Shown piece by piece: positions 1 through 44,350 of a DNA stretch of 44,350 bases. The stretch covers positions 1 through 44,350 of the forward strand of contig JAFTDL010000252.1 of assembly GCA_017454215.1 (NCBI GenBank), read 5' to 3'. The notes beneath the pieces were generated by a model. The model ran no database searches, was not told the origin of the DNA, and worked only from the letters and a program-made list of their open reading frames with translations. The position numbers and the translations under genes were made by a program. Origin of the DNA: Lentisphaeria bacterium (GTDB lineage Bacteria; Verrucomicrobiota; Lentisphaeria; Victivallales; Victivallaceae). Positions within the stretch are counted from its first letter, which is position 1. Every line of letters begins with the position of its first letter.

Positions 1-956
1 CAGGCGGCGGCTCCCGGAAACATCCACGGGGGAATGTGCCGGTCGCGCCGCAGGAGAAAATACGCGCCGCCCCAGAGCGCCGCTCCGGAAACGACGGCCG
101 GAGCGGCCGCCGGGATCCCGCAAAAGAAGTGTCCCGTGTTGGCCAGCGCGAAACGGAGCCCCGCCGTTACGGAAGCATCGTGGACCCGCAGCGTTCCCTG
201 ATAGGAAAAGTCCGGCGCATAGCCGTTCAGAAGTTCGACGAGGAACGGCGCTATCCAGAGATCGGCCGCCGCGCCGAAGATCACCGCCGCCGAGGTCGCG
301 CCAAGCACCGGAACAAGTTTCCGGCGGGGGTGAAGACACTGCATCACGGCGAGGATCCCCGTGAAAGCCGTGACGAAAAACATGCCCTGCCGGTCGGCCA
401 GCACGGTCAGCACCGCCGCCGCGCCCGGAAGAAACGCGTTTCCCGCCGGACCGGGATCTTTCAGCTGCCGCAGGGCCGTGCCGAAAACGAGAAATAGCAT
501 CCCCGCCGCCGCGAGAAATTTTGAACTGCGGAAAAAGATGTTGTCGCAGAAAGCCGGCAGAAGAGCCAGCGCCGCCCCGTGGAGCGTGAAAAAGAGTCCG
601 GGCAGACGGGGAAACAGCCGCCGTCCGGCGTACTGCTGAAACCAGATCATGACCAGCATCAGAGCGAGGCTTGTGAAACTTGCGAAGCAGACGATCCTCC
701 GTTTGAGCAGAGCAAAGATGATCTGCGCGTCGAGCCAGTCGAAAAAGTAACTCAGTTCCCGGCACTGGTAAAGGCCCCAGTCGTTTTTCGCCGGGTCGAA
801 AACGGTCTCGAGCAGCGGACGGCCCGCCGTGTAGTTGAGCAGGAATGCGGAGCTCTCCCAGTGCAGATAGCCCCCGCCGCGGGCGGAAACGGCCAGAGCG
901 AGAATGATCGCGGCGAATCCCGTGACGATGAGCGCATCCCGGTTTGAAGCGGTCAT
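1..956 (-). CDS. Polytopic membrane protein, partial (cut by left edge)
   Basis: The frame opens with ATG at 956 and stays open to the left edge, so at least 318 residues are encoded and the C-terminus lies outside. Residues 8-25 form a first membrane segment, and several more hydrophobic stretches follow (for example around 95-110, 120-135 and 165-185), separated by short charged loops. A periplasmic-looking loop near 45-75 contains RELSYFFDWLDAQ. The layout resembles GT-C-like or other uncharacterised inner-membrane proteins, but I recognise no family motif. Its start overlaps the stop of the preceding gene by four bases (ATGA), so it is translationally coupled to the small exported protein and the DppB permease. 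Function unknown. Confidence 0.75.
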   Translation of the reverse strand, partial: MTASNRDALIVTGFAAIILALAVSARGGGYLHWESSAFLLNYTAGRPLLETVFDPAKNDWGLYQCRELSYFFDWLDAQIIFALLKRRIVCFASFTSLALMLVMIWFQQYAGRRLFPRLPGLFFTLHGAALALLPAFCDNIFFRSSKFLAAAGMLFLVFGTALRQLKDPGPAGNAFLPGAAAVLTVLADRQGMFFVTAFTGILAVMQCLHPRRKLVPVLGATSAAVIFGAAADLWIAPFLVELLNGYAPDFSYQGTLRVHDASVTAGLRFALANTGHFFCGIPAAAPAVVSGAALWGGAYFLLRRDRHIPPWMFPGAAA

Positions 957-1402
957 TTTTCGCCTCCCAGCCGCAGTTCCAGCGCCCGGATGAAGTTCTG
1001 CGGGGCGTTGTCGGTTTTTGCCCGTTTCAGGGCGAAGCGCCAGAGCCGCACGGCCTCTTCCTTCCTGCCCCGCTGACGGAGCATGTCGCCGTAAAAGAGC
1101 ATGACCGACGGCGCGCGGAGCTGGAAGACGCCGAATTTCAGCCACGCCTCGGCGGCCTTGTCCCAGCCGCCCCGACCGTCGCGTGAAGCGTGTTTTCCGA
1201 GAGCCGCCGCCGCCATCATGACCACTCCGGAGGCGTTGCCGCTCAAGGCCCCCTCGCTCCAGCCCTCTTCGGGAAAACCGGAGTTCGGGGCTTTCGTTTT
1301 CCTGCCGTCCCGCACCCGGTGCGCGAGGACCGCCTGCTGAAGAGGAAGAAGCGTCAGCGCCAGAAGCGCCGCCGACACCGCGCCTGCCGAAAACTTTTTC
1401 AT
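953..1402 (-). CDS. Small exported protein of unknown function
   Basis: This encodes 149 residues. A typical signal peptide spans residues 1-27 (MKK, then a hydrophobic core ending in AVLA), so the product is predicted to be exported. The C-terminal half (about 85-145) is helical with a pattern like one or two TPR hairpins: EAWLKFGVFQLRAPSVMLFY, then RKEEAVRLWRFALKRAK. It overlaps the permease gene upstream by four bases and the next membrane-protein gene by four bases, so the three form a tight operon. No enzyme motif is visible. The start at 1402 is fixed by the overlap and the signal peptide. Confidence 0.7.
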   Translation of the reverse strand: MKKFSAGAVSAALLALTLLPLQQAVLAHRVRDGRKTKAPNSGFPEEGWSEGALSGNASGVVMMAAAALGKHASRDGRGGWDKAAEAWLKFGVFQLRAPSVMLFYGDMLRQRGRKEEAVRLWRFALKRAKTDNAPQNFIRALELRLGGEK

Positions 1403-2412
1403 GTCAGTTTGATCCTCGGGTCGGCGGCCACGTAGAGCAGATCCGAGATCATGATCCCGGCCAGCGTGAGGAAACCCGAAAAGGCGAAGAGCGCCATCTG
1501 CAGGGGATAATCGCGGCTGGAGAGCGCCAGAAGCGAAAGGCTCCCCATGCCGGGAATGTTGAAGATGTATTCGACGATGACGCTTCCGGCCACCAGTCCC
1601 GGCAGGAGGCCGCCGAAAAGGGTGATGAGCGTGATGAGGGCGTTGCGGAAACCGTGGACCCAGACGACCTCCCGTTCGGGCACGCCCTTGGCCCGGGCCG
1701 TGCGGATGTAATCGCAGTTGATGACTTCGATCATTCCCGCCCGGGCGTAGCGCGACAGGCCCGCGAATCCCCCGTAGGCCAGACAGACCACGGGCAGCGT
1801 GTAGTGCCGGACGATCTCCCACTGCAGACGCCAGATCGAGAAACGGTCCGGATCGGGGACCTCCAGTCCGTGGAGCGGAAAGATCGCCCGCCAGCCCCCC
1901 TCGCAGAGCAGGGCCTGAAGCATCAGTCCCACCCACATCGCGGGCAGGGAATAAAGGGCGAAAAGCAGAAACTCCATGATGCGGTCGCCCCGGCTCCCGG
2001 CATGTGTTCCCGACCACACGCCCACGGGAATGGCCAGCATGTAGGTGATCAGCACCGCCCAGACGTTGAGCGACACGGTCACCGGCAGCCGTTCGAGGAT
2101 CATGGCGGTCACGGGCCTGCCCGGATCCACCGCGGCGGATTCTCCGAAGTCGCCCCGGCGGACAACGCGCCCGAGCCAGCGGCAGAATCCCGTGAGGACC
2201 GGCTTGTCGAGGTCCAGCTTTTCACGCAGCGCCGTGTTGCGGACGAAGCCGCCCTTTTCGGAATCCACCGCGCTCCCGGCGTTGTCGCTGCCGAAAAGAC
2301 TGCTCCGCGAGGGATCCCCCGGCGCCAGCCGCAGCATGCAGTAGCTGGCGAAAAGGATCGCGAGAAGCGTCGCCGCCGCCAGTATCAGCCGCCTGACCAT
2401 GTAGGAGATCAT
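1399..2412 (-). CDS. DppB/OppB-type ABC transporter permease
   Basis: At 337 residues this matches the usual length of DppB/OppB inner-membrane permeases of peptide, nickel or oligosaccharide importers (BPD_transp_1 family). It has an N-terminal membrane anchor followed by APGDP near residue 30, a long periplasmic loop, an EAA-type cytoplasmic loop (REVVWVHGFRNALITLI) preceded by RTARAKG, and the C-terminal ADPRI signature. The start at 2412 is chosen for the AGGAA ribosome site about nine bases upstream; an ATG at 2400 is a poorer choice. No partner DppC, binding protein or ATPase lies beside it, so it is either an orphan or works with subunits encoded elsewhere. It has its own promoter with an inverted repeat (2451-2487). 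Confidence 0.88.
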   Translation of the reverse strand: MISYMVRRLILAAATLLAILFASYCMLRLAPGDPSRSSLFGSDNAGSAVDSEKGGFVRNTALREKLDLDKPVLTGFCRWLGRVVRRGDFGESAAVDPGRPVTAMILERLPVTVSLNVWAVLITYMLAIPVGVWSGTHAGSRGDRIMEFLLFALYSLPAMWVGLMLQALLCEGGWRAIFPLHGLEVPDPDRFSIWRLQWEIVRHYTLPVVCLAYGGFAGLSRYARAGMIEVINCDYIRTARAKGVPEREVVWVHGFRNALITLITLFGGLLPGLVAGSVIVEYIFNIPGMGSLSLLALSSRDYPLQMALFAFSGFLTLAGIMISDLLYVAADPRIKLT

Positions 2413-2450
2413 GCCCAATTTCCTTCCGGGAAAACCGTTTTCCTCCGCAT

Positions 2451-2487
2451 AATATAGACGAATCCGCCGCAACTTGCAACGGCGGAT
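2451..2487 (-). promoter_or_regulatory. Promoter of the permease operon with an inverted-repeat operator
   Basis: On the minus strand TTGCAA (2474-2479) and TATATT (2451-2456) are 17 bases apart, a good sigma70-type promoter giving a leader of about 30 bases. A perfect 8-bp inverted repeat, ATCCGCCG with a 10-base centre and CGGCGGAT (2462-2487), covers the -35 and half of the spacer, so it could be a repressor site. It could also form an RNA hairpin if transcription starts further upstream. Confidence 0.55.
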
Positions 2488-2797
2488 CCCCTTTTGATGC
2501 GGTATTTTTTGCGCTCCGTTCCCGATAAGGGCCGGTGTTTTCGGGGGAAGGGAGTTTACCGGAGCCCCCATCCTTTTGCGGGCAAAGCGGCGTGTTTCAG
2601 GCGGAAAAGAGCGATCCGGCGCGCGCAAACAACGGGAACGGTTCGTTGCCCGTCTGCACGATACGGACCGGACCTTTCACCGATCCGTGCGGGGAACGGA
2701 GCCGTTTTTCATGAGGACCGGGTCCCGGGACGGCCCTGCCGGAACTCCCGGCTCGTCCTTGCCGCGGGCTCCCTCTCCCCCGGATGACCGCTCTCCG
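2488..2797. other. Intergenic stretch without recognised gene
   Basis: About 310 bases lie between the end of the aldolase gene and the permease promoter. Short open frames here have no ribosome site or recognisable product. A weak stem-loop follows the aldolase stop, but no U-run marks a factor-independent terminator. I see nothing else. Confidence 0.5.
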
Positions 2798-3400
2798 TCA
2801 GAGCTTCGCGGCCAGTTCGCGGGCGGCCTTGCGGATATCTTCGAGGCTTTTGCCCGGTTTGTAGAGGGCGCTGCCGATGCCCGCGCCGATGCAGACTTTC
2901 ATGAAGTCGGCGAGATTTTCGCTGCCGATGCCGCCCACGGCGAGGATGGGTTTCTTTATGACCGCCCTGATGTCCCTGACGTATCCCGTTCCCATGGCTC
3001 CGGCGGGGAAAAGTTTGAGGTAATCCGCGCCCGCGGCCATGGCGGTGAAGCCTTCGCTCGGGGTCAGAAAGCCGGGGATGGAGATCATGTCCAATTCCTT
3101 CGTCCTGCGGATGACCGCAGCGTCGGTATTGGGGGAGATGATGAATTTTCCTCCCGCGGCGTGGACCCTTTCAACGTCTTCGGGCGTGAGCACCGTGCCC
3201 GCGCCGGTGAGCTGGCGGCCCCCGGTGTGACGGACGGCGCACTCGATGCAGGCAAAGGCATTCGGGGTGTTGAGGGGGATCTCCAGCAGTTTGATGCCGT
3301 TTTCGTCGAGGGCGTCGCACACGGAGGGGACCTCCTCCGCGGTGATGCCGCGCAGAATGGCGATGAGGGGATGTTTCCCGAGCAGATCTGAAAAATTCAT
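2798..3400 (-). CDS. 2-dehydro-3-deoxy-6-phosphogluconate/galactonate (KDPG/KDPGal) aldolase
   Basis: This encodes 200 residues, the normal length for class I KDPG/KDPGal aldolases, which split 2-keto-3-deoxy-6-phosphosugar into pyruvate and glyceraldehyde 3-phosphate in the cytosol. Family motifs are in order: PLIAILRG at the N-terminus, LEIPLNTPNA (catalytic Glu), GAGTVLTPEDV, and the Schiff-base lysine in ADYLKLFPAG, followed by a VGGIG phosphate loop. The start overlaps the KDG kinase stop by four bases, so kinase and aldolase are coupled and act in succession (KDG to KDPG to pyruvate). Gluconate- and galactonate-type substrates cannot be separated by eye; the ILRGI N-terminus slightly favours the galactonate-type subfamily. 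Confidence 0.92.
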   Translation of the reverse strand: MNFSDLLGKHPLIAILRGITAEEVPSVCDALDENGIKLLEIPLNTPNAFACIECAVRHTGGRQLTGAGTVLTPEDVERVHAAGGKFIISPNTDAAVIRRTKELDMISIPGFLTPSEGFTAMAAGADYLKLFPAGAMGTGYVRDIRAVIKKPILAVGGIGSENLADFMKVCIGAGIGSALYKPGKSLEDIRKAARELAAKL

Positions 3401-4497
3401 CTTTTGACTCTCCCGGAAGCGCTGCCGTTCATCAGCGAAACGACTTCGTCGCGCGTCGTGTAGTTGTAATCGCCCCGGATGGAGTGCTTGAGACAGCTGG
3501 CCGCCGCCGCGAAACGGATGGCGTCCTGCGGCCGGGAAAAGTCCTCGCCCGACAGGGCGTGGAGGAGTCCGGCGCAGAAGGAGTCGCCGCCGCCGAAGCG
3601 GTCCACGATGTTCTTGATCCGGTACGGCGCGTAATTGCCCTCGGCGTCGAGAGGGGCGAAGAAGGCCTGTTTTTCTTTGCAGTCGTAGAGCATGCCTCCC
3701 CAGTTGTTGTGGTCGGCGGAGAGACTTTCGCGCAGGGTGACGGCGACGAAGGAGGCCTTGGGAAAGCGCCGCGCCAGCCGTTCCGCGACGTCGATGTAGC
3801 CGGGAACGTCGATCCGGCCCTCTTCGATGCGGCTGTTCGATGAGCGGATGCCGAATACGTCGCCCGCGTCCTCCTCGTTGCCGATGATGATGTCGGCGAA
3901 GGAGACGATCTTTTCCATGCACCGCGCGGCGAGGGCGGAGGGGGTGACGCTTTTGTCCCAGCGCCAGAGTTTCTTTCTGAAATTGAGGTCGCATGAGACG
4001 GTCATGTTCCTTTCCGCGGCGGCGCGGGCGAGGGCGAGGGTGGAGCAATAGGCCTTTTCGCTCAGGGCGGGGGTGATGCCGGTGAGGTGCACGTGGCCGC
4101 ATCCCGAAAGCATGGCGTCGAAGTCGTAGTCTTCGGGAGCCGACAGGGCGATGACGGAGTTTTCACGGTCGTAGATGACGTTGGAACCCCGCTGGGCGGC
4201 TCCGTGTTCGGCGTAGTAGACGCCCATGCGTCCGGGGGCGAAGCGGATCCCCGTCATATCGACGCCGATGCCGCGCATCTGGTTGACGAAGGCCGCGCTC
4301 ACGGGATTTTCCGGCAGGGCGGTGAGGTACCGCGACGGGGAGCCCAGCATGGCCAGCGAGGCGCAGACGTTGGCTTCTCCGCCGCCGAAGGTGGCCGAGA
4401 GCACTCCCGGCAGTCCCTGGATGAGACGGGTTTTTCCGGGAGGCGACAGCCGCAGCATCACCTCTCCGAATCCGGCGATCGGCGTTTTGATCTTCAT
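3397..4497 (-). CDS. 2-dehydro-3-deoxygluconate (KDG) kinase, PfkB family
   Basis: This encodes 366 residues of a PfkB/ribokinase-fold sugar kinase. The N-terminus GFGEVMLRLSPPGKTR is typical of KDG kinases, with the sugar-binding FGGGEANVCASLAMLG motif near 40-55 and the PfkB signature FGGGDSFCAGLLHAL near residue 300, whose Asp is the expected catalytic base. The product should phosphorylate 2-keto-3-deoxy sugar acids from uronate or galactonate breakdown. A strong AAGGAG site precedes ATG 4497. The gene diverges from the IclR regulator and is followed by the aldolase with a four-base overlap. It is somewhat longer than E. coli KdgK because of an acidic insert around residues 215-235. Confidence 0.9.
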   Translation of the reverse strand: MKIKTPIAGFGEVMLRLSPPGKTRLIQGLPGVLSATFGGGEANVCASLAMLGSPSRYLTALPENPVSAAFVNQMRGIGVDMTGIRFAPGRMGVYYAEHGAAQRGSNVIYDRENSVIALSAPEDYDFDAMLSGCGHVHLTGITPALSEKAYCSTLALARAAAERNMTVSCDLNFRKKLWRWDKSVTPSALAARCMEKIVSFADIIIGNEEDAGDVFGIRSSNSRIEEGRIDVPGYIDVAERLARRFPKASFVAVTLRESLSADHNNWGGMLYDCKEKQAFFAPLDAEGNYAPYRIKNIVDRFGGGDSFCAGLLHALSGEDFSRPQDAIRFAAAASCLKHSIRGDYNYTTRDEVVSLMNGSASGRVKR

Positions 4498-4508
4498 CTT
4501 TTTTCTCC

Positions 4509-4542
4509 TTGAAATTCTTATAATATGAGATTATATTCTCAT
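4509..4542. promoter_or_regulatory. Divergent promoter region with palindromic operator for KDG genes and iclR-type gene
   Basis: The perfect inverted repeat ATGAGA-TTATAT-TCTCAT occupies 4525-4542. On the plus strand TTGAAA (4509-4514) and TATATT (4532-4537), 17 bases apart, form a promoter for the regulator. On the minus strand TATAAT (4535-4530) is a -10 for the kinase operon with no good -35. The palindrome therefore covers the -10 of both genes, as expected for an IclR-family repressor controlling itself and its target. Binding by the adjacent regulator is inferred. Confidence 0.6.
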
Positions 4543-4581
4543 GTACTGTGATAACATAGCCCGTATGGAGAATAAAATCAA

Positions 4582-5379
4582 ATGGATCCGTATGAAATCG
4601 GCCTCCGGCCGGAGCCGGGGAGAGAAAAAACAGTGAAAAACGGCGAAAAGACGCTTGCGAAATCATTCGGGATACTCGAAGCTGCTGCGGCATTTCCCGG
4701 AGGACTGGACGGACGCGGGATCGCCGAACGGACGGGGATCCCCTTGATCACTGCGTTCCGGATGATGAAATTCCTCGTCGGCGCGGGGTATCTCTGCGTC
4801 CGGGACGGGCGGTACACGCTGGGGTACGGACTGCTGCGGCTGGGGGCCGCCGCGTCGCGGCAGAATCCGCTGGCGTGCGCGGGACACCGGTTCCTGGAGG
4901 AACTTTCGGCCCGGACCCGCGAGACGGTGCATCTGGCGGAACTTCAGGACGGCAGGGTCGTCTACGTGGACAAGGTCGAGGGGGTGCGCTCCGTGCGCAT
5001 GGGCTCCCTGATCGGGCACTCCGGACCGGTATACTGCACCGGGGTCGGCAAGGCGATGCTGGCCTTTCTGCCGGAGGAGGAACGCGAAAGGATCATTGCC
5101 GGACTGGAGTTCGAACGCTTCACACCCTCCACCGTCACCGATGCGGCGAAACTGCGGCGGTGTCTCGAACTTGTCCGCAGACGCAGGTACGCCGTGGACG
5201 ACTGCGAACATGAAAACGGCGTTTTCTGCATAGCGTCCTGCGTTCTCGACCGCCGGAACCGGGCGGTGGCGGCGGTGAGCGTTTCCGGCGCGGAACTTTA
5301 TCTGCGCGGTCAGGTCGCGGTCATCGCCCCTCTGGTGCGGGAGTGCGCCTCGAAGATCGCTTCCGCTCTGGGCCTGTGA
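4582..5379 (+). CDS. IclR-family transcriptional regulator
   Basis: The product is 265 residues from ATG 4582. An N-terminal winged helix (about 22-85) contains KSFGILEAAAAFPGGLDGRG and TAFRMMKFLVGAGYLC. The IclR effector domain (about 95-262) contains VYVDKVEGVRSVRMGS, YCTGVGKAMLAFLP and a Cys-containing SCVLDRRNRAVAAVSVSG segment. Most IclR proteins begin a few residues before KSFGIL, and GTG 4633 has a better-placed GGGGAG site about ten bases upstream, so translation may start there (248 residues). It diverges from the KDG kinase and aldolase genes, which suggests a KdgR-like sensor of a sugar-acid intermediate. Its stop lies two bases from the end of the convergent hydrolase gene. Confidence 0.88.
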   Translation: MDPYEIGLRPEPGREKTVKNGEKTLAKSFGILEAAAAFPGGLDGRGIAERTGIPLITAFRMMKFLVGAGYLCVRDGRYTLGYGLLRLGAAASRQNPLACAGHRFLEELSARTRETVHLAELQDGRVVYVDKVEGVRSVRMGSLIGHSGPVYCTGVGKAMLAFLPEEERERIIAGLEFERFTPSTVTDAAKLRRCLELVRRRRYAVDDCEHENGVFCIASCVLDRRNRAVAAVSVSGAELYLRGQVAVIAPLVRECASKIASALGL

Positions 5380-5381
5380 AT

Positions 5382-8372
5382 TTATTCCGGCGCGCCGCTG
5401 TGCCGCACGGAAATGCCGTAAAGCAGTCCCTCGAAGCGCTGTTTGTCACGGCCGCCGAAGGCCGAGATGGTCAGCCAGTAGGCGACGCCCTCTTCCGCGA
5501 AGGACTCCTCTTTGCCGTCGACGGCGAGGGTGAGACGGCTCCCGTCGTAACGCATGGTGACTTTCTGCCGCCTGCCGGACTGCAGTTCGAGCTTGGAGGC
5601 GAAGGTCGAGTAGTCGTCACGCGTCCACGGCTTCCACGGCGTGTGGCGGTGGAACACCGCTTTGAGTCTGCCGCCGGAAACGGCAAGCTGGAAGCCGTTG
5701 AGGTAACTGCTGGCGCCGATCTGCTCGAAGAGGATCTGCGGTTTTGCGGCGTCGGCGGTCTTGATGTCGAAAGTGACGGCAAATCCGCTGCGCTGGGGGA
5801 CGGCGGCGTTGGGCAGGAAGAGCCCCCGGGTGGTCTTGCCGTCGAACTTCAGGGCTCTGCCCTCGGGCGTATCGACCCATTCCGGCGCGGTCTCCTTGCC
5901 GCCGTATTTGACGGGCACGGTGAAACCGTGGATCAGGCCCTCGAATCCCGTGGCCAGCGAGACGAAGCCGCCGGCGTTGGCGTAGAAATCGCGGCCTGCG
6001 GCGGAGCGCAGGATGCTGCCCGTTTCAGGGCGGGAAAAATCGTATGAGAAAGCGGGGATCCGGCTCGACGGCAGCTTGAATTTCAGCCAGCCGCGTATGT
6101 CGCTCACGGTCCGGACCGGGATCTCCCTGCCCGAGGCGGGCATGGCATAGGCCGGGCTCCACCAGACTTTGCCGCTGTCGGAAACGACGCGCAGGGCCAG
6201 TACGCCGTCGGGCAGTTCCGGAGTCAGCCGGGTGGCGAAGGCGATCTTTTTCAGCCCCAGTTCCAGCGGCAGACGGCGGGGCTTGGGGGAGTCCTCGACC
6301 GCCAGCTGCAGACTGTCGGGAAAGACGACCGAACTTACGCCGTATTTCTCCACGTCGGCCAGTTTCACCTGCCACTCGAAGGGCTGTCCCTTCATGGCGC
6401 CGCCGGTGCGCCTGCCGCGCACGGTCAGCACGGCGTCGGCGACTTTGCTTTTGTCGATGAGGATGAATTCGTCGTGGCAGGAACGGCCCTCCACGTATTT
6501 CCTTTCGTCGCCGGTGTCGACAGGAACTGCGGGAGCGGAAGCGTTGCCGATCTTGAACGTCTTCGTTCCCGGACAGATGACCCGGTAGACGATGGGCAGA
6601 TAGCCGTCGATGACCCGGAAGGAGAGCCGGAAAAGCTTTTTGTCGGGATCGTTCTGACGGAATTCGTTGACGGGATCGAAGGCGTAGATCACCTGGCTGT
6701 TCTGCAGGATCTCGGCGGCGTTGACGGGTTCGGAAAATTCAAGTTCGGCCTCGGCGTCCGTCTTGCGGATGCCGCCGGAACTGACGGGAGCCGCCTCGGT
6801 GAAGGCGACGCGGGACTTTTTCGCCTCCAGCAGATTGCGCAGGGGCGTGGAGAACCAGGTGTAGTCGATGCTTGCCGTGCCGCGCAGGACCGTCGGCGGC
6901 AGACCGGACCACGTCTTTTTGACACCCTTGAAATCGACTTCGATCTCGGGCTGGAGGAAGAGGGAAGTTTTGAAGTTTTCCGTGGGGACGACCAGAGTCC
7001 GGTCGTAGAGTTTTTTCGCGTCGAAGGTGAGTTTTTCGGAGGTGTACACCGCCTTGCCGGTGTTGTCGAAAAGCCTGACGACGGCGGTGTAGTTTTCCTG
7101 CGTCCCGTCGGGCACGTTGAGCAGTTCCAGTTCATACTCCTGACCGCAGTGCAGCTGGCGCTTGGCGCTGACGACGAGGTTGGGGCGCGACAGATCGTCC
7201 CCCGGCCGCGGGGCGGGGGCCCGGCCGCGTTCGCGGTCGATCCAGTAACGCATGATCCTCTGGTGGGCCATGGGTTTGGAGACGGTGGGCTCGAGGTTGG
7301 TGTTTTCGTTGTTTTCGTCCCACTCGAAGCCGCAGACGAGATCGACGTTGTGCTTTTTGCAGAGCTCCAGCATACCGCGCAGCGTTTTCGTGCCGTCGGC
7401 GTCCGCGTTCTGGGATCCGTTGCAGTTGGTGTAGCCCTGGATCACTTTCATTGCGAAAATTTTATTGCCGTTGAAATCCCCCGCGGCGCAGGCGGCGCCG
7501 AAGAGCGGGAACAGCACCTGATCGTAATAATCGTAAAAAAGCCTGCGGTCGTGCCGGCCCACGTAACTGCCGTACTCGATGCCTTCGCCCACTTCGAGGT
7601 GGTCCAGCAGGTGGTCGAAGAAGCGCAGCAGTATGGAGGCGGGGACCCGTTTTTCTGTCGAGAAGTAGATGTCCGGGTAGACGTGGATCCCCGGACCTGC
7701 GACGGGGATGATGAAGGCGAACCGCCTGCCCGAGATCTTCTCGAGATCGTCCAGAAAGGCCTTGTTTTTGGCGGGTTTCAGGCGGTCGTTCTCATAGCCC
7801 ATCAGCAGGGGGCGGTCCTTGAAGCGCATGGTGTAGGGACTGGCCGCCGCCCTGACGAGATAGCGTTTGGGCGGCATTTTGCTCCCGGCGAAACCGATGG
7901 GCATCATGGTGGGGATGATCTTGAACTTTTCCGGATCGACGCCGGCTTTTTCCGCCGCCCGGTAGAAGCGGTCCTGCGTGGTGTTGTCGAGAAAGAAGTT
8001 GACGCCGTCGAGGCCGTACTCCTGCATGATCTTGTAGGAAACGGCGAGACTGGCGTTCGAAAAGACGGTGTTTTCGTAATATTTGCGGTTGACGGCCAGC
8101 GCCCGGTCGCGCCAGTGCTTTTCGCTGTACCAGAGTTTGGCGCTGCGGAAGATCTGCGACTCGACCACGAACTTCCGTTCGGGGAACGCCGGCTTGCGGG
8201 AGGCGGCAAGCTTCCGCATCTCCTCAAGCAGTTTCTCCCCGAGTTTGTAATCCGCTTCGGATTTGTACGGGATGCGCTTCAGCTCCCTGCGGATCTCCTG
8301 AAACGGTCTCTCGGCGAATGAGGCGGGCGAAAGGAAAACCGCCGCGAACAGGATAAGAAACAGTTTTTTCAT
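5382..8372 (-). CDS. Large secreted protein with glycoside-hydrolase-like barrel and C-terminal LamG-like domain
   Basis: This encodes 996 residues. A signal peptide ends near residue 20 (SPASFA). Residues about 20-380 look like a TIM-barrel glycosidase: YGLDGVNFFLDN (119-130) and FEWDENNENTNLEPT (349-363) resemble the strand ends of GH71/GH99-like enzymes, a tentative match only. Residues 400-770 are beta-rich and probably hold Ig-like or accessory modules. Residues about 780-995 look like a concanavalin/LamG-type glycan-binding domain (LKFDGKTTRGLFLP, VTFDIKTADA, VTMRYDGSRLTLAVDGKEE). A strong GGAGG site precedes ATG 8372, and the gene follows the prepilin-like gene by 37 bases, so the two form an operon. 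Predicted role: extracellular or periplasmic attack on a polysaccharide. Confidence 0.7.
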   Translation of the reverse strand: MKKLFLILFAAVFLSPASFAERPFQEIRRELKRIPYKSEADYKLGEKLLEEMRKLAASRKPAFPERKFVVESQIFRSAKLWYSEKHWRDRALAVNRKYYENTVFSNASLAVSYKIMQEYGLDGVNFFLDNTTQDRFYRAAEKAGVDPEKFKIIPTMMPIGFAGSKMPPKRYLVRAAASPYTMRFKDRPLLMGYENDRLKPAKNKAFLDDLEKISGRRFAFIIPVAGPGIHVYPDIYFSTEKRVPASILLRFFDHLLDHLEVGEGIEYGSYVGRHDRRLFYDYYDQVLFPLFGAACAAGDFNGNKIFAMKVIQGYTNCNGSQNADADGTKTLRGMLELCKKHNVDLVCGFEWDENNENTNLEPTVSKPMAHQRIMRYWIDRERGRAPAPRPGDDLSRPNLVVSAKRQLHCGQEYELELLNVPDGTQENYTAVVRLFDNTGKAVYTSEKLTFDAKKLYDRTLVVPTENFKTSLFLQPEIEVDFKGVKKTWSGLPPTVLRGTASIDYTWFSTPLRNLLEAKKSRVAFTEAAPVSSGGIRKTDAEAELEFSEPVNAAEILQNSQVIYAFDPVNEFRQNDPDKKLFRLSFRVIDGYLPIVYRVICPGTKTFKIGNASAPAVPVDTGDERKYVEGRSCHDEFILIDKSKVADAVLTVRGRRTGGAMKGQPFEWQVKLADVEKYGVSSVVFPDSLQLAVEDSPKPRRLPLELGLKKIAFATRLTPELPDGVLALRVVSDSGKVWWSPAYAMPASGREIPVRTVSDIRGWLKFKLPSSRIPAFSYDFSRPETGSILRSAAGRDFYANAGGFVSLATGFEGLIHGFTVPVKYGGKETAPEWVDTPEGRALKFDGKTTRGLFLPNAAVPQRSGFAVTFDIKTADAAKPQILFEQIGASSYLNGFQLAVSGGRLKAVFHRHTPWKPWTRDDYSTFASKLELQSGRRQKVTMRYDGSRLTLAVDGKEESFAEEGVAYWLTISAFGGRDKQRFEGLLYGISVRHSGAPE

Positions 8373-8409
8373 GAGAAGCGGTCCTCCTTCCGGATTCTTC
8401 GTTCAGACT

Positions 8410-9189
8410 TTAGGGCAGGTTGTCCCAGGTCCAGTTCTGGAGGCCCTTGGAACCGGCCAGACGGCTGCCGAGAGCCCTCTCGTTCCAGGGGTCGTACCAG
8501 GTGTCGGCCATGGCGCTTCCCGCGTGCCCGTCGCCGTAGGTGATGAAACAGGTCCCGCCGTGCCGGATGAAGTTGGGCATGCCCACGGCGGAGGTGGAGG
8601 AGACGGACTTGACGTAATAGTAGCCCTTGGTCGGTTTGGTGATGAGCGCCGAATCCATGATGATGAAGAAGGAGGTCGGTTTTCTCACCATCGACGCCCG
8701 GATCGGGACGGAGGCGCCCCGCTTGCCCAGAGCGATCCCCTCGCGGTTCATCCCGTAACTGGAGCCGGCCGCCGAGAAGCAGTACCGCTGGTGCGAACCG
8801 GACCAGTAGTAGGATTCGTTCCCCGTACGGTCTCCCGGACAGGCGAAGGTCTTGTAGGAACTGGGCATGTAGGTGAGATAGATGTCCCCCCAGTAGGTTA
8901 TGCTGGTGTCGGCGCCGGGGATGGGACGCTTGGGCTGATCGGCCAGCATGCACCAGCCGGTGTCGTTGATGTACATCTGCCAGATCGTGCCGTGGGTTTT
9001 GAGATTGTTCCGGCAGCTGCTGCTCTTGGCGCTCTCGCGCGCCTTCTGCAGCGCGGGCATCAGCATTGCCGCCAGAATGGCGATGATGGCGATGACCACC
9101 AGAAGCTCGATGAGCGTGAAGCACATGTGCTTCCTGTCAGCGCCGCTGACAGGAAAACGATCATTGATGTCATGGAGTGTTTTTGTCAT
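8410..9189 (-). CDS. Prepilin-like protein (N-terminal cleavage/methylation domain), first copy
   Basis: This encodes 259 residues. The type IV pilin/pseudopilin N-terminus, [19 protein letters not shown], begins near residue 24, preceded by an unusually long charged leader. The residue before the Phe is Cys, not the Gly normally needed by prepilin peptidase. The mature part has the H-rich and aromatic globular domain common in Lentisphaerae and Planctomycetes pseudopilins, with paired cysteines and a C-terminal [19 protein letters not shown] segment. ATG 9189 is preferred over an in-frame TTG six bases upstream because AGAGG lies about seven bases before it. It heads an operon with the 996-aa hydrolase-like gene and has a good promoter plus shared upstream element (9243-9307). 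Confidence 0.88.
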
Positions 9190-9242
9190 TTCCAACCTCT
9201 TTTTTATGTTGTTTGCCGCAAAGCGACACGAAATCCGAACTA

Positions 9243-9307
9243 ATTATAGTCAAAAATCTGCAAAAAGCAATATCTTTTTGTCACACTTGCAGGGTAATTT
9301 CGTAACA
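9243..9307 (-). promoter_or_regulatory. Promoter of the prepilin/hydrolase operon with shared upstream element
   Basis: Minus strand: TATAAT (9248-9243) lies 16 bases after TTGCTT, within the conserved ATTGCTTTTT block. Upstream sits TGTTACGAAATTACCCTG (9307-9290), which recurs with one mismatch and identical spacing before the lipoprotein-hydrolase operon (13740-13757). The element is 18 bases upstream of the ATTGCTTTTT block, a normal activator position. It begins 20 bases after the stop codon of the preceding hydrolase operon. Confidence 0.7.
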
Positions 9308-9326
9308 CGGTCTATGCCGGGACGGT

Positions 9327-10412
9327 TCATTTCGTGATCTCCACGGCCCCGGTGCGGCCGCTTTTGCCCGGGGACCAGTCCGGGGGCGATTTGCGGTGCT
9401 GGCGGGCGAGCCACTGCATGCCCATGTCGGGCAGAAGGTCGTGACCGCCCTCGAAGACCGTGAGGCGCGCGAGATTCGACCGGCGGCGGAAGAGCACGGG
9501 GTGAGACGCCCCGAAGGAGGGGTCCTTCTCGGGAACGCCGAACCTGCCGGGGATCTTCTGCTCGTCCGTCATGAAGGAAATGTCTTCGGGAGAGATCCGG
9601 TCTTCCGGAGAGGCCAGCAGATTGAAGGCGTTGACGGAGTGGGACACGGGGACGCTGTCGTTTCTGTCTTTGTATCTGTGTCCGTCGTGGATCCCCGTGT
9701 TGATGTCCAGCACGACCCGCGACGCGCCGCCCATCCACGTGAGGGGCGAGCGCCGGACCGCTTCGGCTCTGGCCGCCGGATCCTTCGCCGGATCGCCGCC
9801 GCAGGCCTTGCGGATATGCTCGAAATATCCCCGGCCGGCGGCCAGACACTGGTCGTGCCATGCCGCGATGTCTGAAATGGGGCACCACGCGGAGACGGCG
9901 GTCCACAGTTCGGGCCGGCGGGCGGCCATGAGCAGAGCCGCGTGTCCGCCGCCCGAGCCGCCGATGAGGTAGACGCGGTCGTCGTCCACCTTGGAAACGC
10001 GCTTCATGTAGGCTACGGCGTCGGCGATGTCGGCCACGACGGCGTCGGAACCGCAGGCCTGCGGCGTCCAGTTGGGGCCGCGGTAGTGGGGAAAGATGAA
10101 GTTCCAGTTGTTTTTGATGCAGAATCTTGCGAAGTGAACGCAGTTCCCGCCCGTGTAGCCGTAACTCCACGAATGCAGAGCCACGAGCAGGGGGCGGGGC
10201 GCGTCGCCTGCGGCGAAATAACAGCGGGCCTTCTGTTTGGAATTGTCGAAGGTGCAGTCGTAATCGACCGTTTTCAGCTGTGCCATGACGGCCTGCCGGG
10301 CTTTTTCCGCGGCATCGGCGGGCGAAGCGCCTTTGTTCTCCGCGCCTCCGGCGGAGATCGAGGCCGCCAGAAAGACGGGACCGAAAAATCTCGAATGCAG
10401 ATATTTCGCCAT
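9327..10412 (-). CDS. Exported alpha/beta hydrolase, downstream copy of a tandem pair
   Basis: This encodes 361 residues with a signal peptide (about 1-24). It is an alpha/beta-fold serine hydrolase of the prolyl-oligopeptidase or acetyl-esterase type: nucleophile elbow GGSGGGHAALL, a later Asp in NTGIHDGHR, and the catalytic His in EGGHDLLPDMG. Likely role: removing acyl groups from a glycan or cleaving a small ester outside the cytoplasm; the substrate is unknown. ATG 10412, with GAGGTG seven bases upstream, is preferred to an in-frame GTG at 10421. It lies 16 bases after the neighbouring paralogue, and the central parts are almost identical at base level, so the pair arose by recent tandem duplication or is kept alike by gene conversion. 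Confidence 0.85.
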   Translation of the reverse strand: MAKYLHSRFFGPVFLAASISAGGAENKGASPADAAEKARQAVMAQLKTVDYDCTFDNSKQKARCYFAAGDAPRPLLVALHSWSYGYTGGNCVHFARFCIKNNWNFIFPHYRGPNWTPQACGSDAVVADIADAVAYMKRVSKVDDDRVYLIGGSGGGHAALLMAARRPELWTAVSAWCPISDIAAWHDQCLAAGRGYFEHIRKACGGDPAKDPAARAEAVRRSPLTWMGGASRVVLDINTGIHDGHRYKDRNDSVPVSHSVNAFNLLASPEDRISPEDISFMTDEQKIPGRFGVPEKDPSFGASHPVLFRRRSNLARLTVFEGGHDLLPDMGMQWLARQHRKSPPDWSPGKSGRTGAVEITK

Positions 10413-10428
10413 GATGCACACCTCGGAT

Positions 10429-11511
10429 TTACTTGGTTATCTCCACGGCTTCCGTGCGGCTGCCTCTGCCCGGGGACCAGTCGGGGGGCGATTTGCGGTT
10501 CTGGCGGGCGAGCCACAGCATGCCCATGTCGGGCAGGCAGTCGTGACCGCCTTCGAAGATCGTGATGCGCACCAGATTGGACTCTCTTCTGAAAATGACG
10601 GGATACGTTCCGAACGAGGGGTCTTTTTCGGGGACGGAAAAGTTCTTCGGGATCTTCTGCTCCTTCACGATGAGGGAGGCGTCCGCGGGGGAGATCCGGT
10701 CCTCCGGGGCGGCCAGAGCGTTGAAGGCGTCGAGGCTCTGCGAGACCGGAACGGGACCCCTGCGGCCGCCGAAGTCGTGCCCGTCGTGGATCCCCGCGTT
10801 GATGTCCAGCAGGACCCGTGACGCGCCGCCTATCCATGTGAGAGGCGAACGCCGGACCGCCTCGGCTTTGGCCGCCGGATCCTTCGCCGGATCGCCGCCG
10901 CAGACTTTGCGGATGTGTTCGAAATAACCGCGCTTGCGTTCGATGCACTGGTCGTGATACGCCGCGATGTCCGAAATGGGGCACCAGACCGAGACGGCGG
11001 TCCACAGTTCGGGGCGGCGGGCGGCCATGAGCAACGCCGCGTGTCCGCCGCCCGAGCCGCCGATGAGATAGACGCGGTCGTCGTCAACTTTGGAAACGCG
11101 CTTCATGTAGGCCACGGCGTCGGCGATGTCGGCCACGACGGCGTCGGAACCGCAGGCCTGCGGCGTCCAGTTGGGGCCGCGGTAGTGGGGAAAGATGAAG
11201 TTCCAGTTGTTCCTGATGCAGAATCTTGCGAAGTGAAAACTGTCCCCCGTGTAACCGTAGCTCCACGAATGCAGAGCTACGAGCAGGGGCCGGGGCGCGT
11301 CGCCCTTGGCGAAATGACAGCGGGCTTTCTGCTTGGAGTTGTCGAAGGTGCAGCCGTAATCGACCGTTTTCAGCTGTGCCATGACGGCCTGCCGGGCCTT
11401 CTCCTCCGCGCTTGCGGGCGGTGTGCTTTTGCTCTCCGCCGGTCCGGCGCAGGAGACGCCGGACACGGCGAGGAAGAGGCATGCGGCAAGCAGCGGGCGC
11501 CGGTGTTTCAT
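10429..11511 (-). CDS. Exported alpha/beta hydrolase, upstream copy of a tandem pair
   Basis: This encodes 360 residues: an N-terminal signal peptide ending near a Cys (GVSCAG, a poor lipobox), then the same alpha/beta hydrolase domain as its neighbour. The nucleophile Ser is in GGSGGGHAALL, the Asp in INAGIHDGHDF and the His in FEGGHDCLPDMG. Differences from the downstream copy concentrate at the N-terminus and in a segment around residues 230-290, which may alter the substrate pocket or lid. It follows the lipoprotein hydrolase gene by 25 bases and precedes its paralogue by 16, giving a three-gene operon. The substrate is not evident; esterase action on acylated glycans is the best guess from context. 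Confidence 0.85.
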   Translation of the reverse strand: MKHRRPLLAACLFLAVSGVSCAGPAESKSTPPASAEEKARQAVMAQLKTVDYGCTFDNSKQKARCHFAKGDAPRPLLVALHSWSYGYTGDSFHFARFCIRNNWNFIFPHYRGPNWTPQACGSDAVVADIADAVAYMKRVSKVDDDRVYLIGGSGGGHAALLMAARRPELWTAVSVWCPISDIAAYHDQCIERKRGYFEHIRKVCGGDPAKDPAAKAEAVRRSPLTWIGGASRVLLDINAGIHDGHDFGGRRGPVPVSQSLDAFNALAAPEDRISPADASLIVKEQKIPKNFSVPEKDPSFGTYPVIFRRESNLVRITIFEGGHDCLPDMGMLWLARQNRKSPPDWSPGRGSRTEAVEITK

Positions 11512-11536
11512 TTCAAAAGCCTCCTTTACGCGGTCT

Positions 11537-13621
11537 TCAGTCCGCTTCCCGTTCCAGTTCCAGCAGGGCGAACTGCCACGCGCCCAGCTCCGGCAGGGTG
11601 AAGATGCAGGAATTGTTTTCGCCGCTCTGGGAATCGAGCCGCACGGGTTCTTTGCCCGCCTGATACCACGCGCCGCGGAAGCCGAAGGGGCGGCGGATGT
11701 GGAGTCTCAGGCCCGTCCGGGGAGCGATGCCCACGTTGAGGACCGAAACGGCGCGGAGACGTCCGTTTTCGTCCGCGAGGGGGACGAGAACGATCTGCGC
11801 CGCCTGTTCCAGCCGCACGGAGACGGGCTGCGCGCCGACCCAGTCGAAGAGGTCGCGGTAAAAATCGAGGGCGTAGTGCGAAAGATTGGGGGTGAAGTCC
11901 CCCGGACAGCCGACGACGGCGATGCGGCCCTTGGGGGTCTCCAGCCGCCACGCGCCCACGGCGGTGCGCTCGACGCTGACGAGGGTGAGCAGTTTCTCGG
12001 CCTGACAGTTTTTGCCGAATTCGAAACTTACGGAGGGGATCATGCCCCAGTACCAGGTGGCGCTTTTGCCCGGACCCGTTTCGAAGCGGGCGGTGTTGGT
12101 CCACGCCGCGGGAGACGCGGTCACACCGAACTCCTTGGTCAGACCCAGCTTCTGCAGTTCCAGATAGGCGTTGCCGGTCATGACCACGCCGGAGCGCAGG
12201 AATTTCTCGAACGTTTCCTTAGTCATGCCGCGGGCGGTCTCCCATGTGAGGAAACCGGGGTTGCCGCCTCTCCGGGATGCGTATTTGCTCAGGCGCAAGG
12301 GGAGAGAGGCCGAGCGCAGTTTTTCGGACTCCTCCGCCCAGAAGGCGTACCACGGAAATTCGCCGTGGGCCGGGTACTCCCTGATCCTGTCCTGGACCAG
12401 CGCGGTGATGCCGTCGAAGGTGTACTTTTCCGAGAGGGTCTTGAGCCGCTCGAAGAGAGGATACCAGACCTTGATCGTTTCCAGAAGTTCCGTCATGGTG
12501 GAGTCGCTGTCCCGCCACAGGTTCCCGCTCTGAAAGGTCACGTTGTTGCCCCCGACGGCCAGATGCATCGCCGCTTCCAGCGCCTTGGCGTGGGCCGATT
12601 TGTTCATGACGGTGCAGGGCCAGTTCTCCTCTTCGTGCCCCATGATGTCCACGTATTTGCTCTCTTTGGCATCGTCGATGTCGCAGCTGGTGATGAAGGA
12701 TTTTCTGGCGATGATCGAGGGCATGAAGTCGTGCCACGAACCGCCGCCGATGCGGACGCGGGCGGGCCGGTCCGAGGGATCCTTCAGGGCTTCGTATACG
12801 GGGGTGAAGTTCCAGCAGCTGTAGAAGTATTTCGCCTGCACGGTCTGAAGTCCCATGTGGGTCTCGGGCGAGACGTCGAAAACTCTTTCGGCGGCGAGTT
12901 TGCAGAAGTCGGCGATGGTCTGCGTATGCAGTTCCGTCCACAGGACCCTCTCCGGACGGGGAGCGGGACTGTCGAGCATCTCCTGCACCTGTTCCCGGGT
13001 CCACTTGCGGCCGGTCAGGTGACTGAAACGCTCCAGACAGCGCGCGCAGCAGCAGCCCTGCCTGATCCCGCCCAGCTCGTGAAAGCGCAGATCGTCGTCG
13101 ATGTAGGCCGCCAGCGGCTTGAGTTTTTCGCAGTACATGGCCAGCACGTCGGAGCACCAGGCGGCGAACGAAGGCGAAGAGGGACAGCAGACTCCGGGCA
13201 GCGTGGTGCCGTCGTGACCGACCATCAGGTCGTCCTTCGTCCACTGGTAGGCGTCTTTCGCCTTGAACACCGCCCCGCCGAAGTGGCCCACGGTGCTGGA
13301 GAGCTGGAGCGAGACCGCGATGTTGCGCTTGCGCAGTTCTTCGGCCATCTTCAGACACTCTTCCAGCGCCTTCCGGTGGACCGCCAGACTCTGGGTCCCG
13401 GCGGCGGTCGAGAGCCAGACTTCGTCGATGCGGCCGCATTTGTCGAGCATTCGGCAGATGCGTTCGCGCTTTTCGGGCGAATCGTAATCACGGGAATAGA
13501 TGCGGAGCGTGGTCAGAGGATGCACGAATGTCTTTTTTTTCATCTGGATTTCCTGATTTGTCGTTTGCGTACAGCCCGCCGCCAGAAGCAGCGGAAAAAC
13601 CGCCCAGAGCAGATTTTTCAT
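11537..13621 (-). CDS. Lipoprotein with glycoside-hydrolase-like TIM barrel
   Basis: This encodes 694 residues. The N-terminus (LLLAAGC, Cys about residue 17) is a lipoprotein signal, so the protein should be lipid-anchored in the envelope. The central part looks like a GH42-related or similar barrel: AAYIDDDLRFHE is followed by GCCCARCLERFSHLTGRKW, a Cys cluster seen in several GH42-like families where it binds metal. The C-terminal 200 residues hold a glutamine-amidotransferase-like or beta-sandwich part with GRIAVVGCPGDFTPN. I cannot assign a GH family or substrate. ATG 13621 has AGAGG about nine bases upstream. It is first in an operon with the two alpha/beta hydrolases and diverges from the AraC regulator, its likely controller. 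Confidence 0.7.
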   Translation of the reverse strand: MKNLLWAVFPLLLAAGCTQTTNQEIQMKKKTFVHPLTTLRIYSRDYDSPEKRERICRMLDKCGRIDEVWLSTAAGTQSLAVHRKALEECLKMAEELRKRNIAVSLQLSSTVGHFGGAVFKAKDAYQWTKDDLMVGHDGTTLPGVCCPSSPSFAAWCSDVLAMYCEKLKPLAAYIDDDLRFHELGGIRQGCCCARCLERFSHLTGRKWTREQVQEMLDSPAPRPERVLWTELHTQTIADFCKLAAERVFDVSPETHMGLQTVQAKYFYSCWNFTPVYEALKDPSDRPARVRIGGGSWHDFMPSIIARKSFITSCDIDDAKESKYVDIMGHEEENWPCTVMNKSAHAKALEAAMHLAVGGNNVTFQSGNLWRDSDSTMTELLETIKVWYPLFERLKTLSEKYTFDGITALVQDRIREYPAHGEFPWYAFWAEESEKLRSASLPLRLSKYASRRGGNPGFLTWETARGMTKETFEKFLRSGVVMTGNAYLELQKLGLTKEFGVTASPAAWTNTARFETGPGKSATWYWGMIPSVSFEFGKNCQAEKLLTLVSVERTAVGAWRLETPKGRIAVVGCPGDFTPNLSHYALDFYRDLFDWVGAQPVSVRLEQAAQIVLVPLADENGRLRAVSVLNVGIAPRTGLRLHIRRPFGFRGAWYQAGKEPVRLDSQSGENNSCIFTLPELGAWQFALLELEREAD

Positions 13622-13690
13622 GAAGATTTCCTCTCTTGAGACCGTTGAATTTACCCGGCAAGATGGTATATTAGTTACATTGCCGGTATA

Positions 13691-13757
13691 TAACTTAACC
13701 TGAAAACGCGAAAAAAGCAATGCCCGAATGCGGCAAACACAGGGTAATTTTGTAACA
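13691..13757 (-). promoter_or_regulatory. Shared upstream element and promoter region of the lipoprotein-hydrolase operon
   Basis: Minus strand: TGTTACAAAATTACCCTG (13757-13740), 18 bases of unlike sequence, then ATTGCTTTTT (13721-13712), containing the -35-like TTGCTT. The element, the block and their spacing match 9243-9307 without any gap. The -10 at the aligned place (TTAAGT) is weak, so this promoter may depend more on an activator. The element lies about 30 bases before the divergent AraC gene, consistent with regulation by that protein (inference). Confidence 0.65.
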
Positions 13758-13788
13758 GCTGCGTTTTTTGTCACGGAATACATGGGAA

Positions 13789-14655
13789 ATGGGTACGTCG
13801 GTACGCGAGGAATACTATTGGGGCGGAGACAAGAGCTTTTCGCTCTACGTCCGCAGCTGCGGGGAGTACACCCTGAACGGACCGGACAGGGAACGCACCC
13901 GTCTGCGGACCGGCTTCGGCGAGATCTTCTGGCCGGTCGAGGGCGAGGGCGTCTTTCTCTTCAGGGGCAGGGCGTACACCCTTTCGCCGGGGCACGTCTG
14001 GTATTACCCGCCGGACTCCGTTCATGATTTTTACCCGTCGGGCCGCTTCAGATACTGCTGGCTCACCGTCGCCGGACCGGATGCGGAGAAACTCTTCGAA
14101 CTCATGAAGATCCGTCCCGGACTCAATCGCGCGGGCACGTGTCCGGTCCATCTCTTCCGCGCCGCCGGGGACGATCTGGAATTCCTTTCGCGGCGGCAGG
14201 GGCTCAACGCTCTGGCCATGGCGGTGAGGATCCTCGCCATGATCTCGGTCATGCCGCCCGAAGAGTTCCCCGTCCGCGATGCGGCCGTGTTCAACGCCAA
14301 ACAGATCATCGAACTGAATTTTTACGACCCGGAGCTCACTGTCGAAAAAGTCGCAAGTCAGGTCGGGATGCACCGGGGCAGTCTCGCCCGCGCGTTCAGA
14401 AAAAGCTACGGCGTCACCGTGTCGGAGTACCTGCGTTCGTGCAAGATCGGAAAAGCCGTTGAACTGCTCTCGTCCACCGAACTGCCGGTCTGCGAGATCG
14501 CCCGGGCCTGCGGCATGGGTTCCGCGCACTACTTTGCGAAAGTGTTCCGCAGCCGGACGGGCGTTTCCCCTTCGGTCTGCCGCTCCCGCGTCCGGAAGGA
14601 CGGGGATCAGCCTTGCTTCAGGGTCCGGGCCAGTTTTCCCAGCATCAGCGAATAA
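13789..14655 (+). CDS. AraC-family transcriptional regulator
   Basis: The product is 288 residues from ATG 13789; an in-frame TTG at 13768 would add seven. Residues 1-150 form an AraC cupin-type sensor domain (WPVEGEGVFLFRGRAYTLSP, WYYPPDSVHDFYP). The last 100 residues are two helix-turn-helix motifs: LTVEKVASQVGMHRGSLARA, then VCEIARACGMGSAHYFAKVF and RTGVSPS. No clear ribosome site is visible, so the start is uncertain and the mRNA could be nearly leaderless. It diverges from the lipoprotein-hydrolase operon, and its 3' end overlaps the convergent M20 peptidase gene by 49 bases, so the transcripts are mutually antisense there. Likely a glycan-sensing activator of the flanking operons. Confidence 0.9.
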   Translation: MGTSVREEYYWGGDKSFSLYVRSCGEYTLNGPDRERTRLRTGFGEIFWPVEGEGVFLFRGRAYTLSPGHVWYYPPDSVHDFYPSGRFRYCWLTVAGPDAEKLFELMKIRPGLNRAGTCPVHLFRAAGDDLEFLSRRQGLNALAMAVRILAMISVMPPEEFPVRDAAVFNAKQIIELNFYDPELTVEKVASQVGMHRGSLARAFRKSYGVTVSEYLRSCKIGKAVELLSSTELPVCEIARACGMGSAHYFAKVFRSRTGVSPSVCRSRVRKDGDQPCFRVRASFPSISE

Positions 14656-15695
14656 CTTTCAAGCGACGAAAGCGAGGCCCGTTCCGACTTGGCGTGCGCA
14701 CCGCTGAACCTGATGCCGATGATGGCCACGGGCGCGCTGCCCGCGGCGAAGTGACAGGCGTCCGTCGCGCCGTTCATGCGGGTGAATCCCGGCTTTTTGC
14801 CGAAATGCTCCGCCATGACTTCGGCCAGCAGGTCCAGATCTTCGGCATCGCTCCGCACCGCGAGGGGAGGGCGGCCGCTGACGTATTCCACTTCGAGTCC
14901 GGTGGTCTCACGGATGAATTTCATGATGCTTTCCTCTTCTTCCGGCCGGGTGGTGCGCACGTTCACCGTCATTTCCGCCGTGTCGGGGATCTGATTGGCG
15001 ATGATGCCCGCGTGCAGCATGGTCCCGGCGATGGAGGCGTGCCACTGGTCGTCTTTTGCGGGATTCTTCCACTTTTCCAGCAGCCGGGCCCAGCCCGTGA
15101 CCAGCTTGTCTATGGGATTGTCGAAAAGCCACGGCGTGGAAGAGTGTCCGCTGGTCCCGCGGGCCGAAAGTTTGAGATACATGATGCCCTTCTGGGCGAA
15201 ACAGATATTGTCGTCGTCGAAGTTGTCCAGCACGCAGACCAGCCGCCGGGCGGCGTAGCCCAGCCGGACCATGTGCTCCGTGGTCCGGCCTCCGGCCTCT
15301 TCATCGGAAGAGAAGATGGCGCCGATCGAGACGCCCGGTCCGGCTTCGCAGAGGGTCTTTGCCGCGCAGACGGCGTTGCCGAGGCAGTCGCCGGAACCGC
15401 GCCCGACGATCCAGTCGCCGTCGATCACGGGAGAGAACTGGGAATCGTTCTCCGCCGGGACCACGTCCACGTGGGCGTTGAGCAGCAGATCGGGCGTTTT
15501 GCCCGGCACGGTGGAGGCATAAAGTATCCTGCGGCCCTCGAGTTCCTCCATGGTGCAGACGAGTCCGTGTCCGGTCAGGAAGGTCCGGAGCGTCTCCTGT
15601 GCCCGGTTGACCTTTTCCACATCGGCCGTGACCGTTCTCATGCCGATGAGTTTTTTGAGCAGTTCCACGTAGGCGGTCATGTTTTCGCTGTTCAT
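14607..15695 (-). CDS. M20-family metallopeptidase/deacylase
   Basis: This encodes 362 residues of a cytosolic dizinc M20 hydrolase (ArgE/DapE/CPG2-like). Metal ligands visible are His75 and Asp77 (NAHVDVVP), Asp103 (GRGSGDCLGN), Glu132-Glu133 (SSDEEAGG) and a C-terminal His in FSGAHAKSE; the dimerisation or lid domain lies about 165-275. M20 enzymes remove N-acyl groups or cleave dipeptides; the exact substrate is not evident. The ATG at 15695 abuts the stop of the amidohydrolase gene (TAGATG). It ends the long minus-strand locus, and its last 49 bases overlap the AraC gene on the other strand. It may deacylate a product of the other enzymes here (inference). Confidence 0.9.
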   Translation of the reverse strand: MNSENMTAYVELLKKLIGMRTVTADVEKVNRAQETLRTFLTGHGLVCTMEELEGRRILYASTVPGKTPDLLLNAHVDVVPAENDSQFSPVIDGDWIVGRGSGDCLGNAVCAAKTLCEAGPGVSIGAIFSSDEEAGGRTTEHMVRLGYAARRLVCVLDNFDDDNICFAQKGIMYLKLSARGTSGHSSTPWLFDNPIDKLVTGWARLLEKWKNPAKDDQWHASIAGTMLHAGIIANQIPDTAEMTVNVRTTRPEEEESIMKFIRETTGLEVEYVSGRPPLAVRSDAEDLDLLAEVMAEHFGKKPGFTRMNGATDACHFAAGSAPVAIIGIRFSGAHAKSERASLSSLESYSLMLGKLARTLKQG

Positions 15696-16538
15696 CTATT
15701 TTTCCTTCCGCGTAAAGAAAGATTCCATATTTTTCTTTGCCAGCAGGGGCAGAAGGTCGTCATAACTCTCTTCCACACCGTACTTCGAGGCTTCCGAGGC
15801 GATCTCTGCGAGGATGGCTTCATCCATGCGGATGAGCTGTTTTACCGGTCCGGCGCCGTAATTCCGCGCGTTGCTGTCGGAGCCCCACAGCACTCTTTTT
15901 CTGATGCGGGGTATGCCGCAGAGATAGAGTTTTTTCAGCACGTCCCGGCGGTAAATGTCGGGGGTCCCGGGCGTGAGGTCGGCGTAGGCGTCCACATCGT
16001 TGGGCCCCCAGCGGAATTCGCCGAAGACGGCGTTGTATTCGTCGGTCCACGGCCACCCGGTGTGGGCCAGCGAGAAGCGCAGTCCTCTGACCTGGCACAG
16101 CACCTCGAACTCCAGCGGCCGGTTGTACTTTGCCGCGGGACTGGTGTTGAAAAGGATCCCGCAGTGGAACGTCACCGGCAGTCCGGTCTCGGCCACGGCG
16201 CCCAGCGGGGTCAGGATGTCCCGGGGGTAACAGCGGACGCAGATGATCTTGAAGCCGCGCACGCCCTTTTCGGCGGCGCGGAAGATCTGTTCCCGCACAT
16301 CGGGCTCCGTCGGGTCGATCCAGAACACCGGGAGAAAACCGGGGGTCTGCGAGGTGAACTCCAAAACGTCTTCGAGCCGGGCCTGCCAGCGCTGGTCGGC
16401 CCCGGCCGTCCGGCTGTGTCCCGCCGGATAGGGACTTATGACCGCGCCGCCGTCGACGCCCGCCTCGGCGGTCTTCCCGAGAAATTCCCGCGGGGTGTCC
16501 CTGCCGGAATAATACAGATGGATGTGATAGTCGTACAT
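15696..16538 (-). CDS. Amidohydrolase-family protein (TIM-barrel, PF04909-like)
   Basis: This encodes 280 residues. A metal-dependent barrel hydrolase pattern is visible: HIH at residues 5-7 (strand 1), TFHCG in the middle, SLAHTGWP after strand 6 and VLWGSDSNARNYG near the end, whose Asp is the usual catalytic residue. These fit the amidohydrolase-2 group, which hydrolyses or decarboxylates small carbonyl or lactone compounds. The protein is short for the group but seems complete. It starts 12 bases after the thioredoxin-like gene, and its stop abuts the M20 start. A lactonase or deaminase role on a sugar derivative is possible but unproven. Confidence 0.82.
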   Translation of the reverse strand: MYDYHIHLYYSGRDTPREFLGKTAEAGVDGGAVISPYPAGHSRTAGADQRWQARLEDVLEFTSQTPGFLPVFWIDPTEPDVREQIFRAAEKGVRGFKIICVRCYPRDILTPLGAVAETGLPVTFHCGILFNTSPAAKYNRPLEFEVLCQVRGLRFSLAHTGWPWTDEYNAVFGEFRWGPNDVDAYADLTPGTPDIYRRDVLKKLYLCGIPRIRKRVLWGSDSNARNYGAGPVKQLIRMDEAILAEIASEASKYGVEESYDDLLPLLAKKNMESFFTRKEK

Positions 16539-16550
16539 GGGATCGGGGGG

Positions 16551-17147
16551 TCACTTCTTCTTGGATGTCTTGCCCTTGGATTTCTTCGAGCTCTTCTTGT
16601 TTTTCTGCGCGTCTTTTGCGGTCGCGGGCTTGTAATTCGAGGATTTCCACCGCGCGGCGGCCTTGACGCCGAGGATCGCCACGTCGGTCCTGCCGCTTCT
16701 GGTGACGAGTCTGCCGTCGGGTGCGAAGACGGCCAGCGTGGGGATGCCGCTGACCTGCAGTTCTTTCTTCAGCGCGGCGCTCTCTTCGCCGCCGAAGGGC
16801 AGGGCGTACCAGGGCATGTTGTCCTTTTTCATGTAGTCGAACATGGCCTGAGAGGACTTGTCGCAGCTGGCGAAGACGATCTCGATGTTGTTCTTTTTGG
16901 CCGCCTGCCGGTGGAACTTCACCAGCTGGGGCGTGAAGGCCCGGCAGGGACCGCACCACGAGGCCGAAAAGTAGACGCAGACCGTCTTGCCTTCGAGGGC
17001 CTGTTTCGTATCGACCTCCCGGCCCGCCGAAGTGAGCAGTTTTGCGCCGAATTTTTCGACGGCCCACGGTTTTTCGCCGTCCCCGGCGGCGAAGAGGAAA
17101 CCCGAGAGCAGGATTCCGGTCAGAAGAAGCAGTTTTTTCGTTTTCAT
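16551..17147 (-). CDS. Exported thioredoxin-like protein (nucleoredoxin/TlpA type)
   Basis: This encodes 198 residues. A signal peptide (about 1-21, ending LFAAG) is followed by a thioredoxin fold with WCGPC at 64-68, next to RAFTPQLVKFHRQ, typical of the nucleoredoxin/tryparedoxin group. The cis-Pro is in VSGIPTLAVF. The last 25 residues are almost pure Lys/Ser (KNKKSSKKSKGKTSKKK), an unusual basic tail that may bind nucleic acid, envelope polymers or membranes. ATG 17147 is chosen because AAGGA is about ten bases upstream; another ATG at 17156 is too close to it. Likely a periplasmic disulfide reductase for secreted Cys-containing proteins such as the lipoprotein hydrolase. Confidence 0.87.
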   Translation of the reverse strand: MKTKKLLLLTGILLSGFLFAAGDGEKPWAVEKFGAKLLTSAGREVDTKQALEGKTVCVYFSASWCGPCRAFTPQLVKFHRQAAKKNNIEIVFASCDKSSQAMFDYMKKDNMPWYALPFGGEESAALKKELQVSGIPTLAVFAPDGRLVTRSGRTDVAILGVKAAARWKSSNYKPATAKDAQKNKKSSKKSKGKTSKKK

Positions 17148-17166
17148 TTTACGCATTTCCTTTTTT

Positions 17167-18591
17167 TTACATGTTGTCGAGAAGCTCTGCAAAGTCCGCC
17201 GCGGCGCGGGCCAGTGTGCCGGGGCAGACGCTCCCGCCGCCGAGGCAGAACCAGCCGTCGAAATTCCGGCAGCGGAGGATGGAGACCAGTTCCTTCACTT
17301 CGCCGTTGCCCTGCGCCGGGGGCCGGGCGGAGCCGTCCCACAGGGCGTCGCAGAGGTCGAGCTGGCCCGTGATCCTTGCGAAACGCTCCTGCCGGAACGA
17401 GCGGAAAGGCCTGTCTCCGGCGGCGGCGAGATTCGCCGGATTCAGACAGGCGCGGACCCTGCCGTTGAAATCGTTCACCGCCCGCGCGGCGGTCCGCGCC
17501 GTGTGGTTGATGTTGCGCAGGTCCGCGGCGATGCCCGACTCCAGCAGGAGCTCCGCCGCCTCCCGGGCGCCGACGGGCAGGATCACCCGTTCGATCCCCG
17601 CCGTTTTGACCAGTTCGACCAGTTTTTCGGGGGCGTCGGGGGAAGCGTAACAGCTCAGAGCGCTGATCCCGATCCCCTCCGCCGTCAGTTCCTTCACCGC
17701 GGAAGCGAGTTTCGCGGGCTCCGTCAGGGCGCAGGGGCGGCCCTGAATGTGATCGAGTTCCACGTATCCGATCCCGGCGGCGTGGAGATTTTCGATCATT
17801 TCCGGCACGTAGCGCCCGGCCAGCCGGGAGGATGCGGCAAGTCGGAAGGATTCGTGCTTCAGGCGGTCGGAAAAGATCGCCGCCCGCTGCCTCACGCAGT
17901 CCTCGCAGGCGGGATTGCCGCACAGGGCGAAGGCGGGGTCTTTCTTCCCCAGTTCCAGCGCGATGCGCAGCATGTCGGCGGACTTCATCAGGCGCACCTG
18001 CGCGCTGCCGATGCGCCGCGTTTTCATGATCCCCGCCTCGCGGAAGACGCGGTCCAGTCCGATGAAATTCCTGTGAGGACCGGGATAGTATCTGTAGGTC
18101 TTGGTGACGTTCCGGCCGTCGGGCGAGGTGAACGTGCAGGTTTCGTTTCCCAGATAGGGCAGCTGCAACAGGGCTTCGGCGCTGTGGAGAGAGGTGTTGC
18201 GGTCCTGATCGACGCCCAGCAGGCAGACGTATCCGCCCATGTCGGCCAGTCTTGTGAAGGGGGTGTCTTTGCCGTGGGCCGTTTCGGCCCGCCAGTGATC
18301 GCGCAGCAGGACTTCGGCGTCCCTGCCCAGCGCGGCCAGCGTGCCCGCGGGAGCGGAACTGATGACGGCGCCGGGGCGTTTTTTCAAGGTTTCGGTGATG
18401 ACGCCCAGTGCGCCGAAGACCGGGACGAGAAGCGTCCCTTCCCGTCCGAGGACCTCGAGAAAGGCGTCGATGACCGCGTCGGGGCCGCCTTCGACTTTTC
18501 CCAGACTCGAAAGCGAACTGTGCAGAAGCACTTTGTCCCCTCCGGCAAGTCCCAGTCCGCGCAGACCCGAAGCGATGTCCTGTTTGTTCAT
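17167..18591 (-). CDS. Fusion: AAC(3)-like N-acetyltransferase + xylose-isomerase-like barrel
   Basis: This encodes 474 residues in one frame. Residues 1-235 match the antibiotic N-acetyltransferase (AAC(3)/FrbF/YokD) family: VLLHSSLSSLGKVEGG, GTLLVPVFG, NTSLHSAEALL with the conserved His136 and Glu139, and the Cys-rich end CGNPACEDC. Residues about 240-474 look like a sugar phosphate isomerase/epimerase barrel: GIGYVELDHIQG, ISALSCYASPD, DLRNINHT and a C-terminal PAQGNGEV. The last canonical Glu of the barrel seems replaced in GWFCLGGG. The pairing suggests acetylation of an amino sugar coupled to isomerisation, or a regulator-like dead barrel. It follows the cyclase-like gene by 40 bases and precedes the thioredoxin gene by 19. 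Confidence 0.82.
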   Translation of the reverse strand: MNKQDIASGLRGLGLAGGDKVLLHSSLSSLGKVEGGPDAVIDAFLEVLGREGTLLVPVFGALGVITETLKKRPGAVISSAPAGTLAALGRDAEVLLRDHWRAETAHGKDTPFTRLADMGGYVCLLGVDQDRNTSLHSAEALLQLPYLGNETCTFTSPDGRNVTKTYRYYPGPHRNFIGLDRVFREAGIMKTRRIGSAQVRLMKSADMLRIALELGKKDPAFALCGNPACEDCVRQRAAIFSDRLKHESFRLAASSRLAGRYVPEMIENLHAAGIGYVELDHIQGRPCALTEPAKLASAVKELTAEGIGISALSCYASPDAPEKLVELVKTAGIERVILPVGAREAAELLLESGIAADLRNINHTARTAARAVNDFNGRVRACLNPANLAAAGDRPFRSFRQERFARITGQLDLCDALWDGSARPPAQGNGEVKELVSILRCRNFDGWFCLGGGSVCPGTLARAAADFAELLDNM

Positions 18592-18631
18592 GGTGACAGC
18601 ATTTTCCTTGTGTTTCGGAAGTTGAAAGATC

Positions 18632-19261
18632 CTATTCTTCGGCGACGACGCGGCAGGGGACCTGCATCACGCCGGGCATTTTCGAAAAAAGAACGGTGAG
18701 ACGGACCTGCGGAGCCGTGAGTTTCCAGAGGTTCACCGGACGGCAGACGGTTTTGACTCCGGCGGAAAAGAGTTTGAGAAAAACGCCTTCCAGCGCCTTG
18801 CTCTCGTAGATGTCCGAGACCAGCAGTTTGTATCCCCTTCCCGTGATCCACGTCACGGCGCTGTCGTCGAGATAGACGCTGCGCTCCTCCACGTCGAAGA
18901 AGTCGAGCGGCGGCTCCAATGCGTTGATTATGAGCGCCTCTGCGGGGCCGGACGCCCGGCACGCGGCGGCCAGTTCCTTCCCCGATACCGGACCGTCGCC
19001 GCTGCGTTTGGTCAGGTGAATGACATGAGCGGGAACGCGGTAGACCGACTCGACCGGACAATTCTGCGCGGACACGCCGTCGTCCGTTTCGGCGATGTGG
19101 CCGGGAAAGTCGATGTACGACCCGGTCATGCCGTCGCAGGTTATGGTGTAGACGATGCCCGTGTACTCCGTCCTTGCGGACCGGAGCGGGATCTTCTCCC
19201 GCCGGAAAGTCGGTTCGAAGCGCTCTCCCGTGAAATCCTTTGTGAGATCGATGATGGCCAT
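18632..19261 (-). CDS. Cyclase-family (kynurenine-formamidase-like) protein with altered metal site
   Basis: This encodes 209 residues of the cyclase/KynB fold (PF04199-like): IIDLTKDF at the start, a middle motif GMTGSYIDFPGHI, PAHVIHLT, and the C-terminal SDIYESKALEG. In active members the middle motif is HxGTHxDxPxH. Here the two leading histidines are Met and Tyr, while Asp and the last His remain, so metal binding and catalysis are doubtful or changed. ATG 19261 is chosen for the AGGAGAGG site just upstream. A clear promoter lies before it (19296-19324), so this gene starts a sub-operon with the fusion, thioredoxin, amidohydrolase and M20 genes. Confidence 0.78.
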   Translation of the reverse strand: MAIIDLTKDFTGERFEPTFRREKIPLRSARTEYTGIVYTITCDGMTGSYIDFPGHIAETDDGVSAQNCPVESVYRVPAHVIHLTKRSGDGPVSGKELAAACRASGPAEALIINALEPPLDFFDVEERSVYLDDSAVTWITGRGYKLLVSDIYESKALEGVFLKLFSAGVKTVCRPVNLWKLTAPQVRLTVLFSKMPGVMQVPCRVVAEE

Positions 19262-19295
19262 GCCCTCTCCTGTCTGATCTTTTTGACTGCCGACA

Positions 19296-19324
19296 AATAT
19301 AGAGCCTGTTGCCCGATAAGTCAA
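19296..19324 (-). promoter_or_regulatory. Internal promoter before the cyclase-like gene
   Basis: Minus strand TTGACT (19324-19319) and TATATT (19301-19296) are exactly 17 bases apart, close to the sigma70 consensus. The -35 overlaps the stop codon of the flavoprotein gene. The leader would be about 28 bases with an AGGAGAGG ribosome site. It lets the five downstream genes be expressed apart from the upstream regulator, GH130 and hydrolase genes. Confidence 0.7.
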
Positions 19325-20694
19325 GAAGAGCTCTCCGATCCGCACGGGAAAAGATCACGGCAGTCAGGAGGAAACGGCGGGACCTTTATGACGGCGCCCT
19401 GTTCGACGAGCCGCTTCTGCAGAGAAGAAACATCCAGCGTGCGCAGTGAACAGCCCTTTGAAAGCGTCATGGCGGCGGCGGTGCCCGCGGCTTCGCCGGT
19501 GATCATGCACCCGGGCACGACACGGATCGAGGACTGCATGGCGCGGTCGGTCGAAATACAGCGTCCGGCCGCGAGCAGATTCTTCGTGTTTTTCGGCAGC
19601 AGCGCCCGGTAGGGAATGCCGTAGTTCTCTCCCGCGGCGTAGGCGACTTCGATGATCTTCTTCTCGACCGCCGCCTGTTTTTCCGCATCGCCGCCGCTTG
19701 CGTGGATGTCCACGGGATAGGCGAAACTGCCGATGTCGTCGTCGAAATGACGGCGGGCAAAATAATCGTCGGAAGTCATTTGGTATTCTCCGGCGATCCG
19801 GCGGGACTCCCTGACGCCCAGCATGTCGGCCGAGAGGGTGAGACCGCTCTTTGCGAATCCCGCCACTTTGTCTCTGAAAAATTCATGGTAGCGCCGCGCC
19901 AGCGCCCGGCCTCTGGTCCACGCTTCGCTGCGTGAAAAAATGTCCAGCACGTCGGTGCCGTAGATGTGTCCGAGGTTGCCCGCGCCGCAGCCCTCGCCGT
20001 TGCGGAAGAAACCCACGAAGTGGTGTTCGTCCACGGGAAGCTCATGGTTCTTTTCGGCTTCGCTCCACTCCCTGCGGCCGATGCCGTTGCACCGGTCGTC
20101 CGGGTAGCTGATGTTGTCGTACATCACGCAGAGCGTCGGAGCCATGACTTTTCCCTCTTCATCGCCGTACTCGAAGGGGACTCCGGCCAGCGCCGCCAGA
20201 TTCGCGTCTCCGGTGCAGTCGATGAAGATCTTTCCCGTAACGGCGAAACCGCCGCAGGGTGAGAAACATCTCAGCGCCGTCACTGTGCCGTTTTCGACCG
20301 CGCAGTCGGTGACGACGGTTTCGTAGAGAACTCTTGCCCCCGCTTCGGCAAGCATCATGTCGGCGGCCCTTTTGACGCTTTCGGGGTGGATGTTCTGCCA
20401 GCGGTAACTGGTTTCGGCAAGTTTCATGTCCGCCGTGATGCGCTCAACGAATTCCCTGCAGATGCCGTTGGCGAGGACGTCTTTGCCGTCGGTCATGCAG
20501 ATGATGCTGGTGAGAAGCCCTCTTGCCGCCATGCCGCCGCAGCAGCCGGACTGTTCGATGAGCAGGGTCTCCGCTCCGTTGCGCGCGGCGGCGACCGCGG
20601 CGGCGATCCCTGCCGTTCCCCCTCCGACGACCACCACGCCGGCCGAAGCCGCCGTGTCCAGAACTCTCGCGGGAAACGATACTTTTTCTTTCAT
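19321..20694 (-). CDS. FAD-dependent oxidoreductase (FAD_oxidored/PF12831-like)
   Basis: This encodes 457 residues. The N-terminal Rossmann motif is VVVVGGGTAGIAAAVAAARNG (dinucleotide Gly run at 24-29), followed by the ADP-ribose acceptor in LLIEQSGCCGGMA. A FIDCTGDANLAALAGVP segment and the C-terminal LLAAGRCISTDRAM..GEAAGTAAAM FAD contact are typical of the FAD_oxidored family common in sugar loci of Lentisphaerae and Bacteroidetes. No export signal is apparent. The reaction is unknown; oxidation of a sugar or sugar alcohol is likely. ATG 20694 has GAGG eight bases upstream and follows the stop of the SGNH/glycosidase-like gene by eight bases. Confidence 0.87.
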   Translation of the reverse strand: MKEKVSFPARVLDTAASAGVVVVGGGTAGIAAAVAAARNGAETLLIEQSGCCGGMAARGLLTSIICMTDGKDVLANGICREFVERITADMKLAETSYRWQNIHPESVKRAADMMLAEAGARVLYETVVTDCAVENGTVTALRCFSPCGGFAVTGKIFIDCTGDANLAALAGVPFEYGDEEGKVMAPTLCVMYDNISYPDDRCNGIGRREWSEAEKNHELPVDEHHFVGFFRNGEGCGAGNLGHIYGTDVLDIFSRSEAWTRGRALARRYHEFFRDKVAGFAKSGLTLSADMLGVRESRRIAGEYQMTSDDYFARRHFDDDIGSFAYPVDIHASGGDAEKQAAVEKKIIEVAYAAGENYGIPYRALLPKNTKNLLAAGRCISTDRAMQSSIRVVPGCMITGEAAGTAAAMTLSKGCSLRTLDVSSLQKRLVEQGAVIKVPPFPPDCRDLFPCGSESSS

Positions 20695-20702
20695 GGAAAA
20701 CC

Positions 20703-23700
20703 TCAATTCTTTTTCGTCAGCGTTATGACGACGGGCACGCGGGCGGGAACTTCGAGAGAGACGGCAAGTCCGCCCTCTCTTTCGAACGCCAGTTTCTCCG
20801 GATACAGGGTCCGGCAATCGTATTCCCCCGCGGGCAGGGACCTCTTCAAATCGGCTTCGGCTTTGACCGGCTTTTCGGAAATGTTGTAAAGCACCAGCGC
20901 GTATGAGCCGTCGGGGGCCTGAAACACCGTGCCGATGACCGCGTCCATCAGAATGTCGAAGTAGCTGGCGCTGTAACTTCTGTGCCATTTGACCCGCAGG
21001 GACTCAGCCTTCTGGACGATCCGGGGAGCCCTGAGCAGCCGGCCGTAAACGAAGTACTTTTTTCCGGCGGCATAGGCCGCGTAACGCTCTTTCGATGTCG
21101 TCCGGACGATCTCATTATTTCCGTAGGTGTAGAGCAGATTGAAGATGTTCCAGCCCGGCGTCACGCCCCAGCACAGGGCCAGCGCGTTTTTCGCCACATA
21201 GCCGAGGGCGTTGTCCCGCTCCGTATCGTGGCGGCTGGGCCAGAGGCCGTGCATCATGGTGTAGTCGCCGTAGACCGTCTGCACCATGGGGATGGCGGTC
21301 ACCCGGCCGCCCTCCAGATAGGCGTTGGTGGTGTTGCAGACGAGATAACCGTCCAGATGGGCGATGTTGCCCTCCCAGAAACTCTCGGCGGTGAAACAGA
21401 AGCCGGGATTGATCCTGCGGGCCCGCTCACGGAGCGTTTCGAGGAGTCTGTGCTGCCCCCTGATGTACCCCGTGCCGCCGCCGGACTCGGACGAACAGGC
21501 GGGCGTGAAGTTGAGATACGTGCCGCCGTGATTGCCGGAGTCGAGATAGGCGGCGTCGAATCCGGTTTCCGCCATCTTGACGATATTGTCGCCGAGGGCC
21601 TTCGTCCAGGCCTCTCCCGGGTAGGCGATGAGGTCCTGCACCGGATTTTTATAGGGCCATTTGATGAACTGCCCGTAATAGTTGCGGACGAGATTCTTTT
21701 TGGCAAGTTCGGGATCTCTTCTGAAACTGGGACTGCCGTCGCTCCAGCCGGTGCACTGGATATATCCCATGATCCGGACCTGATTATCCTTGAGGGACTT
21801 GAGAACAGTCCTGTCGGCGTCGTCGATGGGAAAACGGTCCGGGTCGCCGAAGTGGAAGCTCCAGTCGCGGTTCCGCCCCCAGTAGGTGAGGAACACGCCC
21901 AGCGGGTACTGGGGAAAGTCCCTGCGGAAGCGGCGCATCATGGGTTCCTGACTGTCGTGCTTTTTTCCGACGTACTGCCCCCACTCGACGATGTCCTTGA
22001 ACCACTGCGGCAGATTTTTGCGGACACTCGTCCTGCCCTCTTTGCACCAGAACTGCGCGGTCGCCCAGCCGCGGTAGATCTGACAGCCGTCGTACCAGTC
22101 GCCGTCGAAAGTCCGGACCACCGCGGGATAGGGTATCTTCCAGCTTTGGGGCACTTCGCGCATGTTGTTGGGAACGTTGCGCAGGGTCCACGAAACGCCC
22201 TCTTTTCTGCCTGAGGCGATCTCCCAGCGCTTGATGTACTGCTCCGGATCGTGGACGCCCAGATAGAGGCCGTCGGTCCCGTTGTAAAGCACGTCCATAT
22301 GCATGCTGTGCCCGGAACGGTTGGGCTGGCAGATGCGGTCCTTCCTGAAAAGCCCCTTCTCCACGGGGTTGCGGATCAGCCTGCCGTTGAAAAACGGCGT
22401 CGCAAGGTAATCGTCTCCGGGCCGCCCGTTGATGCCGCCGAGACCGCCGATGACGGGATAATCGAAGTAGAACACGGTGTATTTTTTCGACCGGTTGTCG
22501 AAACTTGCGGTGAAGACGAAGGACTTGCCGTCGCCGGAGAGTTTTATCTGCACCCGGACGTCGAGCACGCCCTTTTCGCCGCCGACGTCAAGATTTTTCC
22601 ACGTCATGACGACCGTTTTCGAATCGGCTTTCAGCGCCGTTTCGGCGTGGGAAAAATCCAGGGCGGCGATCTTCAGGTCGGCGGCGGCATCGTCGGAACC
22701 GCCCCCCCCGTTGTCATCCCGTTCGGGGTCGATCGAAAGCGGCGCAACTTCCGGCAGTCTGAGGCCGGAAATGTCGATTTTTTTGAACGTCATGCTCCAG
22801 AGGGAACGGCGGGGCTCGAAATTGATGAACTCCGTTTTTCCGTCTTTGACGATGCCTGCAACGCCCCCGCCCTGCCGCGGATGGAGAAACTTCATTTCCG
22901 ACGTTCCGCCTTTGAGACTTGCGGACGCCGCGTCCTTTTTCCCGAGCGCGGGCACGATGACGAAGTCGTCGAAATCGGCGGTCCCGCCCTTCGTGCGGAT
23001 CACCAGCATGAGATTGCGGACTTGCGCGGGAACGTTGAAGGGGATCTCGTATGTCTTCCACGCGCCGCCCAAAACGAACCACTCCTTGCGGAGGGGGACG
23101 AAAGAGGGCTTGACGCCGGTCATTGAAACGGCGGCGGAAAAACTCCCCCCGCCCCTGGCGCGCAGACGCAGTATCCAGTCTCCCTGCTGCGGAACGATGC
23201 TTCCCGTACGGCAGAAGGAGGTCCCTGTCGTGGAGATCCGCAGAAATTTATTGCCCGCTTCGGCGCGGACTTCGGCCTTTCCCGCCTTGGCGCTGTTGGC
23301 CCACTCCAGCGCCATCGCGCCGGGCCGGTCGTCCTCGAAGGAGACGTTGGCGATGGTCATGGGCCGGGGCTTCACATAGGGGGCGGGCTGTTTTTCGGTG
23401 CTCAGTCCGAGGTTGAAATTCACCAGCGTCTTGAGCCAGGCGGGATAGGTCTCGCCCGTCACCGTGCCCGCGCCCGAAAGGGCGGCGCCGTAAGTGATGC
23501 TGTCTCCGAGGCAGAGGATCCGGTCGTTGTCCCGGACTTTTCCTTCGAGGACCCGCGCCACGGTTTCGGCCAGCAGTTTCGCCCCTTCGGAAGTGAGGTG
23601 CAGACCGTCCTTCACGCCGGAGTTGGCCGCGTTGCGGATCAGGCTCGCCCGGTCGCCCGAAGCGCCGCCTTTTCCCATCACTGCGGCGTGAAAATCGTTG

Positions 23701-24113
23701 AGGATGATGCCGTTCCGCGCCGCAACCTCCGCGACGGCTTTGTTGTATTTTGCGATCCTCCGCGACGGCGGCAGACCGTCGGGGTACTTGTGCCGGGCGT
23801 CAATATAGCTGTCGATGCAGGGATTGCACGTGTTGAGCACGATGACGCGCACGCCGCTTTTGCGGGCCAGCCGGATCATTTTGCCGAAATTGGCCTTGAA
23901 CTCCTTTTCCGGAACCAGCGCACGGGAATTCACCGCGTCATTGGCGCCGTACCCGATGACGAGGACCGAGGGTTCGTACTGTTTGAGAAGCGCGTCTATG
24001 CGTTTGACGCCGTCGGCCGTGCTGTGGCCGCCGATGCCCGCGTTGAAGACTTGGACCCGGGCGCTCAGAAGCAGCGGGACACAAAGGAGCCATGCGAAAA
24101 AAAGTTTAGCCAT
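20703..24113 (-). CDS. Secreted multidomain enzyme: circularly permuted SGNH hydrolase + carbohydrate-binding + glycosidase-like domain
   Basis: This encodes 1136 residues with a signal peptide (about 1-18). Residues 19-190 have SGNH blocks II, III and V in order (NAGIGGHST 24-32, GYGANDA 54-60, DGLHLTSEG 169-177), but the Ser block (LGDSITYG, 202-209), normally first, comes after them, so the domain appears circularly permuted. Residues about 250-390 resemble a beta-sandwich binding module (FLRIST, WILRLRARGGG, DFDDFVIVP). Residues about 410-1130 resemble the large glycosidase-like DUF6259-type region: FLTYWGRNRDWSFHFGDPD, MGYIQCTGW, DAAYLDSGNHGG, FTAESFWEG. Probably an esterase plus glycosidase acting outside the cytoplasm. 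It follows the second prepilin-like gene by 16 bases. Confidence 0.75.
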   Translation of the reverse strand: MAKLFFAWLLCVPLLLSARVQVFNAGIGGHSTADGVKRIDALLKQYEPSVLVIGYGANDAVNSRALVPEKEFKANFGKMIRLARKSGVRVIVLNTCNPCIDSYIDARHKYPDGLPPSRRIAKYNKAVAEVAARNGIILNDFHAAVMGKGGASGDRASLIRNAANSGVKDGLHLTSEGAKLLAETVARVLEGKVRDNDRILCLGDSITYGAALSGAGTVTGETYPAWLKTLVNFNLGLSTEKQPAPYVKPRPMTIANVSFEDDRPGAMALEWANSAKAGKAEVRAEAGNKFLRISTTGTSFCRTGSIVPQQGDWILRLRARGGGSFSAAVSMTGVKPSFVPLRKEWFVLGGAWKTYEIPFNVPAQVRNLMLVIRTKGGTADFDDFVIVPALGKKDAASASLKGGTSEMKFLHPRQGGGVAGIVKDGKTEFINFEPRRSLWSMTFKKIDISGLRLPEVAPLSIDPERDDNGGGGSDDAAADLKIAALDFSHAETALKADSKTVVMTWKNLDVGGEKGVLDVRVQIKLSGDGKSFVFTASFDNRSKKYTVFYFDYPVIGGLGGINGRPGDDYLATPFFNGRLIRNPVEKGLFRKDRICQPNRSGHSMHMDVLYNGTDGLYLGVHDPEQYIKRWEIASGRKEGVSWTLRNVPNNMREVPQSWKIPYPAVVRTFDGDWYDGCQIYRGWATAQFWCKEGRTSVRKNLPQWFKDIVEWGQYVGKKHDSQEPMMRRFRRDFPQYPLGVFLTYWGRNRDWSFHFGDPDRFPIDDADRTVLKSLKDNQVRIMGYIQCTGWSDGSPSFRRDPELAKKNLVRNYYGQFIKWPYKNPVQDLIAYPGEAWTKALGDNIVKMAETGFDAAYLDSGNHGGTYLNFTPACSSESGGGTGYIRGQHRLLETLRERARRINPGFCFTAESFWEGNIAHLDGYLVCNTTNAYLEGGRVTAIPMVQTVYGDYTMMHGLWPSRHDTERDNALGYVAKNALALCWGVTPGWNIFNLLYTYGNNEIVRTTSKERYAAYAAGKKYFVYGRLLRAPRIVQKAESLRVKWHRSYSASYFDILMDAVIGTVFQAPDGSYALVLYNISEKPVKAEADLKRSLPAGEYDCRTLYPEKLAFEREGGLAVSLEVPARVPVVITLTKKN

Positions 24114-24129
24114 TTCAAGATCCTTCCAG

Positions 24130-24828
24130 TCACTTGTTTTCGGGCCAGATCATTTCTTCTTTGACGGTGAATTTATCCTTGAGGCCGCCGGCCGTGGCGG
24201 CCCGTGCGCTGCCGTCGGCGCACCAGACATTGGCCCGCAAGGCGTGCCGGGGATTGACGAGGTACTTGTTGCCGTATTTTCCGTTGCCCAGCAGAGGAAC
24301 GTTGCTCACCTGGATGCCGTGATTCGCGTTGCCGGGGCGGTACAGGGCGCTGTCGCAGAGCATGATGAACGCCGGCGGCGAAAAGCTGTATTCGTTCCCG
24401 TCGGGATCCGCGTCCTTGAAACTGCCGCCGACACGGTAGGCGAATTTTTCGTCCACCAGCGCGTCCGCGTTCTGCCGGGAGCGGATGCCGAAAGTGTAGT
24501 TCTGGTCATAAAGCGCCGGATTGACGGCGGGACACTTCGTCACGCCGATGGTGCTGTTGACGCTCTTGTTGGTCGAGATGGTCACGAATCCCGCCCGGGC
24601 GAGCTGGTAGCTCCAGTTGTAGACGCCCGACTTCAGGATCGGGAAGTAATCCCGGTTGCTGTCGGCGTACTGCTGCAGATAGTGGCCCGAAGACTTGATG
24701 TTGTTCATGCACGACGCGGCCTTGGCGCGCTCCTTGGCTCCGTTCAGCGCGGGCATGAGCATGGCGGCCAGGATCGCGATGATGGCGATGACGACTAAAA
24801 GTTCGATGAGTGTGAAATTTCTTTTCAT
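24130..24828 (-). CDS. Prepilin-like protein (N-terminal cleavage/methylation domain), second copy
   Basis: This encodes 232 residues. After a four-residue leader (MKRN) comes [19 protein letters not shown], the pilin helix with Glu at position +5. The residue before the Phe is Asn, not Gly. The globular part has scattered cysteines and a C-terminal [17 protein letters not shown] motif typical of these pseudopilins. A strong GGAGG site precedes ATG 24828. It lies between the GH130 gene (55 bases upstream) and the 1136-aa enzyme (16 bases downstream), repeating the prepilin-then-large-hydrolase order at 8410-9189. It is likely an envelope or secretion-system component tied to glycan use; its function is unknown. 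Confidence 0.88.
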
Positions 24829-24883
24829 TTTTCCTCCGGCAGTTTGATGTTTTCCGTTCGCAATACAGGACTTGGCATGAAAT

Positions 24884-25948
24884 TTACCGTTTTTCGGGAA
24901 ACCGTTTGACGAAGTCCAGCGCTTCCCGCAGCGAGAATGTCGCAAGACCGATATGGATGTCGCCGCAGCCGTAGTACATCATGACTTCGTCGCCGACCGC
25001 CACGTTGGCGCAGGGGAACACGCAGTACAGTCCGCGGCCGTTGTTCTCGTAGGGCATGTCGGGAGAGAAGACCGGTTCCGGCGTGCGGGCAATGACCTTG
25101 CGCGGATCTTCGCGGTCCAGCAGCGCCAGACCGATCCGGTAGACATCCTGACGGTCCACGCCGTGATAGGTCATGAGCCAGCCGTCGTCGGTGGGGATCG
25201 GCACGCCGGAGCCGCCGACTTTGAGCTCTTCCCACTTCTGCCGGGGAGCCAGCAGCAGGACTTCGTCCATGATGTCCCTGCCGTCGACCATGTCCCACGG
25301 CATTTCCCGGCGGTTGGTACTCCAGAAGTCAAGTCTGTCGGAGAAGGCCAGCCAGACGCAGCCGGGGTGATAGTGCAGCGGCAGCATCCACGGGACGAAG
25401 GCCGTGGGCCGGTGGAGCATGGCATATTTGCCGTTGATCTTCTCGGGAAACAGCGCCACGTTGGCGTCGCAGATGTGTTCGCTGGTGATGGGCCCCAGCT
25501 TTTCAACCGTTTTGAAGTCATCGGTGACGGCCAGTCCGACCCGGCGGTAATTGTCGGTCCACACGGGATTCGTGTTGCCTCCGGGCCCCAGGCGGCGGAT
25601 GCCCGCGGCGTAGTCGAGGCCGTTGAAGGAACGCCCGGCGTAGGCGATGTAATACCGGCCCTCCAGATATGTGACCCGGGCGTCCTCGCATCCGGCGTGA
25701 TCGAAGTCGGAGGGATCGTCGGACGGCGCAAGCCAGGGCCCTTCCTGCTCGGTGAAATGAAACCCGTCGCGGCTTTCGGCATAACCGAGGCGGATGACAC
25801 CGTCCCGGGGCCTCGGATCGGCGGTGAAGACCATGTGGAATTTTGCCCCGTCCCAGACAACGCCGGGATTGCGGGCGGTCCCCCGCCACCGGACGCCGGG
25901 GCGCGGACCCATGATGGGATTTCCCGAATACCTTTTGATTTCGAACAT
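24884..25948 (-). CDS. GH130-family glycoside phosphorylase/hydrolase (mannoside-active type)
   Basis: This encodes 354 residues, the usual GH130 length, as a five-bladed beta-propeller. Motifs: [12 protein letters not shown] at the N-terminus, [19 protein letters not shown], and [20 protein letters not shown], where Asp89 fits the catalytic proton donor. Then come [32 protein letters not shown] and [17 protein letters not shown]. Most characterised GH130 enzymes phosphorolyse beta-mannosides to mannose 1-phosphate; some are hydrolases. No signal peptide, so it acts in the cytosol on imported oligosaccharide. ATG 25948 has AAAGGTG upstream and follows the regulator gene by 11 bases, so the enzyme is probably under that regulator. 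Confidence 0.9.
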
Positions 25949-25959
25949 TTGCGGCACCT

Positions 25960-27036
25960 TTATTTTCCTTTTCTCTCGACCAGTTCGGACCGAAGTTTTA
26001 TGACGCGCTCCGGACTTTCCCCGTCGGAAGAGAGGAGCCGGAGAGACTCGATGACCATCTGCGAATAGGGGACCTGCATCGTGTCGAAGCCCCATTGTTC
26101 GGAAAAGTGCGGATAGAGATTGTCGTACCCCGCCACGGCGACGCCCGTGACCTTCTCCGCCTCGAGGGCGCGGCAGACGCCCACGGCGAGAAGATCGTTG
26201 ACGCAGAACACCGCCTGCGGGCGGCGGCCCGACCGCAGCAGACGGGTCATGGCGAGAAAAGCCCACTCTTCCTGTTTGAAGCGGTCCCGCCGGAGCACAT
26301 CCTTTGCTTCGACGGGAACGGAATACTCCCGCAGCGCCGCCAGAGCGCCGCGGAGCCGGTCGCAATAAGTACGGTCCCCGGGGTCGAGATCGACGTTGAA
26401 GATAACGAAATCATTGCATTGCAATGAAATGAGATGCTCGATCATCCGGTAGGCTCCGCGATAGCCGTCGTCAACGACGGCGGTCATATTGGGGGGAAGA
26501 TCGTTGATTTTTTCCATGACGTAATTGACGAAGAAAAACCTTTTTTCGGGGAATTTCCGCGCCAGCTCCACGGCGGCATCGAACTTGCCGCTGTCGAGGA
26601 CGAGGACGCCTTTGAAATCGAATTCCCGCGACCGATCGTAACGGCGGATGACTTCTTCGGGGGACCCGGAAACGAGCACGGGCGTGATGCCGAATCTGCC
26701 GCAGCCCTGCAGAATGCCGCAGTAGAAAACGCTTGACAGCGGATAGTCGAAGGGCGTTTTCTCGCTGTATTCCGTCCAGACCGCACAGACGGCGTGCCTG
26801 ACCAGATTTTCCGGACCGCCGACGAAAGTTCCCTTTTTGGGACGCCTGAAACAGACCCCGTCCTTGACCAGCTCCTGAACGGCGAGGTACGCCGTCCTGA
26901 CGCTGATCCCCGCGCTGTCGGCGATGACATTGACCGCGGGCAGCGGCGTGTTCTCCGGATACTTGCCGCTCTTTATATCCGCCAGGATCTCGTTTTTCAA
27001 CCGCATGTAAACCGGCAATTTTGCGCCCGGCAGCAT
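25960..27036 (-). CDS. GntR-type DNA-binding domain fused to LacI-type sugar sensor
   Basis: This encodes 358 residues. Residues 1-75 are a GntR winged helix (YMRLKNEILADIKSGKYPEN, PLPAVNVIADSAGISVRTAY, KGTFVGG). Residues about 80-355 are a periplasmic-binding-protein-like LacI/GalR sensor (GVLVLDSGKFDAAVELARKF, VVDDGYRGAYRMIEHL, AVFCVNDLLAVGVCRALEAEKV, VAVAGYDNLYPHFSE). This AraR-like layout usually makes repressors released by a sugar. The gene heads the GH130 / prepilin / SGNH locus with its own strong promoter, and its start region carries two 10-bp direct repeats that may be autoregulatory sites. AGGG lies about eight bases before ATG 27036. Confidence 0.9.
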   Translation of the reverse strand: MLPGAKLPVYMRLKNEILADIKSGKYPENTPLPAVNVIADSAGISVRTAYLAVQELVKDGVCFRRPKKGTFVGGPENLVRHAVCAVWTEYSEKTPFDYPLSSVFYCGILQGCGRFGITPVLVSGSPEEVIRRYDRSREFDFKGVLVLDSGKFDAAVELARKFPEKRFFFVNYVMEKINDLPPNMTAVVDDGYRGAYRMIEHLISLQCNDFVIFNVDLDPGDRTYCDRLRGALAALREYSVPVEAKDVLRRDRFKQEEWAFLAMTRLLRSGRRPQAVFCVNDLLAVGVCRALEAEKVTGVAVAGYDNLYPHFSEQWGFDTMQVPYSQMVIESLRLLSSDGESPERVIKLRSELVERKGK

Positions 27037-27056
27037 ATTTTACCCTTTTTGCAAAA

Positions 27057-27109
27057 TGATTTTACTTTGATTTTACTATTAATCTACACCGGCGTCATTC
27101 TTCTGTCAA
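27057..27109 (-). promoter_or_regulatory. Promoter and phased direct repeats before the GntR/LacI-type gene
   Basis: Minus strand TTGACA (27109-27104) and TAGATT (27086-27081) are 17 bases apart. Start of transcription should fall near 27074, inside two direct repeats AGTAAAATCA (27077-27068 and 27066-27057) with an 11-base period, about one helical turn. Proteins bound there would block initiation, so autorepression is a reasonable guess. Confidence 0.65.
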
Positions 27110-27220
27110 GGGCCGGATGAAAAAAGTCGCGGAAAAACTGACGGCATCGCCGCCGGCGCCGGATCTGCGGCGCATTGCGAAAGGCGGATGGCCGCTTTTG
27201 CGATTTTTGCCGCCGCGGCC
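27110..27220. other. Spacer between the divergent regulator and HNH-like promoters
   Basis: No gene is visible. It contains an imperfect stem (AAAGGCGG around 27178-27186, pairing with CCGCTTTT) followed on the plus strand by TTTTTG, which weakly resembles a terminator, but there is no plus-strand gene before it. Confidence 0.35.
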
Positions 27221-27248
27221 TTGTTTTATCGGGGAAAGCGCCTATATT
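27221..27248 (+). promoter_or_regulatory. Candidate promoter for the HNH-like gene
   Basis: TTGTTT (27221-27226) and TATATT (27243-27248) are 16 bases apart on the plus strand. If used, transcription would begin near 27255, giving a leader of about 285 bases before the HNH-like gene. Confidence 0.45.
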
Positions 27249-27254
27249 GACAGG

Positions 27255-27539
27255 TGGGGAAGCGGGTGTCTCTGCCGGACTTTTTCGGAAGGGACGCGGA
27301 AGAAAAGGCACATCCGAACCGGACGCGATCCCCGGGGAAGGAGGAATATGGGGCATAGATCGCATGAGTGTGTACGGTCGTTCGAAAAACGGCGGTCCCG
27401 GTCTGTTGCGGAAACGAAACGGGACCGGCAGGGCGGAGTCCCCTGACTGACACTTTGCCGGAAGTCACAGGCCCTGAACAGCGGAAAGCGGGAGAGCCGG
27501 GGGGCTCGGCTCGACCGCACAGAGGAAAGGGCGGTCCGA
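27255..27539 (+). other. Long, probably structured leader or small RNA
   Basis: Between the candidate promoter and ATG 27540 there is no convincing reading frame. There is a perfect 8-bp stem CGGTCCCG (27393-27400) with CGGGACCG (27420-27427), a CCCCGGGG palindrome near 27330, and an AGCCG/CGGCT stem shortly before the start codon. It matches no riboswitch or housekeeping RNA that I know. It may be a regulatory leader or the site of a separate small RNA. Confidence 0.35.
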
Positions 27540-27830
27540 ATGTCTTACGTCAGAAATATCGCATTGGCCCCGAATGAAGGATGCACCTGTCCCGGATGCA
27601 AGTCATGGCTCGACCACTGGGAGAGGAAGACCCGCCGCACGGCCCTGATCTGCGGTGCGACCGACTGCCGGAAGCCGGCCATGCTCGGCGGACACGTCAG
27701 AGTGAGCGGGAATCCGGTTTCCCATTACGTCGTTCCCCTGTGCAAAGCCTGCAGTGAAAGAACGGACGAGTTCTATGTGGATAAGGAACTCGTCTCTTCC
27801 GAATGCGAAAAGAACTCCCGGGTCTGGTGA
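27540..27830 (+). CDS. Small HNH-like zinc protein
   Basis: This encodes 96 residues. The pattern is CTCPGC (Cys15, 17, 20), then LDHW, a second Cys pair in LICGATDC (38, 43), GGHVRVSG (50-57) and YVVPLCKAC (Cys68, Cys71), ending KELVSSEC. This matches small HNH-fold proteins of many bacteria with a GAHV...IVPLCxxCN core, in which the Asn is often present; here it is Ser (KACSER). Nuclease activity is not established for that group, and the missing Asn may weaken it. It is one of only three clear plus-strand genes and ends 25 bases before the convergent Cdc123-like gene. AGAGG is about 12 bases upstream. Confidence 0.75.
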   Translation: MSYVRNIALAPNEGCTCPGCKSWLDHWERKTRRTALICGATDCRKPAMLGGHVRVSGNPVSHYVVPLCKACSERTDEFYVDKELVSSECEKNSRVW

Positions 27831-27855
27831 TCCGGACATGCCGATCCGGCGCAGA

Positions 27856-28596
27856 TCAGAACGAAACGTGAACGTTTCCCGAGATCTTCGTCGGCGGCAG
27901 CATGACCTTGAGGCCGGGGCGATCCATCCAGTCGTCCCGGTCCCAATCACGCAGCAGCAGGGGATCGGTGGGCGGCCCCCAGGGATTGAGGTCGATGATG
28001 AGGATGTCCTCGTCTCTCGTTATATAGATATCCATGACGAAGTCGCTCACCGGCAGCTGCCAGACCACGTCGTCCGCCAGCTTTCGGGCCATGTTCCAGT
28101 AGTGTTTGCCGTTTTTGTCCAGCAGGGGGAAGTGGCGGATGAGCCAGTACTGGCTCATGGCGGACAGCACGCCGCCGCGGATGAAGAGGCGGAACTCCCG
28201 GGCCTGATTGATGCGCCGGAAAGGACGCAGACAGATGAAATTCACCTGTCCCGCGGCGGCTGAATGCCGGATCTTTTCACTCTGAAGAAGAAATCTCCAC
28301 GCGCTTTCCGGAGAGTACACCGCACCGCGCTTGCCGAGAAAACGCTCCGTGTCGGTGGGGGAACACGTGTCGGTCGAAGTGAAACAGTTGCCGGGGATCT
28401 TCGACATGGGCTGACGCAGATCTTCGACGACCTGTTTCGACACCGATCCGGGCATCAGGGCCCTCTCCTCGTCGGAGGCGGCCAGAAGCGCCGCCGCCTC
28501 CGGGCGCAGACGCACGAAAGCCGTCGGAAAGGCATGGCTCGCCAGATAGGGATACCAGTTGGGCATCCTGAGAAATTCGTCAGTTCCTTCACTCAT
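27856..28596 (-). CDS. Cdc123/D123-like ATP-grasp protein
   Basis: This encodes 246 residues. The central and C-terminal segments fit the D123 family, an ATP-grasp fold known from eukaryotic translation-initiation-factor assembly and scattered bacteria: FICLRPFRRINQAREFRLF, IRGGVLSAMSQYW, then DIYITRDEDILIIDLNPW and GPPTDPLLLRDW, which hold the metal and ATP residues. The N-terminal WYPYLASHAFPTAF also fits. ATG 28596 overlaps the stop of the membrane-protein gene by eight bases. It is the last gene of a likely TolC - deformylase - membrane protein - Cdc123 operon. The bacterial substrate is unknown. Confidence 0.8.
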   Translation of the reverse strand: MSEGTDEFLRMPNWYPYLASHAFPTAFVRLRPEAAALLAASDEERALMPGSVSKQVVEDLRQPMSKIPGNCFTSTDTCSPTDTERFLGKRGAVYSPESAWRFLLQSEKIRHSAAAGQVNFICLRPFRRINQAREFRLFIRGGVLSAMSQYWLIRHFPLLDKNGKHYWNMARKLADDVVWQLPVSDFVMDIYITRDEDILIIDLNPWGPPTDPLLLRDWDRDDWMDRPGLKVMLPPTKISGNVHVSF

Positions 28597-29503
28597 GATC
28601 CGATCCCTGAGCTCGAGTTTCGGCAAATTCGCGTTCGAACCGCGAGGAGACGTAAAGCCAGTAGATCACCAGTCCCGCCATGTACACCGTGCTGAAGCTG
28701 AAAAGGGGCAGATCCAGCGCGGGAAAGACCGAGGCTACGGCCAGAGCCGGAAAACCGGCATAGAGCCCGATCTTCCAGAATTCGGCGTAGTTGAGACACC
28801 GCGGCCGCCGGGAAGAGGCGGTGAGCCGGAACATGCCGACGAAGACCGCCGTGTAGATGAAGGGCAGCAGAACGGTGAGCAGCAGATTGTGAAAGGCCAG
28901 CCCGATGCGGAGAACTCCGGTGACGGCCGCGGTCAGTTCGCCGACGGTGAAGGACTCCCGGCCCGGCAGTTCCCATTTCCACGGAGAGGTGAGCGGCAGG
29001 TGCGCAAGTTCGGCGGTGCTGACGACCCGGTTGCCCGAAAACTCCACTTTCGCTTTGCCCGGCGTCACCGTGTTGGCGACCCACGTCCCGGACTCGCCGG
29101 CAACGGCCGTGGCGAATCCCCGCGGGGCCCAGAAAACGAAAAACAGGCTGTTTTCGACATCCTTTGCCGCAAGCGCCGCCTTTCCCGCCGGGAAATAGCA
29201 GAGCAGTCCTCTGCCCGGCAGGACGATGCTGCGGGCGCGGGCGGGGTCCTTTGACGGGACCAGACCTTCGGGCGTGTTCAGAACACGGTCGCCGAAGACC
29301 GAAGCGAACATGCCGGCGCAGGCGCGGATGCGGGGTTTCTCGCGCCCCAGTTCGCCGGAGGTGATGAACAGCGTGCAGACGACTCCCAGCAGGATGACAT
29401 GAAAAATCGTCCGGCCCCAGGACTGCCCGCGCAGACGTTCGAACACGGAGACTCCGGAACAGACGCCGAAAAACGCGGAGAGAAACGACACTTTGGAACT
29501 CAT
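28589..29503 (-). CDS. Membrane protein of unknown function
   Basis: This encodes 304 residues. One membrane segment lies at about 32-50 (TIFHVILLGVVCTLF), followed by an exported beta-rich domain of about 140 residues, then three or four membrane segments from about 205 onward (LLLTVLLPFIYTAVFVGMF, YAGFPALAVASVF, YMAGLVIYWLYVSS). This layout recalls DUF1189-type proteins, but no sequence motif proves it. Its start overlaps the peptide deformylase stop by four bases, and its end overlaps the Cdc123-like start by eight, so it is tightly co-translated. Confidence 0.7.
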   Translation of the reverse strand: MSSKVSFLSAFFGVCSGVSVFERLRGQSWGRTIFHVILLGVVCTLFITSGELGREKPRIRACAGMFASVFGDRVLNTPEGLVPSKDPARARSIVLPGRGLLCYFPAGKAALAAKDVENSLFFVFWAPRGFATAVAGESGTWVANTVTPGKAKVEFSGNRVVSTAELAHLPLTSPWKWELPGRESFTVGELTAAVTGVLRIGLAFHNLLLTVLLPFIYTAVFVGMFRLTASSRRPRCLNYAEFWKIGLYAGFPALAVASVFPALDLPLFSFSTVYMAGLVIYWLYVSSRFEREFAETRAQGSDHE

Positions 29504-30096
29504 TTGCGCGTCACTCTGCGGTAATTGCAGCGGCTTCCCGTTTCCAGCAGACGCCGCATCTGCCCGGCGATGCGTTCCCCTGCGGCGGGAGAGAGACGGT
29601 CCGTAAAGAGGATCCCGTCGAGGTGATCCGTTTCGTGCTGGAGACAGCGGGCCAGCAGACCGCCGCACTCGCCCTCGACGACACTTCCGTCGAGCAGCTG
29701 CGCCCGAAAAGCGATGCGTTCGGGACGCACCACGGGCGCCCATATCTGCGGCACCGAAAGACATCCCTCCTCGCGCTCGCAGACGGCATCGGATCTCCCT
29801 GTCACTTCGGGATTGACCAGCGCCACGGGCATGGCGTCGTACATGCGCGCTTCGAACTCCGTGAGCCCTTTCGCCGCTTCTTCCTCGGAAAGCGGCACGT
29901 CCACCACAATGAGACGCAGCGAAACACCGTATTGGGGCGCGGCCAGACCGATGCCGTCAAAGGCATCCATGCAGCGGATCATGTCCTCCGCCATCTCGCG
30001 TATCTCGGGCGTCACCGCACCGACCGGAGCCGCCGTCAGGTTCAGCACCCGGTCTCCCGCCGTTCTGACCTCGTATTTTTTTCTGGCTTTGAGCAT
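29500..30096 (-). CDS. def: Peptide deformylase
   Basis: This encodes 198 residues. It removes the formyl group from the N-terminal Met of new proteins in the cytosol. All three active-site motifs are present: GIGLAAPQ (48-55), EGCLSVP with metal ligand Cys112, and QHETDHLDG with His154, Glu155 and His158. Insertions around residues 70-90 make it slightly longer than E. coli Def (about 168 residues). It starts 18 bases after the TolC gene, and its stop overlaps the next start by four bases. No fmt gene neighbours it in this window. The ribosome site is weak. Confidence 0.95.
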   Translation of the reverse strand: MLKARKKYEVRTAGDRVLNLTAAPVGAVTPEIREMAEDMIRCMDAFDGIGLAAPQYGVSLRLIVVDVPLSEEEAAKGLTEFEARMYDAMPVALVNPEVTGRSDAVCEREEGCLSVPQIWAPVVRPERIAFRAQLLDGSVVEGECGGLLARCLQHETDHLDGILFTDRLSPAAGERIAGQMRRLLETGSRCNYRRVTRK

Positions 30097-30114
30097 AGGA
30101 TCCGGAAAAAAACG

Positions 30115-31836
30115 TTACTTCCCGGCCGGTTCCGTCGCGGTCGCGGGGATCTGCGGAGCAGCTTTGGCCGCGGGCTCGGCCTTCTTGGCGGGCTCAGCCT
30201 TCTTGGCGGGCTCAGCCTTCTTGGCAGGCTCAGCCTTCTTTGCGGGCTCGGCCTTTTTCACAGGCTCGGCCTTCTTTGCGGCCTCGGCCTTCTTTGCGGC
30301 CTCGGCCTTTTGGGCAGTTTTGGATTTTTTTGCGTTGGCGGCGTTTTCAAGCCCGGGAGCGTTGGACGCCGGTTTGCCGGACTCCTGCTTTGCGTAGTAG
30401 TCGGCGTTGTTGACGCCGACGGCGGCATCGAGCTGGGCGCGGGCGTTCTGGATGTTGATGTAGCTCGACGCGAGGTTGCTCTCGGCGGTGACCAGGTCGC
30501 GCTGTGCTTCGTTGAGACGGGTCAGCTCGGCGTTTCCGGCACGGTACTCGTCGTCGACCAGATCGCGCTGTTTCTTCGAGAGGTCGCGGATCTGGAGATA
30601 GAGTTTGTTCTTTTTGACGCTCTGCAGGTAGTTGGCGTAGGCGGAGCGGACTTCGCGCACCACGGTGAACCACTGGGTGGCGACGGCGTAGTCGGCGACG
30701 GCCAGATAGGCCTGGTATTCACGCACTTTGTTGTAGCGGACAAGGCCGTTGAAAATGGTCCAGCTGGCGGAGAGCCCGTAACTCAGCGAGGGGGTGTTGC
30801 CGTAATCGTGGGCGTTGCGGGGATACTCGTAATCGTGATAGCGGTTGAGACCGGTGTTGTAGCCGAAACTCACGAAGGCGTTGGCCTGCGGAGCGTAACT
30901 GCTGTAGGTGGAGTACATCTGATAGCGGGCGACTTCCAGCTGGTCGCGGTAGCCCTTGAGGTCGGGGCGGTTGGCCAGAGCCGCGTCGAGGTACACCTCG
31001 GCCGGAGGCAGGTTCTCGACGCTGTTCTTGAAATCGCTGTCGAAGCCCAGATCGGCGGGCAGCGTGCCGTCGGGATAACCCATCAGCAGCGCCAGCGCGT
31101 AAACGGCGGTCTCGTACTGATAATCGGCGGCGATCAGACCGACATCGGCGTTGTTCATGAGGATCTGGAAGTTCAGCACATCGCTCAGGGGAACGGCGCC
31201 CGCGTCGAACTTGTACTGGGTATCCTTGAGGGAGGTCTGCTGGAATTTGCGGTCCTCCGCGGCGATGCGGCGGTTCTCGATGGCCAGAAGGACCTCGTTG
31301 TAGGCGTAGGCCACGGAGCGCATCAGCAGGCGGCAGGCGTCGGCTTCGAGGTGTTTTTTGTATTCCACCGTCTGTTTGGCGGCGAGCCAGTTGAACTCGC
31401 GGGCGAGACCGTCGAAGAGCAGCAGACTGGCGGTGACGCCGGTGCTGGTGGTGAAGCTGTCGGTGCGGCGGTGTTCACCGGGCCGGCCGTAATCGGCGGC
31501 ATTGACCTGATGGGTCGCCCAGCTGTGGTTGTTTTTCATGTTGAAGTCGGCGGTGATGACCGGCGAATAAGCGCCCAGCGCCTGATAGTATTTGGAGCGG
31601 GCCGCGTTGATCGAAAACGCCGCCGAGAGGTAATCGGGATTGTTCTGCAGCGCGATACGCTGGGCGTCCGCGAGGGAGAGAGTCTTCATGCCCTTGAACA
31701 GTTCGTCATTCTTGTCTTTCTCCCTGTGGGTAAAGGAGTCGCCGTACGTCGCCCTGGGGGCGGCGGGATAATTGTAACACCCGCAGATCAGAAGCAGTCC
31801 GGAAGCCAGAGAGATCAGTTTTGCAGTCGCTTTCAT
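30115..31836 (-). CDS. TolC-family outer-membrane efflux lipoprotein with Lys/Ala/Glu/Pro repeat tail
   Basis: This encodes 573 residues. The signal ends in LLLICGC (Cys20), so the mature protein is probably an outer-membrane lipoprotein like OprM. Two TolC/OEP repeats follow: ADAQRIALQNNPDYLSAAFS to about 260, and NRPDLKGYRDQLEVARYQ to about 480, with the long helical segments and YxxGxxxLxxLNxAQ-like motifs (EYRAGNAELTRLNEAQRD). The C-terminal 85 residues hold eight tandem KAEPAK-like units (30166-30309), an unusual basic, Pro-rich tail that may lie in the periplasm. No inner-membrane pump or adaptor genes are adjacent. It heads an operon with def, and its promoter lies at 31907-31949. Confidence 0.9.
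   Translation of the reverse strand: MKATAKLISLASGLLLICGCYNYPAAPRATYGDSFTHREKDKNDELFKGMKTLSLADAQRIALQNNPDYLSAAFSINAARSKYYQALGAYSPVITADFNMKNNHSWATHQVNAADYGRPGEHRRTDSFTTSTGVTASLLLFDGLAREFNWLAAKQTVEYKKHLEADACRLLMRSVAYAYNEVLLAIENRRIAAEDRKFQQTSLKDTQYKFDAGAVPLSDVLNFQILMNNADVGLIAADYQYETAVYALALLMGYPDGTLPADLGFDSDFKNSVENLPPAEVYLDAALANRPDLKGYRDQLEVARYQMYSTYSSYAPQANAFVSFGYNTGLNRYHDYEYPRNAHDYGNTPSLSYGLSASWTIFNGLVRYNKVREYQAYLAVADYAVATQWFTVVREVRSAYANYLQSVKKNKLYLQIRDLSKKQRDLVDDEYRAGNAELTRLNEAQRDLVTAESNLASSYINIQNARAQLDAAVGVNNADYYAKQESGKPASNAPGLENAANAKKSKTAQKAEAAKKAEAAKKAEPVKKAEPAKKAEPAKKAEPAKKAEPAKKAEPAAKAAPQIPATATEPAGK
30166..30309 (-). repeat. Tandem 18-bp repeats encoding KAEPAK units
   Basis: Eight consecutive 18-bp units in frame encode KAEAAK twice, KAEPVK, KAEPAK four times and KAEPAA. 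The four central copies are almost identical in bases, so the copy number could change by slippage without a frameshift (18 is a multiple of 3). Confidence 0.85.
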
Positions 31837-31906
31837 TCTTCACTTGTCCTATTTAACAGGCTGTTCAGGTTTTTTACCGTCCAAATTTAGGAAATCTTAA
31901 CGGATT

Positions 31907-31949
31907 ACTATACCACAAAAACAGAAAATTTCAAGTCATTTTCGACTTG
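31907..31949 (-). promoter_or_regulatory. TolC-operon promoter with inverted repeat
   Basis: Minus strand TTGAAA (31934-31929) and TATAGT (31912-31907) are 16 bases apart; GTGG before the -10 recurs in the Gfo promoter at 35246. A perfect inverted repeat CAAGTC-ATTTTC-GACTTG (31932-31949) overlaps the -35 and could be a repressor or activator site. Confidence 0.6.
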
Positions 31950-32039
31950 CCGGACCGGATTTCCGGGATGTTTTTCGGGCGGGTGCCGCCGACGGCCCTG
32001 CCAAGGCTCCCGCTGCGCCTTTTGGCGTCCCCGAAAAGA

Positions 32040-32102
32040 ACGGGACAGCCGGTTTTCCGCAGCGTACCGCGGGGGTACGCTCCTCAAAACCGTCCGTCCC
32101 GT
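32040..32102. repeat. Long imperfect palindrome in the TolC/kinase intergenic region
   Basis: Arms of 29 bases (32040-32068 and 32074-32102) pair at about 24 positions around a five-base loop, sharing ACGGGAC, CGGTTTT and AGCGTACC blocks. Either strand could fold into a stable RNA stem. It looks like a repetitive extragenic palindrome rather than a gene. Confidence 0.7.
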
Positions 32103-32151
32103 CTTTTCCGCAGCGCACCGCAGGTCCGGCGCCGCTGCTTTTCCGGCGCCG
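32053..32151. repeat. Direct repeats and self-complementary octamers in the same island
   Basis: TTTTCCGCAGCGTACCGC (32053-32070) recurs with one mismatch at 32104-32121, 51 bases away. The palindrome CGGCGCCG occurs at 32127-32134 and 32144-32151 and can pair with itself or the other copy. There is no coding sequence here that I would support. Confidence 0.6.
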
Positions 32152-32204
32152 TCACGGTCCGCTTGCCGCACCGTGCCGCAAACTGACCGTCTCCACTGCC
32201 GGGC

Positions 32205-32232
32205 GAAAAACTTCCGTTCGCAGGGAACGGAA
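32205..32232 (-). terminator. Factor-independent terminator after the kinase-BON gene
   Basis: On the minus strand TTCCGTTC, a five-base loop and GAACGGAA form a perfect 8-bp stem (32232-32212) followed by GTTTTT (32210-32206 on the plus strand is the A-run). It lies eight bases after the stop codon. Confidence 0.85.
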
Positions 32233-32240
32233 GAAGCGGA

Positions 32241-33059
32241 TCACTCGAAGCGGCGGGGAAGCTCGGGTTGGATCCTTTCGAGCATATCGGTCACTTCCCT
32301 GACCCCCTCCACTGCGGAGATCACCTGCCGAACTCTCTCCGCCGCCGCGTCGGAAGAAACGCTTCCGTGCACGGTGATCCGGCCGTCGCTGCAGCCGATC
32401 TCCGGAAACTGGACCGGAAGATTCTCCGCATCGAAGAGAGCGCACCGCACCCGCTGCGCCGTCAGCTCGTCCCGCAGTCTGTCCGGTCCTCCGGACTGCC
32501 GTTCCGCCGCGGCGATCAGAGGCCGGAGAAATTCCGCGACGGTCCTCATGTCGGTTTTTTCCGTGTTGATCACCAGATCGTACTGGGCGGGATCCCGCCA
32601 GTCCCTGCCGTAATGATGCCGGCAGAAGCCGATGCGTCCCTGATCGCTCGCCGCGATCGCCTTCGCCGCCGCGTCGGCAGTACATTTCTGCTCCTCCGCG
32701 GTCCGCTTGACGCGCAGTTCCAGCGGCGCCGTAAAGCGCAGACGCAGGCAGCCGGTCAGACCGTGGAGCAGAAAGTTTCCTCCCCGTCCGATCAGGGCCG
32801 CGTTGCCGCTCTCCGCCTCCGTGAGAACGGCAAGTTTCAGCGTCAGCGCGTAGATGTCCACCGCGTTCTGCAGCCTGTCGAAAAAATTGGGTTTGCGCTC
32901 GTCAAACCGCCCCATGAGTTTCCGGTCCGCGCCCCGTTTGAGAAAGTGCTCCTCCAGAACGGTCCGGTCCACGCATCTCAGGCCCAGATCGCGGCAGAGC
33001 GCCTGTTCCCCGGCTTTGCTGAGTGCCCCCATTTCACGTGCGATGGTCACGATCGGCAT
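32241..33059 (-). CDS. Cytidylate-kinase-like domain fused to C-terminal BON domain
   Basis: This encodes 272 residues. Residues 1-185 fit the cytidylate-kinase-like family (PF13189): MPIVTIAREMGALSKAGEQA at the phosphate-binding start, RTVLEEHFLKRG, AALIGRGGNFLL, LELRVKRTAEEQKCT and YDLVINTEKTD near the end. The P-loop is the degenerate AREMGALSKAG form common in this group. Residues about 195-272 fit a BON domain: ALFDAENLPVQF, then DGRITVHGSVSSDAAAERV and VEGVREVTDML. BON domains usually bind phospholipid or peptidoglycan in exported proteins, yet there is no signal peptide. A strong GGGAGG site precedes ATG 33059. A terminator follows. Confidence 0.82.
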   Translation of the reverse strand: MPIVTIAREMGALSKAGEQALCRDLGLRCVDRTVLEEHFLKRGADRKLMGRFDERKPNFFDRLQNAVDIYALTLKLAVLTEAESGNAALIGRGGNFLLHGLTGCLRLRFTAPLELRVKRTAEEQKCTADAAAKAIAASDQGRIGFCRHHYGRDWRDPAQYDLVINTEKTDMRTVAEFLRPLIAAAERQSGGPDRLRDELTAQRVRCALFDAENLPVQFPEIGCSDGRITVHGSVSSDAAAERVRQVISAVEGVREVTDMLERIQPELPRRFE

Positions 33060-33080
33060 TTTGCACCTCCCCCCGGTTTC

Positions 33081-33119
33081 CCCCGAAGTTGCCCGCGGCA
33101 GCTTCGGGGACTGTTTTTT
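33081..33119 (+). terminator. Terminator-like hairpin reading on the plus strand
   Basis: CCCCGAAG (33081-33088) and CTTCGGGG (33102-33109) form a perfect stem with a TGCC/GGCA-type inner stem, followed by ACTG and TTTTTT (33114-33119) on the plus strand. No plus-strand gene precedes it; on the minus strand it would lie in the leader of the kinase-BON gene. Confidence 0.5.
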
Positions 33120-33123
33120 ACCT

Positions 33124-33152
33124 CTGCGCGCCCTCATCGGAGCGGCGCGCAG
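33124..33152 (-). other. Stem-loop abutting the lipocalin stop codon
   Basis: CTGCGCGCC and GGCGCGCAG form a perfect 9-bp stem with an 11-base loop, directly after the lipocalin TAA. There is no U-run on the minus strand, so it may protect or process the mRNA rather than act as a standard terminator. Confidence 0.5.
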
Positions 33153-33686
33153 TTATTCGGAGGCCGACGTTTCGGCCGGACGCCAGGACCACAGAAGATC
33201 TTTCACGGCGAAACGGTGTGCGCGGAGAAATGCCATGATCTCTTCGAGTTCGCGCCGGGGCAATTCCCTGTCGCGGGCGAGGATCCACAGATACGACATG
33301 CCGGAACCTGTGACGACGCTGTAACGGTAGTCGGGAGAAAGCTTTATGATCCGGTAAGCGCCGTAGAAGGGACGGAAGAACGAAACTTTGAGAAGCCCCT
33401 CGCCCTTTCGGCCCGCGGGATAGGCCACACCGGTGACGGATCTTTTTTCGCCGTCCTTCATGCCGCTGTTCACCACTTTGATCCCGCCGTCGGGCCGCAG
33501 GGAGTACTCGGCGCTCACCTCGGTCATTCCCTTTTCGAAGCGGTTGGGCAGACGGGCGATCTCGTACCACGTTCCCATGTAGCGCCCGGCGTCGAACCCC
33601 GTCACCGCGGGGATGTTCACCGTTTCCGAACAGCCGGAAAGGAGCAGAAGCGCCGGCGCGAGAAAATATTTTGTCAATCCTTTCAT
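33153..33686 (-). CDS. Bacterial lipocalin (Blc type), lipoprotein
   Basis: This encodes 177 residues. LLLLSGC with Cys19 is a lipobox, so the protein is lipid-anchored, most likely in the outer membrane. The lipocalin signature GTWYEIARLPNRFEKGM is followed by VSAEYSLRPDGGIKVVNSGM, LKVSFFRPFYGAYRIIKLSP, YSVVTGSGMSYLWILAR and a C-terminal helix, all matching Blc/VlaA. Blc-like lipocalins bind lysophospholipids or fatty acids and are often induced by envelope stress. A GGAGG site lies nine bases before ATG 33686; the longer in-frame upstream extension is not supported. A stem-loop follows the stop. Confidence 0.93.
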   Translation of the reverse strand: MKGLTKYFLAPALLLLSGCSETVNIPAVTGFDAGRYMGTWYEIARLPNRFEKGMTEVSAEYSLRPDGGIKVVNSGMKDGEKRSVTGVAYPAGRKGEGLLKVSFFRPFYGAYRIIKLSPDYRYSVVTGSGMSYLWILARDRELPRRELEEIMAFLRAHRFAVKDLLWSWRPAETSASE

Positions 33687-33765
33687 GAAAAACGCCTCCT
33701 CTGCCTGCATTATAAGTCGGGGAAGCGCATTTTTCAAGCGGAAGGACCGCGGACGTGTGAAAAAA

Positions 33766-34065
33766 TCAGGCTTTTTCGGAAGCGGCGGCCTCTTTTTTGC
33801 GCAACGTATGGTAATAAAAGCTCAGGACGAAGTCCGTGGCCACCATTGCCAGATCGAGGATGTACAGCCAGAACACCCAGTCGCCGAAACTGGCGGAGCC
33901 GTTCCGCGAGAGGTGTCCGATGATGCCGGAGATGTAGCCCAGAATGACCAGCGACATGAAAATGAAACTCTTGCCGGCGGGGTTTTTCGCCCGGATGGTC
34001 TTGACGATCGCCGACGGCCAGCTGGCCCCGAAACAGATGAGCATGATGCCGACCCAGATATCCAT
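33766..34065 (-). CDS. Small membrane protein, PQ-loop/SWEET-like
   Basis: This encodes 99 residues with three membrane helices: about 3-22, 34-52 and 63-84. FGASWPSAIVKTIRAKNPAGKS resembles the PQ-loop/MtN3 start, with Trp-Pro in place of PQ, and the loop KTIRAKNPAGKSFIF is the usual link. The family includes SemiSWEET sugar transporters that act as dimers of three-helix units, but substrate and topology here are unproven. ATG 34065 has GGAG five bases upstream. It follows the Gfo-type dehydrogenase gene by 24 bases and may be co-transcribed. Confidence 0.75.
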   Translation of the reverse strand: MDIWVGIMLICFGASWPSAIVKTIRAKNPAGKSFIFMSLVILGYISGIIGHLSRNGSASFGDWVFWLYILDLAMVATDFVLSFYYHTLRKKEAAASEKA

Positions 34066-34089
34066 GGATCTCCTCTCCTTTCAGAAAAA

Positions 34090-35178
34090 TCACGCAAGAC
34101 GCGGATCATCGAAACGGATGATCTCGCCGGTGTCTTCCGAGAGTTCCGCCGCGAAACAGAGTTTCATGGTGTTGCGGGCGTCCTCGGCGGACATTTCGGG
34201 CTTTTTTCCGGTCGCGGCCAGTTCGATCACGTGAAGATTCTGCCCCAGCACGTTGTGGTAGTAGAGCAGTCCCTCCTGTTTGGCGTCGAAGGTGATCTCC
34301 TCGACGATGCGGCTGTCCATGTATTCCGGCGTGTCGCTGAACTCCCAGCGGCGCATGCGGTGCTTGAATACATCGGCTTCGACGGCTCCCTTGGTGCCGC
34401 AGATGTGGAACTGCAGAAAGTGCCCGTCGTCCACCTCTTTCCTGCCGTCCCGCAGGGGGTCGCGGGCCAGATGGGACTCGGCGATGTACATGATGAAGTT
34501 CAGCACCGCCACCCGGCCGTCGGGATAGCGGGTCATGATCTGGTGATTGTCCCGGTGGTGGAAGTAGGGAACGACTCTGGCCGACGACAGGGAGTACACG
34601 CTTTCGGGAACGGCGTCGAAGTACCAGCGCTGCAGATCCAGATAGTGCGAAAGTTTTTCTCCGATGAGGAAACTGCCGGTGCTGAGACTGCGCCAGGTGT
34701 TTTTCTTGTGGAATTCGCAGCAGTAGTAGCGGCACTGGTCGTTGACCGGCGTGCCGATGAGTCCGGCGTCGATCCACTCCCGGAGCCGGGTGTACATTTT
34801 GGAGTAGTGCAGTTCGAAGCCCACCTGAAGAAAGGCCCCGGTCTCCCTCTCCACCCCGCACATGTGCCGGGCTTCGGCGAGACTGCATCCCATGGGTTTC
34901 TCCATGAGCACGGCCTTGCCGGCGCGCATGCACTTTTCGGCCAGTTCGACGTGGGTCTCGTTGGGAGAGGCGATCGACACGAACCCGATGGAGGGATCGG
35001 CAAGAATGCTCTCCAGCGACGCGGGCCGTATCTTCAGTTCGGCGCAGCGCGCATTGCAGCGGTCCGGATCGGGCTCGAAGCCGTAGACCTTGTCGATGTA
35101 CGGCGACTGCAGGGCCGCCTGCACATGGGTTTCTCCCATCTGACCGATGCCGAGAACGGCGGCATTCATCTTCTTCAT
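34090..35178 (-). CDS. Gfo/Idh/MocA-family NAD(P)-dependent oxidoreductase
   Basis: This encodes 362 residues. The N-terminal Rossmann fold starts AAVLGIGQMGETHVQAALQS; SIASPNETHVELAEKCMRAG and EKPMG (93-97, Lys in the active site) are standard for the family. The C-terminal domain includes EKLSHYLDLQRWYFDAVPES with the usual His. Members oxidise or epimerise sugars, inositols or amino sugars in the cytosol; the substrate is unknown. ATG 35178 with GGGAG seven bases upstream is preferred over the upstream frame. Its promoter (35246-35273) overlaps the 3' end of the TMTC-like gene. Confidence 0.92.
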   Translation of the reverse strand: MKKMNAAVLGIGQMGETHVQAALQSPYIDKVYGFEPDPDRCNARCAELKIRPASLESILADPSIGFVSIASPNETHVELAEKCMRAGKAVLMEKPMGCSLAEARHMCGVERETGAFLQVGFELHYSKMYTRLREWIDAGLIGTPVNDQCRYYCCEFHKKNTWRSLSTGSFLIGEKLSHYLDLQRWYFDAVPESVYSLSSARVVPYFHHRDNHQIMTRYPDGRVAVLNFIMYIAESHLARDPLRDGRKEVDDGHFLQFHICGTKGAVEADVFKHRMRRWEFSDTPEYMDSRIVEEITFDAKQEGLLYYHNVLGQNLHVIELAATGKKPEMSAEDARNTMKLCFAAELSEDTGEIIRFDDPRLA

Positions 35179-35245
35179 AAGACTCTCCCTGAAAAAAACA
35201 TGATCTTTCACGGCAGACGCGGAGCGTCCCCGGCGTATCTGCGGT

Positions 35246-35273
35246 AATATACCACGGAATTATTTTTTTTCAA
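35246..35273 (-). promoter_or_regulatory. Promoter of the Gfo/Idh/MocA-type gene
   Basis: Minus strand TTGAAA (35273-35268) and TATATT (35251-35246), 16 bases apart, with GTGG directly before the -10. The -35 lies within the last codons of the glycosyltransferase-like gene, giving a leader of about 60 bases. Confidence 0.65.
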
Positions 35274-37017
35274 CGGCGGGATGTGCGGGGGGCGTACCCG
35301 CCGCGGCTTTGAGTGCGGCGATATTCCGTCTGATGTTTTCATCGTTCGGACTGAGGGCCTGCGCTTTTTCGAAACGGCTGAGGGCCTCTTCCTTGTTTCC
35401 GAGACACAGGGCGGAGAGGGCCAGATAGAACTCCCTTTCCATGGGCTCGAACAGGCCGTAGAGTTTCGCCAGACGGCGGTAGACCTCCGCCGCCGCTTTG
35501 CGCATGCCCGCTTTCTGATAGACTCCCGCCGCGGTCAGCAGCACGCAGCGGGGATAGCCGCAGGGCGTGCAGACGAGCAGCTCCCAGGCCGGATCCCAGA
35601 TGACGCGCTCCAATTTCTTCATCCCCTCCGCCGGTCGGCCGGAACGGACGAGAAGAACGCCGTCGAGAGAGGTCGTGAAAAAAATGATGATTTTCCGTCT
35701 GTTCTCTGAAAGATCCCCGTATTTTTCGTGCAGAAGAGCAACGCCTTTCCGGACTCCCGGCATATCCCCCTTGTCGAATTTTCGTACAGTGTCCGTAATC
35801 ACGGAGCGGTAGTTCGGCTTCGGGACGGACAGCGCCGCCGCCATGTAGGAGTCCTGCGTCTCCCAGACGGAGACCTGACACCGGCACAGCGCCCCCATGA
35901 GCAGGACCGATGCCGCGGCTGCCGCGGCAACGGCTTTCCCCGCCGCGGGACGGCGGCGGATGAGGCCGCAAAGTGCCGCAGCGCTTCCCGTCAGCACGAA
36001 CACGCTGGGAAAGTAACTGTATCTGTCGGCGAAATCCACGTCGCCGATCATGAACAGCGCCGGAAACACAGCCGCCGAAAAGCACATCAGAAGCGGCAGA
36101 TGAACATAAGTCGCCATGGTGTTCCCCCGGCGCACGAGGACCAGAAGCGCGACGGTCAATGCACCGACAAGATACATGGGCCAGAGCGAATCGTTTTCGA
36201 ACGAAAAATGAGGATAAAAGGGATTGAGGCCGACAGGGAAAAAAGTCTTCAGGAAATACATGCCGTACCGCCAGCCCATGACGGCAAGGGTGCGGCCGAT
36301 CCCCTCGCTGCCGGGGGTCATGACCGGATCGAACACCAGTTTGTAGCCAGCGAACCATACAAGGGAGACCGCCCAATACGGACCGCTGTATTTGAGATAA
36401 GGCACCAACTTCGATGTGCGATACCGGCCCCACAGGCAAGCGGCGATGACGACGGGCAGCCCGATGAGGGCGGGCTTGACGAAAAAGGTCACGGCAAAGA
36501 GCAGCAGCGACAGAACGAATGCGCCCCGGTTTCCGTGCCGCATGAAACGGATGAAGAGAGCGATGCTCCATAACCCGAGGGACACGACCAGCACGTCCTT
36601 GCGTTCACTCAGCCAGGCAACGGACTCCGCCCGCTGGGGATGGACCGCCCAGAACAGCGCGGGCAGGGCTGCCCACAGGGTCGAAAAACGCAGCCACCTC
36701 AATCCGAAAAAAAACGCCGCGGCTCCCGCGAAGTGGAGCAGCACGTTCACGAACCGGGCGCCGAATATGAAATGCTCAGGCCCCCACACGAGATGATCCA
36801 GCATGAATGAGTAGCCGGCGAGAGGCCCCCACAATCCCAGTACGGGACGGCTCCAAAGCAGAAGATTCTCCCGTGTGAAGAGCAGCAGATGGCGGCGTTC
36901 CACGTAAATGGTGTCGTCCGAGAGTAGTTCCGTGAAGAAACAGGCGCGCCCGAAAACGACGGCGACCGCCGCCGCGATGACGGCAAGGGCGATCCAGTCC
37001 TGTTTTTTCACCGTCAT
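35260..37017 (-). CDS. TMTC-like membrane glycosyltransferase (GT-C) with C-terminal TPRs
   Basis: This encodes 585 residues. The first periplasmic loop has SDDTIYVERR (Asp34-Asp35, the GT-C acidic pair), and HPQRAESVAWLSERKDVL (126-143) is the hallmark of TMTC-like O-mannosyltransferase-related proteins. About ten membrane helices run to residue 415. The last 170 residues are soluble with TPR-like repeats (YQKAGMRKAAAEVYRRLAKL, ALCLGNKEEALSRFEKAQAL). Such proteins probably transfer a sugar from a polyprenyl carrier outside the cytoplasm. The start overlaps the branching-enzyme stop by four bases, tying it to the glycogen operon, an unusual partner. Confidence 0.83.
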   Translation of the reverse strand: MTVKKQDWIALAVIAAAVAVVFGRACFFTELLSDDTIYVERRHLLLFTRENLLLWSRPVLGLWGPLAGYSFMLDHLVWGPEHFIFGARFVNVLLHFAGAAAFFFGLRWLRFSTLWAALPALFWAVHPQRAESVAWLSERKDVLVVSLGLWSIALFIRFMRHGNRGAFVLSLLLFAVTFFVKPALIGLPVVIAACLWGRYRTSKLVPYLKYSGPYWAVSLVWFAGYKLVFDPVMTPGSEGIGRTLAVMGWRYGMYFLKTFFPVGLNPFYPHFSFENDSLWPMYLVGALTVALLVLVRRGNTMATYVHLPLLMCFSAAVFPALFMIGDVDFADRYSYFPSVFVLTGSAAALCGLIRRRPAAGKAVAAAAAASVLLMGALCRCQVSVWETQDSYMAAALSVPKPNYRSVITDTVRKFDKGDMPGVRKGVALLHEKYGDLSENRRKIIIFFTTSLDGVLLVRSGRPAEGMKKLERVIWDPAWELLVCTPCGYPRCVLLTAAGVYQKAGMRKAAAEVYRRLAKLYGLFEPMEREFYLALSALCLGNKEEALSRFEKAQALSPNDENIRRNIAALKAAAGTPPAHPAVEKK

Positions 37018-39002
37018 GATCTCTTGAGGACCAGCGCCGTCCGGCAGGGCAGGTAGAGAGAAAGCCGGGCGCCGGCGGAGGTGAGGGCCGTGCGGTAAAT
37101 CTGGCCGGGGGTCCGGCGGGCGAAGCCGTCGAAAGCCGCCTCGTCGCTGTCGAGGACCGGAACATACTCCCCGGGCAGCGCCTCGAAGCCGTAATCGACG
37201 TAACTGTTGACCGGGTGGAAGTTGAAGCAGAACCACAGTCCGCCGCGCTCGAAGATCAGCACCTTCTTTTCATCGTCGATCCTCACGGTCTGGACCCGGA
37301 AGCGGTAGACATGCTCCTCTTTGAGCAGAGCCAGCATGGCCCGGTCGAAGGCGGCCAGACGGCCGTAGCGGAGAGCGCCGTTGTCGGCCAGACTCCACAT
37401 GCGGCGGGCGCGGTCATAACTCCAGTTGTTGCCCTGCCGGGGAAAATCCACCCATTCGGGGTGGCCGAACTCGTTGCCCATGAAGTTGAGATAGCCGCAG
37501 TCGCCCGTGGCCGCCGTGGCCAGCCGGGTGATCTTGTGCAGGGCCACCGCCCGGTCGATGTGCATGTTGCACGATCCGGTGTTCATGTCGTTGTACATCG
37601 CGCTGTCGGCCAGCGTGAACATGGCGGTCTTGCCGCCGACGATGGACTGGTCGTGACACTCGACGTAACTTACCGTGCGCTCGTCGCGGCGGTGATTGGT
37701 CAATTCCCCGTAGAGGTAGAACATGTTCCAGTGTTCGTCCCGCTGGTCGAAGAGTTTGAACCACATGTCGGTGACGCCCATGGCCATGCGGCAGTCGAAT
37801 CCGGCGCCGTCGACCGAGGCCAGACCGGGCATGCCGCTCACGTCTTCGGCCACGGTGAGCGCGTCCGGACGGACGGTGTGGATGACCTTGTTGGCCAGCG
37901 TGAGATAGGCGAGCGCGTCCTCGTCCACCTGACTGTTGAAATACTCCCGGTAGTCGGTGAAGCTCCGGCCCAGACCGTGGTGCAGATAGAGCATGCTGGT
38001 CACGCCGTCGAAGCGGAAGCCGTCGTAGTGGTACTCCGTCATCCAGAACTTGAGGTTCGAGAGCAGGAAGTGCAGCACTTCCACCTTGCCGTAGTCGAAA
38101 CAGAGGGAATCCCAGTTGGAGTGGTTGCCCCGGGGACCCTGATGGAAATAGGCGTAGCTCGTGCCGTCGATCTTTGCCAGCCCCTCCGCTTCGTTGCGTA
38201 CGGCGTGGGAGTGCACCAGATCGATGATCACCCGCAGTCCCATGCCGTGGGCGGCATCCACCAGCGCCTTGAATTCTTCCGGCGTGCCGAAGCGGCCCGA
38301 AACGGCGAAGAAATTCGCCACGTGATAGCCGAAACTGCCGTAATAGGGATGCCCCATGATCGCCATGAACTGCAGCGTATTGTAGCCGCTTTTCGCGATG
38401 CGCGGAAGCGTTTTTTTCCGAAATTCGTCGAAGGTGCCGACCCGGGCTTCCTCCTGCGCCATGCCCACGTGGGTCTCGTAGATCAGCTGTTCTTCGGGGC
38501 GCGGCGGGGAGGGGTGGCGGAAAACGTAGGGGGGTTCGGGCTCCCACACCATGGCGGAGAAGAGACCGGTGATCCTGTCCTGAACCACTCTGCGGGCGTA
38601 GGCCGGAATGCGGCTGCCCGCGCCGGAGGGCCAGGTGACATGCATGAGATAGTGCATGCCGTGCCGGAGTTTTTCCGCGGAGAGTTTCAGTTCCCAGACG
38701 CCGTTCCCCGCCGGGGCGAGGGCGTACTCGGCGCGGATCTCCCAGTCCGAAAAATCGCCGACGAGCGTGACGCCGGTGGCCAGTGGCGCCCACTCGCGGA
38801 ACACCCAGCCCTCTTTCGTGCGGTGCAGTCCGAAAAATTCGTGGGCCGAGGCGAAATCCGCCAGGGACATTTTGCCTTCCGTGAGGCGTTCTTCGAGGGC
38901 CTCCGCCCGGCGCCGCCGTTCTCCGATGATCTCAAGGTAGGGGCCGAGATAAGGATCTTTTCCGAGGGGATCGGGAACATTGGCCCGGGGAGGGATCTTC
39001 AT
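37014..39002 (-). CDS. glgB: 1,4-alpha-glucan branching enzyme, eukaryotic-type GH13_8
   Basis: This encodes 662 residues. It cuts alpha-1,4 glucan and re-attaches it by alpha-1,6 bonds in glycogen. A CBM48 domain (about 60-150, FFGLHRTKEGWVFREWAP) is followed by the GH13 barrel: IIDLVHSH, GFRFDGVTSM with nucleophile Asp332, VAEDVSG with acid/base Glu386, and VECHDQ with Asp451. The GYNTLQFMAIMGHPYYGSFG region and total length fit the eukaryotic-like GH13_8 type rather than the E. coli type. ATG 39002 lies 28 bases after the glycogen synthase gene; the ribosome site is weak (GGGTG). The gene overlaps the TMTC-like gene by four bases. Confidence 0.95.
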   Translation of the reverse strand: MKIPPRANVPDPLGKDPYLGPYLEIIGERRRRAEALEERLTEGKMSLADFASAHEFFGLHRTKEGWVFREWAPLATGVTLVGDFSDWEIRAEYALAPAGNGVWELKLSAEKLRHGMHYLMHVTWPSGAGSRIPAYARRVVQDRITGLFSAMVWEPEPPYVFRHPSPPRPEEQLIYETHVGMAQEEARVGTFDEFRKKTLPRIAKSGYNTLQFMAIMGHPYYGSFGYHVANFFAVSGRFGTPEEFKALVDAAHGMGLRVIIDLVHSHAVRNEAEGLAKIDGTSYAYFHQGPRGNHSNWDSLCFDYGKVEVLHFLLSNLKFWMTEYHYDGFRFDGVTSMLYLHHGLGRSFTDYREYFNSQVDEDALAYLTLANKVIHTVRPDALTVAEDVSGMPGLASVDGAGFDCRMAMGVTDMWFKLFDQRDEHWNMFYLYGELTNHRRDERTVSYVECHDQSIVGGKTAMFTLADSAMYNDMNTGSCNMHIDRAVALHKITRLATAATGDCGYLNFMGNEFGHPEWVDFPRQGNNWSYDRARRMWSLADNGALRYGRLAAFDRAMLALLKEEHVYRFRVQTVRIDDEKKVLIFERGGLWFCFNFHPVNSYVDYGFEALPGEYVPVLDSDEAAFDGFARRTPGQIYRTALTSAGARLSLYLPCRTALVLKRS

Positions 39003-39030
39003 CGTGCGCACCCGTGTTGAACAGTTGGAC

Positions 39031-40557
39031 TCATTTGTAGACCGTCGCAAGCAGCGGACGCGCCAGCATGGCCTCGTAGATCTTGATGTACTCCTGCGCG
39101 GTGACGTCGTGATTGAACCGCGTGCGGCTGGACCGCATCACCCGGTCGATCACCGAACTCCTGAACTCCGGCGGACGCGCGTAGAAACGCATGGCCTCGT
39201 CGATGCCCCAGAAAAGGCCGCCGTCGTCGTAGTCGTTGAAACGGAAGCCGTTGCCGGTCGAACCGTCTTCGCTCAGATGCTCCACCGTGTCGTGAAGTCC
39301 GCCGGTGTTGCGCACGACGGGCAGCGAACCGTAATACTGGCAGGTCATCTGCGGCAGGCCGCAGGGCTCGAAAAGCGAGGGCATGAGCATGAAGTCCGAG
39401 GCCGCGAATCCCAGATGCGAAAGATCCTCCTCGAAGTCGCACACGGTCACCCGGTCGTAGAAATCGTGGAACGCCACGATGTTCCGGAAGACCTGCTGGT
39501 AACTGCCGTTGGCCACGATGGCTATCTGCAGTCCCTCTTTGTAATACTTGTCGATCACCCTGTAGAGGATGTGGGCCAGAAGCGGACAGCCCTTCTGGGC
39601 GGGATCCAGCCGGCTGGGCCAGAAGAACAGCGGCGCATCGGGATCGACCGTGAGCCCCGTGCGCTCCTGAAACGCGGTCTTGTTGGCGCGCTTGCCCTCC
39701 ACGTGACTGCCCGCGCTGTAGTTCATGACGAGCGCCTTGTCCGTCTCGGGAACGGCATCGGCGTCGGGAGAATTGAGTATTCCCGCGGCGCATCCGGCGT
39801 TGTACTTGCCCGCCATCTCGGCGCGGATGCCCTCGGGAATGAAATCATACATCCCGTCGACCACTTCCCGCAGAAAGGTGGGACTTACCGTGTTGATGTA
39901 GTGCGAAGCGAAAATACCGCTGGCCAGCAGATCCACCGGATTGGTGGAACGGCTCTCCTCGTAGTTGTACGGGGGACGGGAGGAGTAGAGGTTGCTCCAG
40001 AAGGGCGCGGCGTCGATGCCGCGGTCCTCGATGCTTTCGAGCGTGGCCTTGTAGGTGTGGATGTTGTGCACCGTGCACAGACAGGGGATCCCCAGTCTGC
40101 GGGCGGCGGCGGGGATCAGCCCGGTCATCCAGTCGTTGCAGTGAATGAGATCCGGCTTCACCGTGGGGATGATGTTGTTGATAACCTCGCGCTGAAACGC
40201 CATGGCCTGAAGAAAACTGTCGTTCGAGTAACTGCTGTACACCGAGTCCCGGTAATAGAACACCCGGTCTTCAGCCAGATGGATGCGGCTGTTGCTCAGG
40301 TGATTCATGTACACCCGCAGTTCTTCGTTCACCAGTTTGCCCACGTCCACATGGAACATCTTGCGGTAGTGGGGCAGAGCCACATGCACGTCTGCGCCCT
40401 GCCTGAAGAGGGCGGCGACCAGACTTGCGGAAACATCGGCCATTCCTCCCGCCTTGGCATGGAGCGTATGCACCATGTTGCCCATGCCGTCGGGCAGATA
40501 GGTGATCTCGGGCGTCACGACCAGTATCCGGGGGTCGCTTCCTTTTTTTCTGCGCAT
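39031..40557 (-). CDS. glgA: Glycogen synthase (GT5)
   Basis: This encodes 508 residues. It transfers glucose from ADP- or UDP-glucose to the non-reducing end of glycogen in the cytosol. The N-terminus has ILVVTPEITYL followed by KAGGMADVSASL, the nucleotide-sugar-binding KxGG motif. LIHCNDWMTGLIPAAARR is typical of GT5, and the C-terminal half has PSRLDPAQKGCPLL, MLMPSLFEPCGLPQMTC (catalytic Glu in EPCGL) and VRNTGGLHDTV. A short insert follows PEITYL (PDGMGNMVHTLHA) before the KxGG motif. AAGGAGG precedes ATG 40557, and it starts 27 bases after glgP. Confidence 0.95.
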   Translation of the reverse strand: MRRKKGSDPRILVVTPEITYLPDGMGNMVHTLHAKAGGMADVSASLVAALFRQGADVHVALPHYRKMFHVDVGKLVNEELRVYMNHLSNSRIHLAEDRVFYYRDSVYSSYSNDSFLQAMAFQREVINNIIPTVKPDLIHCNDWMTGLIPAAARRLGIPCLCTVHNIHTYKATLESIEDRGIDAAPFWSNLYSSRPPYNYEESRSTNPVDLLASGIFASHYINTVSPTFLREVVDGMYDFIPEGIRAEMAGKYNAGCAAGILNSPDADAVPETDKALVMNYSAGSHVEGKRANKTAFQERTGLTVDPDAPLFFWPSRLDPAQKGCPLLAHILYRVIDKYYKEGLQIAIVANGSYQQVFRNIVAFHDFYDRVTVCDFEEDLSHLGFAASDFMLMPSLFEPCGLPQMTCQYYGSLPVVRNTGGLHDTVEHLSEDGSTGNGFRFNDYDDGGLFWGIDEAMRFYARPPEFRSSVIDRVMRSSRTRFNHDVTAQEYIKIYEAMLARPLLATVYK

Positions 40558-40584
40558 CGCACACCCTCCTTTGCTGTCAGATGA

Positions 40585-43137
40585 CTATTGGGGCCAGCAC
40601 ATGAAGCCGGGGACGCTGTTGTCCCATTCGGTGCCCGCGGCCTTGATGCGCGCCGTGATGCCGAAACGGCCGGAGTGACCGCAGACGACCTGACAGCCGT
40701 AGAGGTAGTCTCCGTTGCCCCGGTTCTCGAGCTTCTTCATGGTGACCGACTGGCTGTTGACGATGTCGTTGTGGGCGTCGACAGCGCCCAGATAGGCTTC
40801 GACGTCAACGGCTTCGGGAGCGAGTCCGCCCAGATTGACGGTCACGGTGATGTCGAGTTTGTCGCCCACGTGGACATTGCTGAGGGCGTCTCCGGCGACC
40901 ACCGGCGGATCGATCCGCAGTTTGCCGTTGGAGATGTTGGCGACCAGCTCCTTTTTCTGCTGGACGAGGAACCGGGCGTACTCGGCGTTGTTGGCGGTCA
41001 GTTTCTCGTAGGTCTTCGCGGCGGGCGAGTAAAATTCGCGGTCGTACTGGCTGACCATGCGCTGACTGGAGAACTCTCCCAGTCCGGTGGCGATGGATTC
41101 CTTCATGTATCTGATCCAGCGCACGGGCAGATCGCCGCCGCTGCGGTCGTAGAAGCAGGGGATGATCTCCTGCTCCAGCAGATTGAAGAGCTGCTGAGAG
41201 TCGTAGTTGTCGCGGTCCTCGTCGTCGGTGTAGTAGTCGCTGCTGCCGATGGCCCAGCCGTTGGCGCCGTTGTAGGCCTCGGCCCACCAGCCGTCGAGGA
41301 TGCTGCAGTTGACTACGCCGTTGATGGCCGCCTTCATGCCGCTGGTGCCGCTGGCTTCCTGAGGACGGCGCGGCGTGTTGAGCCACACGTCCACGCCCTG
41401 GACCAGATAGCGCGCCATGCCGATGTCGTAGTTTTCGAGGAAGAGCAGCCGGTGCTGGATGTTCTCGTTCTGCGCGAACTGGATCAGTTCCTTGATGAGC
41501 TGCTTGCCGTCGTTGTCGGCGGGATGGGCCTTGCCCGCGAAGATGAACTGCACGGGGCGGGTGTTGTCGCGCAGGAGCCGCAGCAGACGCTGACGGTCGC
41601 GGAGCAGAAGCGTGCCGCGCTTGTAGGTGGCGAAGCGGCGCGCGAAACCGATGGTCAGGATATCCGTCTGGAGAAGGGAAATGCGCTGACGCGACGAACC
41701 GTCCTCGCCGTCGGTGAGGTAGCGGAAGTTGTTCTGCGCCCAGCGCCGGGCGTGGAGGATCAGGGCCTGACGGCAGAGTTCATGGGTCATCCACAGCTCC
41801 TCGTCGGGGATCGCTTCCAGACCGGAACGCAGCTGCCGCGCATCGGGATTCTGGGCCCAGGTGTGCACGAGGTAGCGGTCGAAAAGATCGCCGATCCTGT
41901 TGGAGACCCACGATTTGATGTGCACGCCGTTGGTGATGTGCCGGATCGGTATCTCGGCCACGGAGCGGCCGGGCCACAGGTGCTTCCACATCTGGCGGGC
42001 GACCTCGCCGTGAAGTCTGCTCACGCCGTTGCTGTAGTTTGCTGCCAGCCGCAGTCCGAAGACGGTCATGGACATTTCGCCGGAACGGCCCCGTTCGCCG
42101 ATGGGAATGCCCCAGCGTATGATCCGTTCGAGGTCGAGTTTCGCTTCGGAAGCGAAGTTGGCCAGATAGGGCCGCAGCATGTTGATGTCGAAGACCTCGT
42201 TGCCGGCGGGCACGGGGGTGTGCGTGGTGAAGATGTTGGAACGCCAGACCACCTCGAGCGCGGTGTCCGGATCGTAGTTGCGGTTGTTGACGTAGTGGGA
42301 GATGCGCGCCAGAGAGAGGAACCCCGCATGGCCCTCGTTCATGTGGCAGACCGCCGGATCGCAGCCCAGCGCCAGCAGCGCCTTGACGCCGCCGATGCCC
42401 AGCAGCAGCTCCTGATGCAGACGCATGCGTTTGTCGCCGCCGTAGAGCCGCCAGGTGACCTCGCGCAGATCGGGCGGATTCTGGGGCAGTTCGGTATCGA
42501 GCAGCACCAGCGGCACGTTGCCTACCCAGAGGATCCACACCGCCGCGGCGATCTCGCGGTCGTTGAGTTTTATGGTGATGGTGATCTCCTTGCCGTCGGG
42601 GGTGCATCCCCGCACGAGGGGCAGATCCTGGATTTCGGAAATGGGATAGTGCTCGATCTGCCAGCCGGTGCGGTCGAGGACCTGCATGAAGTAGCCCTGA
42701 CGGTAGAGCAGGCCCACCGCCACGAGGGGAAGTTTCAGGTCGCTGGCGGCCTTGAGATGATCGCCGGCCAGAACGCCCAGACCGCCGGAGAAGATGCGGA
42801 TGCTTTCATGAATGCCGAATTCCAGCGAGAAATAGGCCGTCTTGCGTCCGGAAAAGGGGATGCAGTTCTCCATGCTCCGTTCGTATTCGGCCTTCACGGC
42901 GTGGAGCCGGCGCAGATAGCCCACGTCGCGGGCCAGCTCTTCGAGTCTCTCCTGCGGCACCTTGCGCAGAAAGGCTTTTGCGGTGCCCCGCAGTTCCCGC
43001 CACAAGGTGGGATTGATGCGCATGAAAAGCTCGATGGCGTTCTGATGCCAGCACCACCAGATGTTGTCCACCAGGACTTCCAGAAATTTGAGTTCCTCCG
43101 GAATACGCGGAGCCACGTTGTAAAGCTGAAGATTCAT
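40585..43137 (-). CDS. glgP: Alpha-glucan (glycogen) phosphorylase, GT35
   Basis: This encodes 850 residues from ATG 43137; an in-frame GTG at 43149 would add four. It releases glucose 1-phosphate from glycogen. The N-terminal DUF3417-like part (PEELKFLEVLVDNIWWCWHQ) puts it in the shorter bacterial alpha-glucan phosphorylase type (TIGR02094) rather than the E. coli GlgP type. Motifs: TAYFSLEFGIHESI, NIFTTHTPVPAGNEVF, and EASGTSGMKAAINGVVN around residue 600 with the PLP-binding lysine. The last 120 residues form an extra beta-rich part (DKLDITVTVNLGGLAPEAVD). The ribosome site is weak. A stem-loop-bearing 129-base gap separates it from the CBM48 gene. Confidence 0.95.
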   Translation of the reverse strand: MNLQLYNVAPRIPEELKFLEVLVDNIWWCWHQNAIELFMRINPTLWRELRGTAKAFLRKVPQERLEELARDVGYLRRLHAVKAEYERSMENCIPFSGRKTAYFSLEFGIHESIRIFSGGLGVLAGDHLKAASDLKLPLVAVGLLYRQGYFMQVLDRTGWQIEHYPISEIQDLPLVRGCTPDGKEITITIKLNDREIAAAVWILWVGNVPLVLLDTELPQNPPDLREVTWRLYGGDKRMRLHQELLLGIGGVKALLALGCDPAVCHMNEGHAGFLSLARISHYVNNRNYDPDTALEVVWRSNIFTTHTPVPAGNEVFDINMLRPYLANFASEAKLDLERIIRWGIPIGERGRSGEMSMTVFGLRLAANYSNGVSRLHGEVARQMWKHLWPGRSVAEIPIRHITNGVHIKSWVSNRIGDLFDRYLVHTWAQNPDARQLRSGLEAIPDEELWMTHELCRQALILHARRWAQNNFRYLTDGEDGSSRQRISLLQTDILTIGFARRFATYKRGTLLLRDRQRLLRLLRDNTRPVQFIFAGKAHPADNDGKQLIKELIQFAQNENIQHRLLFLENYDIGMARYLVQGVDVWLNTPRRPQEASGTSGMKAAINGVVNCSILDGWWAEAYNGANGWAIGSSDYYTDDEDRDNYDSQQLFNLLEQEIIPCFYDRSGGDLPVRWIRYMKESIATGLGEFSSQRMVSQYDREFYSPAAKTYEKLTANNAEYARFLVQQKKELVANISNGKLRIDPPVVAGDALSNVHVGDKLDITVTVNLGGLAPEAVDVEAYLGAVDAHNDIVNSQSVTMKKLENRGNGDYLYGCQVVCGHSGRFGITARIKAAGTEWDNSVPGFMCWPQ

Positions 43138-43218
43138 GTTGAAAAACACACCCCGTTTGCTTCTCTTCGCACGGAAACACGGAAAAACGGGACCCGGTCC
43201 GCAGGCCCTTTTTTCCGC

Positions 43219-43233
43219 GGCGGCAGCGCCGCC
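43219..43233 (-). other. Stem-loop between the CBM48 and glgP genes
   Basis: GGCGGC-AGC-GCCGCC (plus-strand view) is a perfect 6-bp stem. On the minus strand it is followed by GCGGAAAAAA, not a U-run, so it is more likely an mRNA processing or stabilising element that separates expression of the CBM48 gene from glgP. Confidence 0.4.
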
Positions 43234-43266
43234 TTCCGTGCCGTTTTGATTGAAATTACGAAAAAA

Positions 43267-43608
43267 TCACTTCCCGTCGACGACCAGAATGCTGTTGAGC
43301 GTGCCGAATTCATTGGGCGTGAAATTCGGATTGGCCGCATCGAGGCACCAGTTGCCGTCGACGACGAATTTGTACTGATACTCGCCGGGAACAAGTTTGA
43401 TCTGGCAGCGGTAGATGCCGTTGTTGTCCTTGTCCCGCATCGCTTTTTCGGGTTTCCACCCGTTGAAAGTCCCGGCGGCGAACACCTGCCTGCCGGGGAT
43501 CCCTTCGTAAACGAGGGTCACCATTCTATACGCAGGTTTCTCTTTTTTGACAGCGGCTTTCTTCTCGGCGGCGACAGCGGCACGAACACTTTTCTTTCTG
43601 CTGTTCAT
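43267..43608 (-). CDS. Stand-alone CBM48 (glycogen-binding) protein
   Basis: This encodes 113 residues. The N-terminal 28 residues are basic and low-complexity (RAAVAAEKKAAVKKEKPA). The rest is one CBM48/AMPK-beta-like domain: RMVTLVYEGIPGRQVFAAG, FNGWKPEKAMRDKDNNGIY, LVPGEYQYKFVVDGNW, DAANPNFTPNEFGTLNSIL. There is no catalytic domain, so it probably binds glycogen and perhaps tethers enzymes or the granule. ATG 43608 is chosen because AGGAGG lies nine bases upstream; the earlier ATG 43617 abuts that site. It is the first gene of the glycogen operon. Confidence 0.85.
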   Translation of the reverse strand: MNSRKKSVRAAVAAEKKAAVKKEKPAYRMVTLVYEGIPGRQVFAAGTFNGWKPEKAMRDKDNNGIYRCQIKLVPGEYQYKFVVDGNWCLDAANPNFTPNEFGTLNSILVVDGK

Positions 43609-43672
43609 CGTTTCCATCCTCCTGTAAAAATTTTCTTCTCTTCCGCGGGCGACGGTCCGTCCTGACGACTTT

Positions 43673-44350
43673 TCATCTTGTTAATATAGTCTCTCCGGGG
43701 GGATTTATCAAGTTCGCTTTGTACACGGGGTGGGTCGGAAACAGCAGATGGGCCTTGTTCCGCAGCGAAGCGGCCAGCGCCGTATCTCCCCTGGCCGCCG
43801 CGATCTTAGCCAGCCGTTCGTACACCGCGGGCCGCCGCGGGTCGCGCCGGAGCGACTCCATGAAAAATCGCTCGGCCCTGTCGATGTCTCCCGCGGCCAT
43901 GCAGTAGTCGCCCATGATGTTGCAGGCGAAAGGATGGCCTTTTCTCAGGGATTCGGTCCGCCGCCACTGGCGCTCGATCAGGTGTCCGCCGGGACGGTTC
44001 CCCGGCGGGGAATTCACCATGTCGCAGAGGGCCGTGTAGGCCGCGTCGCCCTGAAGCTGCCGCAGATTGAGAAACAGCGCTCCGGCTCCCGCCGCCGTCA
44101 GAAAAAGGATGAGGGCGGCCTTCAGGGGAAGAGCCGCCTCTTTTTCGAGAACGGGATCGTCGGGCATGACCGCGATGAAAAGCAGCCCGGCTCCGGCCAT
44201 GCACGCGGGTATCTGCATGCTGATGTCGCAGCAGCAGTGAAGCACGAAGGCGATGCCGCCCCACAGGACGGCGGTCGCCGCCGCGTCGTTTTTTTCGCGG
44301 GTGCGCCACAGCAGGACGAGGGGCAGGAGCAGGGCGCAGGAGGCCATGAG
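43673..44350 (-). CDS. O-antigen-ligase-like membrane protein with TPR C-terminus, partial (cut by right edge)
   Basis: The last 225 residues are seen; the N-terminus lies beyond the right edge. The visible part has membrane segments (about CALLLPLVLLW, AVLWGGIAFVLHCCCDISMQ and ALILFLTAAGAGALF) and then a soluble tail with TPR-like repeats: FACNIMGDYCMAAGDIDRAE, YERLAKIAAARGDTALAASL. The HCCCDISMQIP stretch is in the position of the HSxxDFxxxIP motif of O-antigen ligase/Wzy C-terminal ends, which suggests a WaaL/Wzy-like polymerase or ligase in the inner membrane (inference). The 3' end contains the glycogen-operon promoter. Confidence 0.65.
   Translation of the reverse strand, partial: LMASCALLLPLVLLWRTREKNDAAATAVLWGGIAFVLHCCCDISMQIPACMAGAGLLFIAVMPDDPVLEKEAALPLKAALILFLTAAGAGALFLNLRQLQGDAAYTALCDMVNSPPGNRPGGHLIERQWRRTESLRKGHPFACNIMGDYCMAAGDIDRAERFFMESLRRDPRRPAVYERLAKIAAARGDTALAASLRNKAHLLFPTHPVYKANLINPPGETILTR
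43683..43711 (-). promoter_or_regulatory. Promoter of the glycogen operon
   Basis: Minus strand TTGATA (43711-43706) and TATATT (43688-43683), 17 bases apart, lie inside the 3' end of the upstream membrane-protein gene. Start of transcription near 43675 gives a leader of about 67 bases before the CBM48 gene. Confidence 0.65.

Follow-up and report, generated by a model that had tools for sequence, protein, structure and literature searches.

A widespread fusion of an AAC(3)-like acyltransferase domain with an isomerase-type barrel that has lost its metal ligands

What might a single bacterial protein do with an aminoglycoside acetyltransferase-like domain at one end and a sugar isomerase-like barrel at the other? 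The question is raised by a gene of a Lentisphaeria bacterium, contained in the stretch of 44,350 nucleotides analysed here (the window), one of 372 contigs in a 3.27-Mb draft assembly with a completeness of 83.6%. An initial sequence-only reading had proposed the fusion of an AAC(3)-like with an isomerase-like domain, without giving a strand. The fusion is real: its frame runs on the minus strand, and Pfam (for the barrel below the cut-off) and predicted folds support the two halves, which are laid out as follows.

17167 to 18591, minus strand: fusion gene, a single open frame of 474 amino acids with an ATG start and a TAA stop
17875 to 18591, minus strand: AAC(3)/Antibiotic_NAT half, residues 1–239 (PF02522, E = 3.7e-43; 6mn3_A, Z 30.4)
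17170 to 17874, minus strand: xylose-isomerase-like TIM barrel half, residues 240–474 (PF01261, 25.8 bits, below the cut-off; barrel model, pLDDT 97.0; 3p6l, Z 22.0)

The protein is a member of the Antibiotic_NAT fold family with a second half of the xylose-isomerase-like fold. An AlphaFold2 model derived from 52 aligned sequences (mean pLDDT 96.0, pTM 0.90) portrays it as one confidently predicted two-domain protein.

As the window is a single contig of a 372-contig draft, it might be argued that assembly or sequencing joined two genes artificially; the probability of this is negligible. A scan of a species-genome collection returned 117 relatives, 80 of which were kept for the counts given below, and all 80 loci, which derive from other genomes, carry the fusion as a single open frame, which in L119 is truncated at the contig end. 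A stop between the halves in relatives, the sign of a spurious fusion, was found in none of them. Within the neighbourhood set, 21 of the 60 genomes (the window's own included) display a full-length, stop-free match across both halves. In a tree of AAC domains the fused sequences constitute one group with support of 97/95; the tree was drawn from 27 of the 80 distinct fused sequences together with 13 unfused ones, and some of its branches are long. An apparent triple fusion of cyclase, AAC domain and barrel at L080 was discarded, as it is caused by a run of N in the contig.

The fused AAC(3)-barrel protein is a widespread subfamily. The closest named relative of the window protein, at 74% identity, belongs to a Lentisphaeria bin from goat rumen. 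The labels attached to carriers include Lentisphaerae/Victivallales, Oligosphaeraceae, Verrucomicrobia, Opitutales, Kiritimatiellota, Planctomycetota, Phycisphaerae, Hydrogenedentota, Latescibacterota, Gemmatimonadetes, Acidobacteria, Armatimonadetes, Omnitrophota and Ratteibacteria; these are the depositors' names, mostly for metagenome bins, in which binning errors may occur. A search with the barrel alone over 387 genomes of the phylum gave strong hits in 44. Frames shorter than the fusion account for four of these: three end at contig ends and one (G348) has a TAG codon inside the AAC half. Three additional hits are weak (E = 3e-4 to 4e-4); they sit in frames of approximately 300 residues and are the only exceptions to the rule that barrel relatives in this set are found as fusions. 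The TAG of G348 (locus L158, G348:C64:8305-9900, minus strand) replaces the family glutamine of GVDQDRN and may reflect a sequencing error, a decayed gene or recoding. A scan of viral contigs yielded no relatives of the fusion, and a literature search, whose reach into subscription journals was small, retrieved no description of an AAC(3)-barrel fusion.

Three features of the acyltransferase half bear on what this domain may still do.

18175 to 18195, minus strand: catalytic motif T133-x-x-H136-x-x-E139
18358 to 18423, minus strand: shortened hairpin P57–S78, at the site of insert 1 of the minor subdomain in AAC(3) enzymes, recognized by comparing lengths in fused and unfused proteins
17896 to 17922, minus strand: Cys-rich tail with C224, C229 and C232 (79, 80 and 79 of 80 loci), likened to the zinc-binding extension of AAC(3)-IVa

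PF02522 (Antibiotic_NAT) matches this half with 148.2 bits against a cut-off of 25 and is matched by 52 of 52 family members; in the window protein the match is split in two, and approximately 40 profile positions (about 39–76) are absent. The top structural match of the predicted domain is AAC(3)-IVa (6mn3_A; rmsd 1.9 over 232 aligned residues, 33% identity), and the first 29 structural matches are all Antibiotic_NAT proteins. A conserved His and Glu had been pointed out at the outset; they are H136 and E139, and together with T133 each is present in 80/80 loci. According to PMC8956665, the Thr/His/Glu motif of Antibiotic_NAT enzymes is catalytic.

The domain had also been described as complete, which holds for its core and not for the acceptor hairpin, which is nearly deleted. 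This hairpin spans 21–22 residues in 25 of 27 fused proteins, 33–34 in the other two (L131 and L134) and 35–50 in all 13 unfused ones. PMC8956665 also lists as aminoglycoside contacts of AAC(3)-IVa Trp63 and Asp67 of the hairpin, Glu185, Cys190 (to the 3-N) and Glu249, and cites mutagenesis of Glu185, Asp187 and Asp67. In the structural alignment, with the paper's numbers read by us as chain index minus 2, Trp63 corresponds to F59, Glu185 to Y168, Asp187 to P170, Cys190 to H173 and Glu249 to D231, and Asp67 is deleted. As hairpin and contact residues have changed while the motif has been kept, the catalytic core appears to be retained and the acceptor site rebuilt.

Among known systems AAC(3)-IVa, a Group 1 enzyme (PDB 6mn3, 6mn4, 6mn5), resembles the fusion in fold, in the Thr/His/Glu motif, in having a short hairpin and in its C-terminal tail with cysteines, whereas the fusion differs by its still shorter hairpin, by Tyr168/Pro170 in place of Glu185/Asp187, by H173 in place of Cys190 and by the 235-residue barrel that follows the tail. 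In the alignment C229 and C232 of the tail fall opposite Cys247 and Cys250 of AAC(3)-IVa, and C224 opposite a His; to judge from sequence, the tail resembles the zinc-binding extension of Group 1 Antibiotic_NAT proteins and forms a putative zinc site. H173 was considered as a counterpart of a zinc ligand and dropped, because PMC8956665 places the Cys190 with which it aligns in contact with substrate, immediately N-terminal of the zinc site. A fast-evolving member from Opitutales (L135:7998-9428) lacks two of the three tail cysteines.

Does the fusion then confer resistance? It does have the AAC(3) fold and the catalytic motif, and its nearest solved structure is a resistance enzyme, AAC(3)-IVa; an aminoglycoside-resistance acetyltransferase with an accessory barrel is nevertheless highly improbable. 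The window protein scores far under the curated NCBIfam cut-offs (124.7 against 420 for AAC(3)-IV, 118.5 against 270 for AAC(3)), and by alignment the features of the aminoglycoside site, namely the hairpin, Asp67, Glu185 and Asp187, are absent, having been replaced or deleted. Moreover, the fusion is tied to a gene of metabolic type under many phylum names. Since it occurs so broadly and usually beside one partner gene, fusion and cyclase-like partner are probably an uncharacterised pair of metabolic enzymes and not an antibiotic-resistance determinant. A precedent for use of this acyltransferase fold outside resistance is offered by BA2930, YokD and FrbF (Z 28.4–28.9, 27.5 and 27.9), named in PMC8956665 as Antibiotic_NAT proteins without aminoglycoside activity; unlike the fusion, they have a hairpin longer by about 35–38 residues in the alignment and no barrel.

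The picture in the second half is one of a well-kept fold and a lost metal site. PF01261 (AP_endonuc_2) matches residues 344–451 of the window protein with E = 1e-5 and 25.8 bits, below the cut-off of 31.1. Diverged fused relatives reach 64.1, 63.1, 57.4, 57.0 and 45.7 bits, five of ten scanned passing the cut-off, and 10 of 52 family members match at E ≤ 0.01. A profile of the barrel alone searched against PDB sequences gave chance-level hits and no isomerase, so that for the barrel of the window protein the assignment of the fold depends mainly on models; isomerase-type barrels were retrieved by the whole-protein profile (4kw2, E = 0.0013) and by one diverged member (Art22, E = 7.2e-5). Modelled on its own, the barrel has eight strands with their helices (mean pLDDT 97.0, pTM 0.93). 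Its best match is 3p6l (Z 22.0, rmsd 3.1, 229 aligned), followed over the full length by Art22 (20.5), UlaE (20.1), IolI (18.7) and IolE (18.3), and Foldseek ranks YcjR first. The isomerase/epimerase-type barrel called at the outset is therefore upheld by diverged relatives and predicted fold, the Pfam score of the window protein itself being below the cut-off. These sugar phosphate isomerase/epimerase barrels share the fold over its whole length, but the barrel of the window differs from them in being joined, always, to an acyltransferase, in its low identity (10–17%) and in the absence of four ligands.

17239 to 17517, minus strand: four former metal-ligand positions, R359, N384, D412 and G451

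The metal ligands of sugar isomerase/epimerase barrels are Glu, Asp, His and Glu. With this set, and with the columns located from alignments, the canonical residue is kept in 7 of 80 loci for the strand-5 Glu, 2 for the strand-6 Asp and none for either the strand-7 His or the strand-8 Glu. The terminal Glu, which had seemed lost in the first reading, is indeed lost throughout, and that observation understated the case: in the window protein all four are absent. With the canonical ligands gone in nearly the whole family, ordinary metal-dependent isomerase/epimerase chemistry by this barrel seems unlikely, as far as can be gauged from sequence. D412 could act as a substitute ligand for the lost His. 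The seven loci that still have the strand-5 Glu are L129, L130, L131, L132, L134, L135 and L137. Two of these, L131 and L134, also have the longest hairpins, which suggests that the loss of the hairpin and the loss of the metal ligands both continued after fusion.

Ligand loss has not been accompanied by general decay. E278, F396, D415, G428, E431, E434 and S437 are invariant (80/80), and N360 (78/80) and D412 (69/80) nearly so. Conservation at the active-site ends of the barrel strands does not significantly exceed that at the other ends (a difference at least as large as the observed one arose in 4977 of 20000 permutations), and the strongest conserved run, residues 428–446, covers a loop and a helix and not only strand ends.

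The partner gene is found immediately upstream.

18632 to 19261, minus strand: PF04199 cyclase homologue with an altered metal motif (30.1 bits against a cut-off of 23.1), ending 40 bases upstream of the fusion

The PF04199 cyclase family, of the kynurenine formamidase type, has the signature HxGTHxDxPxH. The partner passes the Pfam cut-off and departs from this signature: 47 of 60 copies fit the search pattern, mostly as MxG[ST]YxDxPxH, all 47 with Tyr for the second His and 45 with Met for the first, and the remaining 13 deviate further. The window copy, aligned to 8f9x to compare the metal motif, does not conform either. Judged by these motifs, most copies of the partner appear to be without two signature histidines.

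Linkage of the two genes is extensive. A cyclase profile, derived from a 60-member cluster of the same loci, hits 62 of the 80 named loci, and in 55 of these the cyclase lies within about 200 bases or overlaps, if the odd positions at L080, L129, L130 and L131 are taken as adjacent. In most cases it lies upstream, and in seven it directly follows the fusion (L102, L107, L128, L132 and L137, and L129 and L130, where it overlaps the fusion end). The partner is the sole PF04199 gene of the genome in seven of eight genomes checked. In the neighbourhood set all 21 genomes that carry the fusion have the cyclase subfamily, against 3 of the 39 that lack it (Fisher p = 2.5e-13), and in the phylum set the corresponding figures are 40 of 44 and 4 of 343; both comparisons ignore kinship, and the genomes are related and not independent trials. 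The exceptions of the phylum set are diverse. In G273, one of the four, the fusion start is cut by a contig end beside its cyclase; G022, G030 and G117 lack the fusion but give a cyclase hit. Conversely, in G270 and G372 the contig ends at the fusion, so that any cyclase upstream would be missing from it, and in G230 and G322 it is present with no cyclase detected. The cyclase of G043 sits at a contig end. Within the window's own genus the presence of both genes is patchy, and in five genomes of one lineage the cyclase is present far from the fusion gene and unlinked to it.

The remaining neighbours are less constant.

19321 to 20988, minus strand: FAD-dependent oxidoreductase frame, upstream (PF12831, E = 3e-108), its true start probably further in
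14607 to 17192, minus strand: thioredoxin-like, amidohydrolase and M20 deacylase frames, downstream

The oxidoreductase is not kept as a neighbour of the fusion in other genomes, and the three downstream genes adjoin it only in the window and in the nearest relative (L038). Neighbouring genes vary between lineages; those that recur in the fetched loci are a DegT-type aminotransferase (12), creatininase (11), a Gfo/Idh/MocA oxidoreductase (10) and an APH-fold kinase (4). Creatininase, cyclase and fusion stand in a row in L108, L113 and L114, for example; these loci, L097 and L103 carry clusters of the three genes, some with a DegT aminotransferase or a ROK-type regulator, and at L135 a gene that looks creatininase-like by eye occupies the cyclase's place directly downstream. 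Each of eight genomes has one to seven creatininase matches. As creatininase, DegT and Gfo/Idh/MocA genes are either common or confined to few lineages, they are not taken as proof of a pathway. In one lineage (L077, L083, L111 and L118) an APH-fold kinase (PF01636), read as NahK-like, that is, an N-acetylhexosamine kinase, lies approximately 20–30 bases upstream of the fusion, and the cyclase is elsewhere in those genomes. Such neighbours are compatible with amino-sugar or aminocyclitol chemistry. The amino-sugar chemistry envisaged at the outset draws only on fold kinship and on a few of these neighbours (APH-fold kinase, Gfo/Idh/MocA, DegT) near some copies.

A second type of AAC(3) fusion is encoded in the same assembly, in which an N-terminal region of M28/DUF4910 type precedes the AAC(3) domain (Pfam basis, L004). 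Its frames are L004:1360-3654 (minus, 910 aa), L005:1-2259 (plus, 863 aa) and L006:3-1769 (minus, 731 aa), the lengths being those of whole frames; a creatininase gene comes after the L004 copy. Many relatives have frames of about 900 residues that match AAC(3). Elsewhere in the window, the adjacent genes at 9327–10421 and 10429–11511 (minus) look like a tandem duplication, their closely similar products sharing a GGSGGGHA motif and appearing hydrolase-like to the eye, and positions 20703–24113 (minus) encode a 1136-residue protein in which GDSL-lipase-like and DUF6259 regions are joined.

What, then, is the likely activity? The reading preferred here, to which we assign a probability of roughly 45%, is that the protein belongs to ordinary metabolism as an acyl-CoA-dependent N-acyltransferase, with the demetallated barrel completing its acceptor site and the cyclase homologue acting alongside it. 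The donor would be an acyl-CoA, probably acetyl-CoA, N-acylation being suggested by the intact motif and the fold. His136, aided by Glu139, would deprotonate an amine, which would then attack the acyl-CoA. The acceptor site would differ from the aminoglycoside cleft, given the deletion of the AAC(3)-IVa contact hairpin and the change of Glu185/Asp187 to Tyr168/Pro170. The barrel, presumably fused once and then stripped of its metal site, would complete or cover this site and bind a small sugar-like or polyol-like amine; an amino sugar or aminocyclitol is a guess. The cyclase homologue, by virtue of its linkage, may act on the same metabolite in a shared route. This reading is suggested by T133, H136 and E139 in 80/80 loci, by an AAC(3)-IVa fold in which the hairpin is this short only in fused proteins, by the loss of the barrel ligands beside other barrel residues that are invariant, by barrel relatives that are nearly always fused, by the single fused group (97/95), by the confident two-domain model and by the co-occurrence of the cyclase. 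Against it, the model scores do not settle where the barrel lies relative to the acyltransferase cleft, conservation shows no significant focus on the active-site strand ends, the possible role of D412 in place of the His would restore a metal ligand, and neighbouring genes differ by lineage.

The same observations can be read differently. Gene fusions often join successive steps, and the barrel might catalyse the step before or after acyl transfer, either without metal or with a different set of ligands drawn from E278, N360, D412, D415, E431 and E434; the invariance of E278, D415, G428, E431, E434 and S437, and the near-invariance of N360 and D412, would fit such a bifunctional enzyme. Yet the ordinary metal site is gone and conservation is not focused on the active-site strand ends, which leaves this account doubtful. 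Successive steps such as epimerisation and N-acetylation, as originally imagined, find no support in a family in nearly all of which the canonical ligands are lost. The other original suggestion, a catalytically dead barrel used to bind sugar, accords better with ligand loss, while binding of a substrate is something that we infer. It is unlikely that the barrel binds no small molecule and serves only to stabilize the protein or to dock the cyclase: the missing ligands, the conserved run 428–446 over loop and helix and the constant partner gene would suit such a scaffold, but many invariant polar residues remain, and in five related genomes the cyclase is encoded far from the fusion. A precedent for a barrel of this kind joined to an unrelated enzyme domain is, going by its title, PDB 5hmq (xylose isomerase-like barrel/4-hydroxyphenylpyruvate dioxygenase-like fusion), in which, however, the partner domain is different and the barrel is N-terminal.

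Taken one step further, the acyltransferase with a substrate-binding barrel would belong to a two-gene module distributed under about ten phylum names, in which a demetallated isomerase barrel has served to rebuild the acceptor site of the acyltransferase, the partner is a demetallated cyclase and the two make or use an N-acylated, sugar-like metabolite; this extended proposal is possible and decidedly tentative. Antibiotic_NAT proteins are known chiefly as resistance enzymes. With its intact motif, no aminoglycoside site and a co-occurring partner, the fused subfamily provides an experimental entry into the role of the fold in ordinary metabolism, and its barrel represents a clear case of a catalytic metal site lost after fusion in a domain that is conserved nonetheless. 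Where automatic annotation of gut genomes names such genes aminoglycoside acetyltransferases, it is probably mistaken.

Follow-up and report, generated by a model that had tools for sequence, protein, structure and literature searches.

Can an SGNH hydrolase domain be complete when the block that carries its nucleophile stands last? The question is raised by an ORF at 20703..24113 (minus strand) of the window, the whole 44,350-nucleotide stretch of Lentisphaeria DNA that was analysed. By its translation and Pfam matches, the ORF encodes a predicted secreted multidomain protein of 1136 aa with the architecture permuted SGNH, CBM-like domain, DUF6259 and C-terminal beta domain. A putative signal peptide, read from the sequence (residues 1–18, MAKLFFAWLLCVPLLLSA; 24060..24113, minus strand), leads directly into block II, and blocks III, V and, last of all, I follow. 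The initial annotation had described this order, and the translation of the ORF confirms it at the coordinates given below. Residues 19–230, which correspond exactly to window positions 24059–23424 (minus strand), very probably form one complete and active SGNH esterase domain that is circularly permuted between blocks I and II.

Block order and conservation across the family

The blocks, all on the minus strand, were placed with an alignment of 19 family members in which the Gly, Asn, Asp, His and Ser are invariant. Block II (NAGIGGHST, residues 24–32; 24018..24044) is now N-terminal and carries the oxyanion-hole Gly. It is followed by block III (GYGANDA, residues 54–60; 23934..23954) with the oxyanion-hole Asn58 and by block V (DGLHLTSEG, residues 169–177; 23583..23609) with the predicted catalytic Asp169 and His172, both blocks being invariant in the alignment. 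Block I (LGDSITYG, residues 202–209; 23487..23510), with the predicted nucleophile Ser205, lies at the C-terminal end, where the alignment agrees with a strand in the AlphaFold2 model. The segment TYPAWLKTL (residues 222–230; 23424..23450), with Y, P and L invariant in the alignment and a helix at model residues 206–217, closes the permuted domain. Thus the SGNH superfamily residues Ser (I), Gly (II), Asn (III) and Asp-x-x-His (V) are all present in the window protein; the native chain departs from the canonical order I-II-III-V by the displaced block I, which is the permutation itself.

An assembly artefact was ruled out by the same order in the independently assembled genomes L033–L035. A wrong start codon was likewise ruled out, as independent genomes share this start and lack a block I ahead of it; in the window the open frame reaches only 12 codons beyond the ATG, and block I is absent there.

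The order is not peculiar to the window protein. Among 78 genomes of the same family, many colinear matches extend to the end of block I. Among 388 sampled genomes of the phylum, the permuted domain occurs in at least 39, from nine families (counted from the result table). In the latter set permuted matches score about 145 bits or more and end near profile position 215, and linear SGNH matches score at most 117 bits and end near position 175; the exception to this gap is a degenerate permuted member (L031/G032, 88.8 bits). Stand-alone permuted proteins of 213–260 aa, such as that of L006 with 213 aa, consist of the domain alone, with the C-terminus just past block I. Fusions are found in both orientations, with the domain N-terminal as in the window protein or C-terminal, as in L089, where it follows NPCBM and GH36 domains. 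Three phage contigs also carry it, in or near tail-module genes (L066:2962–3705, L067:3185–4642, L074:3209–4651); in the last two it is the C-terminal part of proteins of 481–486 aa, and neighbouring genes in all three resemble, by sequence reading, endolysin, lysozyme or baseplate genes. A fourth viral contig, L069, has an apparently shortened form. No permuted match was seen in the INPHARED phages or the PLSDB plasmids. The permuted order is therefore that of a conserved family across the phylum.

The catalytic positions are retained throughout this family. Ser and DxxH are each kept in 46 of 48 members, GxND and GxxG each in 45, and in 44 of 45 members the catalytic His lies 33 residues before Ser. 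Purifying selection acts on block I, whose dN/dS is 0.16 when the window is compared with L033 and 0.03 when it is compared with L034 (0.27 and 0.18, respectively, for the remainder of the domain); L035 was left out, its reading being offset by one residue. The Ser, Asp and His motifs are lost from the permuted ORF of L031 (752 aa) and from a minus-strand ORF of L091 (1121 aa); judged by these losses, both are probably pseudo-enzymes, so some family members are probably not enzymes. A minus-strand ORF of L087 (649 aa) has an N-terminal part resembling a LacI-type sugar-binding regulator and, at its C-terminal end, a degenerate SGNH-like domain of the permuted type.

Profile matches, predicted fold and alternative readings

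The initial annotation had proposed that joining residues 199–230 in front of residues 19–190 would rebuild a normal domain, and that the rearranged sequence be searched against SGNH profiles. The native protein matches Pfam Lipase_GDSL_2 with 72.7 bits in two stretches, the best beginning at profile position 28. Placing block I first raises this score to 86.1 bits in one full-length match (profile 1–178 of 178), and the Lipase_GDSL score from 53.3 to 67.6 bits. In a control in which the letters of the moved block I were reversed, the Lipase_GDSL_2 score falls to 63.2 bits. The same rearrangement raises the scores of four diverse relatives by 10.8–15.0 bits. The Pfam scores lie above the cut-off, hence the homology to SGNH enzymes, and the proposed rejoining does restore a full-length profile match.

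Structure prediction and superposition on SGNH enzymes, also proposed at the outset, gave a consistent picture. AlphaFold2, run on the permuted domain as a monomer with an eight-sequence alignment, returned a confident single domain (pLDDT 87.5, pTM 0.88) with the alpha/beta/alpha fold and five-strand sheet of SGNH proteins. Block I contributes one of the five strands (model residues 181–186, protein residues 198–203); model residues 196–202 have pLDDT below 50. Superposition on canonical SGNH enzymes covers model residues 1 to ~177 and begins at beta2 of those enzymes, with Z of 12–17 overall (3mil: Z 17.0, rmsd 2.8 over 174 residues; 1yzf: Z 16.4, rmsd 2.2 over 158). The canonical SGNH sheet has the order 2-1-3-4-5. 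From the strand assignment and this order we infer that block I would dock as beta1, beside the strand at model residues 4–7, because beta1 is the sole neighbour there in the canonical order. PDB sequence search, Foldseek and VIA-align revealed no solved structure with this topology, though they may have missed one; the best Foldseek TM normalised by query was 0.57 among the matches shown, VIA-align matches mostly align only from beta2 onward, and a viral fold library gave partial matches only.

In the canonical chain, beta1 with the Ser block comes first, helix A and then beta2, which bears block II, follow, and the chain closes with a C-terminal helix behind block V. The permuted chain would start anew at beta2, and its old C-terminal helix would be joined to beta1 through a short linker of constant length, making the Ser strand and its helix the last elements of the domain. 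Such a fold would rebuild the usual active site from Ser205 (block I) and Asp169 and His172 (block V), and the oxyanion hole from the Gly of block II and Asn58 of block III.

The main competing explanation, already raised in the initial annotation, is that of two incomplete, decayed SGNH domains, the first without block I and the second consisting of block I only, that do not form an active site together. Such an order would arise in one protein from a tandem duplication that lost sequence at either end, and Pfam indeed reports two stretches in the native chain. Against this, nine families conserve the order, which also holds in stand-alone proteins that stop after block I, and in 34 of the 48 distinct members the protein ends at most 12 residues from block I without a second copy. 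The constant 33-residue spacing, the purifying selection on block I and the confident single-domain model also argue against decay, and we regard two decayed domains as extremely improbable.

A single domain could still be assembled between chains, the C-terminal block I completing the active site of a neighbouring molecule in a domain-swapped dimer. Swapping is easy at a chain end, where block I lies, and the modelling covered monomers only. The linker from the helix after block V (model residues 158–172) to the strand at 181–186 is, however, short and of fixed length, and the monomer is predicted with a pTM of 0.88, which makes a swapped dimer very unlikely. Somewhat less remote, though still unlikely, is a non-hydrolytic role of the permuted fold, in acyl transfer or in binding. 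AlgX, PatB1 and WssI, which are known to be permuted, function as O-acetyltransferases, and the triad is lost in some family members; yet the window protein, unlike AlgJ and AlgX, keeps the full canonical GDS, GxND and DxxH motifs, and its fusion to a glycosidase-like region with a GH130 gene nearby is as expected for a degradation locus. Homologues, spacing, selection, profile scores and the AlphaFold2 model favour a single permuted SGNH domain.

Known SGNH proteins and the origin of the permutation

Canonical SGNH/GDSL esterases (PF13472: 3p94, 4iyj, 1yzf, 3mil and the acetylxylan esterase Axe2) share with the window protein the catalytic residues and blocks, and the fold from beta2 on; the highest PDB sequence similarity of the permuted domain is to 3p94 (97 bits). 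They differ in that their block I is N-terminal, whereas that of the window protein is C-terminal. The statement in the initial annotation that permuted SGNH domains are undescribed is wrong in general, since circular permutation is known in the SGNH proteins AlgX, AlgJ, BcPatB1 (DHHW) and WssI, with the order H-S-G-N or variants of it. Like the domain studied here they are permuted, and they act on polysaccharide acetyl groups. However, they are acetyltransferases, are cut before block V and have altered motifs (in AlgJ/AlgX, GTSYS, a Tyr in block III and DxH), whereas the window protein has the order G-N-H-S, a cut after block I and canonical motifs. Its block order therefore does not place it with AlgX/AlgJ/DHHW, and the window protein gave no match to any AlgX-type Pfam family at E up to 1, with distant kinship still possible. 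An SGNH protein of order G-N-H-S was not found in the PDB or in the searched literature, which mostly excluded subscription papers. Overall, permutation within SGNH proteins is known, and the G-N-H-S cut with canonical motifs was not found described.

In the linear cousins from the phylum, block I and YP-x-x-L lead into block II without interruption; in the close cousin L116, for example, KVVCFGDSITKRGYPDELATLLG is followed directly by VAVVNAGVGG. Since block I runs straight into block II in these proteins, the cut point can be placed just before beta2. When 48 permuted and 27 linear domains, all brought into canonical order, were placed in one tree, a single branch set the permuted ones apart (82/88; 80% of bootstrap trees), a topology compatible with a single origin. 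The initial annotation had suggested tandem duplication with trimming of both ends. This route is plausible, but an I-II-III-V-I intermediate with block I on both sides was not found among the 48 permuted and 27 linear proteins, and duplication followed by trimming therefore remains a guess. A regular-expression match in L067 (TKNSGDSKLDL) was considered as a second block I and rejected, as it does not resemble an SGNH block I. The evidence leaves evenly balanced a wider scenario in which one ancient permutation would have founded a separate G-N-H-S lineage, a new glycan esterase family that spread through the phylum and into phages. In that scenario the nucleophile strand at the chain end would give a compact domain that serves on its own or joined to glycosidases through either terminus.

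Associated domains, neighbouring genes and predicted role

Behind the permuted domain, a CBM_4_9-like beta domain (about residues 262–390; 22944..23330, minus strand) is assigned by the position of Pfam CBM_4_9 in the relative L137, where it scores between the permuted domain and DUF6259, and by predicted beta structure with pLDDT ~80. AlphaFold2 of residues 245–1136 was poor (pLDDT 44), and the beta region alone was used. DUF6259 (PF19773; residues 659–956; 21246..22139, minus strand) scores 113.1 bits against a gathering cut-off of 28.7 and also follows the permuted domain in five relatives (L033, L137, L139, L141, L142). A PDB sequence search with the glycosidase-like part of the window protein gave no match. 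A weak Glyco_hydro_30C-like C-terminal beta domain (residues 1040–1087; 20853..20996, minus strand) scores 16.8 bits, below the cut-off, and 23.0 bits, above it, in the relative L139.

An FAD_oxidored gene (PF12831, 363 bits; 19321..20988, minus strand) adjoins the permuted gene, and a GH130 gene (mannoside phosphorylase family, 160 bits; 24884..26365, minus strand) lies upstream. By raw counts without a background rate, FAD_oxidored is present at permuted loci in about 12 genomes and GH130 in about 10, mostly within 1.5-kb flanks. FAD_oxidored recurs beside permuted genes in L006/L145, L020 and L033–L035, including beside a stand-alone form, and this recurrence suggests a shared pathway. The window also has a gene for a GntR-type regulator with a sugar-binding (LacI-like) domain (25960..27036, minus strand). 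A prepilin-like (N_methyl) gene lies directly upstream of the permuted gene both in the window (24130–24945) and in L035 (67–783).

The protein is probably a secreted serine esterase acting as a glycan deacetylase. The esterase would strip acyl, probably acetyl, groups from a glycan that the attached CBM-like domain would bind and the DUF6259 domain, probably a glycosidase, would cleave. The GH130 and FAD-oxidoreductase neighbours suggest a glycan-use locus. Gut mannan loci combine GH130 with acetyl esterases (CE2/CE17 in Roseburia, BcCE7/BcCE25 in Bacteroides), so an acetylated mannose-containing polysaccharide is, by analogy, a reasonable candidate substrate and perhaps that of this locus. 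Those enzymes resemble the proposal made here as esterases acting with GH130 phosphorylases in gut bacteria; the passages on them describe no permutation, and the likeness lies in the GH130 linkage by analogy only.

Annotation of SGNH enzymes, which belong to the most common esterases, assumes that block I comes first. In a conserved lineage with the Ser block last, the Pfam match starts at profile position 28–36, so that its members can be mistaken for truncated GDSL lipases or inactive enzymes. Only one natural cut point was found described for the superfamily; the family adds another, and natural pairs of linear (L088/L116) and permuted domains offer material for studying how the fold tolerates permutation. 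The family also draws attention to glycan esterases of gut bacteria and phage tails that await characterisation.
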